DNA of 37,582 bases, from the IMG/VR virus record IMGVR_UViG_3300013093_002447, positions 1 through 37,582 of that record, one strand, 5' to 3'. The notes under the pieces were generated by a model that did no database searches, was not told where the DNA came from, and worked only from the letters and a program-made list of their open reading frames with translations. Made by a program: the position numbers and the translations under genes. Origin of the DNA: a virus. Positions 1 to 37,582 of the stretch are shown piece by piece. Numbering within the stretch: the first letter of the stretch is position 1; every line of letters begins with the position of its first letter.

Positions 1-11
1 GGTTTCCTGTG

Positions 12-17
12 TATAAT
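12..17 (+). promoter_or_regulatory. Sigma-70 -10 box ahead of pqqA
   Basis: A perfect TATAAT lies 56 bp upstream of the pqqA start. With the 17-bp spacer seen at most other promoters here, its -35 box would fall just outside the left edge. The assignment therefore rests on the -10 box alone. Confidence 0.5.
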
Positions 18-73
18 AGATATAAGTACTAAAGCAATAGAGTACTTAATTTTGTTAACAAAGGAGAATTACT

Positions 74-145
74 ATGTGGACCAAACCAGAAGCAACAGAA
101 ATGCGTTACGGTTTTGAAGTTACAATGTATGTAATGAATCGTTAA
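74..145 (+). CDS. pqqA: PqqA, PQQ precursor peptide (23 aa)
   Basis: This is a 23-residue peptide starting MWTKPEATEM and ending in GFEVTMYVMNR. In PQQ biosynthesis the Glu and Tyr of a conserved E-x3-Y motif in PqqA are cross-linked by PqqE and then excised to become the cofactor; here they are Glu15 and Tyr19. Length, the N-terminal MW-x-KP and the GFEVTMY core all match proteobacterial PqqA. The RBS AAGGAG sits 7-8 nt before the ATG, and a strong terminator follows, so it is a single-gene transcript. No other pqq gene is in the window, so PqqB-E would have to come from the host or from elsewhere in the phage. It is too short for usual gene finders. PQQ serves dehydrogenases such as methanol dehydrogenase, which hints at the host. 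Confidence 0.88.
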   Translation: MWTKPEATEMRYGFEVTMYVMNR

Positions 146-157
146 TTCAAAAACAAA

Positions 158-180
158 AAAGCCCTAGCAATTAGGGCTTT
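158..180. terminator. Bidirectional rho-independent terminator
   Basis: The stem AAAGCCCTA (158-166) pairs with TAGGGCTTT (172-180) around a 5-nt loop, with an A-rich left flank and a T-rich right flank. It lies between pqqA and the convergent gene at 204-479 and can stop both. Confidence 0.9.
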
Positions 181-203
181 TTCTTTGGCTAAAGTTTTAC
201 CAA

Positions 204-479
204 TTATTGCATCATTGGAAATACACCGCACAGGAATGCCAATGCTTGTTCCAAAGTAATTTGGTCTTCATCAGCAACCACAGCCATATCTGCTTCGTTT
301 TCTTGGCGTAGTGCAACCATTTGGGCCGCACCCTCTTCAGCTGTAATTGTGCCATTTTGTCTTTCTTGGGCAATGGCCAAAGCCTGTGTAGCGATGCTGG
401 CTACTGTAGCATCAGTACTAGTTGTTAGGGTAGTCATAGTGGCTAATGCCGCTGTAACATTTGGATCGATATCTGCCAT
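204..479 (-). CDS. Hypothetical protein, 91 aa
   Basis: No family is recognised. The protein begins MADIDPNVTAALATM, is rich in Ala, Thr and Glu, looks mostly helical and has a hydrophobic C-terminus (ALAFLCGVFPMMQ). The RBS GGAGATT lies just before the ATG. It is the only minus-strand gene in the first 7.5 kb and converges on pqqA across a shared terminator. No signal peptide or clear membrane segment is seen. Confidence 0.75.
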   Translation of the reverse strand: MADIDPNVTAALATMTTLTTSTDATVASIATQALAIAQERQNGTITAEEGAAQMVALRQENEADMAVVADEDQITLEQALAFLCGVFPMMQ

Positions 480-539
480 ATAATCTCCTATTGGATCAGT
501 TCACTTATTTACCCAGATCTGTTTTGGTAAAAAAAATTC

Positions 540-568
540 TTGCGTTTGAATAGGTTTTGCCGTATAAT
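540..568 (+). promoter_or_regulatory. Sigma-70-type promoter
   Basis: TTGCGT (540-545), a 17-bp spacer and TATAAT (563-568), about 46 bp upstream of the gene at 615. The -35 is imperfect and the -10 is perfect. Confidence 0.7.
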
Positions 569-614
569 AGTAACTGTAGTTGTAGCAACAACCTAAACAC
601 ACAGGAGAAGTACC

Positions 615-944
615 ATGAATGTAGATTCAACAATTTTAGCAGTTAAGAAGTTTTGCAAGGCCAATAGTGGCGATGAGCAAATTTGGTCCGGTAATAAAAG
701 CACGTATCACTGGAACATTGGCAAGATTACTAGCCAAGGTATTATGAACGGTGTTGTACGTAAATTGGCAGGTATTACAGCCACAGGTGAACAGATTTGG
801 GTAGTAGCTGGTTCATTTAAGATCATGCCAGATGGCACTATCGCTCGCTTTACAGGTCTTCCAAAGAAATTCCAAACTGGTCTAGATTTGGCTACAGAGA
901 CTGTAACAGTTCCTTCTACAAGTGATGTTACTGTAACAGCGTAA
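615..944 (+). CDS. Hypothetical protein, 109 aa
   Basis: The family is not recognised. It starts MNVDSTILAVKKFCKANSG with RBS CAGGAGAAG, behind its own promoter. The middle has repeated GxxTxxGxxxG stretches and the tail is beta-like and threonine/valine rich (VTVPSTSDVTVTA). It is probably soluble, with no signal peptide. The next gene begins 4 nt after the stop, so the two are likely co-transcribed. Confidence 0.75.
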   Translation: MNVDSTILAVKKFCKANSGDEQIWSGNKSTYHWNIGKITSQGIMNGVVRKLAGITATGEQIWVVAGSFKIMPDGTIARFTGLPKKFQTGLDLATETVTVPSTSDVTVTA

Positions 945-948
945 TCTT

Positions 949-1341
949 ATGACTATGCATCTTGAAGGTCCGTGGCTCAGCACTACGGGCAAGAAAAAAG
1001 GTCCAAAGAAATGGGCAAGTGCTGAACACAAACGCAAAGCTGAAGAAGCAGAACGTTCGTGGAAAGAAATGCTCAAACGACACGGCATTGAACAGGAAGA
1101 ACGTAAACGCAAACGTGCTTTGAGTTCTGAGGTATGGAAGCCAGATCCAAAAAGCGAACCATATCGCAGACAGACTGAGCATCATGCTAGTTTACCGTTT
1201 ACCGCTGGTCCGTGCCTTAAAGCACCAGACAAGGTATATACTGGAGATAAAATCAAAGGTATTGGTACTATGCACAAGTCTAATGCTGTTCCAATTTTTT
1301 CCGATCAAGAAGCAGTTGATATTTCTAAGATGCGGAGATAA
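949..1341 (+). CDS. Hypothetical phage protein, 130 aa, basic
   Basis: A very Lys/Arg/Glu-rich N-terminal half (GKKKGPKKW, then a probable charged helix) is followed by a segment ending KVYTGDKIKGIGTMHKSNAVP and a terminal KMRR. I recall similar small proteins from phage genomes, with no known function; this is recollection, not a search. The start could be at 949 or at the second ATG (955). There is no good RBS, so translation may be coupled to the preceding gene. Confidence 0.75.
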   Translation: MTMHLEGPWLSTTGKKKGPKKWASAEHKRKAEEAERSWKEMLKRHGIEQEERKRKRALSSEVWKPDPKSEPYRRQTEHHASLPFTAGPCLKAPDKVYTGDKIKGIGTMHKSNAVPIFSDQEAVDISKMRR

Positions 1342-1358
1342 TTTGGTAATATCAATGA

Positions 1359-1387
1359 TTGACATCATGGTAAAATCAAGTTATAAT
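1359..1387 (+). promoter_or_regulatory. Consensus sigma-70 promoter for the lipoprotein cassette
   Basis: TTGACA (1359-1364), a 17-bp spacer and TATAAT (1382-1387): both hexamers are perfect. It drives the genes from 1416 onward. Confidence 0.85.
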
Positions 1388-1415
1388 ATTAACACAGTCA
1401 CACACAGGAGGTAGT

Positions 1416-1541
1416 ATGAAATTTATTGTAGGAGTTATTTTTGGTATTCTAATTGTTACCGTAGGGTTTCAAGGTATCGCCAAAATTTTTGATAACGGTG
1501 TTTCTAAGGTACAAGAACTTAGTAAGGAGGCCGCAAAATGA
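1416..1541 (+). CDS. Small single-span membrane protein, 41 aa
   Basis: A 41-residue protein: MKFIVGVIFGILIVTVGFQ forms one membrane helix and a short charged amphipathic tail ends in KEAAK. The strong RBS CAGGAGG precedes the ATG and a consensus promoter lies about 30 bp upstream. Its stop overlaps the next start (ATGA), tying it to the lipoprotein genes that follow. Function is unknown. Confidence 0.75.
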   Translation: MKFIVGVIFGILIVTVGFQGIAKIFDNGVSKVQELSKEAAK

Positions 1542-2014
1542 AAAAGGCACTATTGCTTATTCCTATCATTGCTCTGCTTACCGCTTGTGCTGGCATGAAA
1601 GAAGTTGAAGACCGCAAGACTTATGCAGAACCTAGCTGGTATAAAGATTGCGCCCAATCAGGTACTGAAGGTTGGTTCTGGTGGGAAAAAGAGTATGCGT
1701 ATGCTTGTGGTGCAGGTGAAAGCGTTTACGCTCAAGCCGCAGAAGAGCAGATGTATGCTATCGCTATGAACAACTTTGCCAAACGTATTAATGGTAAAGT
1801 AAACTCAGAAACTGAAATTAAGTTTGTTGATGACAAAAAGTCTACACATACTGTAATTAAGTATTCTGTAACTGACACAGCTATCCGTGAACATGTACAA
1901 CGTGATGTTGGACACTTTACAATGGATGGTCATCACTATACCTTTGTTCGTCTAAAGATGCCTAAGGCTACTTTCGACCAGCTGATTGCTGAAGCAAAGT
2001 CAAAGGTGCAATGA
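1538..2014 (+). CDS. Lipoprotein, LPP20-like, 158 aa
   Basis: The signal peptide MKKALLLIPIIALLTAC ends in a lipobox (LTAC, Cys17), so it should be a lipid-anchored envelope protein. The mature part has an aromatic stretch (GWFWWEKEYAYACG) and an alternating beta/helix pattern that vaguely resembles LPP20-type lipoproteins; that label is tentative. The start overlaps the 41-aa membrane gene and the stop overlaps the next lipoprotein, so these genes form one translationally coupled operon. With its neighbours it probably alters the host outer membrane. Confidence 0.78.
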   Translation: MKKALLLIPIIALLTACAGMKEVEDRKTYAEPSWYKDCAQSGTEGWFWWEKEYAYACGAGESVYAQAAEEQMYAIAMNNFAKRINGKVNSETEIKFVDDKKSTHTVIKYSVTDTAIREHVQRDVGHFTMDGHHYTFVRLKMPKATFDQLIAEAKSKVQ

Positions 2015-2370
2015 TGCATCCCTATAGAGTGAAAGAACTAATGTGGGCTGTGATCATTTTGTTATTCATTATGATCGCGGCACTAACAGGTTGTAGTTCT
2101 GCTCCAACACAAATGACGGCTCGTCAGTACTGTCATACTAGCCAAGAAATACGTTCTAAGGATGGAAGTCGAGTATCAAGCGAAACACTAGTTAAGTGTA
2201 ACGATGATCCAGTTGAACGTGTTGTAATCAAGCAGGCTGGTATTGCTAGTAACTGTAAAGAGTATACTTATTGGGTAACCCTAAACAACTTACCTGTACA
2301 ACAAAGAGGAATGGCTTGTGAAAAGTTTAACGGTGCTTGGGAAATTCTTCCAAACTACACTTATAACTAG
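2011..2370 (+). CDS. Lipoprotein with 17-kDa surface-antigen-like C-terminus, 119 aa
   Basis: A signal peptide with lipobox LTGC (Cys28) is followed by a domain with the pattern NCKEYTYWVTLNN...QRGMACEKFNGAWEI. That pattern resembles the C-terminal half of rickettsial-type 17-kDa/RT0821 surface antigens (CREY...V..G....G.ACR..DG.W.I). Two starts are possible (2011 or 2014); the first overlaps the upstream stop. The 3' end overlaps the next gene by 53 bp in another frame. An outer-membrane location is inferred from the lipobox. Confidence 0.75.
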   Translation: MMHPYRVKELMWAVIILLFIMIAALTGCSSAPTQMTARQYCHTSQEIRSKDGSRVSSETLVKCNDDPVERVVIKQAGIASNCKEYTYWVTLNNLPVQQRGMACEKFNGAWEILPNYTYN

Positions 2371-2761
2371 TTTGCTAGTACCTACACTTGCGTTTGCAGA
2401 TCCTCTGAACGCAGGTGATAGTGTAACAGGTCCACTAAGACCAGTAAGCGGGTTTATTGACTTTATAGTTAATTACGCACACTGGAATGGTGGCTTGTTG
2501 GACCGGCAGGACAAGCAGGTGTATCAACGTAGTCTTATGATCATGTTGGAAAATGTTCCAATGGGTCAAACTGTAGAATGGTACAGCGATCGTAACGCAG
2601 ATGTTTCTGGTCGTATGCGAGTAGTGTATGGATATCAGACCAGCAATGGTTATTGCCGTACATACCAATCACAGGTATCTAAAGGTGGGAATGTCAAAGA
2701 ATGGCAAGAAGAAGCATGCCGTAGCGATGATAATCCTAGGTGGGAATTTAACTATAAATAG
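2318..2761 (+). CDS. Secreted 17-kDa surface-antigen-like protein, 147 aa, GTG start
   Basis: It starts at a GTG inside the preceding gene (53-bp overlap) with RBS AAGAGGAA upstream. The overlap is credible because the first residues make a good signal peptide (MKSLTVLGKFFQTTLITSLL, cleavage near AFA-DP). The C-terminus GYCRTYQSQVSKGG...EEACRSDDNPRWEF has the same Cys-x-n-Cys-R pattern as the surface-antigen family and as its neighbour, so the two are distant paralogs. There is no lipobox, so it is probably periplasmic or loosely attached. The end of the gene carries the late-promoter octamer for the next gene. Confidence 0.72.
   Translation: MKSLTVLGKFFQTTLITSLLVPTLAFADPLNAGDSVTGPLRPVSGFIDFIVNYAHWNGGLLDRQDKQVYQRSLMIMLENVPMGQTVEWYSDRNADVSGRMRVVYGYQTSNGYCRTYQSQVSKGGNVKEWQEEACRSDDNPRWEFNYK
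2753..2760 (+). promoter_or_regulatory. T4-like late promoter octamer
   Basis: TATAAATA ends 7 nt before the ATG at 2768. With T4 spacing (octamer -13 to -6) transcription would start around 2766, giving an almost leaderless mRNA. Confidence 0.6.
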
Positions 2762-2767
2762 AAACTT

Positions 2768-4129
2768 ATGCTGACAGCTTATCTAACTCTTATATCAGGT
2801 TTATTAATCAGTGTCGTAGCCATCTACTATTCAGTAGCTGGTTTGATGGCCATTTATCCTGCATCAATCGTACCTATCATTTGCATGGGTGTTGTTATTG
2901 AGTTTGGTAAGTTGGCTATCACTGTATGGCTTAAACAAAACTGGAGTCGTCCAACAGGGCTTCTTAAGTATTATGCTGTACCTGCGATTGTAGTTTTGAT
3001 GTTAATCACATCAACTGGTGTGTTTGGGTTCTTATCAAAAGCACACTCAGACCAAACACTAGTAAGTGGTGATGTTCAAAGTAAAATAGCAATTTATGAT
3101 GAGAAAATTAAAACCGCAAAAGAAAATATTGAAAGTGACCGCAAGCAACTTAAACAGATGGATGATGCTGTGGATCAAGTTATGGCACGATCCCAGGACG
3201 AAAAAGGTGCGGACAAATCCAATGCTATACGTAAAAGTCAGCAACGCGACCGCATTAGTCTTGCCAAAGACATTGAAACCAACCAGAAAATCATTAGTCA
3301 ACTTAACGACGAAGCCGCACCTATTCGTGCTGAAGTACGCAAAGTTGAAGCGGAAGTTGGGCCGATAAAATACATCGCAAGTTTCTTGTTTGGCTCTAAC
3401 CCAGATGCTAATCTATTAGAACGTGCTGTTAATTGGGTAACTGTATTAATCGTTATCGTTCTAGATCCTTTAGCGATTGTATTGTTGCTTGCTAGCCAAT
3501 ATAGTTTTGAATGGGCAAAGAAAAAGGAAGAAGAACCTGTAGCTGAGCCTGTTCAAACTAAAACAGAGTTTGAAGGTGTGCGAGATGCTGACACTGGAGA
3601 ATGGGTACAAACAGGCCCGTCATTTGAATATCAAGTTCCTCTTGAAGAATACGAAATTGAGGAACCAGTGATGGACTGGCCAGAACCAATCCATATGACC
3701 AATACCAGTAACCCGATCGACTTCCCTAAAGAAGAAGTAATCAAGTTTTATCCAAAAGCTAAACCTAGCAAGACATTTGAAGAAGAAAGCGATGATGTAA
3801 AAGAATTCTTTGCCAAAGGTAAAGCTGTTGCTAAAACATTAGATACTACTCCACCGGCTCCAATTAACTACAGCTTTCTTGAGGATGTCCAAGATGAGGA
3901 AGTTATTCCTGTAGAGATTACACATACTCCGCATGGAATAATAATTGAAGATTCTGCAGGTACACAAGAAATTACTATGGACGAAAGACCTGGTGACTAT
4001 ATTTCAGATGCTACCTACATTCAAAATGAAGAACAAGCAGAAAGTAATGTTTGGACTAAGATCGCTAACAAGACTATAACAGAAGAAGAATATCTAGAAG
4101 AAGCTAAAAAGCGAAAAGATGTCAAGTAA
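2768..4129 (+). CDS. Multi-pass membrane protein with coiled coil, 453 aa
   Basis: Three membrane helices lie in the first 92 residues (about 5-27, 31-55, 69-92). A charged coiled coil follows (about 100-205), then a fourth helix near 221-243 and a long acidic Pro/Glu-rich tail of some 200 residues. I do not recognise a named family. The predicted shape (membrane anchors flanking a coiled coil, disordered tail) suggests a scaffold or envelope-associated phage protein. There is no Shine-Dalgarno, and a late-promoter octamer abuts the start. Its last codons overlap the next gene by 11 nt. Confidence 0.8.
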   Translation: MLTAYLTLISGLLISVVAIYYSVAGLMAIYPASIVPIICMGVVIEFGKLAITVWLKQNWSRPTGLLKYYAVPAIVVLMLITSTGVFGFLSKAHSDQTLVSGDVQSKIAIYDEKIKTAKENIESDRKQLKQMDDAVDQVMARSQDEKGADKSNAIRKSQQRDRISLAKDIETNQKIISQLNDEAAPIRAEVRKVEAEVGPIKYIASFLFGSNPDANLLERAVNWVTVLIVIVLDPLAIVLLLASQYSFEWAKKKEEEPVAEPVQTKTEFEGVRDADTGEWVQTGPSFEYQVPLEEYEIEEPVMDWPEPIHMTNTSNPIDFPKEEVIKFYPKAKPSKTFEEESDDVKEFFAKGKAVAKTLDTTPPAPINYSFLEDVQDEEVIPVEITHTPHGIIIEDSAGTQEITMDERPGDYISDATYIQNEEQAESNVWTKIANKTITEEEYLEEAKKRKDVK

Positions 4130-4511
4130 AATAACTTTAATAACACCACCAGACATATACGAAAACTCAAACTTCAGTGTCTTGTTCTTGGGCATGACTA
4201 CTGAAGATCAAGAAAAAACCAGCAACTGGTTAGCTAGCCAACCTAGCTATCCAGATGTAAATTTTTACTACTACCAAGGCGAGAATAATCCTAGTTGGTT
4301 ATTGTATGCGACTAACAGAGCGGATGCCAAATTCTTGAACCTTGACTGCGAACATGCTATAATTAATATTATGGCCAGCTATATTGCTAGTCGCCCAAAC
4401 GTATACTATATGACCAAGAACGAAAGTTTGGCTTCTCTTATAAGCCACGTTAATAATAACCGTGTTTTAAGTATTGAACAATTTCTAGAAAGGGCATTTG
4501 ATGTCAAGTGA
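4119..4511 (+). CDS. Hypothetical protein, 130 aa
   Basis: It begins MSSKITLITPPDIYENSNFSV. The opening beta strand with TPPDIYE, a central YYYQGE...LLYATNRAD and a helical end suggest a small alpha/beta domain of unknown function. It overlaps the genes on both sides by about 11 nt at two junctions that share the same 10-mer GATGTCAAGT. It lies between a membrane protein and clpX and is likely co-expressed with both. Confidence 0.75.
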   Translation: MSSKITLITPPDIYENSNFSVLFLGMTTEDQEKTSNWLASQPSYPDVNFYYYQGENNPSWLLYATNRADAKFLNLDCEHAIINIMASYIASRPNVYYMTKNESLASLISHVNNNRVLSIEQFLERAFDVK

Positions 4512-5751
4512 TAAAGATTTACATTCCTGTAGTTTTTGCGGTAAGAGCAAAGAGGATGTTGAAAAGTTAATTGTAGGGGGCGATAACATTGGCATTTGTA
4601 ATGAATGTATCGATCTATGCTCTAATATCCTGCATGAAGAAAAAGTAAAAGACTTTCCTGAAGCAGAAGAAAAACAAAAGTTTAATCCAACTAAGATTAA
4701 AGACTATCTTGATCAATATGTAATTGGACAGGATCAGGCTAAAATCGCTTTATCAGTTGGAGTATCACAACACTACAAGCGTATCAATAGTCCAAGCAAA
4801 GATATCAAGTTAGAAAAAACTAACGTGCTTATGCTAGGCCCTACAGGCTGTGGTAAAACTATGATGGCCAAAAAGATTGCAGAGTTCTTGGATTTGCCAT
4901 TCGCTGTATGTGATGCTACAGGACTTACTGAAGCAGGTTATGTAGGTGATGACGTAGAAAGCATCTTGACTCGTTTGTTAAGTGTTGCAGATGACGATAT
5001 CAAAAAAGCAGAACACGGCATTGTTTATATTGATGAAATTGACAAGATCGCCCGCAAAGGTGAAAATGTTAGTATTACCCGTGACGTAAGCGGCGAAGGT
5101 GTACAGCAAGCACTATTAAAGATTATTGAAGGCTCTGTAGTACGTGTACCCTCAGGTAGTAAGCGTAAACACCCTAAGGGTGATATGATTGAAATCGATA
5201 CTTCAAATATCTTGTTTATTTGTGGTGGTGCGTTTGTGGGCATAGACAAGGTTATTAGTGCTAGATCCGAAAAGAGTTCAATTGGATTTAACAGCAAAGT
5301 TGTTAGCAAATCAGAAGATACAAACCACTACGAAAACTTTAGTACCAAGGATCTTATTACCTATGGACTTATACCAGAGTTTATTGGACGTTTTGGTTTA
5401 ACCGTTAACGTAAACGAACTTACTGTTGATGAGTTGGTTAGTATTCTTAAGGAACCAAAAAACAGTATCGTTAAACAATACCAATATATCTTTAAACTAG
5501 ATGGTATTGAACTAAAGTTTGAAGATGACGCATTACGTGTTATTGCTGAACGTGCTAAAGAACAAAAAACTAACGCTCGTGGCCTAAAACAGATTATTGA
5601 AAAGATGTTAATGCAATATCAGTTTGAAAGTGTGGACCTAGCGGAGCGTGGTTTGACTACAATAGTGATAAGTAAAGATACAGCCGAAGGAGGCAAAGCG
5701 GTACTAATTTTTGATAAAGATAATGGCAAAGAATTACAACAATCAAACTAA
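4501..5751 (+). CDS. clpX: ClpX, AAA+ unfoldase of the Clp protease
   Basis: Full-length ClpX (416 aa). The N-terminal zinc-binding domain has CxxC pairs near residues 10/13 and 33/36. The AAA+ core has Walker A GPTGCGKT, Walker [10 protein letters not shown], pore loop GYVG, the RKH-type loop (SKRKHPKGD), a kept IGF loop (SSIGFNSKV) and LIPEFIGR. In the family the IGF loop docks ClpP, so the phage protein should be able to use host ClpP. The ATG at 4501 is preferred over the TTG just upstream. ClpX unfolds tagged substrates for degradation; phage roles could include redirecting proteolysis or disassembling complexes. A ClpS gene is also present at 13610. Confidence 0.95.
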
Positions 5752-5968
5752 AAATCTAACTGGTTTACGTGTAGAAGTTGGGGACAACTTCAACTCTGCA
5801 CTTCGTAAATTTAAAAAGAAAGTGGACGATTCTGGACTTCTTATGGAAGTACTTAAACGTCAGCAATACGAAAAACCAACCACAGAACGCAAGCGTAAAA
5901 AAGGTGCCGCAAAAGCACGTTGGCGCAAGCAACTACGTTCACAACAACTTCCACCAAAACTCTATTAA
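5723..5968 (+). CDS. rpsU: Ribosomal protein bS21
   Basis: An 81-aa protein with the bS21 signature: LRVEVGDNFNSALRKFKKK, then YEKPTTERKRKKGAAKARW and a basic tail ending in LY. bS21 sits near the 3' end of 16S rRNA by the anti-Shine-Dalgarno and aids initiation. Phage-borne copies are known from several large and environmental phages and may steer host ribosomes toward phage mRNA. The ATG at 5723 lies 29 nt inside clpX and has no strong RBS, so it probably depends on translation of clpX. The roughly 15 N-terminal residues before the core are extra relative to cellular S21. Confidence 0.92.
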   Translation: MAKNYNNQTKNLTGLRVEVGDNFNSALRKFKKKVDDSGLLMEVLKRQQYEKPTTERKRKKGAAKARWRKQLRSQQLPPKLY

Positions 5969-5972
5969 TCAT

Positions 5973-6001
5973 TTGACTTTATCCTAACCTGATAGTATAA
6001 T
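5973..6001 (+). promoter_or_regulatory. Sigma-70 promoter
   Basis: TTGACT (5973-5978), a 17-bp spacer and TATAAT (5996-6001), placed directly before the gene at 6028. Confidence 0.82.
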
Positions 6002-6027
6002 ATTACTATCAAACAAGGAGAAGTCGG

Positions 6028-6222
6028 ATGGCTAAACAATTAGGTAAACTTGCAAAAGTAAATGAAAATATCAACATTAACCGTTACGATAACGGTTGGA
6101 TGGTTGAAGTAGGCGGTCGTGATGACGACAGCGAATGGAAGACCGCTAAGATTCTTTGCAATACAGAAGATGAAATGCTTGCTGTAGTCAAAGAGTGGAA
6201 TTCAATGCCTATTGACAACTAA
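6028..6222 (+). CDS. Hypothetical protein, 64 aa
   Basis: A short soluble protein, MAKQLGKLAKVNENININRY..., containing YDNGWMVEVGGRDDDSEW and a C-terminal helix (DEMLAVVKEWNSM). The RBS AAGGAGAAG is strong and a sigma-70 promoter sits just upstream, suggesting early expression. No family is recognised. Confidence 0.75.
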   Translation: MAKQLGKLAKVNENININRYDNGWMVEVGGRDDDSEWKTAKILCNTEDEMLAVVKEWNSMPIDN

Positions 6223-6232
6223 GGAGAAACTC

Positions 6233-6736
6233 ATGGCTCAGTGGACTGTTAGTACCTATTACAAAAAATCTTGTCAAGAAGTTGAAACATACAACCAAAG
6301 CAACGGTGACGGTAAGGTAACTGTAGTTAACGGTTTTCGCTACGGCGAATGGACTGTAGAAACTACAGACGACAATCCACCTGAGTTTGAGTTTACAGAA
6401 GTACCTGGCGGTGACGGCAAAAAGGATAGCATCAATATGCTAGACTGCGAAGTCAACAACATCGAAAGCGTTGAGCTTGTTGAAATGTTTGATGGCGGTT
6501 GCTGGTACGATGTAGAAATTGAAGGGCTTGATGAGGACGCAGAAGAAGAACTCCGCGAATTCCTTGAAGAAAATAGTCCGTACGAATTAGAAGAACGTGA
6601 AGAAGATCCTTGGTACCAAGGTGACACTGAATGGTGGATCTGGGGTCCAATTGAAATTAAAAACGAAGACGGCGAAACTGTGCGTATTATCTGTGCAGAT
6701 GCTGACGGCAACGTAATTGACTTTGTGGACGAATAA
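6233..6736 (+). CDS. Acidic hypothetical protein, 167 aa
   Basis: The ATG at 6233 with RBS TAAGGAGAAACTC is chosen over the in-frame start 21 nt upstream. The protein is strongly acidic, especially DEDAEEELREFLEE and ELEEREEDPW. Aromatic motifs (EWWIWGPIEI) are followed by a short C-terminal ICADADGNVIDFVDE. The family is not recognised; a DNA-mimic or binding role is possible from charge alone but unsupported. The stop overlaps the next start (TAATG). Confidence 0.78.
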   Translation: MAQWTVSTYYKKSCQEVETYNQSNGDGKVTVVNGFRYGEWTVETTDDNPPEFEFTEVPGGDGKKDSINMLDCEVNNIESVELVEMFDGGCWYDVEIEGLDEDAEEELREFLEENSPYELEEREEDPWYQGDTEWWIWGPIEIKNEDGETVRIICADADGNVIDFVDE

Positions 6737-6894
6737 TGGCTTGCGATCATTGCGGTAACGAAATTAAACCAAATTGTGATTGGCGTCAGGGTCGTTGTCC
6801 GCATCGCGAACCACTAATAAACCTTGACCTTTACCAAAAACGATATTATAATTTACTTCAGTCAATTAAAAACTTATTTAGAAAAGAGAAGTAA
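6736..6894 (+). CDS. Small Cys-rich (zinc-finger-like) protein, 52 aa
   Basis: MACDHCGNEIKPNCDWRQGR is followed by CPHREPL and a basic tail. Cys3, Cys6, Cys14 and Cys21 with His23 could bind a zinc ion. It is coupled by TAATG overlaps on both sides. A sigma-70 promoter for the next gene lies inside its coding sequence. Confidence 0.68.
   Translation: MACDHCGNEIKPNCDWRQGRCPHREPLINLDLYQKRYYNLLQSIKNLFRKEK
6824..6852 (+). promoter_or_regulatory. Intragenic sigma-70 promoter for the exonuclease
   Basis: TTGACC (6824-6829), a 17-bp spacer and TATAAT (6847-6852) lie within the 52-aa gene, about 42 bp before the exonuclease start. Confidence 0.72.
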
Positions 6895-7424
6895 TGGCAA
6901 AACATGTGATGGTAGACTTAGAAACTATGGCCGTTACTCCACGTGCTGTAGTGCTAACTTTGGGTGCTGTTCAATTCGATCCGTTTACTGATGAGATTTA
7001 CGATGAGCTTTATCTAAAGTTTGATCTAGATGACCAAGATAAACTCAATCGCGAAATTGATCCTAACACACTAGATTGGTGGGCAAAGCAAGATCCTAAG
7101 GTAATGGAAGAAGCTTTTAGCTCGGATGGTCGTATTAGTGTAGTTGATGGTATGGCGGCATTCCACAAGTTTGCTTGGGGTTGTGATAAGATTTGGTCAC
7201 ATGGTGCTGTGTTTGACATCATCATCCTTGAAGATATCTATCGTCAAATTGGAAAACCTATCGCTTGGGAATTCTGGCGCTGTCGTGATACACGCACATT
7301 GTTTGACTTAGAAGATCCAGAAATGACTGTAGATAAAGAACAGCAACACAATGCCTTGTTCGATGCTATTCGTCAAGCCAAAGGTGTACAGACTGTATAT
7401 CGTAAACTAGGTAAGAGTGCTTAA
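6894..7424 (+). CDS. DEDDh 3'-5' exonuclease/exoribonuclease, 176 aa
   Basis: The family's acidic residues are all present. Exo I is MVDLETM (Asp8, Glu10), Exo II is HGAVFD (Asp108) and Exo III is HNALFDA (His152, Asp157), which makes it a DEDDh enzyme. Size and sequence fit the small RNase T/Rv2179c-like exonucleases common in T4-like phages. It would remove nucleotides from 3' ends of RNA or DNA using two metal ions; which substrate is not visible. The ATG overlaps the preceding stop (TAATG). Confidence 0.88.
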   Translation: MAKHVMVDLETMAVTPRAVVLTLGAVQFDPFTDEIYDELYLKFDLDDQDKLNREIDPNTLDWWAKQDPKVMEEAFSSDGRISVVDGMAAFHKFAWGCDKIWSHGAVFDIIILEDIYRQIGKPIAWEFWRCRDTRTLFDLEDPEMTVDKEQQHNALFDAIRQAKGVQTVYRKLGKSA

Positions 7425-7542
7425 GAAGATAACTGAGTCCGTAAAAAACCGCAAGCGCCAAAAAGAACTTGAGCGTTTGCGGGATTTGATGACTCCTAAA
7501 CAACCTCGCCGTCCTGCGGCTAAGTGTGCTAAAAGACGTTGA
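7417..7542 (+). CDS. Short basic protein, 41 aa, GTG start
   Basis: A GTG inside the end of the exonuclease gene opens a 41-codon frame (LKKITESVKNRKRQKELERL..., ending CAKRR) with weak RBS AGG. It is very basic and helical. It runs exactly to the end of the convergent gene (stop 7540-7542, next stop codon from 7543). Part of its sequence forms the hairpin that probably terminates the opposite-strand transcript, so its composition may partly reflect that. No homolog is recognised. Confidence 0.5.
   Translation: MLKKITESVKNRKRQKELERLRDLMTPKQPRRPAAKCAKRR
7443..7482 (-). terminator. Rho-independent terminator of the ALAS/DUF454 transcript
   Basis: On the minus strand CCGCAAACGC (7482-7473) pairs with GCGCTTGCGG (7458-7449) with one A.C mismatch and a 14-nt loop, then six T. 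It lies about 60 nt past the DUF454 stop, inside the convergent 41-aa gene. Confidence 0.72.
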
Positions 7543-7971
7543 TTACTTAAACCAACCTAGTTTTTCACCAGCGGCCTTTCTGCGTTCCGCTTCAGCTCTA
7601 CTACCAGGTAGTCTACTTGCCCAAAGAATGATTAGGGCAAAGAATATGCCTAGGCCTAAACACAGTTTCCAATTGCCTGTGCGCCAATAGATTAAGATCA
7701 AACTAAAATCCATACTGGCAAACATTAACCATTTTGCAATAGTTGGAAACACACGACCTTCACTCCAATTACGGATGACTGGTCCAAACAACTTATGATT
7801 CAACATGTAGTTGTGAAACTTTTCGCTACTCTTACTAAAACACCATGCGGCTAATAGTGCAGGTGTTGACCAAGGTAATCCTGGAACAAACGTTCCTAAG
7901 TATGCTACTCCTAAGAATAGTATACCTGCTGTAAACCATAATGCTTTTTTAATTTTGATTGCCAATGACAT
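7543..7971 (-). CDS. DUF454 (YbaN-like) inner-membrane protein, 142 aa
   Basis: It has about four hydrophobic helices, and its N-terminal half carries the DUF454 signature: a LGVAYLGTFVPGLPWSTPALLAAWCFSKSSEKFHN run (LGT-x-PGLP-TP-LLAAWCF), then WSEGR. The start at 7971 is chosen because AAGGAGG sits 6-7 nt before that ATG; a longer in-frame start exists at 8049. The family's function is unknown; members are often seen near heme-related genes, and here it follows ALA synthase directly. The C-terminus (SRAEAERRKAAGEKLGWFK) is charged and cytoplasmic. Confidence 0.82.
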   Translation of the reverse strand: MSLAIKIKKALWFTAGILFLGVAYLGTFVPGLPWSTPALLAAWCFSKSSEKFHNYMLNHKLFGPVIRNWSEGRVFPTIAKWLMFASMDFSLILIYWRTGNWKLCLGLGIFFALIILWASRLPGSRAEAERRKAAGEKLGWFK

Positions 7972-8026
7972 TGAATGCCTCCTTGCAATTTGTAAAATGA
8001 TAACGCCAATTCCGCGAACTACACCT

Positions 8027-9238
8027 TTATTTATATTTTTCAAAAGCATCTTTTAATGCTTCGGCCAACAAGTATATATCTGCTTCTGTATGATTAGGAG
8101 TTGGGCAGGCCCGTAATCTTTCAGTGCCCCAGGAGACCGTTGGAGAATTTATTGGCTGAAGGTAAATCCCGTATTGCTCTAGCAACCAATCTGAGATCGC
8201 TTTACACTTCTTAGCATCACGTACCATTACAGGAACAATATGTCCGCCTTCTGATAGTGGGTTAACTTCTAAGCCAGCAGCTTTTAAATGCTGTCTGGTC
8301 ATTTCTGCAACAGTCATAATCTTTGTGCGTAGCTCTGGATGGTCTTGTACATACTTAACACTGGCTAATGCACCAGCACACAGCACAGGAGCCATCGATG
8401 TACTAAAGATTAAGCCCTGTGCATAGCTACGGATCATATCAACTAGATCACGGCCTGCAGCGATATAACCGCCTTGCACACCAAATGCTTTGGCTAGTGT
8501 GCCTTGTATTACATCCACACCGTCTACACAGAACTGTTCTTCAGCTACACCTGCACCTCGAGCACCATATAGCCCAACAGCATGAACTTCGTCAACATAG
8601 ACCATTGCGCCGTACATGCGAGCGATTTCGCATACATCACTGATTAATCCTTTATCGCCATCCATGGAGTAAACACCTTCCATAGCGATGATAGGTTGAA
8701 CGTCACTGTCCAAACTTTGAAGTATTTCTTTAAGATGTTTTAGATCGTTATGTCGCCAAACAGTACGAGGCGTTTGGCTAGACTTAATTCCAACGATCAT
8801 TGAATTATGATTATGGGCATCACTGATATAATGTACGTTTGGTAAAACTTTACCTAGCACACTTAGCGTACTTTGGTTAGCTACATATCCGCTGGTAAAA
8901 GTAAGTGCGGCTGTTTTATCGTGTAGGGTAGCAAGCTCACGCTCTAATGCCACGTGATAGTGTGTTGTACCGCTAATGTTACGAGTACCGCCAGACCCGG
9001 CGCCTGCTGTATCTAGTACGGTGTGCATAGCATCTAATACTACTTTGTGTTGGCCCATGCCCAAATAGTCATTTGAGCACCAATTGGTAATTTGTTTAAT
9101 GTTGTAACGTCCATACCAAATGGCTTTTGGAAAATCTCCACGCTGTCTTAGTATGTCTGTAAACACTCTGTAGTTGCCGTCTGAGCGTAGTTTCTCTAGG
9201 CTTTTGGCTATCGCATCTTGTGTTTTTGGCTTAATCAT
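8027..9238 (-). CDS. hemA: 5-aminolevulinate synthase (403 aa)
   Basis: ALAS condenses glycine and succinyl-CoA to 5-aminolevulinate, the first step of heme synthesis by the C4 (Shemin) route. The protein is full length for the bacterial enzyme. It has NWCSNDYLGMGQH near 52-64, GSGGTRNISGT at 81-91, VDEVHAVGLYG at 215-225 and the PLP lysine in GTLAKAFG (Lys250). These are ALAS-type rather than KBL or BioF, though all belong to one alpha-oxoamine synthase family. A late-promoter-like GATAAATA ends 5 nt before the ATG with no Shine-Dalgarno. It precedes DUF454, and heme oxygenase and a bilin reductase lie 4.7 kb away. Confidence 0.9.
   Translation of the reverse strand: MIKPKTQDAIAKSLEKLRSDGNYRVFTDILRQRGDFPKAIWYGRYNIKQITNWCSNDYLGMGQHKVVLDAMHTVLDTAGAGSGGTRNISGTTHYHVALERELATLHDKTAALTFTSGYVANQSTLSVLGKVLPNVHYISDAHNHNSMIVGIKSSQTPRTVWRHNDLKHLKEILQSLDSDVQPIIAMEGVYSMDGDKGLISDVCEIARMYGAMVYVDEVHAVGLYGARGAGVAEEQFCVDGVDVIQGTLAKAFGVQGGYIAAGRDLVDMIRSYAQGLIFSTSMAPVLCAGALASVKYVQDHPELRTKIMTVAEMTRQHLKAAGLEVNPLSEGGHIVPVMVRDAKKCKAISDWLLEQYGIYLQPINSPTVSWGTERLRACPTPNHTEADIYLLAEALKDAFEKYK
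8028..8035 (-). promoter_or_regulatory. T4-like late promoter octamer
   Basis: TATAAATA on the minus strand overlaps the end of the ALA synthase gene. Transcription would begin near 8022 and give a leader of about 50 nt for the DUF454 gene. Confidence 0.5.
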
Positions 9239-9241
9239 AGT

Positions 9242-9257
9242 AATATTTATCTACGCA
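9242..9257 (-). promoter_or_regulatory. Late-promoter-like element of ALA synthase, shared 16-mer
   Basis: On the minus strand TGCGTAGATAAATATT ends 3 nt before the start codon. GATAAATA matches the T4 late octamer in 7 of 8 positions, and T4 spacing puts the transcription start on the A of the ATG. The identical 16-mer occurs at 35758-35773. Confidence 0.55.
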
Positions 9258-9261
9258 CATA

Positions 9262-9290
9262 TTGACATTTTTACCATCTGAGCTTATAAT
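9262..9290 (+). promoter_or_regulatory. Consensus sigma-70 promoter
   Basis: TTGACA (9262-9267), a 17-bp spacer and TATAAT (9285-9290), both perfect. It is divergent from the ALAS late promoter and drives the small-gene operon from 9319. Confidence 0.9.
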
Positions 9291-9318
9291 AAGTTATATT
9301 CTCCAGGAAAATACTACT

Positions 9319-9738
9319 ATGAAAATTGGACTAAGTTATAGCCGTTGCGTTCGCGATATCGTAGACGGCGTTGTAGACATCAACGATGTACTTGTTATTA
9401 TTACTCGTACAGATTTTAACCCAAACGTTGATGAAGAATGGGCGGGCATTTGGGACGGGTATCACGGATACAGTCCTTGGAGCAATCCAGAATGGGTCAA
9501 CTATGCAGATGAGGACGAACAAAAGTTTCGAGATATCAGCATTGAACTATACAGTACAGGTAAGATGCATCAGCCACGTAAGTTTGGTGCTCATCCTCGC
9601 CGTATGCCATATATTTGGTTAGAAACAGTACTACCAAGCAGTGAATTAGAATCGAATCCTACTGCTAAAAAAGCCTGGGATCAATTTCAGGTAATAGCAG
9701 GACTTACTAATGTAGATTTAGACAAGGAAGCACAATGA
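9319..9738 (+). CDS. Hypothetical protein, 139 aa
   Basis: The ATG at 9319 follows RBS CCAGGAAAA and lies about 29 bp after the consensus promoter; upstream in-frame starts are inside the promoter. The protein begins MKIGLSYSRCVRDIV and carries VLVIITRTDFNP and a Trp/Tyr-rich WDGYHGYSPWSNPEW. The family is not recognised. It overlaps the phosphoesterase gene (ATGA) and is the first gene of a long co-oriented run to 13024. Confidence 0.75.
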   Translation: MKIGLSYSRCVRDIVDGVVDINDVLVIITRTDFNPNVDEEWAGIWDGYHGYSPWSNPEWVNYADEDEQKFRDISIELYSTGKMHQPRKFGAHPRRMPYIWLETVLPSSELESNPTAKKAWDQFQVIAGLTNVDLDKEAQ

Positions 9739-10565
9739 AGATTAATTTAGTCAGCGATATGCACATCAACTTTGAGGACATTGTTATGCCCGGTGGCGAT
9801 GTGTTGATTATGGCTGGCGACATCATGGAAGCAGGTCATCTACGCAAAGCAGATAATGCTAAACAAAATGTATTTTTGGCAGATCGCTATCGTAGGTTCC
9901 TTAATGAGGAAATGCCTAAGTACCGTCATGTTATCTATGTTTGTGGTAATCACGAACATTATCATAACGGCTATGAAGATACATTCCCTCGCTTGAGACG
10001 AGAGTTGCCAGCTAACGTACACTTCTTAGAAGCAGAAGGTATCACGATTGATGACGTGCATTTCTTTGGCGGAACTTTTTGGACAGACATGAACAAGAAG
10101 GATCCTATGACTATGCAGGTTGTGAAACAAAGCATGGCAGACTTCTCAGTGATTAAACACGGTGATAGTATCAAAGTACAAACAATGTACGGCGATGCTT
10201 ATTACACCAACAAGTTTAATCCTGCGTATGTTGCAGATGTGTTCCGTGAAACTGTGGGCAAGTTGAAAGACTTTCTTGATGAGCACAAGGATGATAAGGT
10301 AGTTGTGGTTAGCCATCATGCCCCAAGTCCTTTGAGCATTAACGAAAAGTACAAAGATGACTTCCACATGAACTTTGGTTATATGAGTAACTTGACAGAG
10401 TTCATTATGGATCATCCACAGATCAAATATTGGGTACATGGACACATGCACGATCCTGTAGATTACATGATTGAAGGTACTCGTGTGTTAAGTAACCCAC
10501 GTGGGTACGCAGGTTGGGAAGAACAAGCCGATGCGTTTGACCCTGGCTTCTACTTTGAGGTCTGA
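9735..10565 (+). CDS. Calcineurin-like metallophosphoesterase, 276 aa
   Basis: The two-metal phosphoesterase motifs appear in order: SDMH (Asp8, His10), AGD (Asp29), GNHE (Asn72, His73), SHHAP, and GHMHD near the C-terminus. Such enzymes cleave phosphomono- or diesters; the substrate cannot be read from sequence. The length is typical for small single-domain members. It is coupled to both neighbours by overlapping start and stop codons. Confidence 0.88.
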   Translation: MKINLVSDMHINFEDIVMPGGDVLIMAGDIMEAGHLRKADNAKQNVFLADRYRRFLNEEMPKYRHVIYVCGNHEHYHNGYEDTFPRLRRELPANVHFLEAEGITIDDVHFFGGTFWTDMNKKDPMTMQVVKQSMADFSVIKHGDSIKVQTMYGDAYYTNKFNPAYVADVFRETVGKLKDFLDEHKDDKVVVVSHHAPSPLSINEKYKDDFHMNFGYMSNLTEFIMDHPQIKYWVHGHMHDPVDYMIEGTRVLSNPRGYAGWEEQADAFDPGFYFEV

Positions 10566-10771
10566 TGGAATGGCATTTGATCCTTGCAAGATTTGCCAGC
10601 ATGTTGCTGTCGTGGCTCCAGGCTGGCAACTTGCGGAATCAAATGTACGCCTTACAAGAAAAGAATGAAATAATGCGGGTAGCCCTAGAAGATATTCAAC
10701 GTATGGATGCTGAAGGTCGTATGGGGTGGTATGCTAAACAAACTTTAGATAAAGTGGACGGTAAAGAATGA
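10565..10771 (+). CDS. Hypothetical small protein, 68 aa
   Basis: MEWHLILARFASMLLSWLQ makes a hydrophobic or amphipathic N-terminus, followed by a probable coiled coil (LRNQMYALQEKNEIMRVALE). The start shares its A with the previous stop (TGATG). Function unknown. Confidence 0.68.
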   Translation: MEWHLILARFASMLLSWLQAGNLRNQMYALQEKNEIMRVALEDIQRMDAEGRMGWYAKQTLDKVDGKE

Positions 10772-11076
10772 AAATGTATATTTGTATTAAGCAGGATACT
10801 CCTGTTGGTATGGCAATGAATGCCGCAGCACATGCCGGCCTTATGTGCTATCTTAAGTACCAAGAACGTGCTTCTATGAAAGAGTGGTTAAGCAAGAGCT
10901 TTAAAAAAGTAACTTGTGCTGTAACTGATGCAGAGTTTGCTATGCTTAAAGAACTTGAAGGAATTGAGATTGTAACTGAAAGCCGCATGGACAATGCTGA
11001 ACTAGCTATTGTACTTGCTCCACGTCATGATAATGAGTGGCCAGAATTTGTTAATTTGCTAAAGCTCTGGAAATGA
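10768..11076 (+). CDS. Pth2-like (peptidyl-tRNA hydrolase 2 fold) protein, 102 aa
   Basis: The pattern fits the PTH2/DUF2000 fold: an opening strand MYICIKQDTPVGMAMN, a helix AAAHAGLMCYLKY with the conserved Ala-His-Ala type turn, a strand KKVTCAVTDAEFAMLKEL and a last strand ELAIVLAPR. If it is a true Pth2 it would release stalled peptidyl-tRNA, in keeping with the translation genes carried here (bS21, tRNAs). The residues needed for catalysis cannot be confirmed by eye. Both ends overlap the neighbouring genes. Confidence 0.62.
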   Translation: MKMYICIKQDTPVGMAMNAAAHAGLMCYLKYQERASMKEWLSKSFKKVTCAVTDAEFAMLKELEGIEIVTESRMDNAELAIVLAPRHDNEWPEFVNLLKLWK

Positions 11077-11282
11077 AAGCAACGATCGCTCCACCAAATG
11101 TTGTTCGCCTTACTTGGGAATTAAAGGACAATAATGAAAATTGGAACGATGCTTGTGCGTGGGCGATAGAACGTTTTGGGCTTCCTGGTGAAAAGTTTAC
11201 AACTGAACTTACATCAGATTGGATGGAATTTAATTTCTTCGATCCATATGACGCTATGATTATGGCAATGAGGTTTTCGTAA
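11073..11282 (+). CDS. Small paralog-family protein, 69 aa
   Basis: Member 1 of a tandem family. The pattern is a short N-terminal strand (VVRLTWEL), a helix (ACAWAIERFG), then a C-terminal aromatic strand and helix: WMEFNFFDPYDAMIMAMRFS. The closing motif [FW]xFxxxxDAxxFxx[RK][WF][ST] recurs in the next genes. Function unknown. It overlaps the Pth2-like gene (ATGA) and the next gene (TAATG). Confidence 0.7.
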   Translation: MKATIAPPNVVRLTWELKDNNENWNDACAWAIERFGLPGEKFTTELTSDWMEFNFFDPYDAMIMAMRFS

Positions 11283-11458
11283 TGGAACTTAAATTAGATC
11301 ATGATTATCATGTAGTTGAGATAGCAAGTCTAATTCCTGTACATGTAATAGATTGGTTGAATGAAAATTTTCCAGATCGCTGGTTTTATAAAAGCGGGTC
11401 GCTGTATTTTGAATCCGCAGGAGACCATATGATGTTTTTGTTGCGGTGGGGACAGTGA
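11282..11458 (+). CDS. Small paralog-family protein, 58 aa
   Basis: Member 2 of the tandem family: MELKLDHDYHVVEIASLIPV, a helix VIDWLNENF, then SLYFESAGDHMMFLLRWGQ. It lies between two genes with overlaps at each end (TAATG and GTGA). Function unknown. Confidence 0.7.
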   Translation: MELKLDHDYHVVEIASLIPVHVIDWLNENFPDRWFYKSGSLYFESAGDHMMFLLRWGQ

Positions 11459-11685
11459 TACAATTCCAAGCATGGCCGCCTCCAGATTGGACTGAGGTTG
11501 TTATAACTTGGAATAAGATCATTCACACTCCTGAATTTAAGCCTCCACAAAAGATATATGAGTGGTGCGATGAACACGCTAGCTCTGGAAGGTATCATGT
11601 GCATGGGTGGAAAAGCACTGAAGGATTTGCTTTTCGTTTTGAAAATAGTGCTGATGCTGTAATATTTGCATTGAGGTGGTCATGA
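11455..11685 (+). CDS. Small paralog-family protein, 76 aa, GTG start
   Basis: Member 3 of the family. The likely start is the GTG at 11455 overlapping the previous stop; another GTG at 11446 is possible. It has the same order: a strand (TEVVITWNK), a helix (KIYEWCDEHA) and a terminal FAFRFENSADAVIFALRWS. Function unknown. Confidence 0.7.
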   Translation: MIQFQAWPPPDWTEVVITWNKIIHTPEFKPPQKIYEWCDEHASSGRYHVHGWKSTEGFAFRFENSADAVIFALRWS

Positions 11686-11996
11686 AGTATAGTCCAAAAG
11701 TATTAGCCGCAATGGGCAAGTGGGTGGATGAACAAACAGTTATGTTAGAACAAGAAATAATAGAATCCAAAGCCAAAGAAATAGCCGAGGAAATAGATCG
11801 AGAAATCCTTTGGGGTATGCTGCAGGGCATGGGTTGGAAAAGATTAATCCTTCCTACACTTATCGATAACAAACATGCTATTGATATTACAATTTGGTTA
11901 GAAGAAAATTGCCAAGGTTCTTATGAAAGAAATGGCAGGGACTTCTTGTTTGAAAATGAAAAAGACTTTACAATGTTTGTATTGAGGTGGACTTAA
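11682..11996 (+). CDS. Paralog-family protein with N-terminal helix, 104 aa
   Basis: Member 4 of the family, extended by a helical, Glu/Lys-rich N-terminus (LEQEIIESKAKEIAEEIDRE). The shared tail follows: IDITIWLEENCQG, then DFLFENEKDFTMFVLRWT. The start is at the ATG in GTCATGA, overlapping the previous stop; the stop overlaps the next start. Confidence 0.7.
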   Translation: MKYSPKVLAAMGKWVDEQTVMLEQEIIESKAKEIAEEIDREILWGMLQGMGWKRLILPTLIDNKHAIDITIWLEENCQGSYERNGRDFLFENEKDFTMFVLRWT

Positions 11997-12307
11997 TGGC
12001 ATACTTTGACCCAAATAAGGTTTATCAGGATCTGAATAAAGAATATAATCAGATGATTACAGACATGAATAAACAGATGGATGATCTGCGTAAGGACTCT
12101 CAGGATTTGCTAGAACAGGTACGTAAGATGAAATCTAACCTTACGTGGGGAGCATGGGAACCCTATACAATTAAACTGTTTCCTAAACGTATAAAAGGTA
12201 AATGGTATTGGAAGGGTGCTACTGTATATCGTAGGGAACGGGTTGGTCCCGGAGGAGTACATTATCAGTACGGTGATGATTTTGATGTGTTAAAGGATAC
12301 AATGTGA
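11996..12307 (+). CDS. Hypothetical coiled-coil protein, 103 aa
   Basis: The N-terminal 45 residues form a clear coiled coil (YNQMITDMNKQMDDLRKDSQ). A Trp/Lys-rich segment follows (WGAWEPYTIKLFPKRIKGKW) and then a Gly/Tyr-rich tail. The family is not recognised. The start overlaps the previous stop (TAATG) and the end overlaps the GTG of the next gene. Confidence 0.72.
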   Translation: MAYFDPNKVYQDLNKEYNQMITDMNKQMDDLRKDSQDLLEQVRKMKSNLTWGAWEPYTIKLFPKRIKGKWYWKGATVYRRERVGPGGVHYQYGDDFDVLKDTM

Positions 12308-12801
12308 ACATTTATTTAGATATGGACGATGTGGTTGCAGACTGGATGGGCTATGCCCGTAAACTACTCAAGCGACCAAAGTGGGAAGAAGGTACTATGT
12401 TACCCGATCAGGAATGGAGTCGTCTTAAAGATGATCAACGTATGTACAGCAAACTTGAACTTAAAGAGGGTGCTTACGATCTAGTTGATTGGTGCAGAAA
12501 CTACTGTAAGGATACAGGAACAGGACTTTACTTCTTAAGTGCTATTCCGCACGGTAATGATATGCCCTGGGCCGTACAGGACAAGGTATTTTGGGGACAA
12601 GAGTATTTTCCAGATATTCCCGTATTCCTAGGACCTTACAGTCACCAAAAGTTTATGCACTGCAAAGAGAGCGATATTCTAATTGACGATCGCCGTAGTA
12701 ACTGTGAAGAATGGGAACGTGCAGGTGGACGGGCGCATATCTATAAAGAATGGCCTGCTTGTAAAGTTTGGTTGGAACAGACTCTCGGTGTTACAGGTTA
12801 A
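12304..12801 (+). CDS. HAD-superfamily 5'(3')-deoxyribonucleotidase-like protein, 165 aa
   Basis: HAD motif I is YLDMDDVVADW (Asp6 nucleophile and Asp8). Motif II is FLSAIPHG, and a late acidic motif is ILIDDRRSNCEEW. The small cap and overall length match the NT5C-type nucleotidases common in phages, which dephosphorylate (deoxy)nucleoside monophosphates and help pool balance. It starts at a GTG overlapping the previous stop. The substrate is inferred from family only. Confidence 0.82.
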   Translation: MNIYLDMDDVVADWMGYARKLLKRPKWEEGTMLPDQEWSRLKDDQRMYSKLELKEGAYDLVDWCRNYCKDTGTGLYFLSAIPHGNDMPWAVQDKVFWGQEYFPDIPVFLGPYSHQKFMHCKESDILIDDRRSNCEEWERAGGRAHIYKEWPACKVWLEQTLGVTG

Positions 12802-13024
12802 TATCTATAAGCGTAATCGTAGCTGGTGTTTTCATTTAGTAGATATAACTGAAGACACTGATGCTACGTTTAATGCTGATCGTTGGGGGCAAAGCATTGA
12901 TTGGACAGCAGAACAGCTGGCTAACCAAAAGCACGTAAGGCGCATGTCCTATGACATGTGGTATTTTAATCGTAGGAAAGATGCAGAGCAGTTTAAGACT
13001 TTTTGGACATTAAAGTGGTCATAA
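12788..13024 (+). CDS. Small paralog-family protein, 78 aa, GTG start
   Basis: The GTG at 12788 overlaps the end of the nucleotidase gene by 14 nt. A much longer overlap would be needed to use the ATG at 12683, so the GTG is preferred. The protein holds IYKRNRSWCFHLVDI and ends in MWYFNRRKDAEQFKTFWTLKWS, the same closing motif as the four genes at 11073-11996. It is the last gene before the Hsp20 promoter. Confidence 0.62.
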   Translation: MLQVNIYKRNRSWCFHLVDITEDTDATFNADRWGQSIDWTAEQLANQKHVRRMSYDMWYFNRRKDAEQFKTFWTLKWS

Positions 13025-13025
13025 T

Positions 13026-13056
13026 TTGACAAATGCCAAAAAATCGTGTATAAATA
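13026..13056 (+). promoter_or_regulatory. Overlapping early and late promoter of hsp20
   Basis: TTGACA (13026-13031), a 17-bp spacer and TATAAA (13049-13054) make a sigma-70 promoter. The -10 extends into TATAAATA (13049-13056), the late octamer, so one site could be used both early and late. Transcription would start near 13061. Confidence 0.82.
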
Positions 13057-13061
13057 TATAT

Positions 13062-13109
13062 GTAAGACGCCGATAGGGTTTTACATGATTCTTGCTTAAC
13101 AAAGGAGAA
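13062..13109 (+). promoter_or_regulatory. ROSE-like RNA thermometer in the hsp20 leader
   Basis: The leader folds into two hairpins. Hairpin I pairs GTAAGAC...CC (13062-13071) with GGGTTTTAC (13076-13084), with a bulged G and a GATA loop. Hairpin II pairs TTCTTGCTT (13089-13097) with AAGGAGAA (13102-13109) over a 4-nt loop; the G at 13094 bulges opposite the Shine-Dalgarno. Its UUGCU matches the U(U/C)GCU motif of ROSE thermometers, which control small heat-shock genes. The fold was drawn by eye. Confidence 0.68.
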
Positions 13110-13113
13110 AACT

Positions 13114-13554
13114 ATGAATCAATTAGTACGATTTGACACTAATGCTCTACAGTCATTAAACAGAGCACTTGTAGGATTTGACACGATGTTCAATGATTTT
13201 GAACATAGACTTGCTGGACAAATCCAAAACAACTACCCACCACACAATGTAATTAAGCGTGACGAAGATCACTACGAAGTCCAATTGGCCGTAGCAGGAT
13301 TCCGTCGCGATGAGATTGACGTGGTCTTAGAGAATCAAGAGCTTCAAATTAAGGGTACAAAATTTGAAGAAGCTGATACCGCAGAATACCTTTACAAAGG
13401 TCTAGCTGCTCGTAACTTTGAAAAGTACTTTACGCTAGGTCAATTTATTGAAGTAGCAAGTGCTGAAATCAAAGATGGTCTTTTAATCATTAAACTAGAA
13501 CGTAATGTTCCAGAAGAGAAAAAGCCAAGAAAGATTGATATTCAGTCTTCTTAA
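13114..13554 (+). CDS. Hsp20/IbpA small heat-shock protein, 146 aa
   Basis: A small heat-shock chaperone that holds unfolding proteins for later refolding. The alpha-crystallin domain runs from about residue 41 (NYPPHNVIKRDEDHYEVQLA, AVAGFRRDEIDV) to about 135, with GLAARNFEKYFTL and GLLIIKLERNVPE as in IbpA. The C-terminal IxI motif (KIDIQ) needed for oligomer contacts is kept. The RBS AAAGGAG lies inside the leader hairpin. It precedes a terminator, then clpS. Confidence 0.93.
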   Translation: MNQLVRFDTNALQSLNRALVGFDTMFNDFEHRLAGQIQNNYPPHNVIKRDEDHYEVQLAVAGFRRDEIDVVLENQELQIKGTKFEEADTAEYLYKGLAARNFEKYFTLGQFIEVASAEIKDGLLIIKLERNVPEEKKPRKIDIQSS

Positions 13555-13559
13555 TCAGT

Positions 13560-13582
13560 ATGGGGGCTCCGTCCCCCATTTT
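13560..13582 (+). terminator. Rho-independent terminator after hsp20
   Basis: ATGGGGG (13560-13566) pairs with CCCCCAT (13573-13579) around CTCCGT, followed by TTTT. Confidence 0.85.
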
Positions 13583-13609
13583 AAATAACACAGAACAATA
13601 GGACACATA

Positions 13610-13912
13610 ATGGCGGAAACATTAACTAAGGTCAGACAAAAGACTAATACAGAAATTGCTGAACCTACCAGATATAAAGTTGTAATTTATAACGACAACG
13701 TAACACCCATGGAGTTTGTTATTGCCATGCTGATGAAGGTGTTCCGTTTTAACGAAATGGATTCTGCTACCGTTATGTTAAAGGTCCACGAAGAAGGATC
13801 TGCTATCGCAGGTATCTACAGTTATGAAATCGCAGAACAAAAGTGCCTAGAAGCAACTGACATGGCACGTAAAGAAGGTTTCCCATTAGTTATTAAAGTG
13901 GAGGCAGAATGA
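13610..13912 (+). CDS. clpS: ClpS, N-degron adaptor, 100 aa
   Basis: ClpS binds N-terminal Leu/Phe/Trp/Tyr residues and delivers such proteins to ClpAP. The signature is complete: YKVVIYNDNVTPMEFVIAML with Asn28 and Asp29 (equivalent to the alpha-amino-binding pair), then VMLKVHEEG with His60. The flexible N-terminal tail needed for delivery is about 20 residues. The phage also encodes ClpX, whereas ClpS normally works with ClpA, so the partner is presumably host ClpA. It overlaps the heme oxygenase start (ATGA), so the two are coupled. Confidence 0.93.
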   Translation: MAETLTKVRQKTNTEIAEPTRYKVVIYNDNVTPMEFVIAMLMKVFRFNEMDSATVMLKVHEEGSAIAGIYSYEIAEQKCLEATDMARKEGFPLVIKVEAE

Positions 13913-14439
13913 GCCTAAAAGAAATTACCAAAGACAAACACACAGAAGCGGAACATACACCGTTTATGGCCGCAACTATCCGCGGCAAGATTCCTAAAGA
14001 AATTTGGGCAGACTACTCATACAACAAAATGCTATGGTATGGTGCTATTGAAACTAAAGCTCGTGCAGAAGGCTTACTAGATGATCTTCCAGGCATTGAC
14101 CGTGCTCATGCTCTATATCTAGATGCTAAAGAAATGTTGGATGGAAACTTTCCAAAGTTCCGTCAAGAAACGATTGACTATCATCGCTATATCCTAGACT
14201 TGCCAGAAGGGCTAGTTGCCGCTCACTTGTACGTATGGCACATGGGTGACCTGTTTGGCGGGCAGATGATTAAAAAGATCCTAGATTATGTTCCACACCG
14301 CAATCTAGAGTTTAAAGATGTGGATGGATTAAAAGTAGCAATTCGTAGTAAACTAAGTGATGACTTAGGTGACGAAGCAAATAAAGCCTTTGACTGGGCC
14401 ATTAAAATTATGCACACCTATGACGCAGAACTTATTTGA
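13909..14439 (+). CDS. Heme oxygenase, biliverdin-forming, 176 aa
   Basis: It opens heme to biliverdin, CO and iron using electrons from ferredoxin or another reductant. The proximal heme ligand is His11 in KHTEAEHTPFM, aligning with the His25 motif of HO-1. The distal helix has MGDLFGGQM (Gly113-Gly118), the family's flexible glycine-rich segment. At 176 aa it is shorter than cellular HO1 (about 210-240 aa), as I recall for phage versions. It is coupled to clpS upstream and overlaps the bilin reductase downstream by 20 nt, so biliverdin is probably passed on. Confidence 0.92.
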   Translation: MSLKEITKDKHTEAEHTPFMAATIRGKIPKEIWADYSYNKMLWYGAIETKARAEGLLDDLPGIDRAHALYLDAKEMLDGNFPKFRQETIDYHRYILDLPEGLVAAHLYVWHMGDLFGGQMIKKILDYVPHRNLEFKDVDGLKVAIRSKLSDDLGDEANKAFDWAIKIMHTYDAELI

Positions 14440-15085
14440 ACGTGTACAAGCCTGTGCTGAAGAAATAAACAAACGGTTTGTTACTACAGGCGCATTAGGA
14501 AAAGTCCAAAGGACAGATATACTAGCTGATAAGGAATATAGCTCTATGCGTTATCGCAGAGCTCATATTAGTATTGTAGATGCGAGAGAAACTAAAAAAC
14601 TTTATCTACTTCATGTTACTGTATTCCCCCACACTAATGATCCTAGCCCTATTTTTGGCTTTGATATTGTTTGTGGACCTACAAAAGTAAGTGGTGCGTT
14701 CCATGATTTTAGTATCAGTGGAGATCCCACAAGTTTCATGTATCTTTGGTACAAAGCCAAAGTTGCTGGACTAGAGTGGAATAAACCTAGAGAACTACCC
14801 GATTGGGGCAAAGCAATATTCAGCCCTGCTATGGTTGCTATTGGCGCTGTAGGAGAAGAAGAACTAGATGCTTTTATTAAATTAGGACTAGAAAACTTGG
14901 ATTTTTATCTAGCTAATGTAGGCAAAGATCAGCAGGATGTTGCTACCTACGAAATGGCACAGAATCGCTATTGTCACTATCAAAAGCAAAATCCACGTAC
15001 ACCCGCTAGCCTACAGCATTTAGGCTTTACAGAGCAAGAAGCATTTGATTTCGTAGCAAATAACCTATTTCCGGAAATTCACTAA
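14420..15085 (+). CDS. pcyX: Ferredoxin-dependent bilin reductase, PcyX-like, 221 aa
   Basis: The start at 14420 (MTQNLFERVQACAEEINKRF) is inside heme oxygenase by 20 nt. The FDBR core is visible: AHISIVDARETKKLYLLHVT (strands), then FPHTNDPSPIFGFDIV and VSGAFHDFSISGDP. Asp96 in FHDFS sits where the catalytic Asp of PcyA and PebS lies, judging by motif alignment; Asp82 is in the GFD motif. Size fits the family. FDBRs reduce biliverdin to phycobilins. Together with an HO gene in an apparently non-cyanobacterial phage it best matches PcyX, reported from viral sequences as forming phycoerythrobilin. That subtype is an inference; PebS or PcyA remain possible. Confidence 0.8.
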   Translation: MTQNLFERVQACAEEINKRFVTTGALGKVQRTDILADKEYSSMRYRRAHISIVDARETKKLYLLHVTVFPHTNDPSPIFGFDIVCGPTKVSGAFHDFSISGDPTSFMYLWYKAKVAGLEWNKPRELPDWGKAIFSPAMVAIGAVGEEELDAFIKLGLENLDFYLANVGKDQQDVATYEMAQNRYCHYQKQNPRTPASLQHLGFTEQEAFDFVANNLFPEIH

Positions 15086-15088
15086 ATA
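15082..15088 (+). promoter_or_regulatory. Degenerate late-promoter element
   Basis: CTAAATA, overlapping the stop of the bilin reductase, ends 7 nt before the ATG at 15096. It has the same position relative to the start as the octamer at 2753. Confidence 0.35.
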
Positions 15089-15095
15089 GTTTATT

Positions 15096-16436
15096 ATGCG
15101 AGCATTTGACTTCATTTCTGAAAAAATTGGTAACCATTCGTTAACTTTACTAAAAAATAAAGTAAAAAAAGGTATTGATCAGTCTAACGACGAAAACCTT
15201 TTGAATAAGATTTATACTACCTTAAACAGCGGTAGTATTACTAAACGCCTAACTGGTGAATTAGAACAGTTACCAGACGTAGATATTAGAAGATTTCATA
15301 CTGATATTGCTAACGCTATTATCAATGCTCCTGGAACATTTGATGAAAAAATGAACTTTGTATCCGGGCTACATGCTGGGTATATAGATGTTGATAAAAT
15401 GCTAGACGGCGCTCGCCACCACTTCTCAGACTTACTAGTTCCTACTGATAAAGTTCCGTTAAAGTTTTTATTTGAAATGTTTAACGAAATGAAGGACTTG
15501 GGCGGCAAAGCCAAAAAGGGTCCAGGTGAATTTGCGTTGGCTATTATGAGCCCAAAAATCTCTGTTTTTGGTCCTGGGGATCTAAAGATTGATGATCAAA
15601 TCATTGAAGTAAAAGCAGGGTCTGGAACTGTAGGTGATACTAGTATGTTCCAGCATCAAAAAGTAGGCGTAATCCTACAAAAGTATTTGCCAAACATGGA
15701 TGTAACAAGAGCTGTTGATGCTACTAAATTGGTTAAGGGTGTAGTCGCTGCACAGCAACAGGGTACTTTAAATGCTCAATCTTTATCTGGCCTAGCAGAT
15801 GAATTAGCAGATTATATTTTTAAAGGCCAGCCTTGGGCTAATACAACTCCTTTAAAACAAGCTATCAAAACAATTAGCGTAGATCACGATTCAATTACTC
15901 CAATTAGAAAAGGTTATCTAACAGCATCTTATAGTGCATACAAACAAAAGAAAGATCAATCAAAGAAGTTTGATGCTATGATGCTTATTAATTTTGAAAA
16001 TCAAGAATTAAGATATTTTGATGATCCTGAAGAATTATACAATGACGTAGATACTGTAACATTTTCAATATCTCACCCAAATGCAGGATGGGGTGGAAAA
16101 TTAATTGCACCTAGCGTTAATTTGCGTAGAGAACCTATCGCAGGAGTTGAACCTCCTAAAAAGATAACTCCAGCATCGTTAAAAGCATTCTACGGTCAAA
16201 CCGCAGAAATGATGATTCGTCAAGCACAACAACGTTGGCCACGAAATTTAGATTTAAGAGATCCTGCATTACAACAACAAGTATCTCAGTATATTGAACA
16301 GTTAGCTAACCAAAAAACTAATCATAAAAAGATTCCAGCGTTAGTAAGACAAAAGTTCCCTGAACTGATAATTAAGACTGCAAAACCAGCTGCAGAACCT
16401 AAAGTTCCTCCTACAAATCCTCCCAAGTTTTCTTAA
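15096..16436 (+). CDS. Hypothetical protein with possible PD-(D/E)XK site, 446 aa
   Basis: No close family is recognised. A central PGEFALAIMSPK...GPGDLKIDDQIIEVKAG (about residues 147-177) has the spacing of a PD-(D/E)XK nuclease core, with Asp and the E-x-K in IIEVKAG. The N-terminus MRAFDFISEKIG resembles the short capsid-targeting leaders of T4 internal proteins such as IPIII, so it could be packaged in the head; this is an inference. The rest is helical, and the tail is Pro/Lys-rich (AEPKVPPTNPPKFS). It has no Shine-Dalgarno. The gene stands alone between the bilin and curli operons. Confidence 0.75.
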   Translation: MRAFDFISEKIGNHSLTLLKNKVKKGIDQSNDENLLNKIYTTLNSGSITKRLTGELEQLPDVDIRRFHTDIANAIINAPGTFDEKMNFVSGLHAGYIDVDKMLDGARHHFSDLLVPTDKVPLKFLFEMFNEMKDLGGKAKKGPGEFALAIMSPKISVFGPGDLKIDDQIIEVKAGSGTVGDTSMFQHQKVGVILQKYLPNMDVTRAVDATKLVKGVVAAQQQGTLNAQSLSGLADELADYIFKGQPWANTTPLKQAIKTISVDHDSITPIRKGYLTASYSAYKQKKDQSKKFDAMMLINFENQELRYFDDPEELYNDVDTVTFSISHPNAGWGGKLIAPSVNLRREPIAGVEPPKKITPASLKAFYGQTAEMMIRQAQQRWPRNLDLRDPALQQQVSQYIEQLANQKTNHKKIPALVRQKFPELIIKTAKPAAEPKVPPTNPPKFS

Positions 16437-16469
16437 TCTAGAGCAAACTTAACTACATACAAAATTCTC

Positions 16470-16511
16470 GAGCTCCCACCTGTAAATAATAACACAGGAA
16501 CTTGGGAGCTC
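16470..16511 (+). promoter_or_regulatory. Hairpin covering the csgF ribosome-binding site
   Basis: GAGCTCCCA (16470-16478) pairs with TGGGAGCTC (16503-16511). Inside it CCTGT (16479-16483) pairs with ACAGG (16494-16498), leaving a 10-nt loop and a 4-nt bulge. The Shine-Dalgarno GGGAG (16504-16508) lies 7 nt before the csgF ATG and is buried in the stem. Confidence 0.72.
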
Positions 16512-16515
16512 AGTA

Positions 16516-16965
16516 ATGAAATACAAACTACTGGCAATAACACTACTATTGCCACTTATCGCGACAGCCGCACCTCTAAACGACTTTACTTTTAAAAGTC
16601 CAGCTTTCAACGGCAATGGGTATGGCACTTATGTGTTGACCATACAGAACGAAGAATACACACGTAAACAGGCTATAGAACAGGCCCTATTGCAGGCACA
16701 GCAACAGGCCAAAGCTGATCAAGCTAACCAACCAATTAATCAATTCTTGACCAACTTAGAATCAAGAATCTATGCACAGATAAGTCAAAACTTGGCTACG
16801 GCAATGTTTGCACCAGGTGCAGCTACCAGCGGAAGTATGAACTTCCAAGGTAATACAATATTTTGGCAAAATAGCGGCGGCGCTATTAATTTACAAATTA
16901 CAGATAACCTAGGCAATATAACCAATGTTTCTGTGCCATTAGGAACTTTTACGTTTACCCATTAA
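16516..16965 (+). CDS. csgF: CsgF, curli assembly factor, 149 aa
   Basis: CsgF is secreted through and bound to the CsgG pore and helps anchor the nucleator to the cell surface. After a signal peptide (MKYKLLAITLLLPLIATAAP) comes the CsgF start region (NDFTFKSPAFNGNGYGTY). A helix and the conserved beta C-terminus INLQITDNLGNITNVSVPLG follow. The length is near that of the E. coli protein (138 aa). It starts the curli operon and csgG begins 2 nt after its stop. Confidence 0.92.
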   Translation: MKYKLLAITLLLPLIATAAPLNDFTFKSPAFNGNGYGTYVLTIQNEEYTRKQAIEQALLQAQQQAKADQANQPINQFLTNLESRIYAQISQNLATAMFAPGAATSGSMNFQGNTIFWQNSGGAINLQITDNLGNITNVSVPLGTFTFTH

Positions 16966-16966
16966 T

Positions 16967-18130
16967 ATGAAAAGAATAATATGTTTATTATTGCTGACTC
17001 TATTGTTGCCTGGCTGCGCCATAATGCAGAAAGGTGGACAGCTTGCTGGCATTGAGCATACTCCAGAACTAGCTATAAACAAAATGCAGAAAGAATTTGA
17101 TACTATTCCCGCTCCTGCTAATGCAAGACGAGTATCTGTTGCGGTATACGGGTTCGCTGATAAAACTGGACAGCGTAAAACTCAAACAGGTGTAGCAAGT
17201 TTTAGTATGGCTGTTACACAGGGTGCAGAAGTGTTTCTTATCAAGGCACTTCAGGATGTAGGACACGGGCAATGGTTTGACGTTGTTGAACGTGTGGGTA
17301 TTGATAATTTGGTTAAAGAGCGCACCATCATTAAACAGATGCGTGACGCCTATGAAGGAAAGGACTCAACTCCGTTAATGCCTTTGCAATTTGCAGGGAT
17401 CATTATGGAAGGGGGTATTATTGGTTATGACAGTTCAAGTGAAAGCGGAGGCGCAGCATACCGTTGGTTAGGTATCGGTCCACAAACACAATACTCTAAA
17501 GATATCGTAACAGTTAGCTTGAGAGCGATTAGTGTTAACACAGGCAAGGTGGTGGCGGCAGTTCATGTTACTAAAACGGTTTACTCAACAGCAGATAGTT
17601 TTGCCATGTTGAAATTCTTTAGTGATGGTACACAGGCGTTTGAAGCTGAAACTGGATTGACTATAAATGAGCCAGGGACACTGGCGGTTAAAACAACTAT
17701 TGAAGCAGCGGTAGTTGAATTAATTAAGGAAGGTGAAAGTAAAGGAGTATGGGAATTTAGAAAAGCTCCACCTGTGGTAATGACTCCGACTCTACCTCAA
17801 CCAGTCACAGTAACACCGAAGGCTGAAATAAAAGAAGTAGAAGTTAAAAAAGAAGAAATTACAGCAGAAGTTAAAAAAGAAGAAATTAAGACAGAAGCTA
17901 AGAATGATCCACTACCTCAAGAAGAAGTCAAGTATCTTAAAAATTTAGCATTTTTATATGCACACGCTGACGAGGGTTCAACAAAACGTTGGCAACTAAC
18001 ACAAGGTACTAAACTAGCAGTTAAGAAAAAAGAAAATGGATGGTGGTTTGCGAAAGATGAGTACGGGCATGGAGGGTATGTCCGAGAGAGCGATTTAACG
18101 GAAGTATCACAAGGAAATAATAAAAAATAA
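16967..18130 (+). CDS. csgG: CsgG curli secretion pore with C-terminal SH3-like domain, 387 aa
   Basis: CsgG forms the nonameric outer-membrane pore for curli subunits. A lipobox (LLPGC, Cys17) precedes the CsgG domain (about residues 35-265): RVSVAVYGFADKTGQRK, VERVGIDNLVKERTIIKQM, IIMEGGIIGYDSSSESGG, RWLGIGPQTQY, VSLRAISVNTGKV. E. coli CsgG is 277 aa; the extra 120 residues are a Lys/Glu-rich linker with repeated VKKEEI and a C-terminal domain (LYAHADEGSTKRW, GWWFAKDEYGHGGYVRES) with the look of a bacterial SH3 domain. That fusion might bind peptidoglycan. The start has no Shine-Dalgarno, so it is likely coupled to csgF. Confidence 0.93.
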   Translation: MKRIICLLLLTLLLPGCAIMQKGGQLAGIEHTPELAINKMQKEFDTIPAPANARRVSVAVYGFADKTGQRKTQTGVASFSMAVTQGAEVFLIKALQDVGHGQWFDVVERVGIDNLVKERTIIKQMRDAYEGKDSTPLMPLQFAGIIMEGGIIGYDSSSESGGAAYRWLGIGPQTQYSKDIVTVSLRAISVNTGKVVAAVHVTKTVYSTADSFAMLKFFSDGTQAFEAETGLTINEPGTLAVKTTIEAAVVELIKEGESKGVWEFRKAPPVVMTPTLPQPVTVTPKAEIKEVEVKKEEITAEVKKEEIKTEAKNDPLPQEEVKYLKNLAFLYAHADEGSTKRWQLTQGTKLAVKKKENGWWFAKDEYGHGGYVRESDLTEVSQGNNKK

Positions 18131-18198
18131 CACTAACGGCTACGGCCAAGGAGATGAATTGGGGTAGAACACTACGTTGAAACTCAATTCTGAGATGT

Positions 18199-19233
18199 AT
18201 GAATGAAAGTATAAAAGGCGTTGGTAAGTTGTCGAGAAAATTACTTACAATTCTAATGTTGTCTGCGATGGCAACATCGGGTATGGCAGCTGACAATAGT
18301 ATCTATATTGATCAGACAGGTAGTAACAGCTCAATCACAATTAACCAAGATGGTGCAGGTAACAAGATCGGTGGATTGACTGGTGCCCCCGGAGACCAGA
18401 ATCGTGCAACTATGTACGGTGATGGTCAGACTATTAACATCAATCAGGTTGGTGCTAATAATGCGTTACAATTAGATGTTAGAACTATTTCCAGTTCCGG
18501 TAATACAAATGCTAACAATGATGCGAGATTTACCAATACTAACGGCAACAACTTTGTCTATAGTGCTGTTGGTAGTAATAACTTTGCTAACATTGACAGC
18601 AATAGCGCCGGTACAAGCGGCGGAAGCGATAGCAACAATATTGGTCTTGATATCGTAGGTAGCAGCAATAGAGCGGCTGTTAATGTACTAGGCGTATCTA
18701 ATACCACAGTTGCTAATATTGGTCAAAGTAATGCCAATTCTAACAGCAATACATTTAACAGCGTAACTAATGGTTCAAACAACCAACAGACAGTTAATAT
18801 CACTGGCGGTGGCGGCAATACTCTTAATGCGTATCAGGGCATGGGTACAGGTCTTAATACCAACACTCCTGCTGCTCCTACTGATTCCACCTATGCCAAT
18901 TTACTTGGTTTAGATAGCATTGTCACAGGTGGAACAACAAGTGATAACGGTAAAGTTGGTATCACTATTACTGGAGGCAATAACATAGTTAATGTCGGAC
19001 AAGTTGGTACAAGTGAAACAGCAAGCATCAATTTAACAGGTACTAATAACGGTTTAAGTATCACTCAGTCTGGTGCTAATGATACTACTACAGTAGCCAT
19101 GAATGGCAGTGGTAACTTATTGAATATTACCCAATCAAGTACAGGCGGTGTTGCAGGCATGATCGATATCAAGAGTAATGCAGGCGGTAGTGGTAGTGGA
19201 AACACGTTTAGTATAGTCCAAAAATCACGCTAA
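18199..19233 (+). CDS. Curlin-repeat protein (CsgA-like), 344 aa
   Basis: A secreted amyloid-type subunit. The signal peptide (MNESIKGVGKLSRKLLTILM... to about GMAADN) is followed by Asn/Gly/Ser/Thr-rich repeats. The curlin pattern S-x5-Q-x-G-x2-N-x5-Q is clear at SIYIDQTGSNSSITINQDGA and QTININQVGANN, and again at GLSITQSGAND and LLNITQSS. Repeats in the middle are degenerate. It is more than twice the length of CsgA (about 150 aa). Only a weak RBS (TGAG) precedes it, and the 68-nt gap from csgG contains an AAGGAG followed by an 8-codon frame that is probably not a gene. CsgA or CsgB identity cannot be told. Confidence 0.88.
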   Translation: MNESIKGVGKLSRKLLTILMLSAMATSGMAADNSIYIDQTGSNSSITINQDGAGNKIGGLTGAPGDQNRATMYGDGQTININQVGANNALQLDVRTISSSGNTNANNDARFTNTNGNNFVYSAVGSNNFANIDSNSAGTSGGSDSNNIGLDIVGSSNRAAVNVLGVSNTTVANIGQSNANSNSNTFNSVTNGSNNQQTVNITGGGGNTLNAYQGMGTGLNTNTPAAPTDSTYANLLGLDSIVTGGTTSDNGKVGITITGGNNIVNVGQVGTSETASINLTGTNNGLSITQSGANDTTTVAMNGSGNLLNITQSSTGGVAGMIDIKSNAGGSGSGNTFSIVQKSR

Positions 19234-19234
19234 T

Positions 19235-19411
19235 ATGGACAGTAGATTTCTTCAAAGTATGTACCAACAATGGTGTAATGGGCAAGCCGATGCTGCCCGT
19301 TACCGTTGGGCAGATTTTGTAGAACTTGCTGCCAAAACAAATGGCGTAGACGCAGATGCTATGATGCGTGAACTGCAAAAACACTATTGGTTCGAGTGGG
19401 GGGACAAATGA
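19235..19411 (+). CDS. Small protein in the curli operon, 58 aa
   Basis: The ATG is 1 nt after the previous stop, and the TGA overlaps the FecR-protein start (ATGA). The protein begins MDSRFLQSMYQQWCNGQADA, continues helical (RWADFVELAAKTNGVDADAM) and ends in HYWFEWGDK. It has no signal peptide, so it would be cytoplasmic, unlike its neighbours. Tight coupling on both sides argues that it is real; function unknown. Confidence 0.7.
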   Translation: MDSRFLQSMYQQWCNGQADAARYRWADFVELAAKTNGVDADAMMRELQKHYWFEWGDK

Positions 19412-20535
19412 AATCATGGAAGGTCATATTATCCGTACTCTTGCTGAATACATCGTTGAATGCAAGCGCCGCGGTGGGGACTGTAACAGAACAGATCAAT
19501 ACTCCGGGTTCGATACAACGATCGGGCAAAGCACTGACAGTAGCGAAGGGGACGGGGGTCGAGATGAACGACCTAGTCAACACGACCAAAGGTAAAGTTG
19601 GAATCACATTCCAAGACGACACTAAGGTAGAAGTCAATGAAAACTCCAAACTGGTCATCGATGATTTCGTATACGACCCTAAAAAACCGTCAGCTGGCAA
19701 GCTGGCTCTTAACATGGCTGGTGGAACTGTTCGCTATGCCTCAGGTGCGATTGCTCATAACAATCCTAGCAAGGTGGCTCTTAACACTCCTAGTGCTACC
19801 ATTGCTGTTCGCGGTACTGATTTTACTGCTACTGTGGATGAACTAGGCGAATCAACTATTATCTTGTTGCCCAGTTGCCCTAAAGGTTGGGTTGACATAG
19901 ATCGAGATTGTAAGACTGGTGCTATTGATGTTATAAATGATGCAGGGATGGTTAGTCTTACTAGGCCGTTTGAAGGTACTAAGGTTGCCACTCGCGGAAG
20001 TATGCCAATGAAACCGGCAATATTAAGTCTTAACTCAGATACAATTAACAACTTGTTAATACTAAGTCCTCCTAAAGAATTATCTAAAGAAAAAGAAGTC
20101 AGCAAAAGTACCATCGTTATACAAGCAGGTAATATGTTACAGCAGGACTTTCTTAAACAAGATTTTTTAAAGAGCGAATTAGCCAGTGATAATCCTTGGG
20201 GTGATGATCCCTTAACCAGACCCTTGTTACAACAATATTTCCTTGAAAACATTTTTAATATTTTAAGTGAACAGTTACAAGCAGAGACACAGGCCTTATT
20301 AGGAAACGTACTACAAGCTGATCCAATATTACCAGATTACAATAAGGCCATGCGTATCACTGTTGTAAAAACTGTAGATACTGTAACGCTAACTAAAGAC
20401 AACGGCAGTGATGTAGAAAGTGTTATGGTTCCTAAACATCAAAACTCTTTAATCATTGAAACACAAGGTTCATCAATAACTAAGAATCGTGTTAATGCAG
20501 GCGGCAATACCTACATCACTGTGACACAAAAATGA
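19408..20535 (+). CDS. Secreted FecR-domain protein, 375 aa
   Basis: The start at 19408 gives a signal peptide (MKSWKVILSVLLLNTSLNAS, cleavage near SAA-VG); an upstream TTG would spoil it. The FecR domain spans about residues 24-150: GSIQRSGKALTVAKGTGVEM, GKVGITFQDDTKVEVNENSK, GGTVRYASGAIAHN, KVALNTPSATIAVRGTDF. FecR domains of this free-standing kind are often encoded beside CHASE2 adenylate cyclases, as here. The C-terminal part is unassigned and has QQDFLKQDFLKSEL repeats. It probably acts in the periplasm or at the surface as a sensor or assembly factor. It overlaps genes at both ends. Confidence 0.88.
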   Translation: MKSWKVILSVLLLNTSLNASAAVGTVTEQINTPGSIQRSGKALTVAKGTGVEMNDLVNTTKGKVGITFQDDTKVEVNENSKLVIDDFVYDPKKPSAGKLALNMAGGTVRYASGAIAHNNPSKVALNTPSATIAVRGTDFTATVDELGESTIILLPSCPKGWVDIDRDCKTGAIDVINDAGMVSLTRPFEGTKVATRGSMPMKPAILSLNSDTINNLLILSPPKELSKEKEVSKSTIVIQAGNMLQQDFLKQDFLKSELASDNPWGDDPLTRPLLQQYFLENIFNILSEQLQAETQALLGNVLQADPILPDYNKAMRITVVKTVDTVTLTKDNGSDVESVMVPKHQNSLIIETQGSSITKNRVNAGGNTYITVTQK

Positions 20536-21173
20536 AATTAATCGTTGCTTTATTTCTTGTCGCCGGATTGGCCAACTGTGGTAAACTACATGCACAGGCC
20601 CTCAATCCAAATTATGTTATCCCTGGTACAGTTGTATTAGCGCCTATGTCTAATTCAATATACATTGAACAAATAGGAACCAATAATAATTTTAAAGTTA
20701 ACCAGGACGGAAATGGCCAATCTGCTACAATTAAAACTGGAGCGAATGGAAGTGTTGATAATAGCAGTATCAGTATCACACAGCAAGGAATAGGTTCTAA
20801 AACAGCAAACGTAGAACTTACCAATGGCTACAGCAACTCTGTAACTATTAATCAAGATGGTAACGGTCAGCATAGTGCGACTGTACAAAATTACACAGGG
20901 TCGGCCAATTCAATATCTATTTCTCAAACTGGCGCCTCAAATAATTCTTTCAGTGTTATCGGCGGTGCTGGTACAGGTAATAATGCTAATGTTATAAACG
21001 CTACACAAAATGGCGGTGTTGGTGCGGATAAATCCTTTGTACTCAATATGAATGGAACTACAGGTGCTAATGTAACCGTACAACAGACTAATCCCACACA
21101 ACCAAACAGCGGAAGCATGAGTATTAGCTGTGTAAGCGGTGCCTGCGGTAACTACAGTTACATACGTAATTAA
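20532..21173 (+). CDS. Curlin-repeat protein (CsgA/CsgB-like), 213 aa
   Basis: A second secreted fibre-type protein. The signal peptide MKLIVALFLVAGLANCGKLH (cleavage near LHA-QA) is followed by regular curlin repeats: SIYIEQIGTNNNFKVNQDGN, SISITQQGIGSK, SVTINQDGNGQHSATVQN, SISISQTGASNNS. The repeats are more regular than in the 344-aa protein. It ends with a Cys pair (SISCVSGACGNYSY). The two proteins may be fibre and nucleator, but which is which is not visible. It overlaps the FecR gene by 4 nt. Confidence 0.88.
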   Translation: MKLIVALFLVAGLANCGKLHAQALNPNYVIPGTVVLAPMSNSIYIEQIGTNNNFKVNQDGNGQSATIKTGANGSVDNSSISITQQGIGSKTANVELTNGYSNSVTINQDGNGQHSATVQNYTGSANSISISQTGASNNSFSVIGGAGTGNNANVINATQNGGVGADKSFVLNMNGTTGANVTVQQTNPTQPNSGSMSISCVSGACGNYSYIRN

Positions 21174-21176
21174 CAG

Positions 21177-21184
21177 TATAAATA
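21177..21184 (+). promoter_or_regulatory. T4-like late promoter octamer before the cyclase
   Basis: TATAAATA ends 4 nt before the ATG at 21189, with no Shine-Dalgarno. The predicted start point is at or just inside the ATG, so it may instead act as an upstream site for a later start, or the match may be chance. Confidence 0.45.
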
Positions 21185-21188
21185 TTTC

Positions 21189-23231
21189 ATGCTGAAAAAA
21201 ATCCTTTTGAGCCCATGGACTGCTCTATTAACTCTAGCGTTGGTAGTGGGCATACGAATCGCAGATCCCTCATTTGTTGAAAGCGTAAGACTACGTTATT
21301 TTGACACACTTATTACATCCAAGGCACCTACATTCAATAATATCGTAACTGTAAATATTGATGAAGCAACACTAGACAAATACGGTCAATGGCCTTTACC
21401 GAGAGCTGAATATGCCAAAATTATACGAGATCTATATAAGAGGGGAGCGGGACTTGTTGTATTTGATATACTCATGCCCGAACAAGATCGCTCTGGTGGA
21501 GATACTACGCTGGGTCAAGCTCTAAGTAAGTACCCTGTAGTCCTAGCAAATACTCCTTCGCAGAAAACAAAGAATACACCTAGACAGCCAGGATCTGCTG
21601 TAATAGGGGCAAACTATTTAGATACTATACTTCAATATCCCGGATTGATCGCTAACATACCTGCGTTAGAAAATCCAGCTGCGGGTATTGGAACAACTAA
21701 CACACTGCCAGAGATTGACGGGGTGAATCGCCGTCTACCATTAATAGCCACTATCGATGGAAAATTATATCCGAGCATAGCTCTAGAGACACTCAGAGTT
21801 GCGGCCGGCGATTCAACTTTTCAAGTCAAGCTCAACGAAAATGGTGTTGAGAAAATGCGTATCCCCAAGTTTGGAGCTATAAGCACGGACAGCTTGGGTA
21901 GGATATGGATTGACTGGAGTCAACAAAACAAACAAGTTAGCCTAATCGATTTGCCTAAAGATCTAGAGGGTGCTGTTGTTATCCTAGGAACAACTGCCGC
22001 AGGTATAGGTAATCCTATTCCAACTAGCAAGGGTGCAGTATGGCCACAGGATGTAGTTGCCGCAACTGTGGGAACTATGATGAACGGTGTGGTTATACAA
22101 CGTCCTGACTGGGCAGATGGTGCAGAGATATTGGGACTATTGGTAGCAGGTCTCGTATTATTATTTTTAACAAGGTGGACTTATGTTGGTATTGTATCGG
22201 GTGTTGTTATCATTGGCTCTATTATTCCTTTATGTGGATACGCATATAGCAGTGGCCTCCAACTCGTGGATGCGACTCTTCCGGTCGGCGGTCTTGTTTT
22301 GGTCATGCTTCACGCTTATGGTGTTAAGTTTATAAGCGAGTTCTTACAGAAACAAGCAATTAAGAAACAGTTTGCAGGTTACTGTAGTAAAGAAGTTGTA
22401 GAGCTATTACAAAAAGATCCAGACCTAATCAAGCGTGGTGTACGTAAAGACGTATCAGTTATGTTCAGTGACCTGCGTGGCTTTACACCTATTGGCGAAC
22501 ACTATGGCGATGACGTCGCTGGCCTAGGCAAGTACATGAACGGTTATATGGATGCTATCAGTCAGCCAATGCTAGATAACAAGGGTATGATTATCAAGTA
22601 CGTAGGCGATGCGTCAATGCACATACACGGTGCTCCTATTGAAGATCCTAACCACGCTCACACTATCGTTAAAGTAGGTTTAGAGATGCTAGACAAGGTA
22701 GACGAGTATACTAAGATAATGGAAGCACAAGGATTACCTCCTGCCGCTATGGGCTGGGGCTGTAATTCAGGTATTGGATTTATCGGTGAGATGGGTTCAA
22801 CAGAACGACACAGCTATGACATCTTAGGTGATATGGTTTCAACCGCTGCTCGTTTAGAAGCTCGTTGTAAGGCTTATGGTGTGCTATGTATCATTGGTGC
22901 TGAAACTTACAACCGTACCAAAGATAACTTCTTTTACTTGCTATTAGATAACTTACAACCAAAAGGTAAAACTGTAGCAGATTTAATTTACACAGCACTA
23001 CGTACTAAAGGTGCTGATTATACCAAAGATAAAGTACAACACGAATTGATGCATGCCTTGTACAAACAGAAAAAGTTTGACGAAGCGGCCGCTATGTGTA
23101 AAAAGCTAATTGGTAACTTTGGCGGACAGATGGACAAGTACTACAAGATATGGATTGAACGTTGCGACTTTATGAAACAACAAGACCTACCAGATAACTG
23201 GCAGGGAGAATTCATAGCTCATGAAAAGTAA
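21189..23231 (+). CDS. CHASE2-domain class III adenylate cyclase, 680 aa
   Basis: An N-terminal membrane helix (about 11-25) is followed by a periplasmic CHASE2 sensor (about 30-305, with FDTLITSKAP, IVTVNIDEATLDKYGQWPLP, GLVVFDILMPE). Three membrane helices (about 312-380) and the cyclase domain (about 420-600) follow. The metal Asps are Asp428 (MFSDLRGFT) and Asp474 (YVGDASM). Lys470 and Asp544 (HSYDILGD) fit adenine binding, so the product should be cAMP. The transition-state Arg is Arg555, but the usual Asn is Ser551 (GDMVSTAARLE), which may lower activity. It is the last gene of the curli operon. Confidence 0.9.
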   Translation: MLKKILLSPWTALLTLALVVGIRIADPSFVESVRLRYFDTLITSKAPTFNNIVTVNIDEATLDKYGQWPLPRAEYAKIIRDLYKRGAGLVVFDILMPEQDRSGGDTTLGQALSKYPVVLANTPSQKTKNTPRQPGSAVIGANYLDTILQYPGLIANIPALENPAAGIGTTNTLPEIDGVNRRLPLIATIDGKLYPSIALETLRVAAGDSTFQVKLNENGVEKMRIPKFGAISTDSLGRIWIDWSQQNKQVSLIDLPKDLEGAVVILGTTAAGIGNPIPTSKGAVWPQDVVAATVGTMMNGVVIQRPDWADGAEILGLLVAGLVLLFLTRWTYVGIVSGVVIIGSIIPLCGYAYSSGLQLVDATLPVGGLVLVMLHAYGVKFISEFLQKQAIKKQFAGYCSKEVVELLQKDPDLIKRGVRKDVSVMFSDLRGFTPIGEHYGDDVAGLGKYMNGYMDAISQPMLDNKGMIIKYVGDASMHIHGAPIEDPNHAHTIVKVGLEMLDKVDEYTKIMEAQGLPPAAMGWGCNSGIGFIGEMGSTERHSYDILGDMVSTAARLEARCKAYGVLCIIGAETYNRTKDNFFYLLLDNLQPKGKTVADLIYTALRTKGADYTKDKVQHELMHALYKQKKFDEAAAMCKKLIGNFGGQMDKYYKIWIERCDFMKQQDLPDNWQGEFIAHEK

Positions 23232-23232
23232 T

Positions 23233-23261
23233 TTGACAAATCCATTTTTAGCTGCTACAAT
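23233..23261 (+). promoter_or_regulatory. Sigma-70 promoter of the S11 peptidase
   Basis: TTGACA (23233-23238), a 17-bp spacer and TACAAT (23256-23261). The -10 box ends 6 nt before the ATG at 23268, so the transcript should begin at or very near the start codon. Confidence 0.82.
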
Positions 23262-23267
23262 AGACTT

Positions 23268-23999
23268 ATGCGTATACTCGTTTTTACAGTTGTATTATGC
23301 TCCTTACTTTTTAATTGGCGAGAAGTCTATGCCGATGCCAAACCTATGTCTATCACCGCAAGTTCCTGGTTGGTGGCCGATGAGTCTGGAAGAGTTATTG
23401 AAAGTAAGAATGCCGATGAGCAACGTAGCATAGCCAGCATTACTAAACTAATGACCGCAATGGTCGTACTAGATGCACATCAAGATCTAGATGAGCGTAT
23501 CAATAATTTTACTAGACGTGAGCTAATACAGTTAATGTTAGTAAAATCAGACAATCATGCTGCAGAAATACTTTGTGAAAATTATCCTACAGGGCGTAGT
23601 AGCTGTATATCTGCTATGAATTGGAAGGCACACTTGTTAGGTCTCACAAATACTCGTTATGTAGATCCATCAGGTCTTAATATGATGAATGTGAGTACAG
23701 CTAACGAGCTTATTCAAATCGTACTAGCGGCAAAAAATTATCCAGAAATTGTAGAAGCGGCACATACAGCCAGAGGTACAATTAAAAAGAAAAAACGTTT
23801 ATTTGTTTTTAGAAACACAAATCCACTAGTTGCTTCTCAAAACTTTATTGTTAGTAAAACAGGTTATATACATGCTGCAGGTGGATGTATTGTAATGATG
23901 TTGAATACAAAAATAGGACAACGCATTGTTGTCCTATTGAATAGTAAAAATACGCATACACGTATTCCTGAAGCAGATTATCTTGCTATGAACTTCTAA
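23268..23999 (+). CDS. D-Ala-D-Ala carboxypeptidase-like S11 peptidase, 243 aa
   Basis: A penicillin-binding-protein-type serine peptidase acting on peptidoglycan in the periplasm. A signal peptide (MRILVFTVVLCSLLFNW... to about YADA) precedes the three active-site motifs: SITK (Ser57, Lys60), SDN (Ser94-Asn96) and KTG (197-199). The gap between SxxK and SxN is 37 residues, against about 66 in E. coli PBP5, so a loop has been lost. There is no C-terminal amphipathic anchor, so the enzyme is probably soluble. It could trim cell-wall peptides during surface remodelling or lysis. It has no RBS. Its end overlaps the convergent desaturase by 14 bp. Confidence 0.9.
   Translation: MRILVFTVVLCSLLFNWREVYADAKPMSITASSWLVADESGRVIESKNADEQRSIASITKLMTAMVVLDAHQDLDERINNFTRRELIQLMLVKSDNHAAEILCENYPTGRSSCISAMNWKAHLLGLTNTRYVDPSGLNMMNVSTANELIQIVLAAKNYPEIVEAAHTARGTIKKKKRLFVFRNTNPLVASQNFIVSKTGYIHAAGGCIVMMLNTKIGQRIVVLLNSKNTHTRIPEADYLAMNF
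23909..23938 (-). terminator. Minus-strand terminator inside the peptidase gene
   Basis: An 11-bp perfect stem, AATAGGACAAC (23912-23922) with GTTGTCCTATT (23928-23938), and a 5-nt loop; on the minus strand it is followed by a T run. It lies about 50 nt past the desaturase stop. Confidence 0.8.
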
Positions 24000-24690
24000 C
24001 TTTTGCTAGACCTAGCATTGTTAGAACTTTAATATAAAACCAACCAATATCAAACTCCCACCATTTCTTGCTAAACTTAGCACTAGCACCTTCACCGTGA
24101 TGATTGTTGTGTAGTTCTTCTCCGCCAATCCATATACCTAATGGCCATAAGTTACGACTAGTATCTTTTACATCATAGTTACGATACCCGACCCAGTGTG
24201 CTAGTCCGTTAATTACACCCGCAGCCCAAAATGGAATCCATAGCATTTGTACGCCCCATACTATTAGTCCTATGGGTCCGAAAAGAACAAGGTCTATGAC
24301 CAACATAATTACTATGCCCCCAAATGGGTGCGGTGTATAAACTCGACGCTCAATCCAATCATCTGGTGTGCCAACGCCTAATTTCATTACTTCTGGATCT
24401 TGCTTTGCTTTAACATATAATAATGCGCCACCAAATAACACACGCCATATGCCATATATTCGCGGGCTATGAGGATCCGTTTCTGTATCACTTGCCTGAT
24501 GATGTTTACGATGCACCGCTACCCATTCACGAGTATTCATGCCAGTCGTTAGCCAAAGCCAGCAACGCATAAAATGTGATATAATAGGGTGGAAAGTTAC
24601 AGCGCGGTGTGCTTGGCTACGATGTAGATATAAGGTAACACATGCGATAGTGATTTGAACCATCACTAGGGTAGATAATAGTATATTCAT
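23986..24690 (-). CDS. Membrane fatty-acid (acyl-CoA type) desaturase, 234 aa
   Basis: It inserts a double bond into acyl chains with a di-iron centre. The three His boxes are present: HRSQAH (His23, His28), HRKHH (His60-64) and HNNHH (His194-198), plus His165. Four membrane helices fit the family. It is shorter than many (about 280-350 aa), with a brief N-terminus. It needs an electron donor from the host. In a phage it could change membrane fluidity. The start codon has no clear RBS. It is the promoter-distal gene of a minus-strand run. Confidence 0.9.
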   Translation of the reverse strand: MNILLSTLVMVQITIACVTLYLHRSQAHRAVTFHPIISHFMRCWLWLTTGMNTREWVAVHRKHHQASDTETDPHSPRIYGIWRVLFGGALLYVKAKQDPEVMKLGVGTPDDWIERRVYTPHPFGGIVIMLVIDLVLFGPIGLIVWGVQMLWIPFWAAGVINGLAHWVGYRNYDVKDTSRNLWPLGIWIGGEELHNNHHGEGASAKFSKKWWEFDIGWFYIKVLTMLGLAKVRSS

Positions 24691-24698
24691 TAATATAC

Positions 24699-25040
24699 TT
24701 AGCCGTTACCACCAGCTGCCTCTTGTTCTTCGGATGTGGTATTTTTATCTACTTTAGTGTGTATTTTTTGATTAATATCTCTTTCTGCTTCTACACGCTC
24801 ATGTTCAATTGTTTTACCACGTAGGTGTAGTACAGTATTAACCTTTTGATTTAGGCGAATTAAATCGTTATCTAACATACGGATACGATCAATAAGAGCA
24901 ATAAGAACTGTGTTTGCTTCACTGATCACAGGCTTAACTTCAGTAGTGGCCCATGTCCATACATACTTAATAATAAATCCCATACCTACGGCCATAACGA
25001 TCGGAAAGCCGTACTTATTAACTAATTCTACAATATCCAT
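24699..25040 (-). CDS. Small membrane protein (holin-like), 113 aa
   Basis: One N-terminal membrane helix (about 12-30, FPIVMAVGMGFIIKYVWTW) is followed by an amphipathic helix ANTVLIALIDRIRMLDNDLI and a charged tail ending in EEQEAAGGNG. The layout matches the gene at 25528-25809, so the two look like distant paralogs. Its start overlaps the preceding stop (TAATG). A holin role is possible from size and layout but unproven. Confidence 0.75.
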   Translation of the reverse strand: MDIVELVNKYGFPIVMAVGMGFIIKYVWTWATTEVKPVISEANTVLIALIDRIRMLDNDLIRLNQKVNTVLHLRGKTIEHERVEAERDINQKIHTKVDKNTTSEEQEAAGGNG

Positions 25041-25192
25041 TATTTGCTCCAGATGTAACCAAAGAAAAATCCTACAACTAATGCTATGCTTACAAACAGA
25101 GCAACGTCTTTATCATGCCATAGAGGCTGATTGTTTAAGTATTCTTGTGTATGTTTAGGTAGACTGTTCCACCATGCGTCCCATTTGTTCAC
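25040..25192 (-). CDS. Small membrane protein, 50 aa, GTG start
   Basis: The GTG at 25192 follows GGAG with a 9-nt gap and opens MNKWDAWWNSLPKHTQEYLN..., with one membrane helix near the C-terminus (VALFVSIALVVGFFFGYIW). It overlaps the upstream gene by 38 nt and the downstream start by 1 nt. The clear hydrophobic helix and the full chain of overlaps support it. Function unknown. Confidence 0.7.
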   Translation of the reverse strand: MNKWDAWWNSLPKHTQEYLNNQPLWHDKDVALFVSIALVVGFFFGYIWSK

Positions 25193-25376
25193 GTGCTGTT
25201 GCTCCTTGGTGTAAAAATTTAACCAACGGATCTACTTTTTTAAGCATTTGTTTACCGTTGACATTTACGAACTCAAATAAATCGCCTGCTTTCCAGCCTA
25301 GTCGATCTGTGTTAAGTTCGTCATCTAATATAATATAGTTTGGGTATATATCCCAAGTATAATCAAAATGTAACAT
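25155..25376 (-). CDS. Hypothetical protein, 73 aa
   Basis: MLHFDYTWDIYPNYIILDDE is followed by DRLGWKAGDLFEFVNVNGK and a basic end. The middle has the look of a small beta-barrel (GDxFxxxNVNGK). The family is not recognised. It starts directly after the stop of the 25377 gene and overlaps the 50-aa gene. Confidence 0.72.
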   Translation of the reverse strand: MLHFDYTWDIYPNYIILDDELNTDRLGWKAGDLFEFVNVNGKQMLKKVDPLVKFLHQGATAREQMGRMVEQST

Positions 25377-25556
25377 TTAGTGTCTTTTGTTAATTAGTTC
25401 GTGTAGTTTATCTGCGGCGTTCCGTACATCTTCACTTAACGCACCTCTGCCAATATACTTTTCAATGTGTCTTGCGATGTTATGTAATTGCATTACATCT
25501 TCATCTAGCATAGCTAGTTCAATTTGGTTAATCTCTTCTTGCATCTGTTTTTCCAT
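25377..25556 (-). CDS. Hypothetical helical protein, 59 aa
   Basis: The start is uncertain: ATG at 25556 is used, with other candidates at 25544 (better spaced from GGA) and a TTG at 25568. All lie in or near the end of the upstream gene. The sequence is wholly helical and charged (EEINQIELAMLDEDVMQLHN). Function unknown. Confidence 0.68.
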   Translation of the reverse strand: MEKQMQEEINQIELAMLDEDVMQLHNIARHIEKYIGRGALSEDVRNAADKLHELINKRH

Positions 25557-25809
25557 CAGCACGGGCAATACGATCTACATCTGGTCTCAAACCTAGTGCA
25601 TTTGAGACAATGGTATCAATACGTACAACATCGTGGTTCATAGTCTTTACACGATTATCAAGAGCAATAATAATGCCCTTCATGCCGTTGATAGACCCGA
25701 GAACCCCTTGAAGTAATAGTTTGATTGTGAGATAAACGAAGTATCCGCCAGCTAGTGCGGCGGCAACTGGCATGCCAAGATCGCCAATTATTTTAAAAAT
25801 ATCACCCAT
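25528..25809 (-). CDS. Small membrane protein (holin-like), 93 aa
   Basis: An N-terminal membrane helix MPVAAALAGGYFVYLTIKLL (about 13-35) is followed by GIIIALDNRVKTMNHDVVRI and a basic C-terminus (DRIARADGKTDARRD). It has a strong RBS, CAGGAG, which is partly covered by a CCTGT...ACAGG stem. Paralogous in layout to the gene at 24699. It is the first gene of this small membrane-protein run. Confidence 0.75.
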   Translation of the reverse strand: MGDIFKIIGDLGMPVAAALAGGYFVYLTIKLLLQGVLGSINGMKGIIIALDNRVKTMNHDVVRIDTIVSNALGLRPDVDRIARADGKTDARRD

Positions 25810-25871
25810 GTTCGCTCCTGTTGTGTACAGGTATTTACTGGGTAGATAACTAATTTAAACTACATACTTAA

Positions 25872-26813
25872 TTACCAAACAAAGTTGGTTTTATAGTAGT
25901 CTACAATTTTTGCAAGTTCTGTGTCGAAGTCAGCTCGGCATGACCATCCAAGTGCTTTAAGTTTGCTGTCATCAATAGCATAGCGGACATCCTGTCCAGG
26001 ACGTACTAGGTCTATTGTATAGTTTTCAACTGGCTCTGTTAGGCCCATTAGGTTGAGGATTTTGGTTACCACTGTTAAGTTATCAGTTTCATAGTTGCCA
26101 GAGATATTGTAAATCTCATTTACTACTCCTGCATTAATAATAGTAATCACAGCATTTGCTGTATCGCTAGCATGTAACCAAGTACGGCGGGGACGACCCT
26201 TATCATGCAGATCAATCTTACGTCCAATGCTTAGATACTTAACAGTCTTTGGTACTAGTTTCTCTACATACTGACCAATACCGTAGTTGTTAGTTGGACG
26301 GATCATGATGTATGGCACTTTGTAAGTACGTGCCCAAGCTAATACTAACATATCTGCAGCCGCTTTAGTTGCTGAGTATGGGTTACTTGGCTTTAGTAAA
26401 TCTTCTTCTGTATGTGCGCCTTCTTCAATATCGCCATAAACTTCATCTGTTGAGAAGTGTAATAGAACAGGCATATTGAAATTTGACTTTTCACGCATCA
26501 GTTTCAACAAGTGATGGACGCCGTTTACATTTGATTTTAGGAATACATCGCTTGATGCGATTGAATTATCTACGTGAGTTTCTGCGGCTGTGTTAATAAC
26601 ATAGTCGCAATCGTATAACTTGTCTAAGTCGTTAATGTCTTTGTTGATGAATTTAAAGTTTGGATATGCTTCAAACTCTGGTAAGAACTGTTGGTTGCTA
26701 GCATAGGTACATTTGTCTACACCAATAACATACCATCCTAAGTCAAGGCACTGACGAGTAACGTGACTTCCAATAAACCCTAAACAACCTGTAACATATA
26801 CTATCTTTTTCAT
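25872..26813 (-). CDS. NDP-glucose 4,6-dehydratase (RmlB-like), 313 aa
   Basis: An extended SDR that converts an NDP-glucose to its 4-keto-6-deoxy form. NAD binding is TGCLGFIG (8-15). INTAAETHVDNSI is an RmlB-type hallmark. The active-site triad region STDEVYGD (Thr122-Asp123-Glu124) and YSATK (Tyr146, Lys150) are intact. Sequence favours a dTDP-glucose dehydratase, but CDP-glucose is possible given the E1-type partner at 32903. It is the most downstream gene of the minus-strand sugar run from 30270. Confidence 0.9.
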   Translation of the reverse strand: MKKIVYVTGCLGFIGSHVTRQCLDLGWYVIGVDKCTYASNQQFLPEFEAYPNFKFINKDINDLDKLYDCDYVINTAAETHVDNSIASSDVFLKSNVNGVHHLLKLMREKSNFNMPVLLHFSTDEVYGDIEEGAHTEEDLLKPSNPYSATKAAADMLVLAWARTYKVPYIMIRPTNNYGIGQYVEKLVPKTVKYLSIGRKIDLHDKGRPRRTWLHASDTANAVITIINAGVVNEIYNISGNYETDNLTVVTKILNLMGLTEPVENYTIDLVRPGQDVRYAIDDSKLKALGWSCRADFDTELAKIVDYYKTNFVW

Positions 26814-26814
26814 A

Positions 26815-27690
26815 TTAACTCTTATATATAAATTTCTGATATTGATCTAAATTTTCTACTACGCACTTAGGATGTGTTTCTGCTGTGATAGGAACAATAG
26901 TATGCGGATAATCATTGAACATACGCTCAAGAGCTTCTTCAATGGTTATATTATCGTATTTGACTTTTTGGCCAGGGTATCTATCACGGCTGTGCGCCCA
27001 TGCTTTTTGTTTGGCTAGAACTTTTTCACCTTCTGTGTCATCTAAGAAAGTAAAATGATATCCGCCATTCTGTATATGTGGATGTGTTGACATGCCACGA
27101 TCGCGGATAGTAGTAGGTAATATCTTCTTAAAGTTTCCAAATTCTGTAATCATACCAGCAACATGATCCTGCCAGCGTTTGTGTAATAGATTGAATTTGT
27201 AAACAAATAGATTGTAATGGAATCCAAAGATTGGACGTAGGTCTTGATATAGTTCTGTACCTTGAAATCTTGTCTTTGCTTCTTCAAACGCTTCTGGTTT
27301 GATAATTTCGTCTAAGCAACTAATATACACCAGGTCGTTATCTTGAGCACCTAAGTCTGTCATTACTTTATAAAGATAGTTTGCTTGGAAGTGATCACGT
27401 ATCCAATCATCTGTTTCCATGCCAACTCCGCGATCACGAACACAGTCGTCATCTAGTAACTCTGGAAACTTATTAATTTCTTCTTGGAAATCATCGAACT
27501 TAACATACACTAATTTTTCAGCGTATGGTTTAAACCGTTCTTGATCAAAATTAAAAGGCTTATCATCACCTGTATGTGTTTGTCCAGCTTCAACAACAAT
27601 AAACTTATCTACAAAGTCCCAATGTGTTTTTAAACGAATCTCATAAAGATCGTTTTCGTTGAAAAACATACAACAATCAAAAACTGTCAT
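26815..27690 (-). CDS. Glycosyltransferase family 17-like, 291 aa
   Basis: The N-terminus (MTVFDCCMFFNENDLYEIRL, then FVDKFIVVEAGQTHTG) and a central acidic stretch (DLVYISCLDEIIKP) match GT17-type transferases, which in eukaryotes add GlcNAc to mannose and are widespread in large viruses. Here it may add a sugar to a surface glycan. The RBS AAGGAA is good. It ends 1 nt before the dehydratase start. Confidence 0.78.
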   Translation of the reverse strand: MTVFDCCMFFNENDLYEIRLKTHWDFVDKFIVVEAGQTHTGDDKPFNFDQERFKPYAEKLVYVKFDDFQEEINKFPELLDDDCVRDRGVGMETDDWIRDHFQANYLYKVMTDLGAQDNDLVYISCLDEIIKPEAFEEAKTRFQGTELYQDLRPIFGFHYNLFVYKFNLLHKRWQDHVAGMITEFGNFKKILPTTIRDRGMSTHPHIQNGGYHFTFLDDTEGEKVLAKQKAWAHSRDRYPGQKVKYDNITIEEALERMFNDYPHTIVPITAETHPKCVVENLDQYQKFIYKS

Positions 27691-27691
27691 T

Positions 27692-28495
27692 TCATTCCTT
27701 ATCTAAATATCTAACTAGGCCAGCGTCTAATCCGCTTAACTTGATTCCTAGTGACTGTAAATTATCACCGCTACCAGTATAATTATTCTTACTAGTAGAC
27801 ACAACTGTGAAATTAGGCTCAATGTCATTTAGGTCACAGAACTGAGCTAACACTTCACTTATCTTAAACTTGTTTGGATATACAGCATTAACATCTCTAA
27901 CTAGCCAATTATTATCTATACAATGGGCAACAACTGTACATAGGTCTTCAATCGTAAAGTAATCAAAATATCTGTCGTTAGATATTTCAAAGCGATCATT
28001 TCCACGATTTAAGTAACGTGGGAATATGCGAGTAGCAGCTTCACCTTTACCAAAACAATTAAAGATGCGTATGGTATAAAAGTTATGACGATCTTGACAT
28101 AAGCGGCTCTTAATATTTTGTCCCCAACCATAACTGTCTTTGGGCATACGACTGAATATCAATCCTTCTGGCGCTTGATCGATATCAAGTTCGCGATCAT
28201 ATTCTGCACCAGATGCTAGGTTAATGAACTTTAAGAATAAGTCTGAGTTTTCATAAAAGTTCATGAACAGTCCGAGATTATTTCTAGCATCTGCTAGTGC
28301 TTGATTATCCGTCATTGATGCCGCGGCATTTATAACGATATCAAATCGCTGTTCTTTTAGATACTCTGTTACAGCAATAGGATCTAAAAGGTCTAGTGTA
28401 GACCTAGTTACAGGAACAACTGTGTGTTGTTTTCCTAAGAACGTAACTAGATTACGTCCAACAAATCCATTAGCACCTATAACAGCTATCTTCAT
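27692..28495 (-). CDS. Extended SDR, NDP-sugar epimerase/reductase-like, 267 aa
   Basis: The nucleotide fold GANGFVG (8-14) and INAAAS are typical of NDP-sugar reductases such as RmlD or GDP-fucose synthase. The usual YxxxK is YGWGQ: Tyr122 is kept but the Lys is Gln126, with a Lys at 129. The reaction is therefore uncertain. Its position next to the ThDP enzyme would suit a YerF-like reductase in a branched-sugar pathway; this is an inference. It overlaps the ThDP gene by 4 nt. Confidence 0.78.
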   Translation of the reverse strand: MKIAVIGANGFVGRNLVTFLGKQHTVVPVTRSTLDLLDPIAVTEYLKEQRFDIVINAAASMTDNQALADARNNLGLFMNFYENSDLFLKFINLASGAEYDRELDIDQAPEGLIFSRMPKDSYGWGQNIKSRLCQDRHNFYTIRIFNCFGKGEAATRIFPRYLNRGNDRFEISNDRYFDYFTIEDLCTVVAHCIDNNWLVRDVNAVYPNKFKISEVLAQFCDLNDIEPNFTVVSTSKNNYTGSGDNLQSLGIKLSGLDAGLVRYLDKE

Positions 28496-30270
28496 ATCTT
28501 AACTATCATCTCGCTAGCAAGTTCTTCAGCAGGAAGGAACGGAGCCATATCGTGCAAGCCTCCTTGGGTACCGTCTGGTTTGATTGCCTGTGCTGGTAAT
28601 ACATCAAGTGTATTCTGGCTTACGAATTCTACGATCTGAGGACCATCTTTATATGACATTAGTGGTGCCATATATCTATCAAGGTCTTCATTATTAGTAA
28701 TCTTCATGTAAGGTATTTCAAATGAATCTGCTACCTTGGCTATATCAGCAAAGAATACTCCAGTAGAGCTACTTACACCCCATTGGCGTCCACCAAAGAA
28801 CTTGTCTTGTGTTTGTTTAATACTCATGTAACCGTCATTGTTGATAACAAATATTTTTACAGGAATACGATGCTGACGGATCACCGCCAACTCTTGCATA
28901 TTAGTATAGAAGCTACCTTCACCGATAACAATAGTAATATTCATTGTTGGATCAGCGAAGTACGCACCTACTGATGCAGGAATAGCATAGCCCATATCAC
29001 CTTGTGCGGCCTGTGCCATATAGCGACAGTTTTCTTTGTACTTGCCGTTAGTGCTTAGAATGTAACAAGGTTGACCAGCATCAACAATAAAACAATCATT
29101 TGGTTGCATATTGCGATTAATGCTTTCTACGATTTCGTACAAGTTCACTCCGCCTGTGTCTGGACGATGTACTTCTGGATTATAGATAGGCCATTTAGCT
29201 TTCCAGTATTGACATTTTTCTGCCCAGTCTGTAGCAACATAGTCATTAGGATATGACTTTGCTGTATGGAAGAAGTCTTTAACATCACCGTTGATTGGCA
29301 TATCAACTTTGAATATGTCCTTACCAAGTTCATTGACATCAATGTCAATCATAATTTTTGTACTTGCAGGACTAAATGATTTTGAATCGTAACCAATATG
29401 TGTTACGTTCATTGAACAGCCTAAAATGATCAAACAGTCTGCGTTCTGCATAGCAAAGTTTGCGGCACGGGCACCTTTAATACCCATCATACCTAGGTTC
29501 TGAGGATGCTCATATTCAATTAGGTCACGTGATAGGAATGTAGTAATAAAAGGAATTTGATGTAAGTCAACAAATTCTCTAAGTTGGCTTCTAGCATTAC
29601 CTAAATTAATACCGTTACCTGCAACGATCAAAGGACGCTTTGATTTATAAATTACTTCTAGTGCATCAAGGTATGGTTGATAAGCAAAACTACGATTAAG
29701 ATCTTCTGGGACGTATTGCTTATATCCTTCTGGAATTTCTGCGGATTGTAAATTACCTGGAACGTCAATCCATACAGGGCCCGGGCGACCAGATAAGGCA
29801 ATATCAATAGCCTTGTCTAATTCGTAAGGTACATCTTCTGCACGTTCAATAGCAACAGCATACTTACTAATGTGTTCAACTGTGCGAATAGCATCAAGGT
29901 CTTGGATGCCATATTTTCTAATATGGATATTTTTATTACGATTAATGTACTTGGCTTGATTGGCCATTGCTGTATTACCACTAAGGAATAATACAGGAGC
30001 ACTTTCTTCGTAAGCGTTGAGCAAACTAGTAGTAGCATTTGTAACCCCACAACCTGCTGTGACGTTGCATACACTTAGTTTGTTATTTGTTCTTGCTGAA
30101 CCAACGGCCGCATGTCCTGCGCCTTGTTCGTGATGGAATGCAATAAATTCAATGTTTGGATTATTGATAAAACCATCATTTAATCCTGCTGTGCTTCCGC
30201 CTACTAGCCCGTATACTTTGGTAATGCCAACTTCGTTTAATCGCTTGGCTATGTAATCGTTTACTTTCAA
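28492..30270 (-). CDS. Thiamine-diphosphate enzyme of the acetolactate-synthase family, 592 aa
   Basis: The catalytic Glu is Glu48 in FHHEQGAGHAA. The ThDP/Mg site is GEGSFYTN...INNDGY, where the usual GDG is GEG (Asp to Glu). Domain order (PYR, central, PP) and length are normal. In sugar clusters a homolog (YerE) transfers a two-carbon unit to a 3,6-dideoxy-4-keto sugar to form a branched sugar; the E1-type enzyme nearby supports that role here. Real acetolactate synthesis is less likely in this context. The start is a TTG with AGAGG 8 nt upstream and a sigma-70 promoter beyond it. Confidence 0.85.
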   Translation of the reverse strand: MKVNDYIAKRLNEVGITKVYGLVGGSTAGLNDGFINNPNIEFIAFHHEQGAGHAAVGSARTNNKLSVCNVTAGCGVTNATTSLLNAYEESAPVLFLSGNTAMANQAKYINRNKNIHIRKYGIQDLDAIRTVEHISKYAVAIERAEDVPYELDKAIDIALSGRPGPVWIDVPGNLQSAEIPEGYKQYVPEDLNRSFAYQPYLDALEVIYKSKRPLIVAGNGINLGNARSQLREFVDLHQIPFITTFLSRDLIEYEHPQNLGMMGIKGARAANFAMQNADCLIILGCSMNVTHIGYDSKSFSPASTKIMIDIDVNELGKDIFKVDMPINGDVKDFFHTAKSYPNDYVATDWAEKCQYWKAKWPIYNPEVHRPDTGGVNLYEIVESINRNMQPNDCFIVDAGQPCYILSTNGKYKENCRYMAQAAQGDMGYAIPASVGAYFADPTMNITIVIGEGSFYTNMQELAVIRQHRIPVKIFVINNDGYMSIKQTQDKFFGGRQWGVSSSTGVFFADIAKVADSFEIPYMKITNNEDLDRYMAPLMSYKDGPQIVEFVSQNTLDVLPAQAIKPDGTQGGLHDMAPFLPAEELASEMIVKI

Positions 30271-30296
30271 GAATGACCTCTTATAGTTATAGTATG

Positions 30297-30325
30297 ATTA
30301 TACACTCTAATCACTTGATTTGCAA
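30297..30325 (-). promoter_or_regulatory. Minus-strand sigma-70 promoter of the sugar run
   Basis: On the minus strand TTGCAA (30325-30320), a 17-bp spacer and TATAAT (30302-30297). The -35 is a palindrome that also faces the divergent gene. Confidence 0.75.
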
Positions 30326-30346
30326 ATATTTATGTGCTAATATAAT
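30320..30346 (+). promoter_or_regulatory. Divergent plus-strand promoter
   Basis: TTGCAA (30320-30325), a 15-bp spacer and TATAAT (30341-30346) in the context TGCTAATATAAT. Spacing is short, so it may be weaker than the opposite promoter. Confidence 0.5.
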
Positions 30347-30374
30347 GAGTGTAAATAATCCAAGAGGACTAATA

Positions 30375-31079
30375 ATGGATAACAGAGTTTTAGTAACTGG
30401 TGCCACTAGAGGCATTGGCGAATCAGTAGCAAGGAAATATAAAGCAGAAGGCTATTATGTAATAGGCACAGGCACTAATGAAAAAGACTGTCCTGATTAC
30501 CTAGACGAATACATCAGTTGTGATTTTACCAATCTTGAAAGCATTGATATGCTCTGCGAAGATATTATGAATCGCAGGCTTACTGTACTAGTTAACAACG
30601 CTGGCATTAATATCATTGATAATTTTTGTGAAGTTGATCCATTAGACTTTATCAAAGTACAGCAAGTGAACCTATATGCTCCGTTTAGACTTAGTCAGGC
30701 CGCACTACCTAGCATGATTAAACGCAAATGGGGACGAATTGTTAATGTAAGTTCAGTTTGGGGTAAGATTAGTAAACAAGGTCGTGCCAGTTACTCTGCT
30801 AGCAAGTTTGGTATTGATGGAATGACTGTAGCCCTAGCGAACGAATTTGCTAGCATGGGTATACTTTGTAATTCAGTCGCTCCGGGATTCATTGATACTG
30901 AAATGACTTGGAAGAACTTAGGCGAAGCTGGCGTTAATAAGATACTAGAAAATGTACCTATTAAGCGTTTGGCAAATGTTGATGAAGTCGCTAAACTAAT
31001 ATATACACTAGGTAGCGATGAGAACACATATATCTCAGGGCAAAATATTGCCATTGATGGAGGATTTACCCGTGCATGA
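30375..31079 (+). CDS. Short-chain dehydrogenase/reductase (FabG-like), 234 aa
   Basis: A classical SDR: TGATRGIG (8-15) for NAD(P) binding, NNAG (74-77), a serine at 126-127 and YSASK (Tyr140, Lys144). It acts as an oxidoreductase on a keto or hydroxy group; in this cluster the substrate is probably a sugar intermediate. The start at 30375 follows AAGAGGA and lies about 29 bp after the divergent promoter. It overlaps the cyclase-like gene by 8 nt. Confidence 0.88.
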   Translation: MDNRVLVTGATRGIGESVARKYKAEGYYVIGTGTNEKDCPDYLDEYISCDFTNLESIDMLCEDIMNRRLTVLVNNAGINIIDNFCEVDPLDFIKVQQVNLYAPFRLSQAALPSMIKRKWGRIVNVSSVWGKISKQGRASYSASKFGIDGMTVALANEFASMGILCNSVAPGFIDTEMTWKNLGEAGVNKILENVPIKRLANVDEVAKLIYTLGSDENTYISGQNIAIDGGFTRA

Positions 31080-32100
31080 TTTTAAAATTCGGTCTCACTC
31101 AGGACCATACTACGTAACTTTCGTAGACAATATTCTTAATAGCGATATCATTCCTAAACTAGGTACGCATTATCTAATTGATCGGAACGTATATCCGCTG
31201 TTAGGAGTAACATTACCTAATGTTGTGCTAGTTGATGCTACTGAAGAAACTAAGAGTTACAAAGGTATCGAACCGTTTATTACTGAACTACTAGGAATGA
31301 AATTAAAACGTGATAGCGTTTTGATTGCTATTGGCGGCGGCATCACACAAGACATCGCTTGCTTTATCGCTACAACCTTTATGCGAGGAATCAAATGGTC
31401 TTTTGTTCCTACTACATTGTTAGCTCAAGCTGATAGCTGTATTGGTAGCAAAAGTAGTATTAACTTTAACAACTATAAAAACCTTCTAGGGTCGTTTACT
31501 CCGCCTAATGAAGTTTATATTTCTACACAATTCTTAGACACACTAGAAGATAAAGACTTTAAGAGTGGTATTGGAGAAATAATTAAATTGTTTTTAGTAG
31601 CAAGCACACCAATACAACCAAAAGAAATTACTAGAGCTAATGTTAAAGAGTATATCCGTAGAGCTTTGATTATTAAGAAACGCTTTATTGAAGCAGACGA
31701 GTTTGATCAAGACATTAGACAGATACTTAACTATGGTCACTGTATTGGACATGGTATTGAATCAGCTACTAACTTTGCCATTCCTCATGGAATCGCGATT
31801 ACTATGGGTATGGATGTTGTTAATCGTTTTGCGTACTTAGAAGGACTCGTTGATTTGGAATGGTACGAAAATGTACACAAAGTTCTATTTGAAAATTACA
31901 AAGACTTTAGCGGCGAGTACATCGATGTTGATAAAGTATCTGATGCACTAACTAAAGACAAAAAGAATACAGGTAGCAAAATTAACTTTGTGCTACCTGT
32001 AAATGGTTCTATTGTTAAACGAGGCTTTGAACCAACTAATGCCTTTTGGTTGCAAGTGCATTCAGCACTTGCTCAAACACCAATTAAGACCCGATCATAG
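31072..32100 (+). CDS. Sugar-phosphate cyclase (3-dehydroquinate synthase family), 342 aa, GTG start
   Basis: The GTG at 31072 follows GGAGG by 7 nt and overlaps the SDR stop. It has the DHQS fold: GGGITQDIACFIA (NAD site, 88-100), VPTTLLAQADSCIGSKSSIN and NYKNLLGSFTPP. Metal ligands are likely the Glu in GIGEIIK and the His in GHCIGHG and IPHGIA. The normal GGKTxIN is GSKSSIN, so the substrate may differ from DAHP; other cyclases of this family make carba-sugars. It converges with and overlaps the aldolase gene by 17 bp. Confidence 0.85.
   Translation: MHDFKIRSHSGPYYVTFVDNILNSDIIPKLGTHYLIDRNVYPLLGVTLPNVVLVDATEETKSYKGIEPFITELLGMKLKRDSVLIAIGGGITQDIACFIATTFMRGIKWSFVPTTLLAQADSCIGSKSSINFNNYKNLLGSFTPPNEVYISTQFLDTLEDKDFKSGIGEIIKLFLVASTPIQPKEITRANVKEYIRRALIIKKRFIEADEFDQDIRQILNYGHCIGHGIESATNFAIPHGIAITMGMDVVNRFAYLEGLVDLEWYENVHKVLFENYKDFSGEYIDVDKVSDALTKDKKNTGSKINFVLPVNGSIVKRGFEPTNAFWLQVHSALAQTPIKTRS
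31960..32000 (-). terminator. Minus-strand terminator inside the cyclase gene
   Basis: ACAGGTAGC (31969-31977) pairs with GCTACCTGT (31992-32000). On the minus strand the stem is followed by ATTC and five T. It lies about 85 nt past the aldolase stop. Confidence 0.65.
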
Positions 32101-32887
32101 CCTTCCAGCGTGATTCAAGCATATCAATACGCTTGTCATCTTCTGTAAAGATGCTACCATAGTAGTCACGCTTGTTCTTCAACCATAGCAATTCAAACTC
32201 AACAGCGGCAACAAGTGCTTTGTCTGCTGTTGGCAATGTAATCGCATCACCGCTGAAAATAATCTTACGTGTTTCATAACGGCTCAAGTGGATCGCTTGA
32301 ACTTCACGTATCGCTGGAATAGCATCGCGGCTAATACCACCACCCATAACTAACTCAAGACCTGCGTCCTTAGTTAATTGAGCAACGTCACAAACCATTT
32401 CTGTAACATCATCATTGTTGATGTCTAAGCGACCATTGCCACCACGGCTCATAACAAAGTCAACACGACCAAAAACGATACCGTCTAAGCCGTTTTCAAC
32501 TGTAGCCTTTTGAACCATGTCATGACGATTTTCATAGCCAGTAATAGTTTCTAGGTTTGTCAAGAACTTGATTGATTCTTGTTCGTCTGCATCGTAAATC
32601 TTGTTTTTGCTGTCGATGAATTTAGACAAGGCGTATCCTGTTTCTACCATAGGAGCAATGATATAGTCAACACCAAATTGTTTAACTTCCATCAAATCAC
32701 GCATGGCTTCGCAACCACCAATCTTAAGGCCAATGCCTAAGTCTGCCTTACGAGCGATCTCAATAAGGCGTAGTAGCTCGTCTACACGAGTACCTTCTGC
32801 TTCGAACTCTGCCTTAACCGCAGTGTATCCGAATTCTTGCTTGCCCCTTTTTAGGATGTCAAGCATCTGTCTTTCTTTTAGGTTCAT
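32084..32887 (-). CDS. HpcH/HpaI aldolase-citrate lyase family protein, 267 aa
   Basis: A TIM-barrel family that makes or splits C-C bonds with pyruvate-like units. The Mg-binding pattern is suggested by KIGGCEAMRDLMEVK, YIIAPMVET, FLTNLETITGYEN and GIVFGRVDFVMS. Members occur in surface-polysaccharide clusters. It has RBS AAAGGAG and is the promoter-distal gene of the minus-strand run 35738-32084. The exact reaction is unknown; it might supply or modify a keto-sugar. Confidence 0.8.
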   Translation of the reverse strand: MNLKERQMLDILKRGKQEFGYTAVKAEFEAEGTRVDELLRLIEIARKADLGIGLKIGGCEAMRDLMEVKQFGVDYIIAPMVETGYALSKFIDSKNKIYDADEQESIKFLTNLETITGYENRHDMVQKATVENGLDGIVFGRVDFVMSRGGNGRLDINNDDVTEMVCDVAQLTKDAGLELVMGGGISRDAIPAIREVQAIHLSRYETRKIIFSGDAITLPTADKALVAAVEFELLWLKNKRDYYGSIFTEDDKRIDMLESRWKAMIGS

Positions 32888-32902
32888 AATTTCTCCTTTA
32901 TT

Positions 32903-34222
32903 TTATATGAACAGGCTCATGAAGCCATCTACCTTTTCTCCAATATAAGCGATCTGCTCTGGAGTTATAACGGGGCTAGTACCGTGGAAATAAGTGTGTG
33001 TCATTACGTGTGTAGCAACTGGAAAGTACTTACGTGCATCTGCAGGATCCATGATGTGGCTATATGCTGGTTGTAGCATAATGTTTCCTGCAAAATATGG
33101 ACGAGTCTGAATTAGATTCTCTTCAAGATAATCTACTATATCATTACGTGTGAACGGTGCACCTTCCTTAATAGTCAAAGGAAAAGCGAACCAACTAGGA
33201 TCAGCCTTGTCTTGAGCTCTTGGCAATACGAAAAATTCTTCGTACTTGCTGTAGATGTCAAACAACAACTGATAATTGCGTCTGCGTAGAGCATGAATTT
33301 CATCTAGTTTACCTAGCTGAACTAAGCCCATAGCACTTTGGATTTCAATTGGTTTTAAATTGTAACCAATTTCGTCATATACGTATTTGTGATCAAAGAT
33401 TTCTCCTGGCATTTCTGGAATCCATTCTTTAAATCTAGTACCACAAGTTCCGCATTTTAATTTATTTGCTTCTGGTCCAACACAATAGCATCCACGTCCC
33501 CATTCACGGAATGAACGTAGGATAACTTCTTGTTCTTTAGTATTGGCTGCAACAAAGCCGCCTTCGCCCATAGTCATATGATGTGCTGGATAAAATGAAC
33601 AACTTGCCATCTCACCAAAGCTACCTAACGGCTTGCCATCGTATGTTGTACCAAGGGCATCACAACAATCTTCTAATAAGATAAGATCGTATTTTTTCAC
33701 GATCTCCATTAGGCGATCCATATCTGGAGGATTACCTAATACGTGTGCGAATGTAATTACTTTAATATCTGGAACAGCTTCTAGAGTACGTTCAACTTTG
33801 TCTAAGTCTAAGTTCAATGTATCTAGTTCAATGTCAACAAACACAGGTGTGAAACCTATCTGTAATGTTGGATTGAGCGTCGTAGGAAAGCCTGCGATTG
33901 GCATAAGGACTTTAGTACCACGTGGTAAATTGTGTCCACGCTTACTCATTAGCGAAGTCATCATTAACAAATTACTAGATGACCCTGAATTAGTTAAGAT
34001 GCCGTAGTCCTTACCAAATAGCTTTGGAAACTTTTGTTCAAAACGCAAACTCTTATTACCCATAACCAACCATCCGTTAAGTAGCGTTTCTGCTGCCGCT
34101 ACATATTCGTCTGAGTTAAAGTATGGACCTGCGTAGTTAACAAAGTCCTTGCCAGCTACCCAAGTCTTGTCAGCTTGTTTAGCGTCTATGTATTGTTTGA
34201 TGTCGTCTAATATTTTTTTCAT
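32903..34222 (-). CDS. rfbH: E1-type 4-keto-6-deoxyhexose 3-dehydrase (RfbH/DdhC-like), 439 aa
   Basis: This PMP-dependent iron-sulfur enzyme removes the 3-hydroxyl from a CDP-4-keto-6-deoxyhexose to give a 3,6-dideoxy sugar. It has the DegT fold, but the PLP lysine is replaced by His (FYPAHHMTMGEGG, His214-215), the E1 hallmark. The [2Fe-2S] ligands fit: Cys187-x57-Cys245-x-Cys247, then Cys257 or Cys260 in KCGTCGTRF (the spacing is longer than in Yersinia E1). Also typical are REWGRGC and DHKYVYDEIGYNLKP. The reductase E3 that works with E1 is not in the window. The start overlaps the upstream stop (TAATG). Confidence 0.92.
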   Translation of the reverse strand: MKKILDDIKQYIDAKQADKTWVAGKDFVNYAGPYFNSDEYVAAAETLLNGWLVMGNKSLRFEQKFPKLFGKDYGILTNSGSSSNLLMMTSLMSKRGHNLPRGTKVLMPIAGFPTTLNPTLQIGFTPVFVDIELDTLNLDLDKVERTLEAVPDIKVITFAHVLGNPPDMDRLMEIVKKYDLILLEDCCDALGTTYDGKPLGSFGEMASCSFYPAHHMTMGEGGFVAANTKEQEVILRSFREWGRGCYCVGPEANKLKCGTCGTRFKEWIPEMPGEIFDHKYVYDEIGYNLKPIEIQSAMGLVQLGKLDEIHALRRRNYQLLFDIYSKYEEFFVLPRAQDKADPSWFAFPLTIKEGAPFTRNDIVDYLEENLIQTRPYFAGNIMLQPAYSHIMDPADARKYFPVATHVMTHTYFHGTSPVITPEQIAYIGEKVDGFMSLFI

Positions 34223-34941
34223 TATAGTATTATATATTGTTTATAAGCGTTTGCCAAGTCTTTTCTGAGAGGTAACTGTGTTCCTGGCCAATGAATTAGC
34301 CAATCACCGAACTGCCAATTACCGTCATAGCCTAGTTTATCTCTGCTGTGACTATAGGTATTACCATATATCTGATAGTTAAACGAATTCATGTATCGCT
34401 GTGGCATTACTTTAACGATATCACGGTAACGTTCATTTACCTTAACATGTCCTGGCATAGGCCAACCCGGATCTCCTGTGCCTGGCAATCCTAATAAGTT
34501 TGCGATTGCTCGCTGTTCTGTATCCCAAAACTTCATGTATTCTTTTTCACAAGCAATTATCTCGTCTAGGAATCCACGACCTTCTAGTGTGTTGCGTACT
34601 AAGAAGCTATCTGCATTTATACCATTGATGTCAACACATACTATAAAGTGATAAGCATTGTTTACTCGATCTTCTATTCTTGTAGAAAAATTAGTAATCA
34701 TGGTATCAGTACCTGTCCACCAAATCCATTCGTACTCTGGATGTTCTTCTAGTGTTTGTTTTGCCAAATATATCTTTTCAAAGCCAGTCATTAGACCATT
34801 TGGTTGCATTGTAACCCAATCGCCTGTTCTAGCATGAGTAGCATATCCGTGTTGCTGTGCATATAATAACTTGTTGCCATCCCAAGTTAAGTCTGCCAAT
34901 GGCTTATAGCCAATGTCATGATGTGTTATGAGTGCGTACAT
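34222..34941 (-). CDS. Glycosyltransferase (GT34-like), 239 aa
   Basis: WIWWTGTDTMITN stands where GT34 enzymes carry the DxD-containing WxDxDxxITN motif, though only one Asp is kept. It is followed by VCVDINGINADSFLVRNT and FGDWLIHWPG, both typical of the galactosyl/xylosyl GT34 group. It is cytoplasmic with no signal peptide. Both ends overlap neighbours by one base (TAATG). Confidence 0.7.
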   Translation of the reverse strand: MYALITHHDIGYKPLADLTWDGNKLLYAQQHGYATHARTGDWVTMQPNGLMTGFEKIYLAKQTLEEHPEYEWIWWTGTDTMITNFSTRIEDRVNNAYHFIVCVDINGINADSFLVRNTLEGRGFLDEIIACEKEYMKFWDTEQRAIANLLGLPGTGDPGWPMPGHVKVNERYRDIVKVMPQRYMNSFNYQIYGNTYSHSRDKLGYDGNWQFGDWLIHWPGTQLPLRKDLANAYKQYIIL

Positions 34942-35738
34942 TAGAAATAAAATCCGTTTATTCTTGGGAACCAGGTATCACCGTACCCCCCATGTGGTGT
35001 TCGTGTGTTTTCATAATCTTTGCGAACTTCACATTGATATGATTTGCCTAGTCCAATAGCAATACTAAGTGCTACAGATTGATTGCCAATGAACTGTTCA
35101 CAGCCTTGTATGACCTGTGCTAGCTCTAGTAAGTCTTTTGTTTTGTAGTATTCAATTTTGACCTTGAACATATCTTCAAAGTCTGCGTGTTCTTTCTCTG
35201 ATCCAACGAACACACCGTAATCTCCTAGCCCGTTTTCTACCCAAGTAGTCCATTCTTCGCTAGGTGCGCCATACAAATAACGAACTGTACGGTTAACTAC
35301 GATAGGCTTTCCTGGTATCACAGTAGGTGTAACAGGAGTTAACCAAGGCTCTAAAAGAAGTTTTTTTCTTAGATCTGGGCTGTGTATGTCCATACCTTGT
35401 GTAAGAGCATAGCACTCTGTTTGATTTCCCTGCCAACCTTTGATCATGTGATACTTGTAGTGATCTTCAAAGTTGTAGTCTAACTGTTCGCCATTCCAAA
35501 CAGCTACGGTATCCAAATAATCCTGTGCTTTGAGCAAAGGTTCTAGTACGTCATAGTCTTGCTGTGTATAACGGCCCTTAGCAGGTCCTGCATCTTTCCA
35601 ACCTAACACTCTTTGAGCAAAGTCGTCCATAGCATTAAGTTTTACATACATATTGCCGCCACCTAAGATCTTAACTAAATTTAGGCTATATATAGTGTCT
35701 CCAAACGACCCTACTGTAAAAAAGTTGTTTTTGCTCAT
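34941..35738 (-). CDS. GT9/GT-B-like glycosyltransferase, 265 aa
   Basis: The start at 35738 (MSKNNFFTVGSFGDTIYSLN) is preferred over the longer frame, since AAGG lies upstream and the extra part runs into the leader. The N-terminal GSFGDTIYSL and C-terminal QVIQGCEQFIGNQSVALSIA resemble heptosyltransferase-type (GT9) proteins. It likely adds a sugar in surface-glycan synthesis. It is the first gene of the run from the promoter at 35790-35818. Confidence 0.68.
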   Translation of the reverse strand: MSKNNFFTVGSFGDTIYSLNLVKILGGGNMYVKLNAMDDFAQRVLGWKDAGPAKGRYTQQDYDVLEPLLKAQDYLDTVAVWNGEQLDYNFEDHYKYHMIKGWQGNQTECYALTQGMDIHSPDLRKKLLLEPWLTPVTPTVIPGKPIVVNRTVRYLYGAPSEEWTTWVENGLGDYGVFVGSEKEHADFEDMFKVKIEYYKTKDLLELAQVIQGCEQFIGNQSVALSIAIGLGKSYQCEVRKDYENTRTPHGGYGDTWFPRINGFYF

Positions 35739-35757
35739 TAATGACCTTATAATTATA

Positions 35758-35773
35758 TGCGTAGATAAATATT
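35758..35773 (+). promoter_or_regulatory. Late-promoter-like 16-mer shared with ALAS
   Basis: TGCGTAGATAAATATT is identical to the element in front of the ALA synthase gene (9242-9257, minus). Here it faces right, about 100 bp before the zinc-ribbon gene. It also forms most of an inverted repeat, ATGCGTA (35757-35763) with TACGCAT (35774-35780). Confidence 0.5.
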
Positions 35774-35789
35774 TACGCATTACAGAAAA

Positions 35790-35818
35790 GTATAACACAA
35801 ATCTTGAAGCGTTGTCAA
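35790..35818 (-). promoter_or_regulatory. Minus-strand sigma-70 promoter of the second sugar run
   Basis: On the minus strand TTGACA (35818-35813), a 17-bp spacer and TTATAC (35795-35790). It drives the genes from 35738 to 32084. Confidence 0.78.
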
Positions 35819-35872
35819 ATCACAACAGCTTTGGTTGACAAATAGACAAATAGACAAAGAGAATACATAATA

Positions 35873-36028
35873 ATGACTGTAGCAATTAGAGATCCAAAGT
35901 GTAAGAGTTGCGGTAGCCCATTGATGCCGTTGTGGAATCACAACACCAATTGGAGATGCTGGAAGTGTGGATTGGAACAAGATCCAAAAAAAGATCAAAA
36001 AGATCTTGACACGCGATGGAAAAGCTAG
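35873..36028 (+). CDS. Zinc-ribbon protein, 51 aa
   Basis: Cys10-x2-Cys13 and Cys29-x2-Cys32 (KCKSCGSP, RCWKCGLEQ) form a zinc ribbon, followed by a charged tail. The N-terminus is MTVAIRDPK. There is no clear Shine-Dalgarno and an imperfect promoter region upstream (TTGACA at 35835 without a good -10). The downstream promoter overlaps its 3' end. It could bind nucleic acid or a protein partner. Confidence 0.72.
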   Translation: MTVAIRDPKCKSCGSPLMPLWNHNTNWRCWKCGLEQDPKKDQKDLDTRWKS

Positions 36029-36034
36029 TACACT
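36006..36034 (+). promoter_or_regulatory. Sigma-70 promoter
   Basis: TTGACA (36006-36011), a 17-bp spacer and TACACT (36029-36034), overlapping the end of the zinc-ribbon gene. It reads toward the leader RNA and the tRNA array. Confidence 0.7.
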
Positions 36035-36101
36035 ATAGACTTGTTGTTAAGAAATTAAATGCAAAAAGATTAAAAATTTTTAGTCAAAATGCAAAAAGTG
36101 G

Positions 36102-36130
36102 TTGACAACAGGGATAAATAAACGTATAAT
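36102..36130 (+). promoter_or_regulatory. Consensus sigma-70 promoter of the leader/tRNA region
   Basis: TTGACA (36102-36107), a 17-bp spacer and TATAAT (36125-36130), both perfect; transcription would start near 36137. The spacer contains GATAAATA, a late-type octamer. It is the second of two tandem promoters. The transcript starts with a small AGACA...TGTCT hairpin. Confidence 0.88.
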
Positions 36131-36188
36131 TAAAGCATAGACAGTAAAATGTCTTTGTTAAAACAGAAAAGGTTAATGAGAAAACAAA

Positions 36189-36338
36189 ATGTGTAACGTA
36201 TCAAACTTTAGACAACATAATACGATAGCCAAACAGGCAGGCGTGATGCCCGCTTCTTGGTTAGCGATTGGAAGTCTATCATTTGATCGCACACCAGAGG
36301 GTTATAATACCCAGGGGTCCATGGAGATGTTAGTGTAA
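36189..36338 (+). CDS. Possible leader peptide, 49 aa
   Basis: An open frame of 49 codons, MCNVSNFRQHNTIAKQAGVM..., ending GSMEMLV. Its ATG overlaps the end of a 6-codon frame (MRKQNV). No good Shine-Dalgarno is seen. Its 3' part contains GGGGTCC (36314-36320), which can pair with the left arm of the downstream terminator. It may be a real small protein or a translated leader that controls readthrough into the tRNA genes. Confidence 0.42.
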   Translation: MCNVSNFRQHNTIAKQAGVMPASWLAIGSLSFDRTPEGYNTQGSMEMLV

Positions 36339-36371
36339 ACATAAAATACACAAGCAACTTTAAAGGACCCC
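36311..36371 (+). promoter_or_regulatory. Candidate antiterminator
   Basis: GGGGTCC (36314-36320) is complementary to GGACCCC (36365-36371). The latter also supplies the left arm of the terminator at 36367-36395, so the two folds exclude one another, as in attenuators. Confidence 0.5.
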
Positions 36372-36395
36372 AGGATTAAAAACCCTGGGGTTTTT
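36367..36395 (+). terminator. Rho-independent terminator before the tRNA array
   Basis: ACCCCAGG (36367-36374) pairs with CCTGGGGT (36384-36391) around a 9-nt loop, with T at 36391-36395. It stands between the promoters and the tRNAs, yet no second promoter is seen after it. Confidence 0.85.
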
Positions 36396-36498
36396 CATTT
36401 AGTGCTATAGGAAACGAGGTCCTAGCATCACTTAAAAAGGCTAAACGGGCGGACAGTATGATGAAAGCGTTGGCGATAACACGCAAGTAAAACTACTG

Positions 36499-36609
36499 GT
36501 TGGGGTATAACCCCAACATATCCTTTCGCAAGAAAGGGTATTCTAAAACATACTACGCACGACTGCCACTAGACGGCAATGGGCGAATCATAGATAGTAG
36601 TATGTTTTA
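36499..36609 (+). ncRNA. Structured RNA element upstream of the tRNA array
   Basis: Three consecutive stems: GTTGGGG/CCCCAAC (36499-36505, 36511-36517); a 10-bp stem ATATCCTTTC/GAAAGGGTAT (36518-36527, 36532-36541) closed by a GCAA tetraloop; and a 13-bp stem TAAAACATACTAC/GTAGTATGTTTTA (36544-36556, 36597-36609) enclosing 40 nt with a TGCC/GGCA inner pairing. tRNA-Tyr starts 8 nt later. The bases between the terminator and 36498 contain no credible gene, only a possible TAGGA/TCCTA hairpin. The function could be processing, stability or a separate RNA. Confidence 0.6.
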
Positions 36610-36617
36610 TAATACAT

Positions 36618-36701
36618 GGAGCAGAAGCATCAATGGTGATGCCCGGGACTGTAAATTCCGCGCCTCTGGCACGCTAGGTTCGATCCCTAGATGCTCCACC
36701 A
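36618..36701 (+). tRNA. tRNA-Tyr (GTA)
   Basis: The acceptor GGAGCAG pairs with ATGCTCC except G7.A66. The D stem is GCAT/ATGC and the anticodon loop CTGTAAA gives GTA. A long variable arm (GCC/GGC) is as expected for bacterial Tyr. The T arm is CTAGG-TTCGATC-CCTAG and CCA is encoded. Confidence 0.9.
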
Positions 36702-36706
36702 AATTT

Positions 36707-36781
36707 GCCTCGTTCATATAGTGGTTATTATGCTCGGCTGTCTACCGGGACATAGGGGTTCGATTCCCCTACGAGGCGCCA
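36707..36781 (+). tRNA. tRNA-Asp (GTC)
   Basis: The acceptor GCCTCGT/ACGAGGC is perfect and the anticodon loop CTGTCTA gives GTC. The T arm is GGGG-TTCGATT-CCCC and CCA is encoded. It lies 5 nt after tRNA-Tyr. Confidence 0.9.
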
Positions 36782-36787
36782 ATTTTT

Positions 36788-36862
36788 GCCTGTTTAGCTC
36801 AGTGGTAGAGCAATCGCTTGATAAGCGGTAGGCCCGTGGATCGTTCCCACGAACAGGCACCA
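36788..36862 (+). tRNA. tRNA-Ile (GAT), variant T loop
   Basis: The acceptor GCCTGTT/AACAGGC is perfect. The D arm is standard (AGCTCAGTGGTAGAGC) and the anticodon loop TTGATAA gives GAT. The T stem is CGTGG/CCACG, but the loop is ATCGTTC rather than TTCGAnY. CCA is encoded. Confidence 0.88.
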
Positions 36863-36872
36863 AAGTTTCTAT

Positions 36873-36951
36873 TCCGCAGAACCCGAGCAAGGTGCATGGG
36901 CGTGACTGTTAATCACTGGTTAGCAGAGTTCGATTCTCTGATGCGGAGCCA
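36873..36951 (+). tRNA. tRNA-Asn (GTT)
   Basis: The acceptor TCCGCAG pairs with ATGCGGA except G7.A66. The anticodon loop CTGTTAA gives GTT. The T arm is CAGAG-TTCGATT-CTCTG, the discriminator is G and CCA is encoded. Confidence 0.88.
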
Positions 36952-36959
36952 AACAATTT

Positions 36960-37034
36960 GGGGGCAGTAGCGGGCTACGGTTCTCCCTTGCAAGGAGGAT
37001 GTCTAGAAGGGTTCAACTCCCTCGGTCTCCACCA
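36960..37034 (+). tRNA. tRNA-Ala (TGC)-like, shortened D arm
   Basis: The anticodon loop CTTGCAA gives TGC with stem TCTCC/GGAGG. The T arm has loop TTCAACT and CCA is encoded. The acceptor pairs with two G.T and an A7.G66 mismatch. The D region is about 3-4 nt short and forms only GTAG/CTAC with a 4-nt loop. Confidence 0.75.
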
Positions 37035-37041
37035 AATTTAT

Positions 37042-37116
37042 ATGGCGTTGGACTTCTGGGTAGGTCCTTGGCCCTTCAAGCCAAAGAGACGGGTTCGATT
37101 CCCGTACGCCATACCA
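37042..37116 (+). tRNA. tRNA-Glu (TTC) by anticodon, C33 variant
   Basis: The acceptor ATGGCGT/ACGCCAT and T arm ACGGG/CCCGT are perfect, and the D stem is GACT/GGTC. The anticodon stem TTGGC/GCCAA closes loop CCTTCAA, giving TTC with C instead of the near-universal T at position 33. CCA is encoded. Confidence 0.8.
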
Positions 37117-37122
37117 AACAAT

Positions 37123-37200
37123 CTGTGTGTAATGTTAATCTGGTAGACGGCCTGGTTTGGAACTAGGAGGCTGTAGGTTCAAATCCTACCACGCAGACCA
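37123..37200 (+). tRNA. tRNA-Pro (TGG)
   Basis: The acceptor CTGTGTG/CACGCAG (one G.T) and anticodon loop TTTGGAA (TGG) are clear. The T arm is GTAGG-TTCAAAT-CCTAC and CCA is encoded. Confidence 0.88.
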
Positions 37201-37204
37201 ATTC

Positions 37205-37279
37205 GCCCTTGTATCCTTAGTGGTAGAGGTCCTGTTTTGTAATCAGGGTGTGGAGGTTCGATTCCTTCCTGGGGCACCA
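37205..37279 (+). tRNA. tRNA-Thr (TGT)
   Basis: The acceptor starts GCCCTTG with a T6.T67 mismatch. The anticodon loop TTTGTAA gives TGT and the T loop is TTCGATT. CCA is encoded. Confidence 0.85.
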
Positions 37280-37287
37280 AGTTCTAT

Positions 37288-37365
37288 TGGGGAATCGCCT
37301 AGTCCGGTCTAAGGCAACGGTCTTTGAAATCGTCATCATGGGTTCGAATCCCATTTCCCCTGCCA
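37288..37365 (+). tRNA. tRNA-Gln (TTG)
   Basis: It starts TGGGGAA as bacterial Gln tRNAs do (weak first pair, here T1.T72). The anticodon loop CTTTGAA gives TTG with stem ACGGT/ATCGT. The T arm is ATGGG-TTCGAAT-CCCAT and CCA is encoded. Confidence 0.87.
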
Positions 37366-37366
37366 T

Positions 37367-37411
37367 GCTACTTTAGCTGATGTGGTCATAGCGGCGGTGT
37401 TTTGTATAAAT
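37367..37411 (+). pseudogene. Truncated tRNA (5' half, Thr-like)
   Basis: GCTACTTTAGCTGATGTGGT and the following CATAGC look like an acceptor strand and D arm. They are followed by GGTGTTTTGTAT, which resembles a TGT anticodon loop. No 3' anticodon stem, T arm or CCA follows; the sequence runs into TATAAATA and a new gene instead. It is likely a remnant of a tenth tRNA. Confidence 0.55.
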
Positions 37412-37412
37412 A
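37405..37412 (+). promoter_or_regulatory. T4-like late promoter octamer
   Basis: TATAAATA ends 5 nt before the ATG at 37418. T4 spacing puts the transcription start on the A of that ATG. Confidence 0.6.
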
Positions 37413-37417
37413 AGTAT

Positions 37418-37582
37418 ATGGAACAATACTATCAACTAAACAATAAATGGATATGTAAAGAATGTCAGCGTGAGTTTAACAGCAGGCAAGCAACTACTTC
37501 GCATATCTACAGAACGCATACAAATCCCGGAGTATCCTTTGGAGGGCACCAAGTAGGAAAGCCCGCTTGGAACAAAGGACTA
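37418..37582 (+). CDS. Homing-endonuclease-like protein, N-terminal part (cut by window end)
   Basis: The first 55 residues have a C2H2-like finger (CKECQREF, Cys13 and Cys16, then His29 and His34). A GGHQVGKPAWNKGL segment follows, like the NUMOD3-type DNA-binding repeats of phage HNH or GIY-YIG homing endonucleases. The catalytic domain would lie beyond the window. Its place next to a broken tRNA fits insertion of a mobile endonuclease gene. No Shine-Dalgarno is present. Confidence 0.62.
   Translation, partial: MEQYYQLNNKWICKECQREFNSRQATTSHIYRTHTNPGVSFGGHQVGKPAWNKGL

Follow-up and report, generated by a model that had tools for sequence, protein, structure and literature searches.

Curli modules carried by phages are already known. 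In pelagiphages, the gene series CsgF-CsgG-CsgA/B-FecR-CsgA/B-AC was described in 2022, and both aggregation and superinfection exclusion were proposed as its functions (PMC9599517). This pelagiphage type VIII secretion system (T8SS; PMC9599517, PMC7029224) has the T4-like phages HTVC008M and Melnitz as cultured carriers (PMC9004378). The locus analysed here is part of a viral DNA stretch of 37,582 nucleotides (IMG/VR record IMGVR_UViG_3300013093_002447, hereafter the window) and has the same gene content and order as the pelagiphage module. An earlier note on this DNA had pointed to added fibre substrates and a FecR/CHASE2-cyclase pair, and had suggested aggregation or superinfection exclusion as their purpose; the genes are present as described, but neither the combination nor the proposed functions are new. 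With the E. coli curli system (csgBAC/csgDEFG), the window shares a pore of the CsgG family, CsgF and curlin-repeat substrates with Sec signals, whereas the FecR/CHASE2-cyclase sensor pair, the presence of two curlins in one operon and the SH3-tailed pore set it apart.

The curli genes all lie on the plus strand and are nearly contiguous between positions 16516 and 23231, in the order csgF, csgG, curlin-repeat 1, 58-aa gene, fecR, curlin-repeat 2 and CHASE2-cyclase (Table 1). Every gene named in the earlier note was thus recovered in one direction, with Pfam matches for CsgF, CsgG, both curlins, FecR, CHASE2 and the cyclase domain, and its reading of the locus holds: a multi-gene T8SS module borne by a phage, which combines a FecR/CHASE2 pair with two substrates of the fibre type. 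The 58-aa gene is real, as homologues occupy the identical slot in other contigs. A start of fecR at TTG 19387 was dropped in favour of ATG 19408, which overlaps the 58-aa gene as ATGA. Curlin-repeat protein 2 has a conserved C-terminal cysteine pair in the alignment. The S11 peptidase gene is also located 3' of the cyclase gene in the relatives L005, L034 and L047, and the peptidase is a possible accessory of the curli module.

Table 1. Features of the phage curli locus and its surroundings in the window.
Feature	Position	Strand	Description
Hairpin 5' of csgF	16470..16511	+	Outer arms GAGCTCCCA/TGGGAGCTC (16470-16478/16503-16511), inner arms CCTGT/ACAGG (16479-16483/16494-16498)
csgF	16516..16965	+	Secreted curli accessory protein, 149 aa, signal peptide; Pfam CsgF (PF10614) 8.6e-15, over cut-off; PHROG 35372
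csgG	16967..18130	+	Outer-membrane lipoprotein pore, 387 aa; Pfam CsgG (PF03783) 5.6e-42; lipoprotein signal LLLPGC
Curlin-repeat protein 1	18199..19233	+	Fibre subunit candidate, 344 aa, signal peptide; Pfam Curlin_rpt (PF07012) 2.2e-6, over cut-off; NCBIfam CsgB 8.9e-7; alignment
58-aa cytoplasmic protein	19235..19411	+	About a dozen relatives have a homologue (45-66 bits) at the corresponding position
FecR-domain protein	19408..20535	+	Secreted, 375 aa; Pfam FecR (PF04773) 4.3e-9; AlphaFold2 models; Foldseek match to PupR signalling domain
Curlin-repeat protein 2	20532..21173	+	213 aa, signal peptide; Pfam Curlin_rpt (PF07012) 1.1e-4, over cut-off; alignment
TATAAATA	21177..21184	+	Sequence of a T4-type late promoter, immediately 5' of the cyclase gene
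CHASE2 sensor-class III nucleotide cyclase	21189..23231	+	680 aa; Pfam CHASE2 2.4e-40, Guanylate_cyc 4.4e-14
S11 family peptidase	23268..23999	+	Exported, D-alanyl-D-alanine endopeptidase-like; Pfam Peptidase_S11 1e-38; NCBIfam PRK11669 4.5e-50
p113	24699..25040	-	Small protein, one membrane helix and coiled coil; PHROG 18771
p93	25528..25809	-	Paralogue of p113

The module is maintained as a unit by a lineage of large T4-like phages. Among 65 related viral contigs, the order csgF-csgG-curlin-fecR is kept in all 52 that extend far enough, and it is also seen in HTVC008M and Melnitz; a second curlin gene follows fecR in 46 of 46 contigs extending further, and in 37 of these the CHASE2-cyclase gene lies within the fetched DNA, four times on the opposite strand. 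The related contigs include five of 157-357 kb that encode gp23 and gp20, while no DNA-level relatives were found among GenBank phages. The operon can therefore not be regarded as a recent host insertion absent from relatives, since the module is present and ordered in them. The CsgG protein of the window is 42-44% identical to pelagiphage T8SS CsgG, and its group forms a clade apart from the pelagiphage proteins (support 99/99). Three features of the window, namely the SH3 tail on CsgG, the 58-aa gene and the csgF hairpin, are absent from Melnitz and HTVC008M. In 26 contigs and in both marine phages, a pair of the p93/p113 type adjoins the module. In the two marine phages the p113 homologue lies directly upstream of csgF; in the window, by contrast, the pair is on the strand opposite to the module. 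The two small genes before csgF in Melnitz and HTVC008M encode proteins of 92-115 aa, which belong to PHROG 18771. In the pelagiphage T8SS, one or two "histidine kinase" genes have been reported before csgF (PMC9599517), whereas no operon-linked histidine kinase was found here: HATPase_c exceeded the cut-off in 0 of 11 records, a set without the podovirus histidine kinase of PMC9599517, and the one weak match, in G311, is about 14 kb from csgG.

New relative to the published phage curli modules, as judged from domain matches, is the putative SH3 tail of CsgG. In the window protein, a Pro/Lys/Glu-rich linker leads to an SH3-like C-terminal domain (aa 326-377, positions 17942-18097). Its own match is below the Pfam cut-off (SH3_4, 1.6e-4, 21.8 versus 24.1 bits), but the fusion proposed in the earlier note is backed by SH3_4 and SH3_3 matches in 14 and 11, respectively, of 38 CsgG homologues, and 21 of 51 viral homologues carry such a tail. 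The FecR protein consists of a FecR domain (approximately aa 24-193), a helical linker and a conserved six-strand C-terminal domain (aa 312-375) in the AlphaFold2 models. Only PF04773 was matched in Pfam, and neither an anti-sigma domain (FecR_N) nor an inner-membrane helix before the FecR domain was found, the N-terminus being a Sec signal; by its predicted domains the protein is not of the anti-sigma type, and a function as iron-citrate sigma regulator was rejected. A terminal strand-Q-x motif is present in 33 of 36 FecR proteins, compared with 22 of 77 curlins and 14 of 629 other proteins. We do not claim that the FecR C-terminus is a curlin-like amyloid module, as profile comparisons gave only P=0.008 and 0.058, and the confident model of this domain (pLDDT 84.5) gave no significant PDB hit and did not match any curlin. 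The cyclase retains five of six catalytic residues (two metal-binding Asp, the purine-binding Lys and Asp, and Arg), and the transition-state Asn is replaced by Ser in the window's cyclase clade and in Melnitz, but retained in HTVC008M and in the Caulobacteraceae homologues discussed below. A search of 12 phage records yielded no cNMP-binding protein, so that a phage-encoded cAMP receptor was rejected and any signalling must depend in part on the host. CsgE (PF10627), which is not universal in curli systems, was not found in 11 phage records or in the Caulobacteraceae genome L072, with a positive E. coli control, suggesting that secretion may be ungated. The locus is thus self-contained, as the earlier note had put it, with respect to pore, CsgF and substrates, but not for CsgE or a cyclic nucleotide receptor.

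Directly upstream of csgF lies a hairpin, which the earlier note did not mention. A TAAATA core (16483-16488) is situated at its loop, and its 3' arm contains the Shine-Dalgarno sequence GGGAG (16504-16508). The predicted minimum free energy is -22.1 kcal/mol (z -5.5), a stability reached by none of 200 shuffled sequences, and the computed fold is abolished when the 5' arm is removed. Across 43 csgF leaders the mean z is -2.25, the arms co-vary (p<5e-5, register-free re-pairing test) and the covariation score of the leader structure was reached by 1 of 500 shuffles; RNAalifold returned no consensus structure for these leaders, whose arm lengths vary. Of 65 loci, 54 have TAAATA close to csgF, in most cases inside the hairpin, and at least eight enclosing base pairs surround it in 32 of 39 csgF leaders as compared to 45 of 179 other TAAATA genes. 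The strong folds near the clpS and dnaK TAAATA sites were kept apart from this device, since in most of them the stem-loop stands next to the core and leaves it unenclosed. Hairpins restricting translation to late transcripts are known from the T4 genes e, soc, 49 and I-TevI (PMC3014915, PMC2988022), and as in these, the csgF ribosome site is in the 3' arm of a hairpin that overlaps a late-promoter-like core and has a gene block of the same direction upstream of it. Different from T4, most csgF leaders have TTAAATA or GTAAATA in place of TATAAATA, and the putative device would gate a curli operon instead of lysozyme or endonucleases. On these comparisons, the conserved hairpin, a predicted element new to phage curli modules, probably keeps the operon silent until late in infection.

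We propose, with slightly more confidence than doubt, that the locus encodes a late, secreted curli fibre system of T4-like phages. Early in infection, transcripts reading through from the long block of plus-strand genes upstream would contain both hairpin arms, hiding the csgF ribosome site and leaving csgF untranslated. Later, by analogy with the T4 lysozyme gene e, a promoter with TAAATA at the loop would start the mRNA inside the hairpin, and this transcript, which lacks the 5' arm, could be translated. CsgG is predicted to form an outer-membrane pore with CsgF, which the SH3 tail, where present, may hold to the peptidoglycan through its long charged linker. Both curlin-repeat proteins would then pass via Sec and the pore to form fibres on the dying cell. 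The periplasmic FecR protein and the CHASE2-cyclase, paired by gene linkage, may sense the state of the envelope or of the fibres, with the cyclic nucleotide product acting on host receptors. As a likely benefit, late fibres could hold neighbouring cells or debris together with the progeny ("sibling capture"). We count against the late-fibre reading the Ser substitution in the cyclase clade, the missing cNMP-binding protein and CsgE, the lack of the hairpin in Melnitz and HTVC008M, the two marine phages examined, and the observation that Melnitz infections showed no clumping by cytometry or TEM (PMC9004378). More tentatively, one might speculate that a T4-lysozyme-type timing lock has been placed on an amyloid operon whose early read-through is not translated. 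A peptidoglycan-anchored pore and a matrix sensed by FecR/CHASE2 would then be produced together as infection ends, and progeny would be kept close to new hosts by fibres and sacculi that persist after the cell is gone.

The timing steps of this proposal have a competitor of their own, since the hairpin might be a translational operator for a phage RNA-binding repressor or a mere structured leader, a reading we consider less probable but worth serious attention. In 34 of 39 csgF leaders, TAAATA is preceded by T or G, while late promoters in the relatives prefer A, with ATAAATA ranking first (29-fold) among 7-mers 5' of genes in structural regions; the core may therefore belong to an RNA operator instead of a promoter. 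T4 gp43 also uses a hairpin operator, with a UAAA loop in RB49. On the other hand, TAAATA cores are found 10-40 nt before many other genes that lack such hairpins, as expected of a promoter, and HTVC008M has a plain TATAAATA at the equivalent site directly before csgF. A late operon would also suit a role in lysis timing, as proposed for Melnitz (PMC9004378), in which CsgG and CsgF form a late envelope pore, either pinholin-like or disrupting the outer membrane, that aids release, and the curlins serve as plugs or cargo and form no matrix. The putative late lock is built like that of T4 gene e, an exported endopeptidase-like gene adjoins the module, the pore may be open as CsgE was not found, and the small membrane-helix/coiled-coil proteins p93 and p113 match a holin profile. 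This match is weak (1e-4 to 0.01) and limited to the first approximately 20 residues, so that we did not adopt them as holins; moreover, CsgG, as an outer-membrane protein, is unable to depolarise the inner membrane, and a bare pore would not need two curlins, FecR and a cyclase that are co-retained across the lineage. We regard a function in lysis as unlikely.

Still less probable is that fibres or pore mask the receptors of the infected cell against adsorption of competing phages. Such superinfection exclusion was suggested both in PMC9599517 and in the earlier note, and surface amyloid can block phage. The operon, however, begins with a late-promoter-like core inside a hairpin that hides the ribosome site, and the late expression predicted from it argues against exclusion and weakens the earlier suggestion. 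Known T-even exclusion genes act early. We give least credence to uptake, in which phage growth would be fed by nutrients or iron chelates entering through an ungated CsgG pore and FecR would sense iron (PMC7029224, PMC9599517). Although the missing CsgE would agree with this, the FecR protein is soluble and exported and no FecR_N was found, making the iron-citrate regulator reading inapplicable, CsgF and the curlins would be superfluous, and late expression would come too late for feeding replication.

The same module was also found in cells, a finding that is new here. On contigs L071 and L072 of Caulobacteraceae metagenome-assembled genomes, genes for CsgF, CsgG, two curlins, FecR and a CHASE2-cyclase lie in one direction between bacterial neighbours (acyl-CoA dehydrogenase, TetR, DsbA-like). 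Unlike in the phages, both curlin genes precede fecR. The encoded FecR protein shares with its phage counterpart the strand motif at the end of the C-terminus. This type of operon is rare, with a full-length FecR match in 1 of 299 genomes of the order. The fecR gene adjoins a CHASE2 gene both in this operon and in bacteria with no curli genes in view.

Phages with curli modules are widespread in marine waters, and several published functions compete to explain these modules. The leader hairpin offers sequence-level evidence on the timing of the operon, and it separates exclusion, an early function, from matrix formation or lysis, which are late. The present view of these modules is extended or corrected by the SH3-tailed pores, by a FecR protein without anti-sigma domain and by an operon that has no histidine kinase next to it. 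In the Caulobacteraceae, control of curli by FecR and CHASE2 could be studied in a cellular setting.

All genes that the earlier note had named in the curli operon were found on the + strand of the window, a 37.6-kb IMG/VR virus record, and the same operon, with a 100% identical CsgG, is present on a 71.7-kb contig (L002). Export signals are seen by inspection in five of the seven operon proteins, and the fecR start was reassigned to an ATG that overlaps, as ATGA, with the stop codon of the preceding 58-aa gene. Searching IMG/VR with the window's CsgG yielded 65 loci which, being fetched by similarity to the window, do not form an unbiased census; going by sample numbers, we take them to be mostly from freshwater. 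In gene order counts made by hand from the locus listing, csgF-csgG-curlin-fecR recurs in 52 of the 52 contigs reaching far enough past csgG, and a second curlin-repeat gene lies 3' of fecR in all 46 that extend further. The CHASE2-cyclase gene falls inside the fetched DNA in 37 of these 46, in four of them on the opposite strand. The cultured marine T4-like phages Melnitz and HTVC008M also have this order. The arrangement that the earlier note suggested looking for in relatives is indeed shared, and the operon is not a stray insertion. The second curlin is the most variable slot, with ~190 aa in many loci and up to 852 aa in L047. Genes for a T4-type major capsid protein and portal protein are present on five of the contigs, which are 157-357 kb long. 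In the CsgG phylogeny, the 51 window-like proteins from viruses group in a single clade (99/99), separate from those of marine phages and Caulobacteraceae.

Coordinates of features in the window and related viral loci
Feature	Locus	Position	Strand
Operon: CsgF, CsgG, curlin-repeat protein 1, 58-aa protein, FecR-domain protein, curlin-repeat protein 2, CHASE2-cyclase	window	16516-23231	+
Reassigned fecR ATG	window	19408	+
TATAAATA before cyclase ATG	window	21177-21189	
Bilin reductase (phycocyanobilin:ferredoxin oxidoreductase-like)	window	14369-15085	
Seven consecutive tRNA genes (Asp, Ile, Ala, Glu, Pro, Thr, Gln), window's end	window	36707-37365	
Cyclase-tail orphan gene	L048	8461-8844	
Cyclase-tail orphan gene	L054	9090-9488	
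Cyclase-tail orphan gene	L052	2382-2729	
Autotransporter beta-domain protein	L037	15168-17198	
CHASE2-cyclase in two separate open frames	L057/L058 (near-identical)	15423-18383	
ClpS/DnaK-type neighbourhood	L004	4381-6288	
ClpS/DnaK-type neighbourhood	L054	5764-6966	

Several neighbouring genes were also observed. The bilin reductase gene lies two genes upstream of csgF (NCBIfam 6.6e-25), and a heme-oxygenase-like gene is also present in 20 related loci. Upstream of csgF, related loci repeatedly contain genes that were named by eye as lookalikes of ClpS, small heat-shock protein, DnaK, ClpX and ribosomal protein bS21, together a protein-quality-control set close to the curli genes. In L037, the second curlin gene is separated from the cyclase gene by one for a secreted 677-aa protein; it has an autotransporter beta-domain (Pfam 2e-14) and belongs to a family that occurs in six loci.

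The operon itself is no discovery, since the gene set was published earlier. csgF and csgG were described in pelagimyophages, with 'sibling capture' proposed, and no curli operon was found in freshwater fonsimyophages (PMC7029224); csgGF is mentioned for sediment temperate viruses (PMC9636769); and the whole set CsgF-CsgG-CsgA/B-FecR-CsgA/B-AC was reported with 'histidine kinase' genes in front (PMC9599517). The earlier note's interpretation as a regulated surface amyloid system is supported in part, and largely in print already. The pair of genes preceding csgF in Melnitz and HTVC008M encodes paralogous proteins of 92-115 aa with a membrane helix and coiled coil (PHROG 18771), and no HATPase domain scored above cut-off in 11 records. 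If it is this pair that the label 'HK, sometimes two' in PMC9599517 denotes, the label is wrong. The p93/p113 pair of this family also accompanies the phage module on four contigs of bacterial MAGs (L067, L068, L069 and L070; Flavobacteriaceae, Rhodobacteraceae, Pirellulales), which look like mis-binned phage contigs.

The papers cited here on phage curli modules do not describe the hairpin that we found before csgF. The sequence directly 5' of the gene reads GAGCTCCCA-CCTGT-AAATAATAAC-ACAGG-AACT-TGGGAGCTC-AGTA-ATG, with the Shine-Dalgarno sequence in the 3' arm and TAAATA in the loop region. The leader RNA has a computed folding energy of -22.1 kcal/mol with a z-score of -5.5, a stability that 0 of 200 shuffles reached, and in folding, removal of the 5' arm abolishes the structure. 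TAAATA lies close to the csgF start in 54 of the 65 loci, and the mean folding z-score across 43 distinct leaders is -2.25. The arms are highly divergent among viruses yet complementary: each 5' arm finds a better partner in its own 3' arm than in 3' arms taken from other viruses (p<5e-5, with a median rank of 2 of 42), and this significance is kept when the set is thinned to 25 leaders of <60% identity. In a sub-alignment, the covariation of a hand-set structure exceeded that of 499 of 500 shuffles. The device is preferential for csgF, as at least eight pairs enclose the core in 32/39 csgF leaders versus 45/179 other genes. A calcineurin-like phosphoesterase gene in L012, L015, L021 and L033 has a distinct hairpin, which takes in both an ATAAATA core and the gene's start codon and whose 3' arm falls within the coding sequence.

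ATAAATA, which matches the T4 late promoter core, is the top-enriched upstream 7-mer (29-fold) in structural-gene regions of relatives. TATAAATA stands directly 5' of csgF in HTVC008M, there without a hairpin, and also precedes the window's cyclase gene. At the latter it lies just 4-5 nt from the ATG, a spacing near-constant in many relatives that suggests either late transcripts without a leader or an unusual start. In T4, hairpin-type structures conceal the ribosome sites of genes e, soc, 49 and I-TevI, and late-promoter transcripts of e and I-TevI lack the 5' portion (PMC3014915, PMC2988022); the csgF leader likewise holds its ribosome site inside a hairpin. The weak point of the late-promoter reading is that the base preceding TAAATA at csgF is usually T or G, which makes an RNA operator a possible reading of the hairpin. 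Both readings predict that translation of csgF is gated, and since the genes upstream are co-directional with the operon, there is read-through to be gated.

The CsgG-SH3 fusion claimed in the earlier note is sub-threshold in the window's own protein and is backed by its family, with SH3_4 in 14 and SH3_3 in 11 of 38 homologues; of 51 CsgGs from viruses, 21 have the tail by a family profile. On the CsgG tree this distribution requires ~8 gains or losses, some of which reflect contigs ending inside csgG. The C-terminus of CsgG is periplasmic, and the ~60-residue Pro/Lys/Glu-rich linker between pore and SH3 is of a kind that spans the periplasm; anchoring to peptidoglycan is therefore a natural inference.

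For the window's FecR protein the anti-sigma type was ruled out: it has a Sec signal and a FecR fold resembling the PupR signalling domain, and no FecR_N domain was found in it. Its C-terminal domain is conserved and confidently modelled with six short strands, the model giving no significant PDB match. Because many bacteria have FecR genes adjoining those for CHASE2 proteins or cyclases where no curli genes are visible (L076, L079, L099, L159, L160, L164-L166, L168, L170, L174), the two look, from gene neighbourhoods, like a general pair joined to curli. On Caulobacteraceae MAG contigs the same joined module is found in bacterial gene context; in the taxonomic order of this family it is rare. 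The window's cyclase retains both metal Asp residues, the purine Lys and Asp and the Arg; as Ser replaces the transition-state Asn in its clade, it is a candidate cyclase only. No cNMP-binding protein was found in 12 phage records. Shortly upstream of csgF, three tabulated and ~30 other IMG/VR loci have an orphan gene whose product, 94-136 aa long, is homologous to the C-terminal 110 residues of the CHASE2-cyclase (cyclase-domain end and helical tail). The window, Melnitz and HTVC008M were found to have no such gene. Its product may act as the cyclase's partner or as a decoy for it.

Our preferred reading is a late system of predicted curli fibres, which would most likely bring benefit by holding progeny or siblings. 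The main rival is a pore that times lysis: for Melnitz, clumping was not seen and a lysis role was proposed (PMC9004378). Superinfection defence, proposed alongside sibling capture and uptake (PMC9599517), loses weight as an explanation because late-type control argues against it. What is new is the proposed leader lock, the SH3 tail of the pore and the cellular counterpart, and with these features the module merits bench work.
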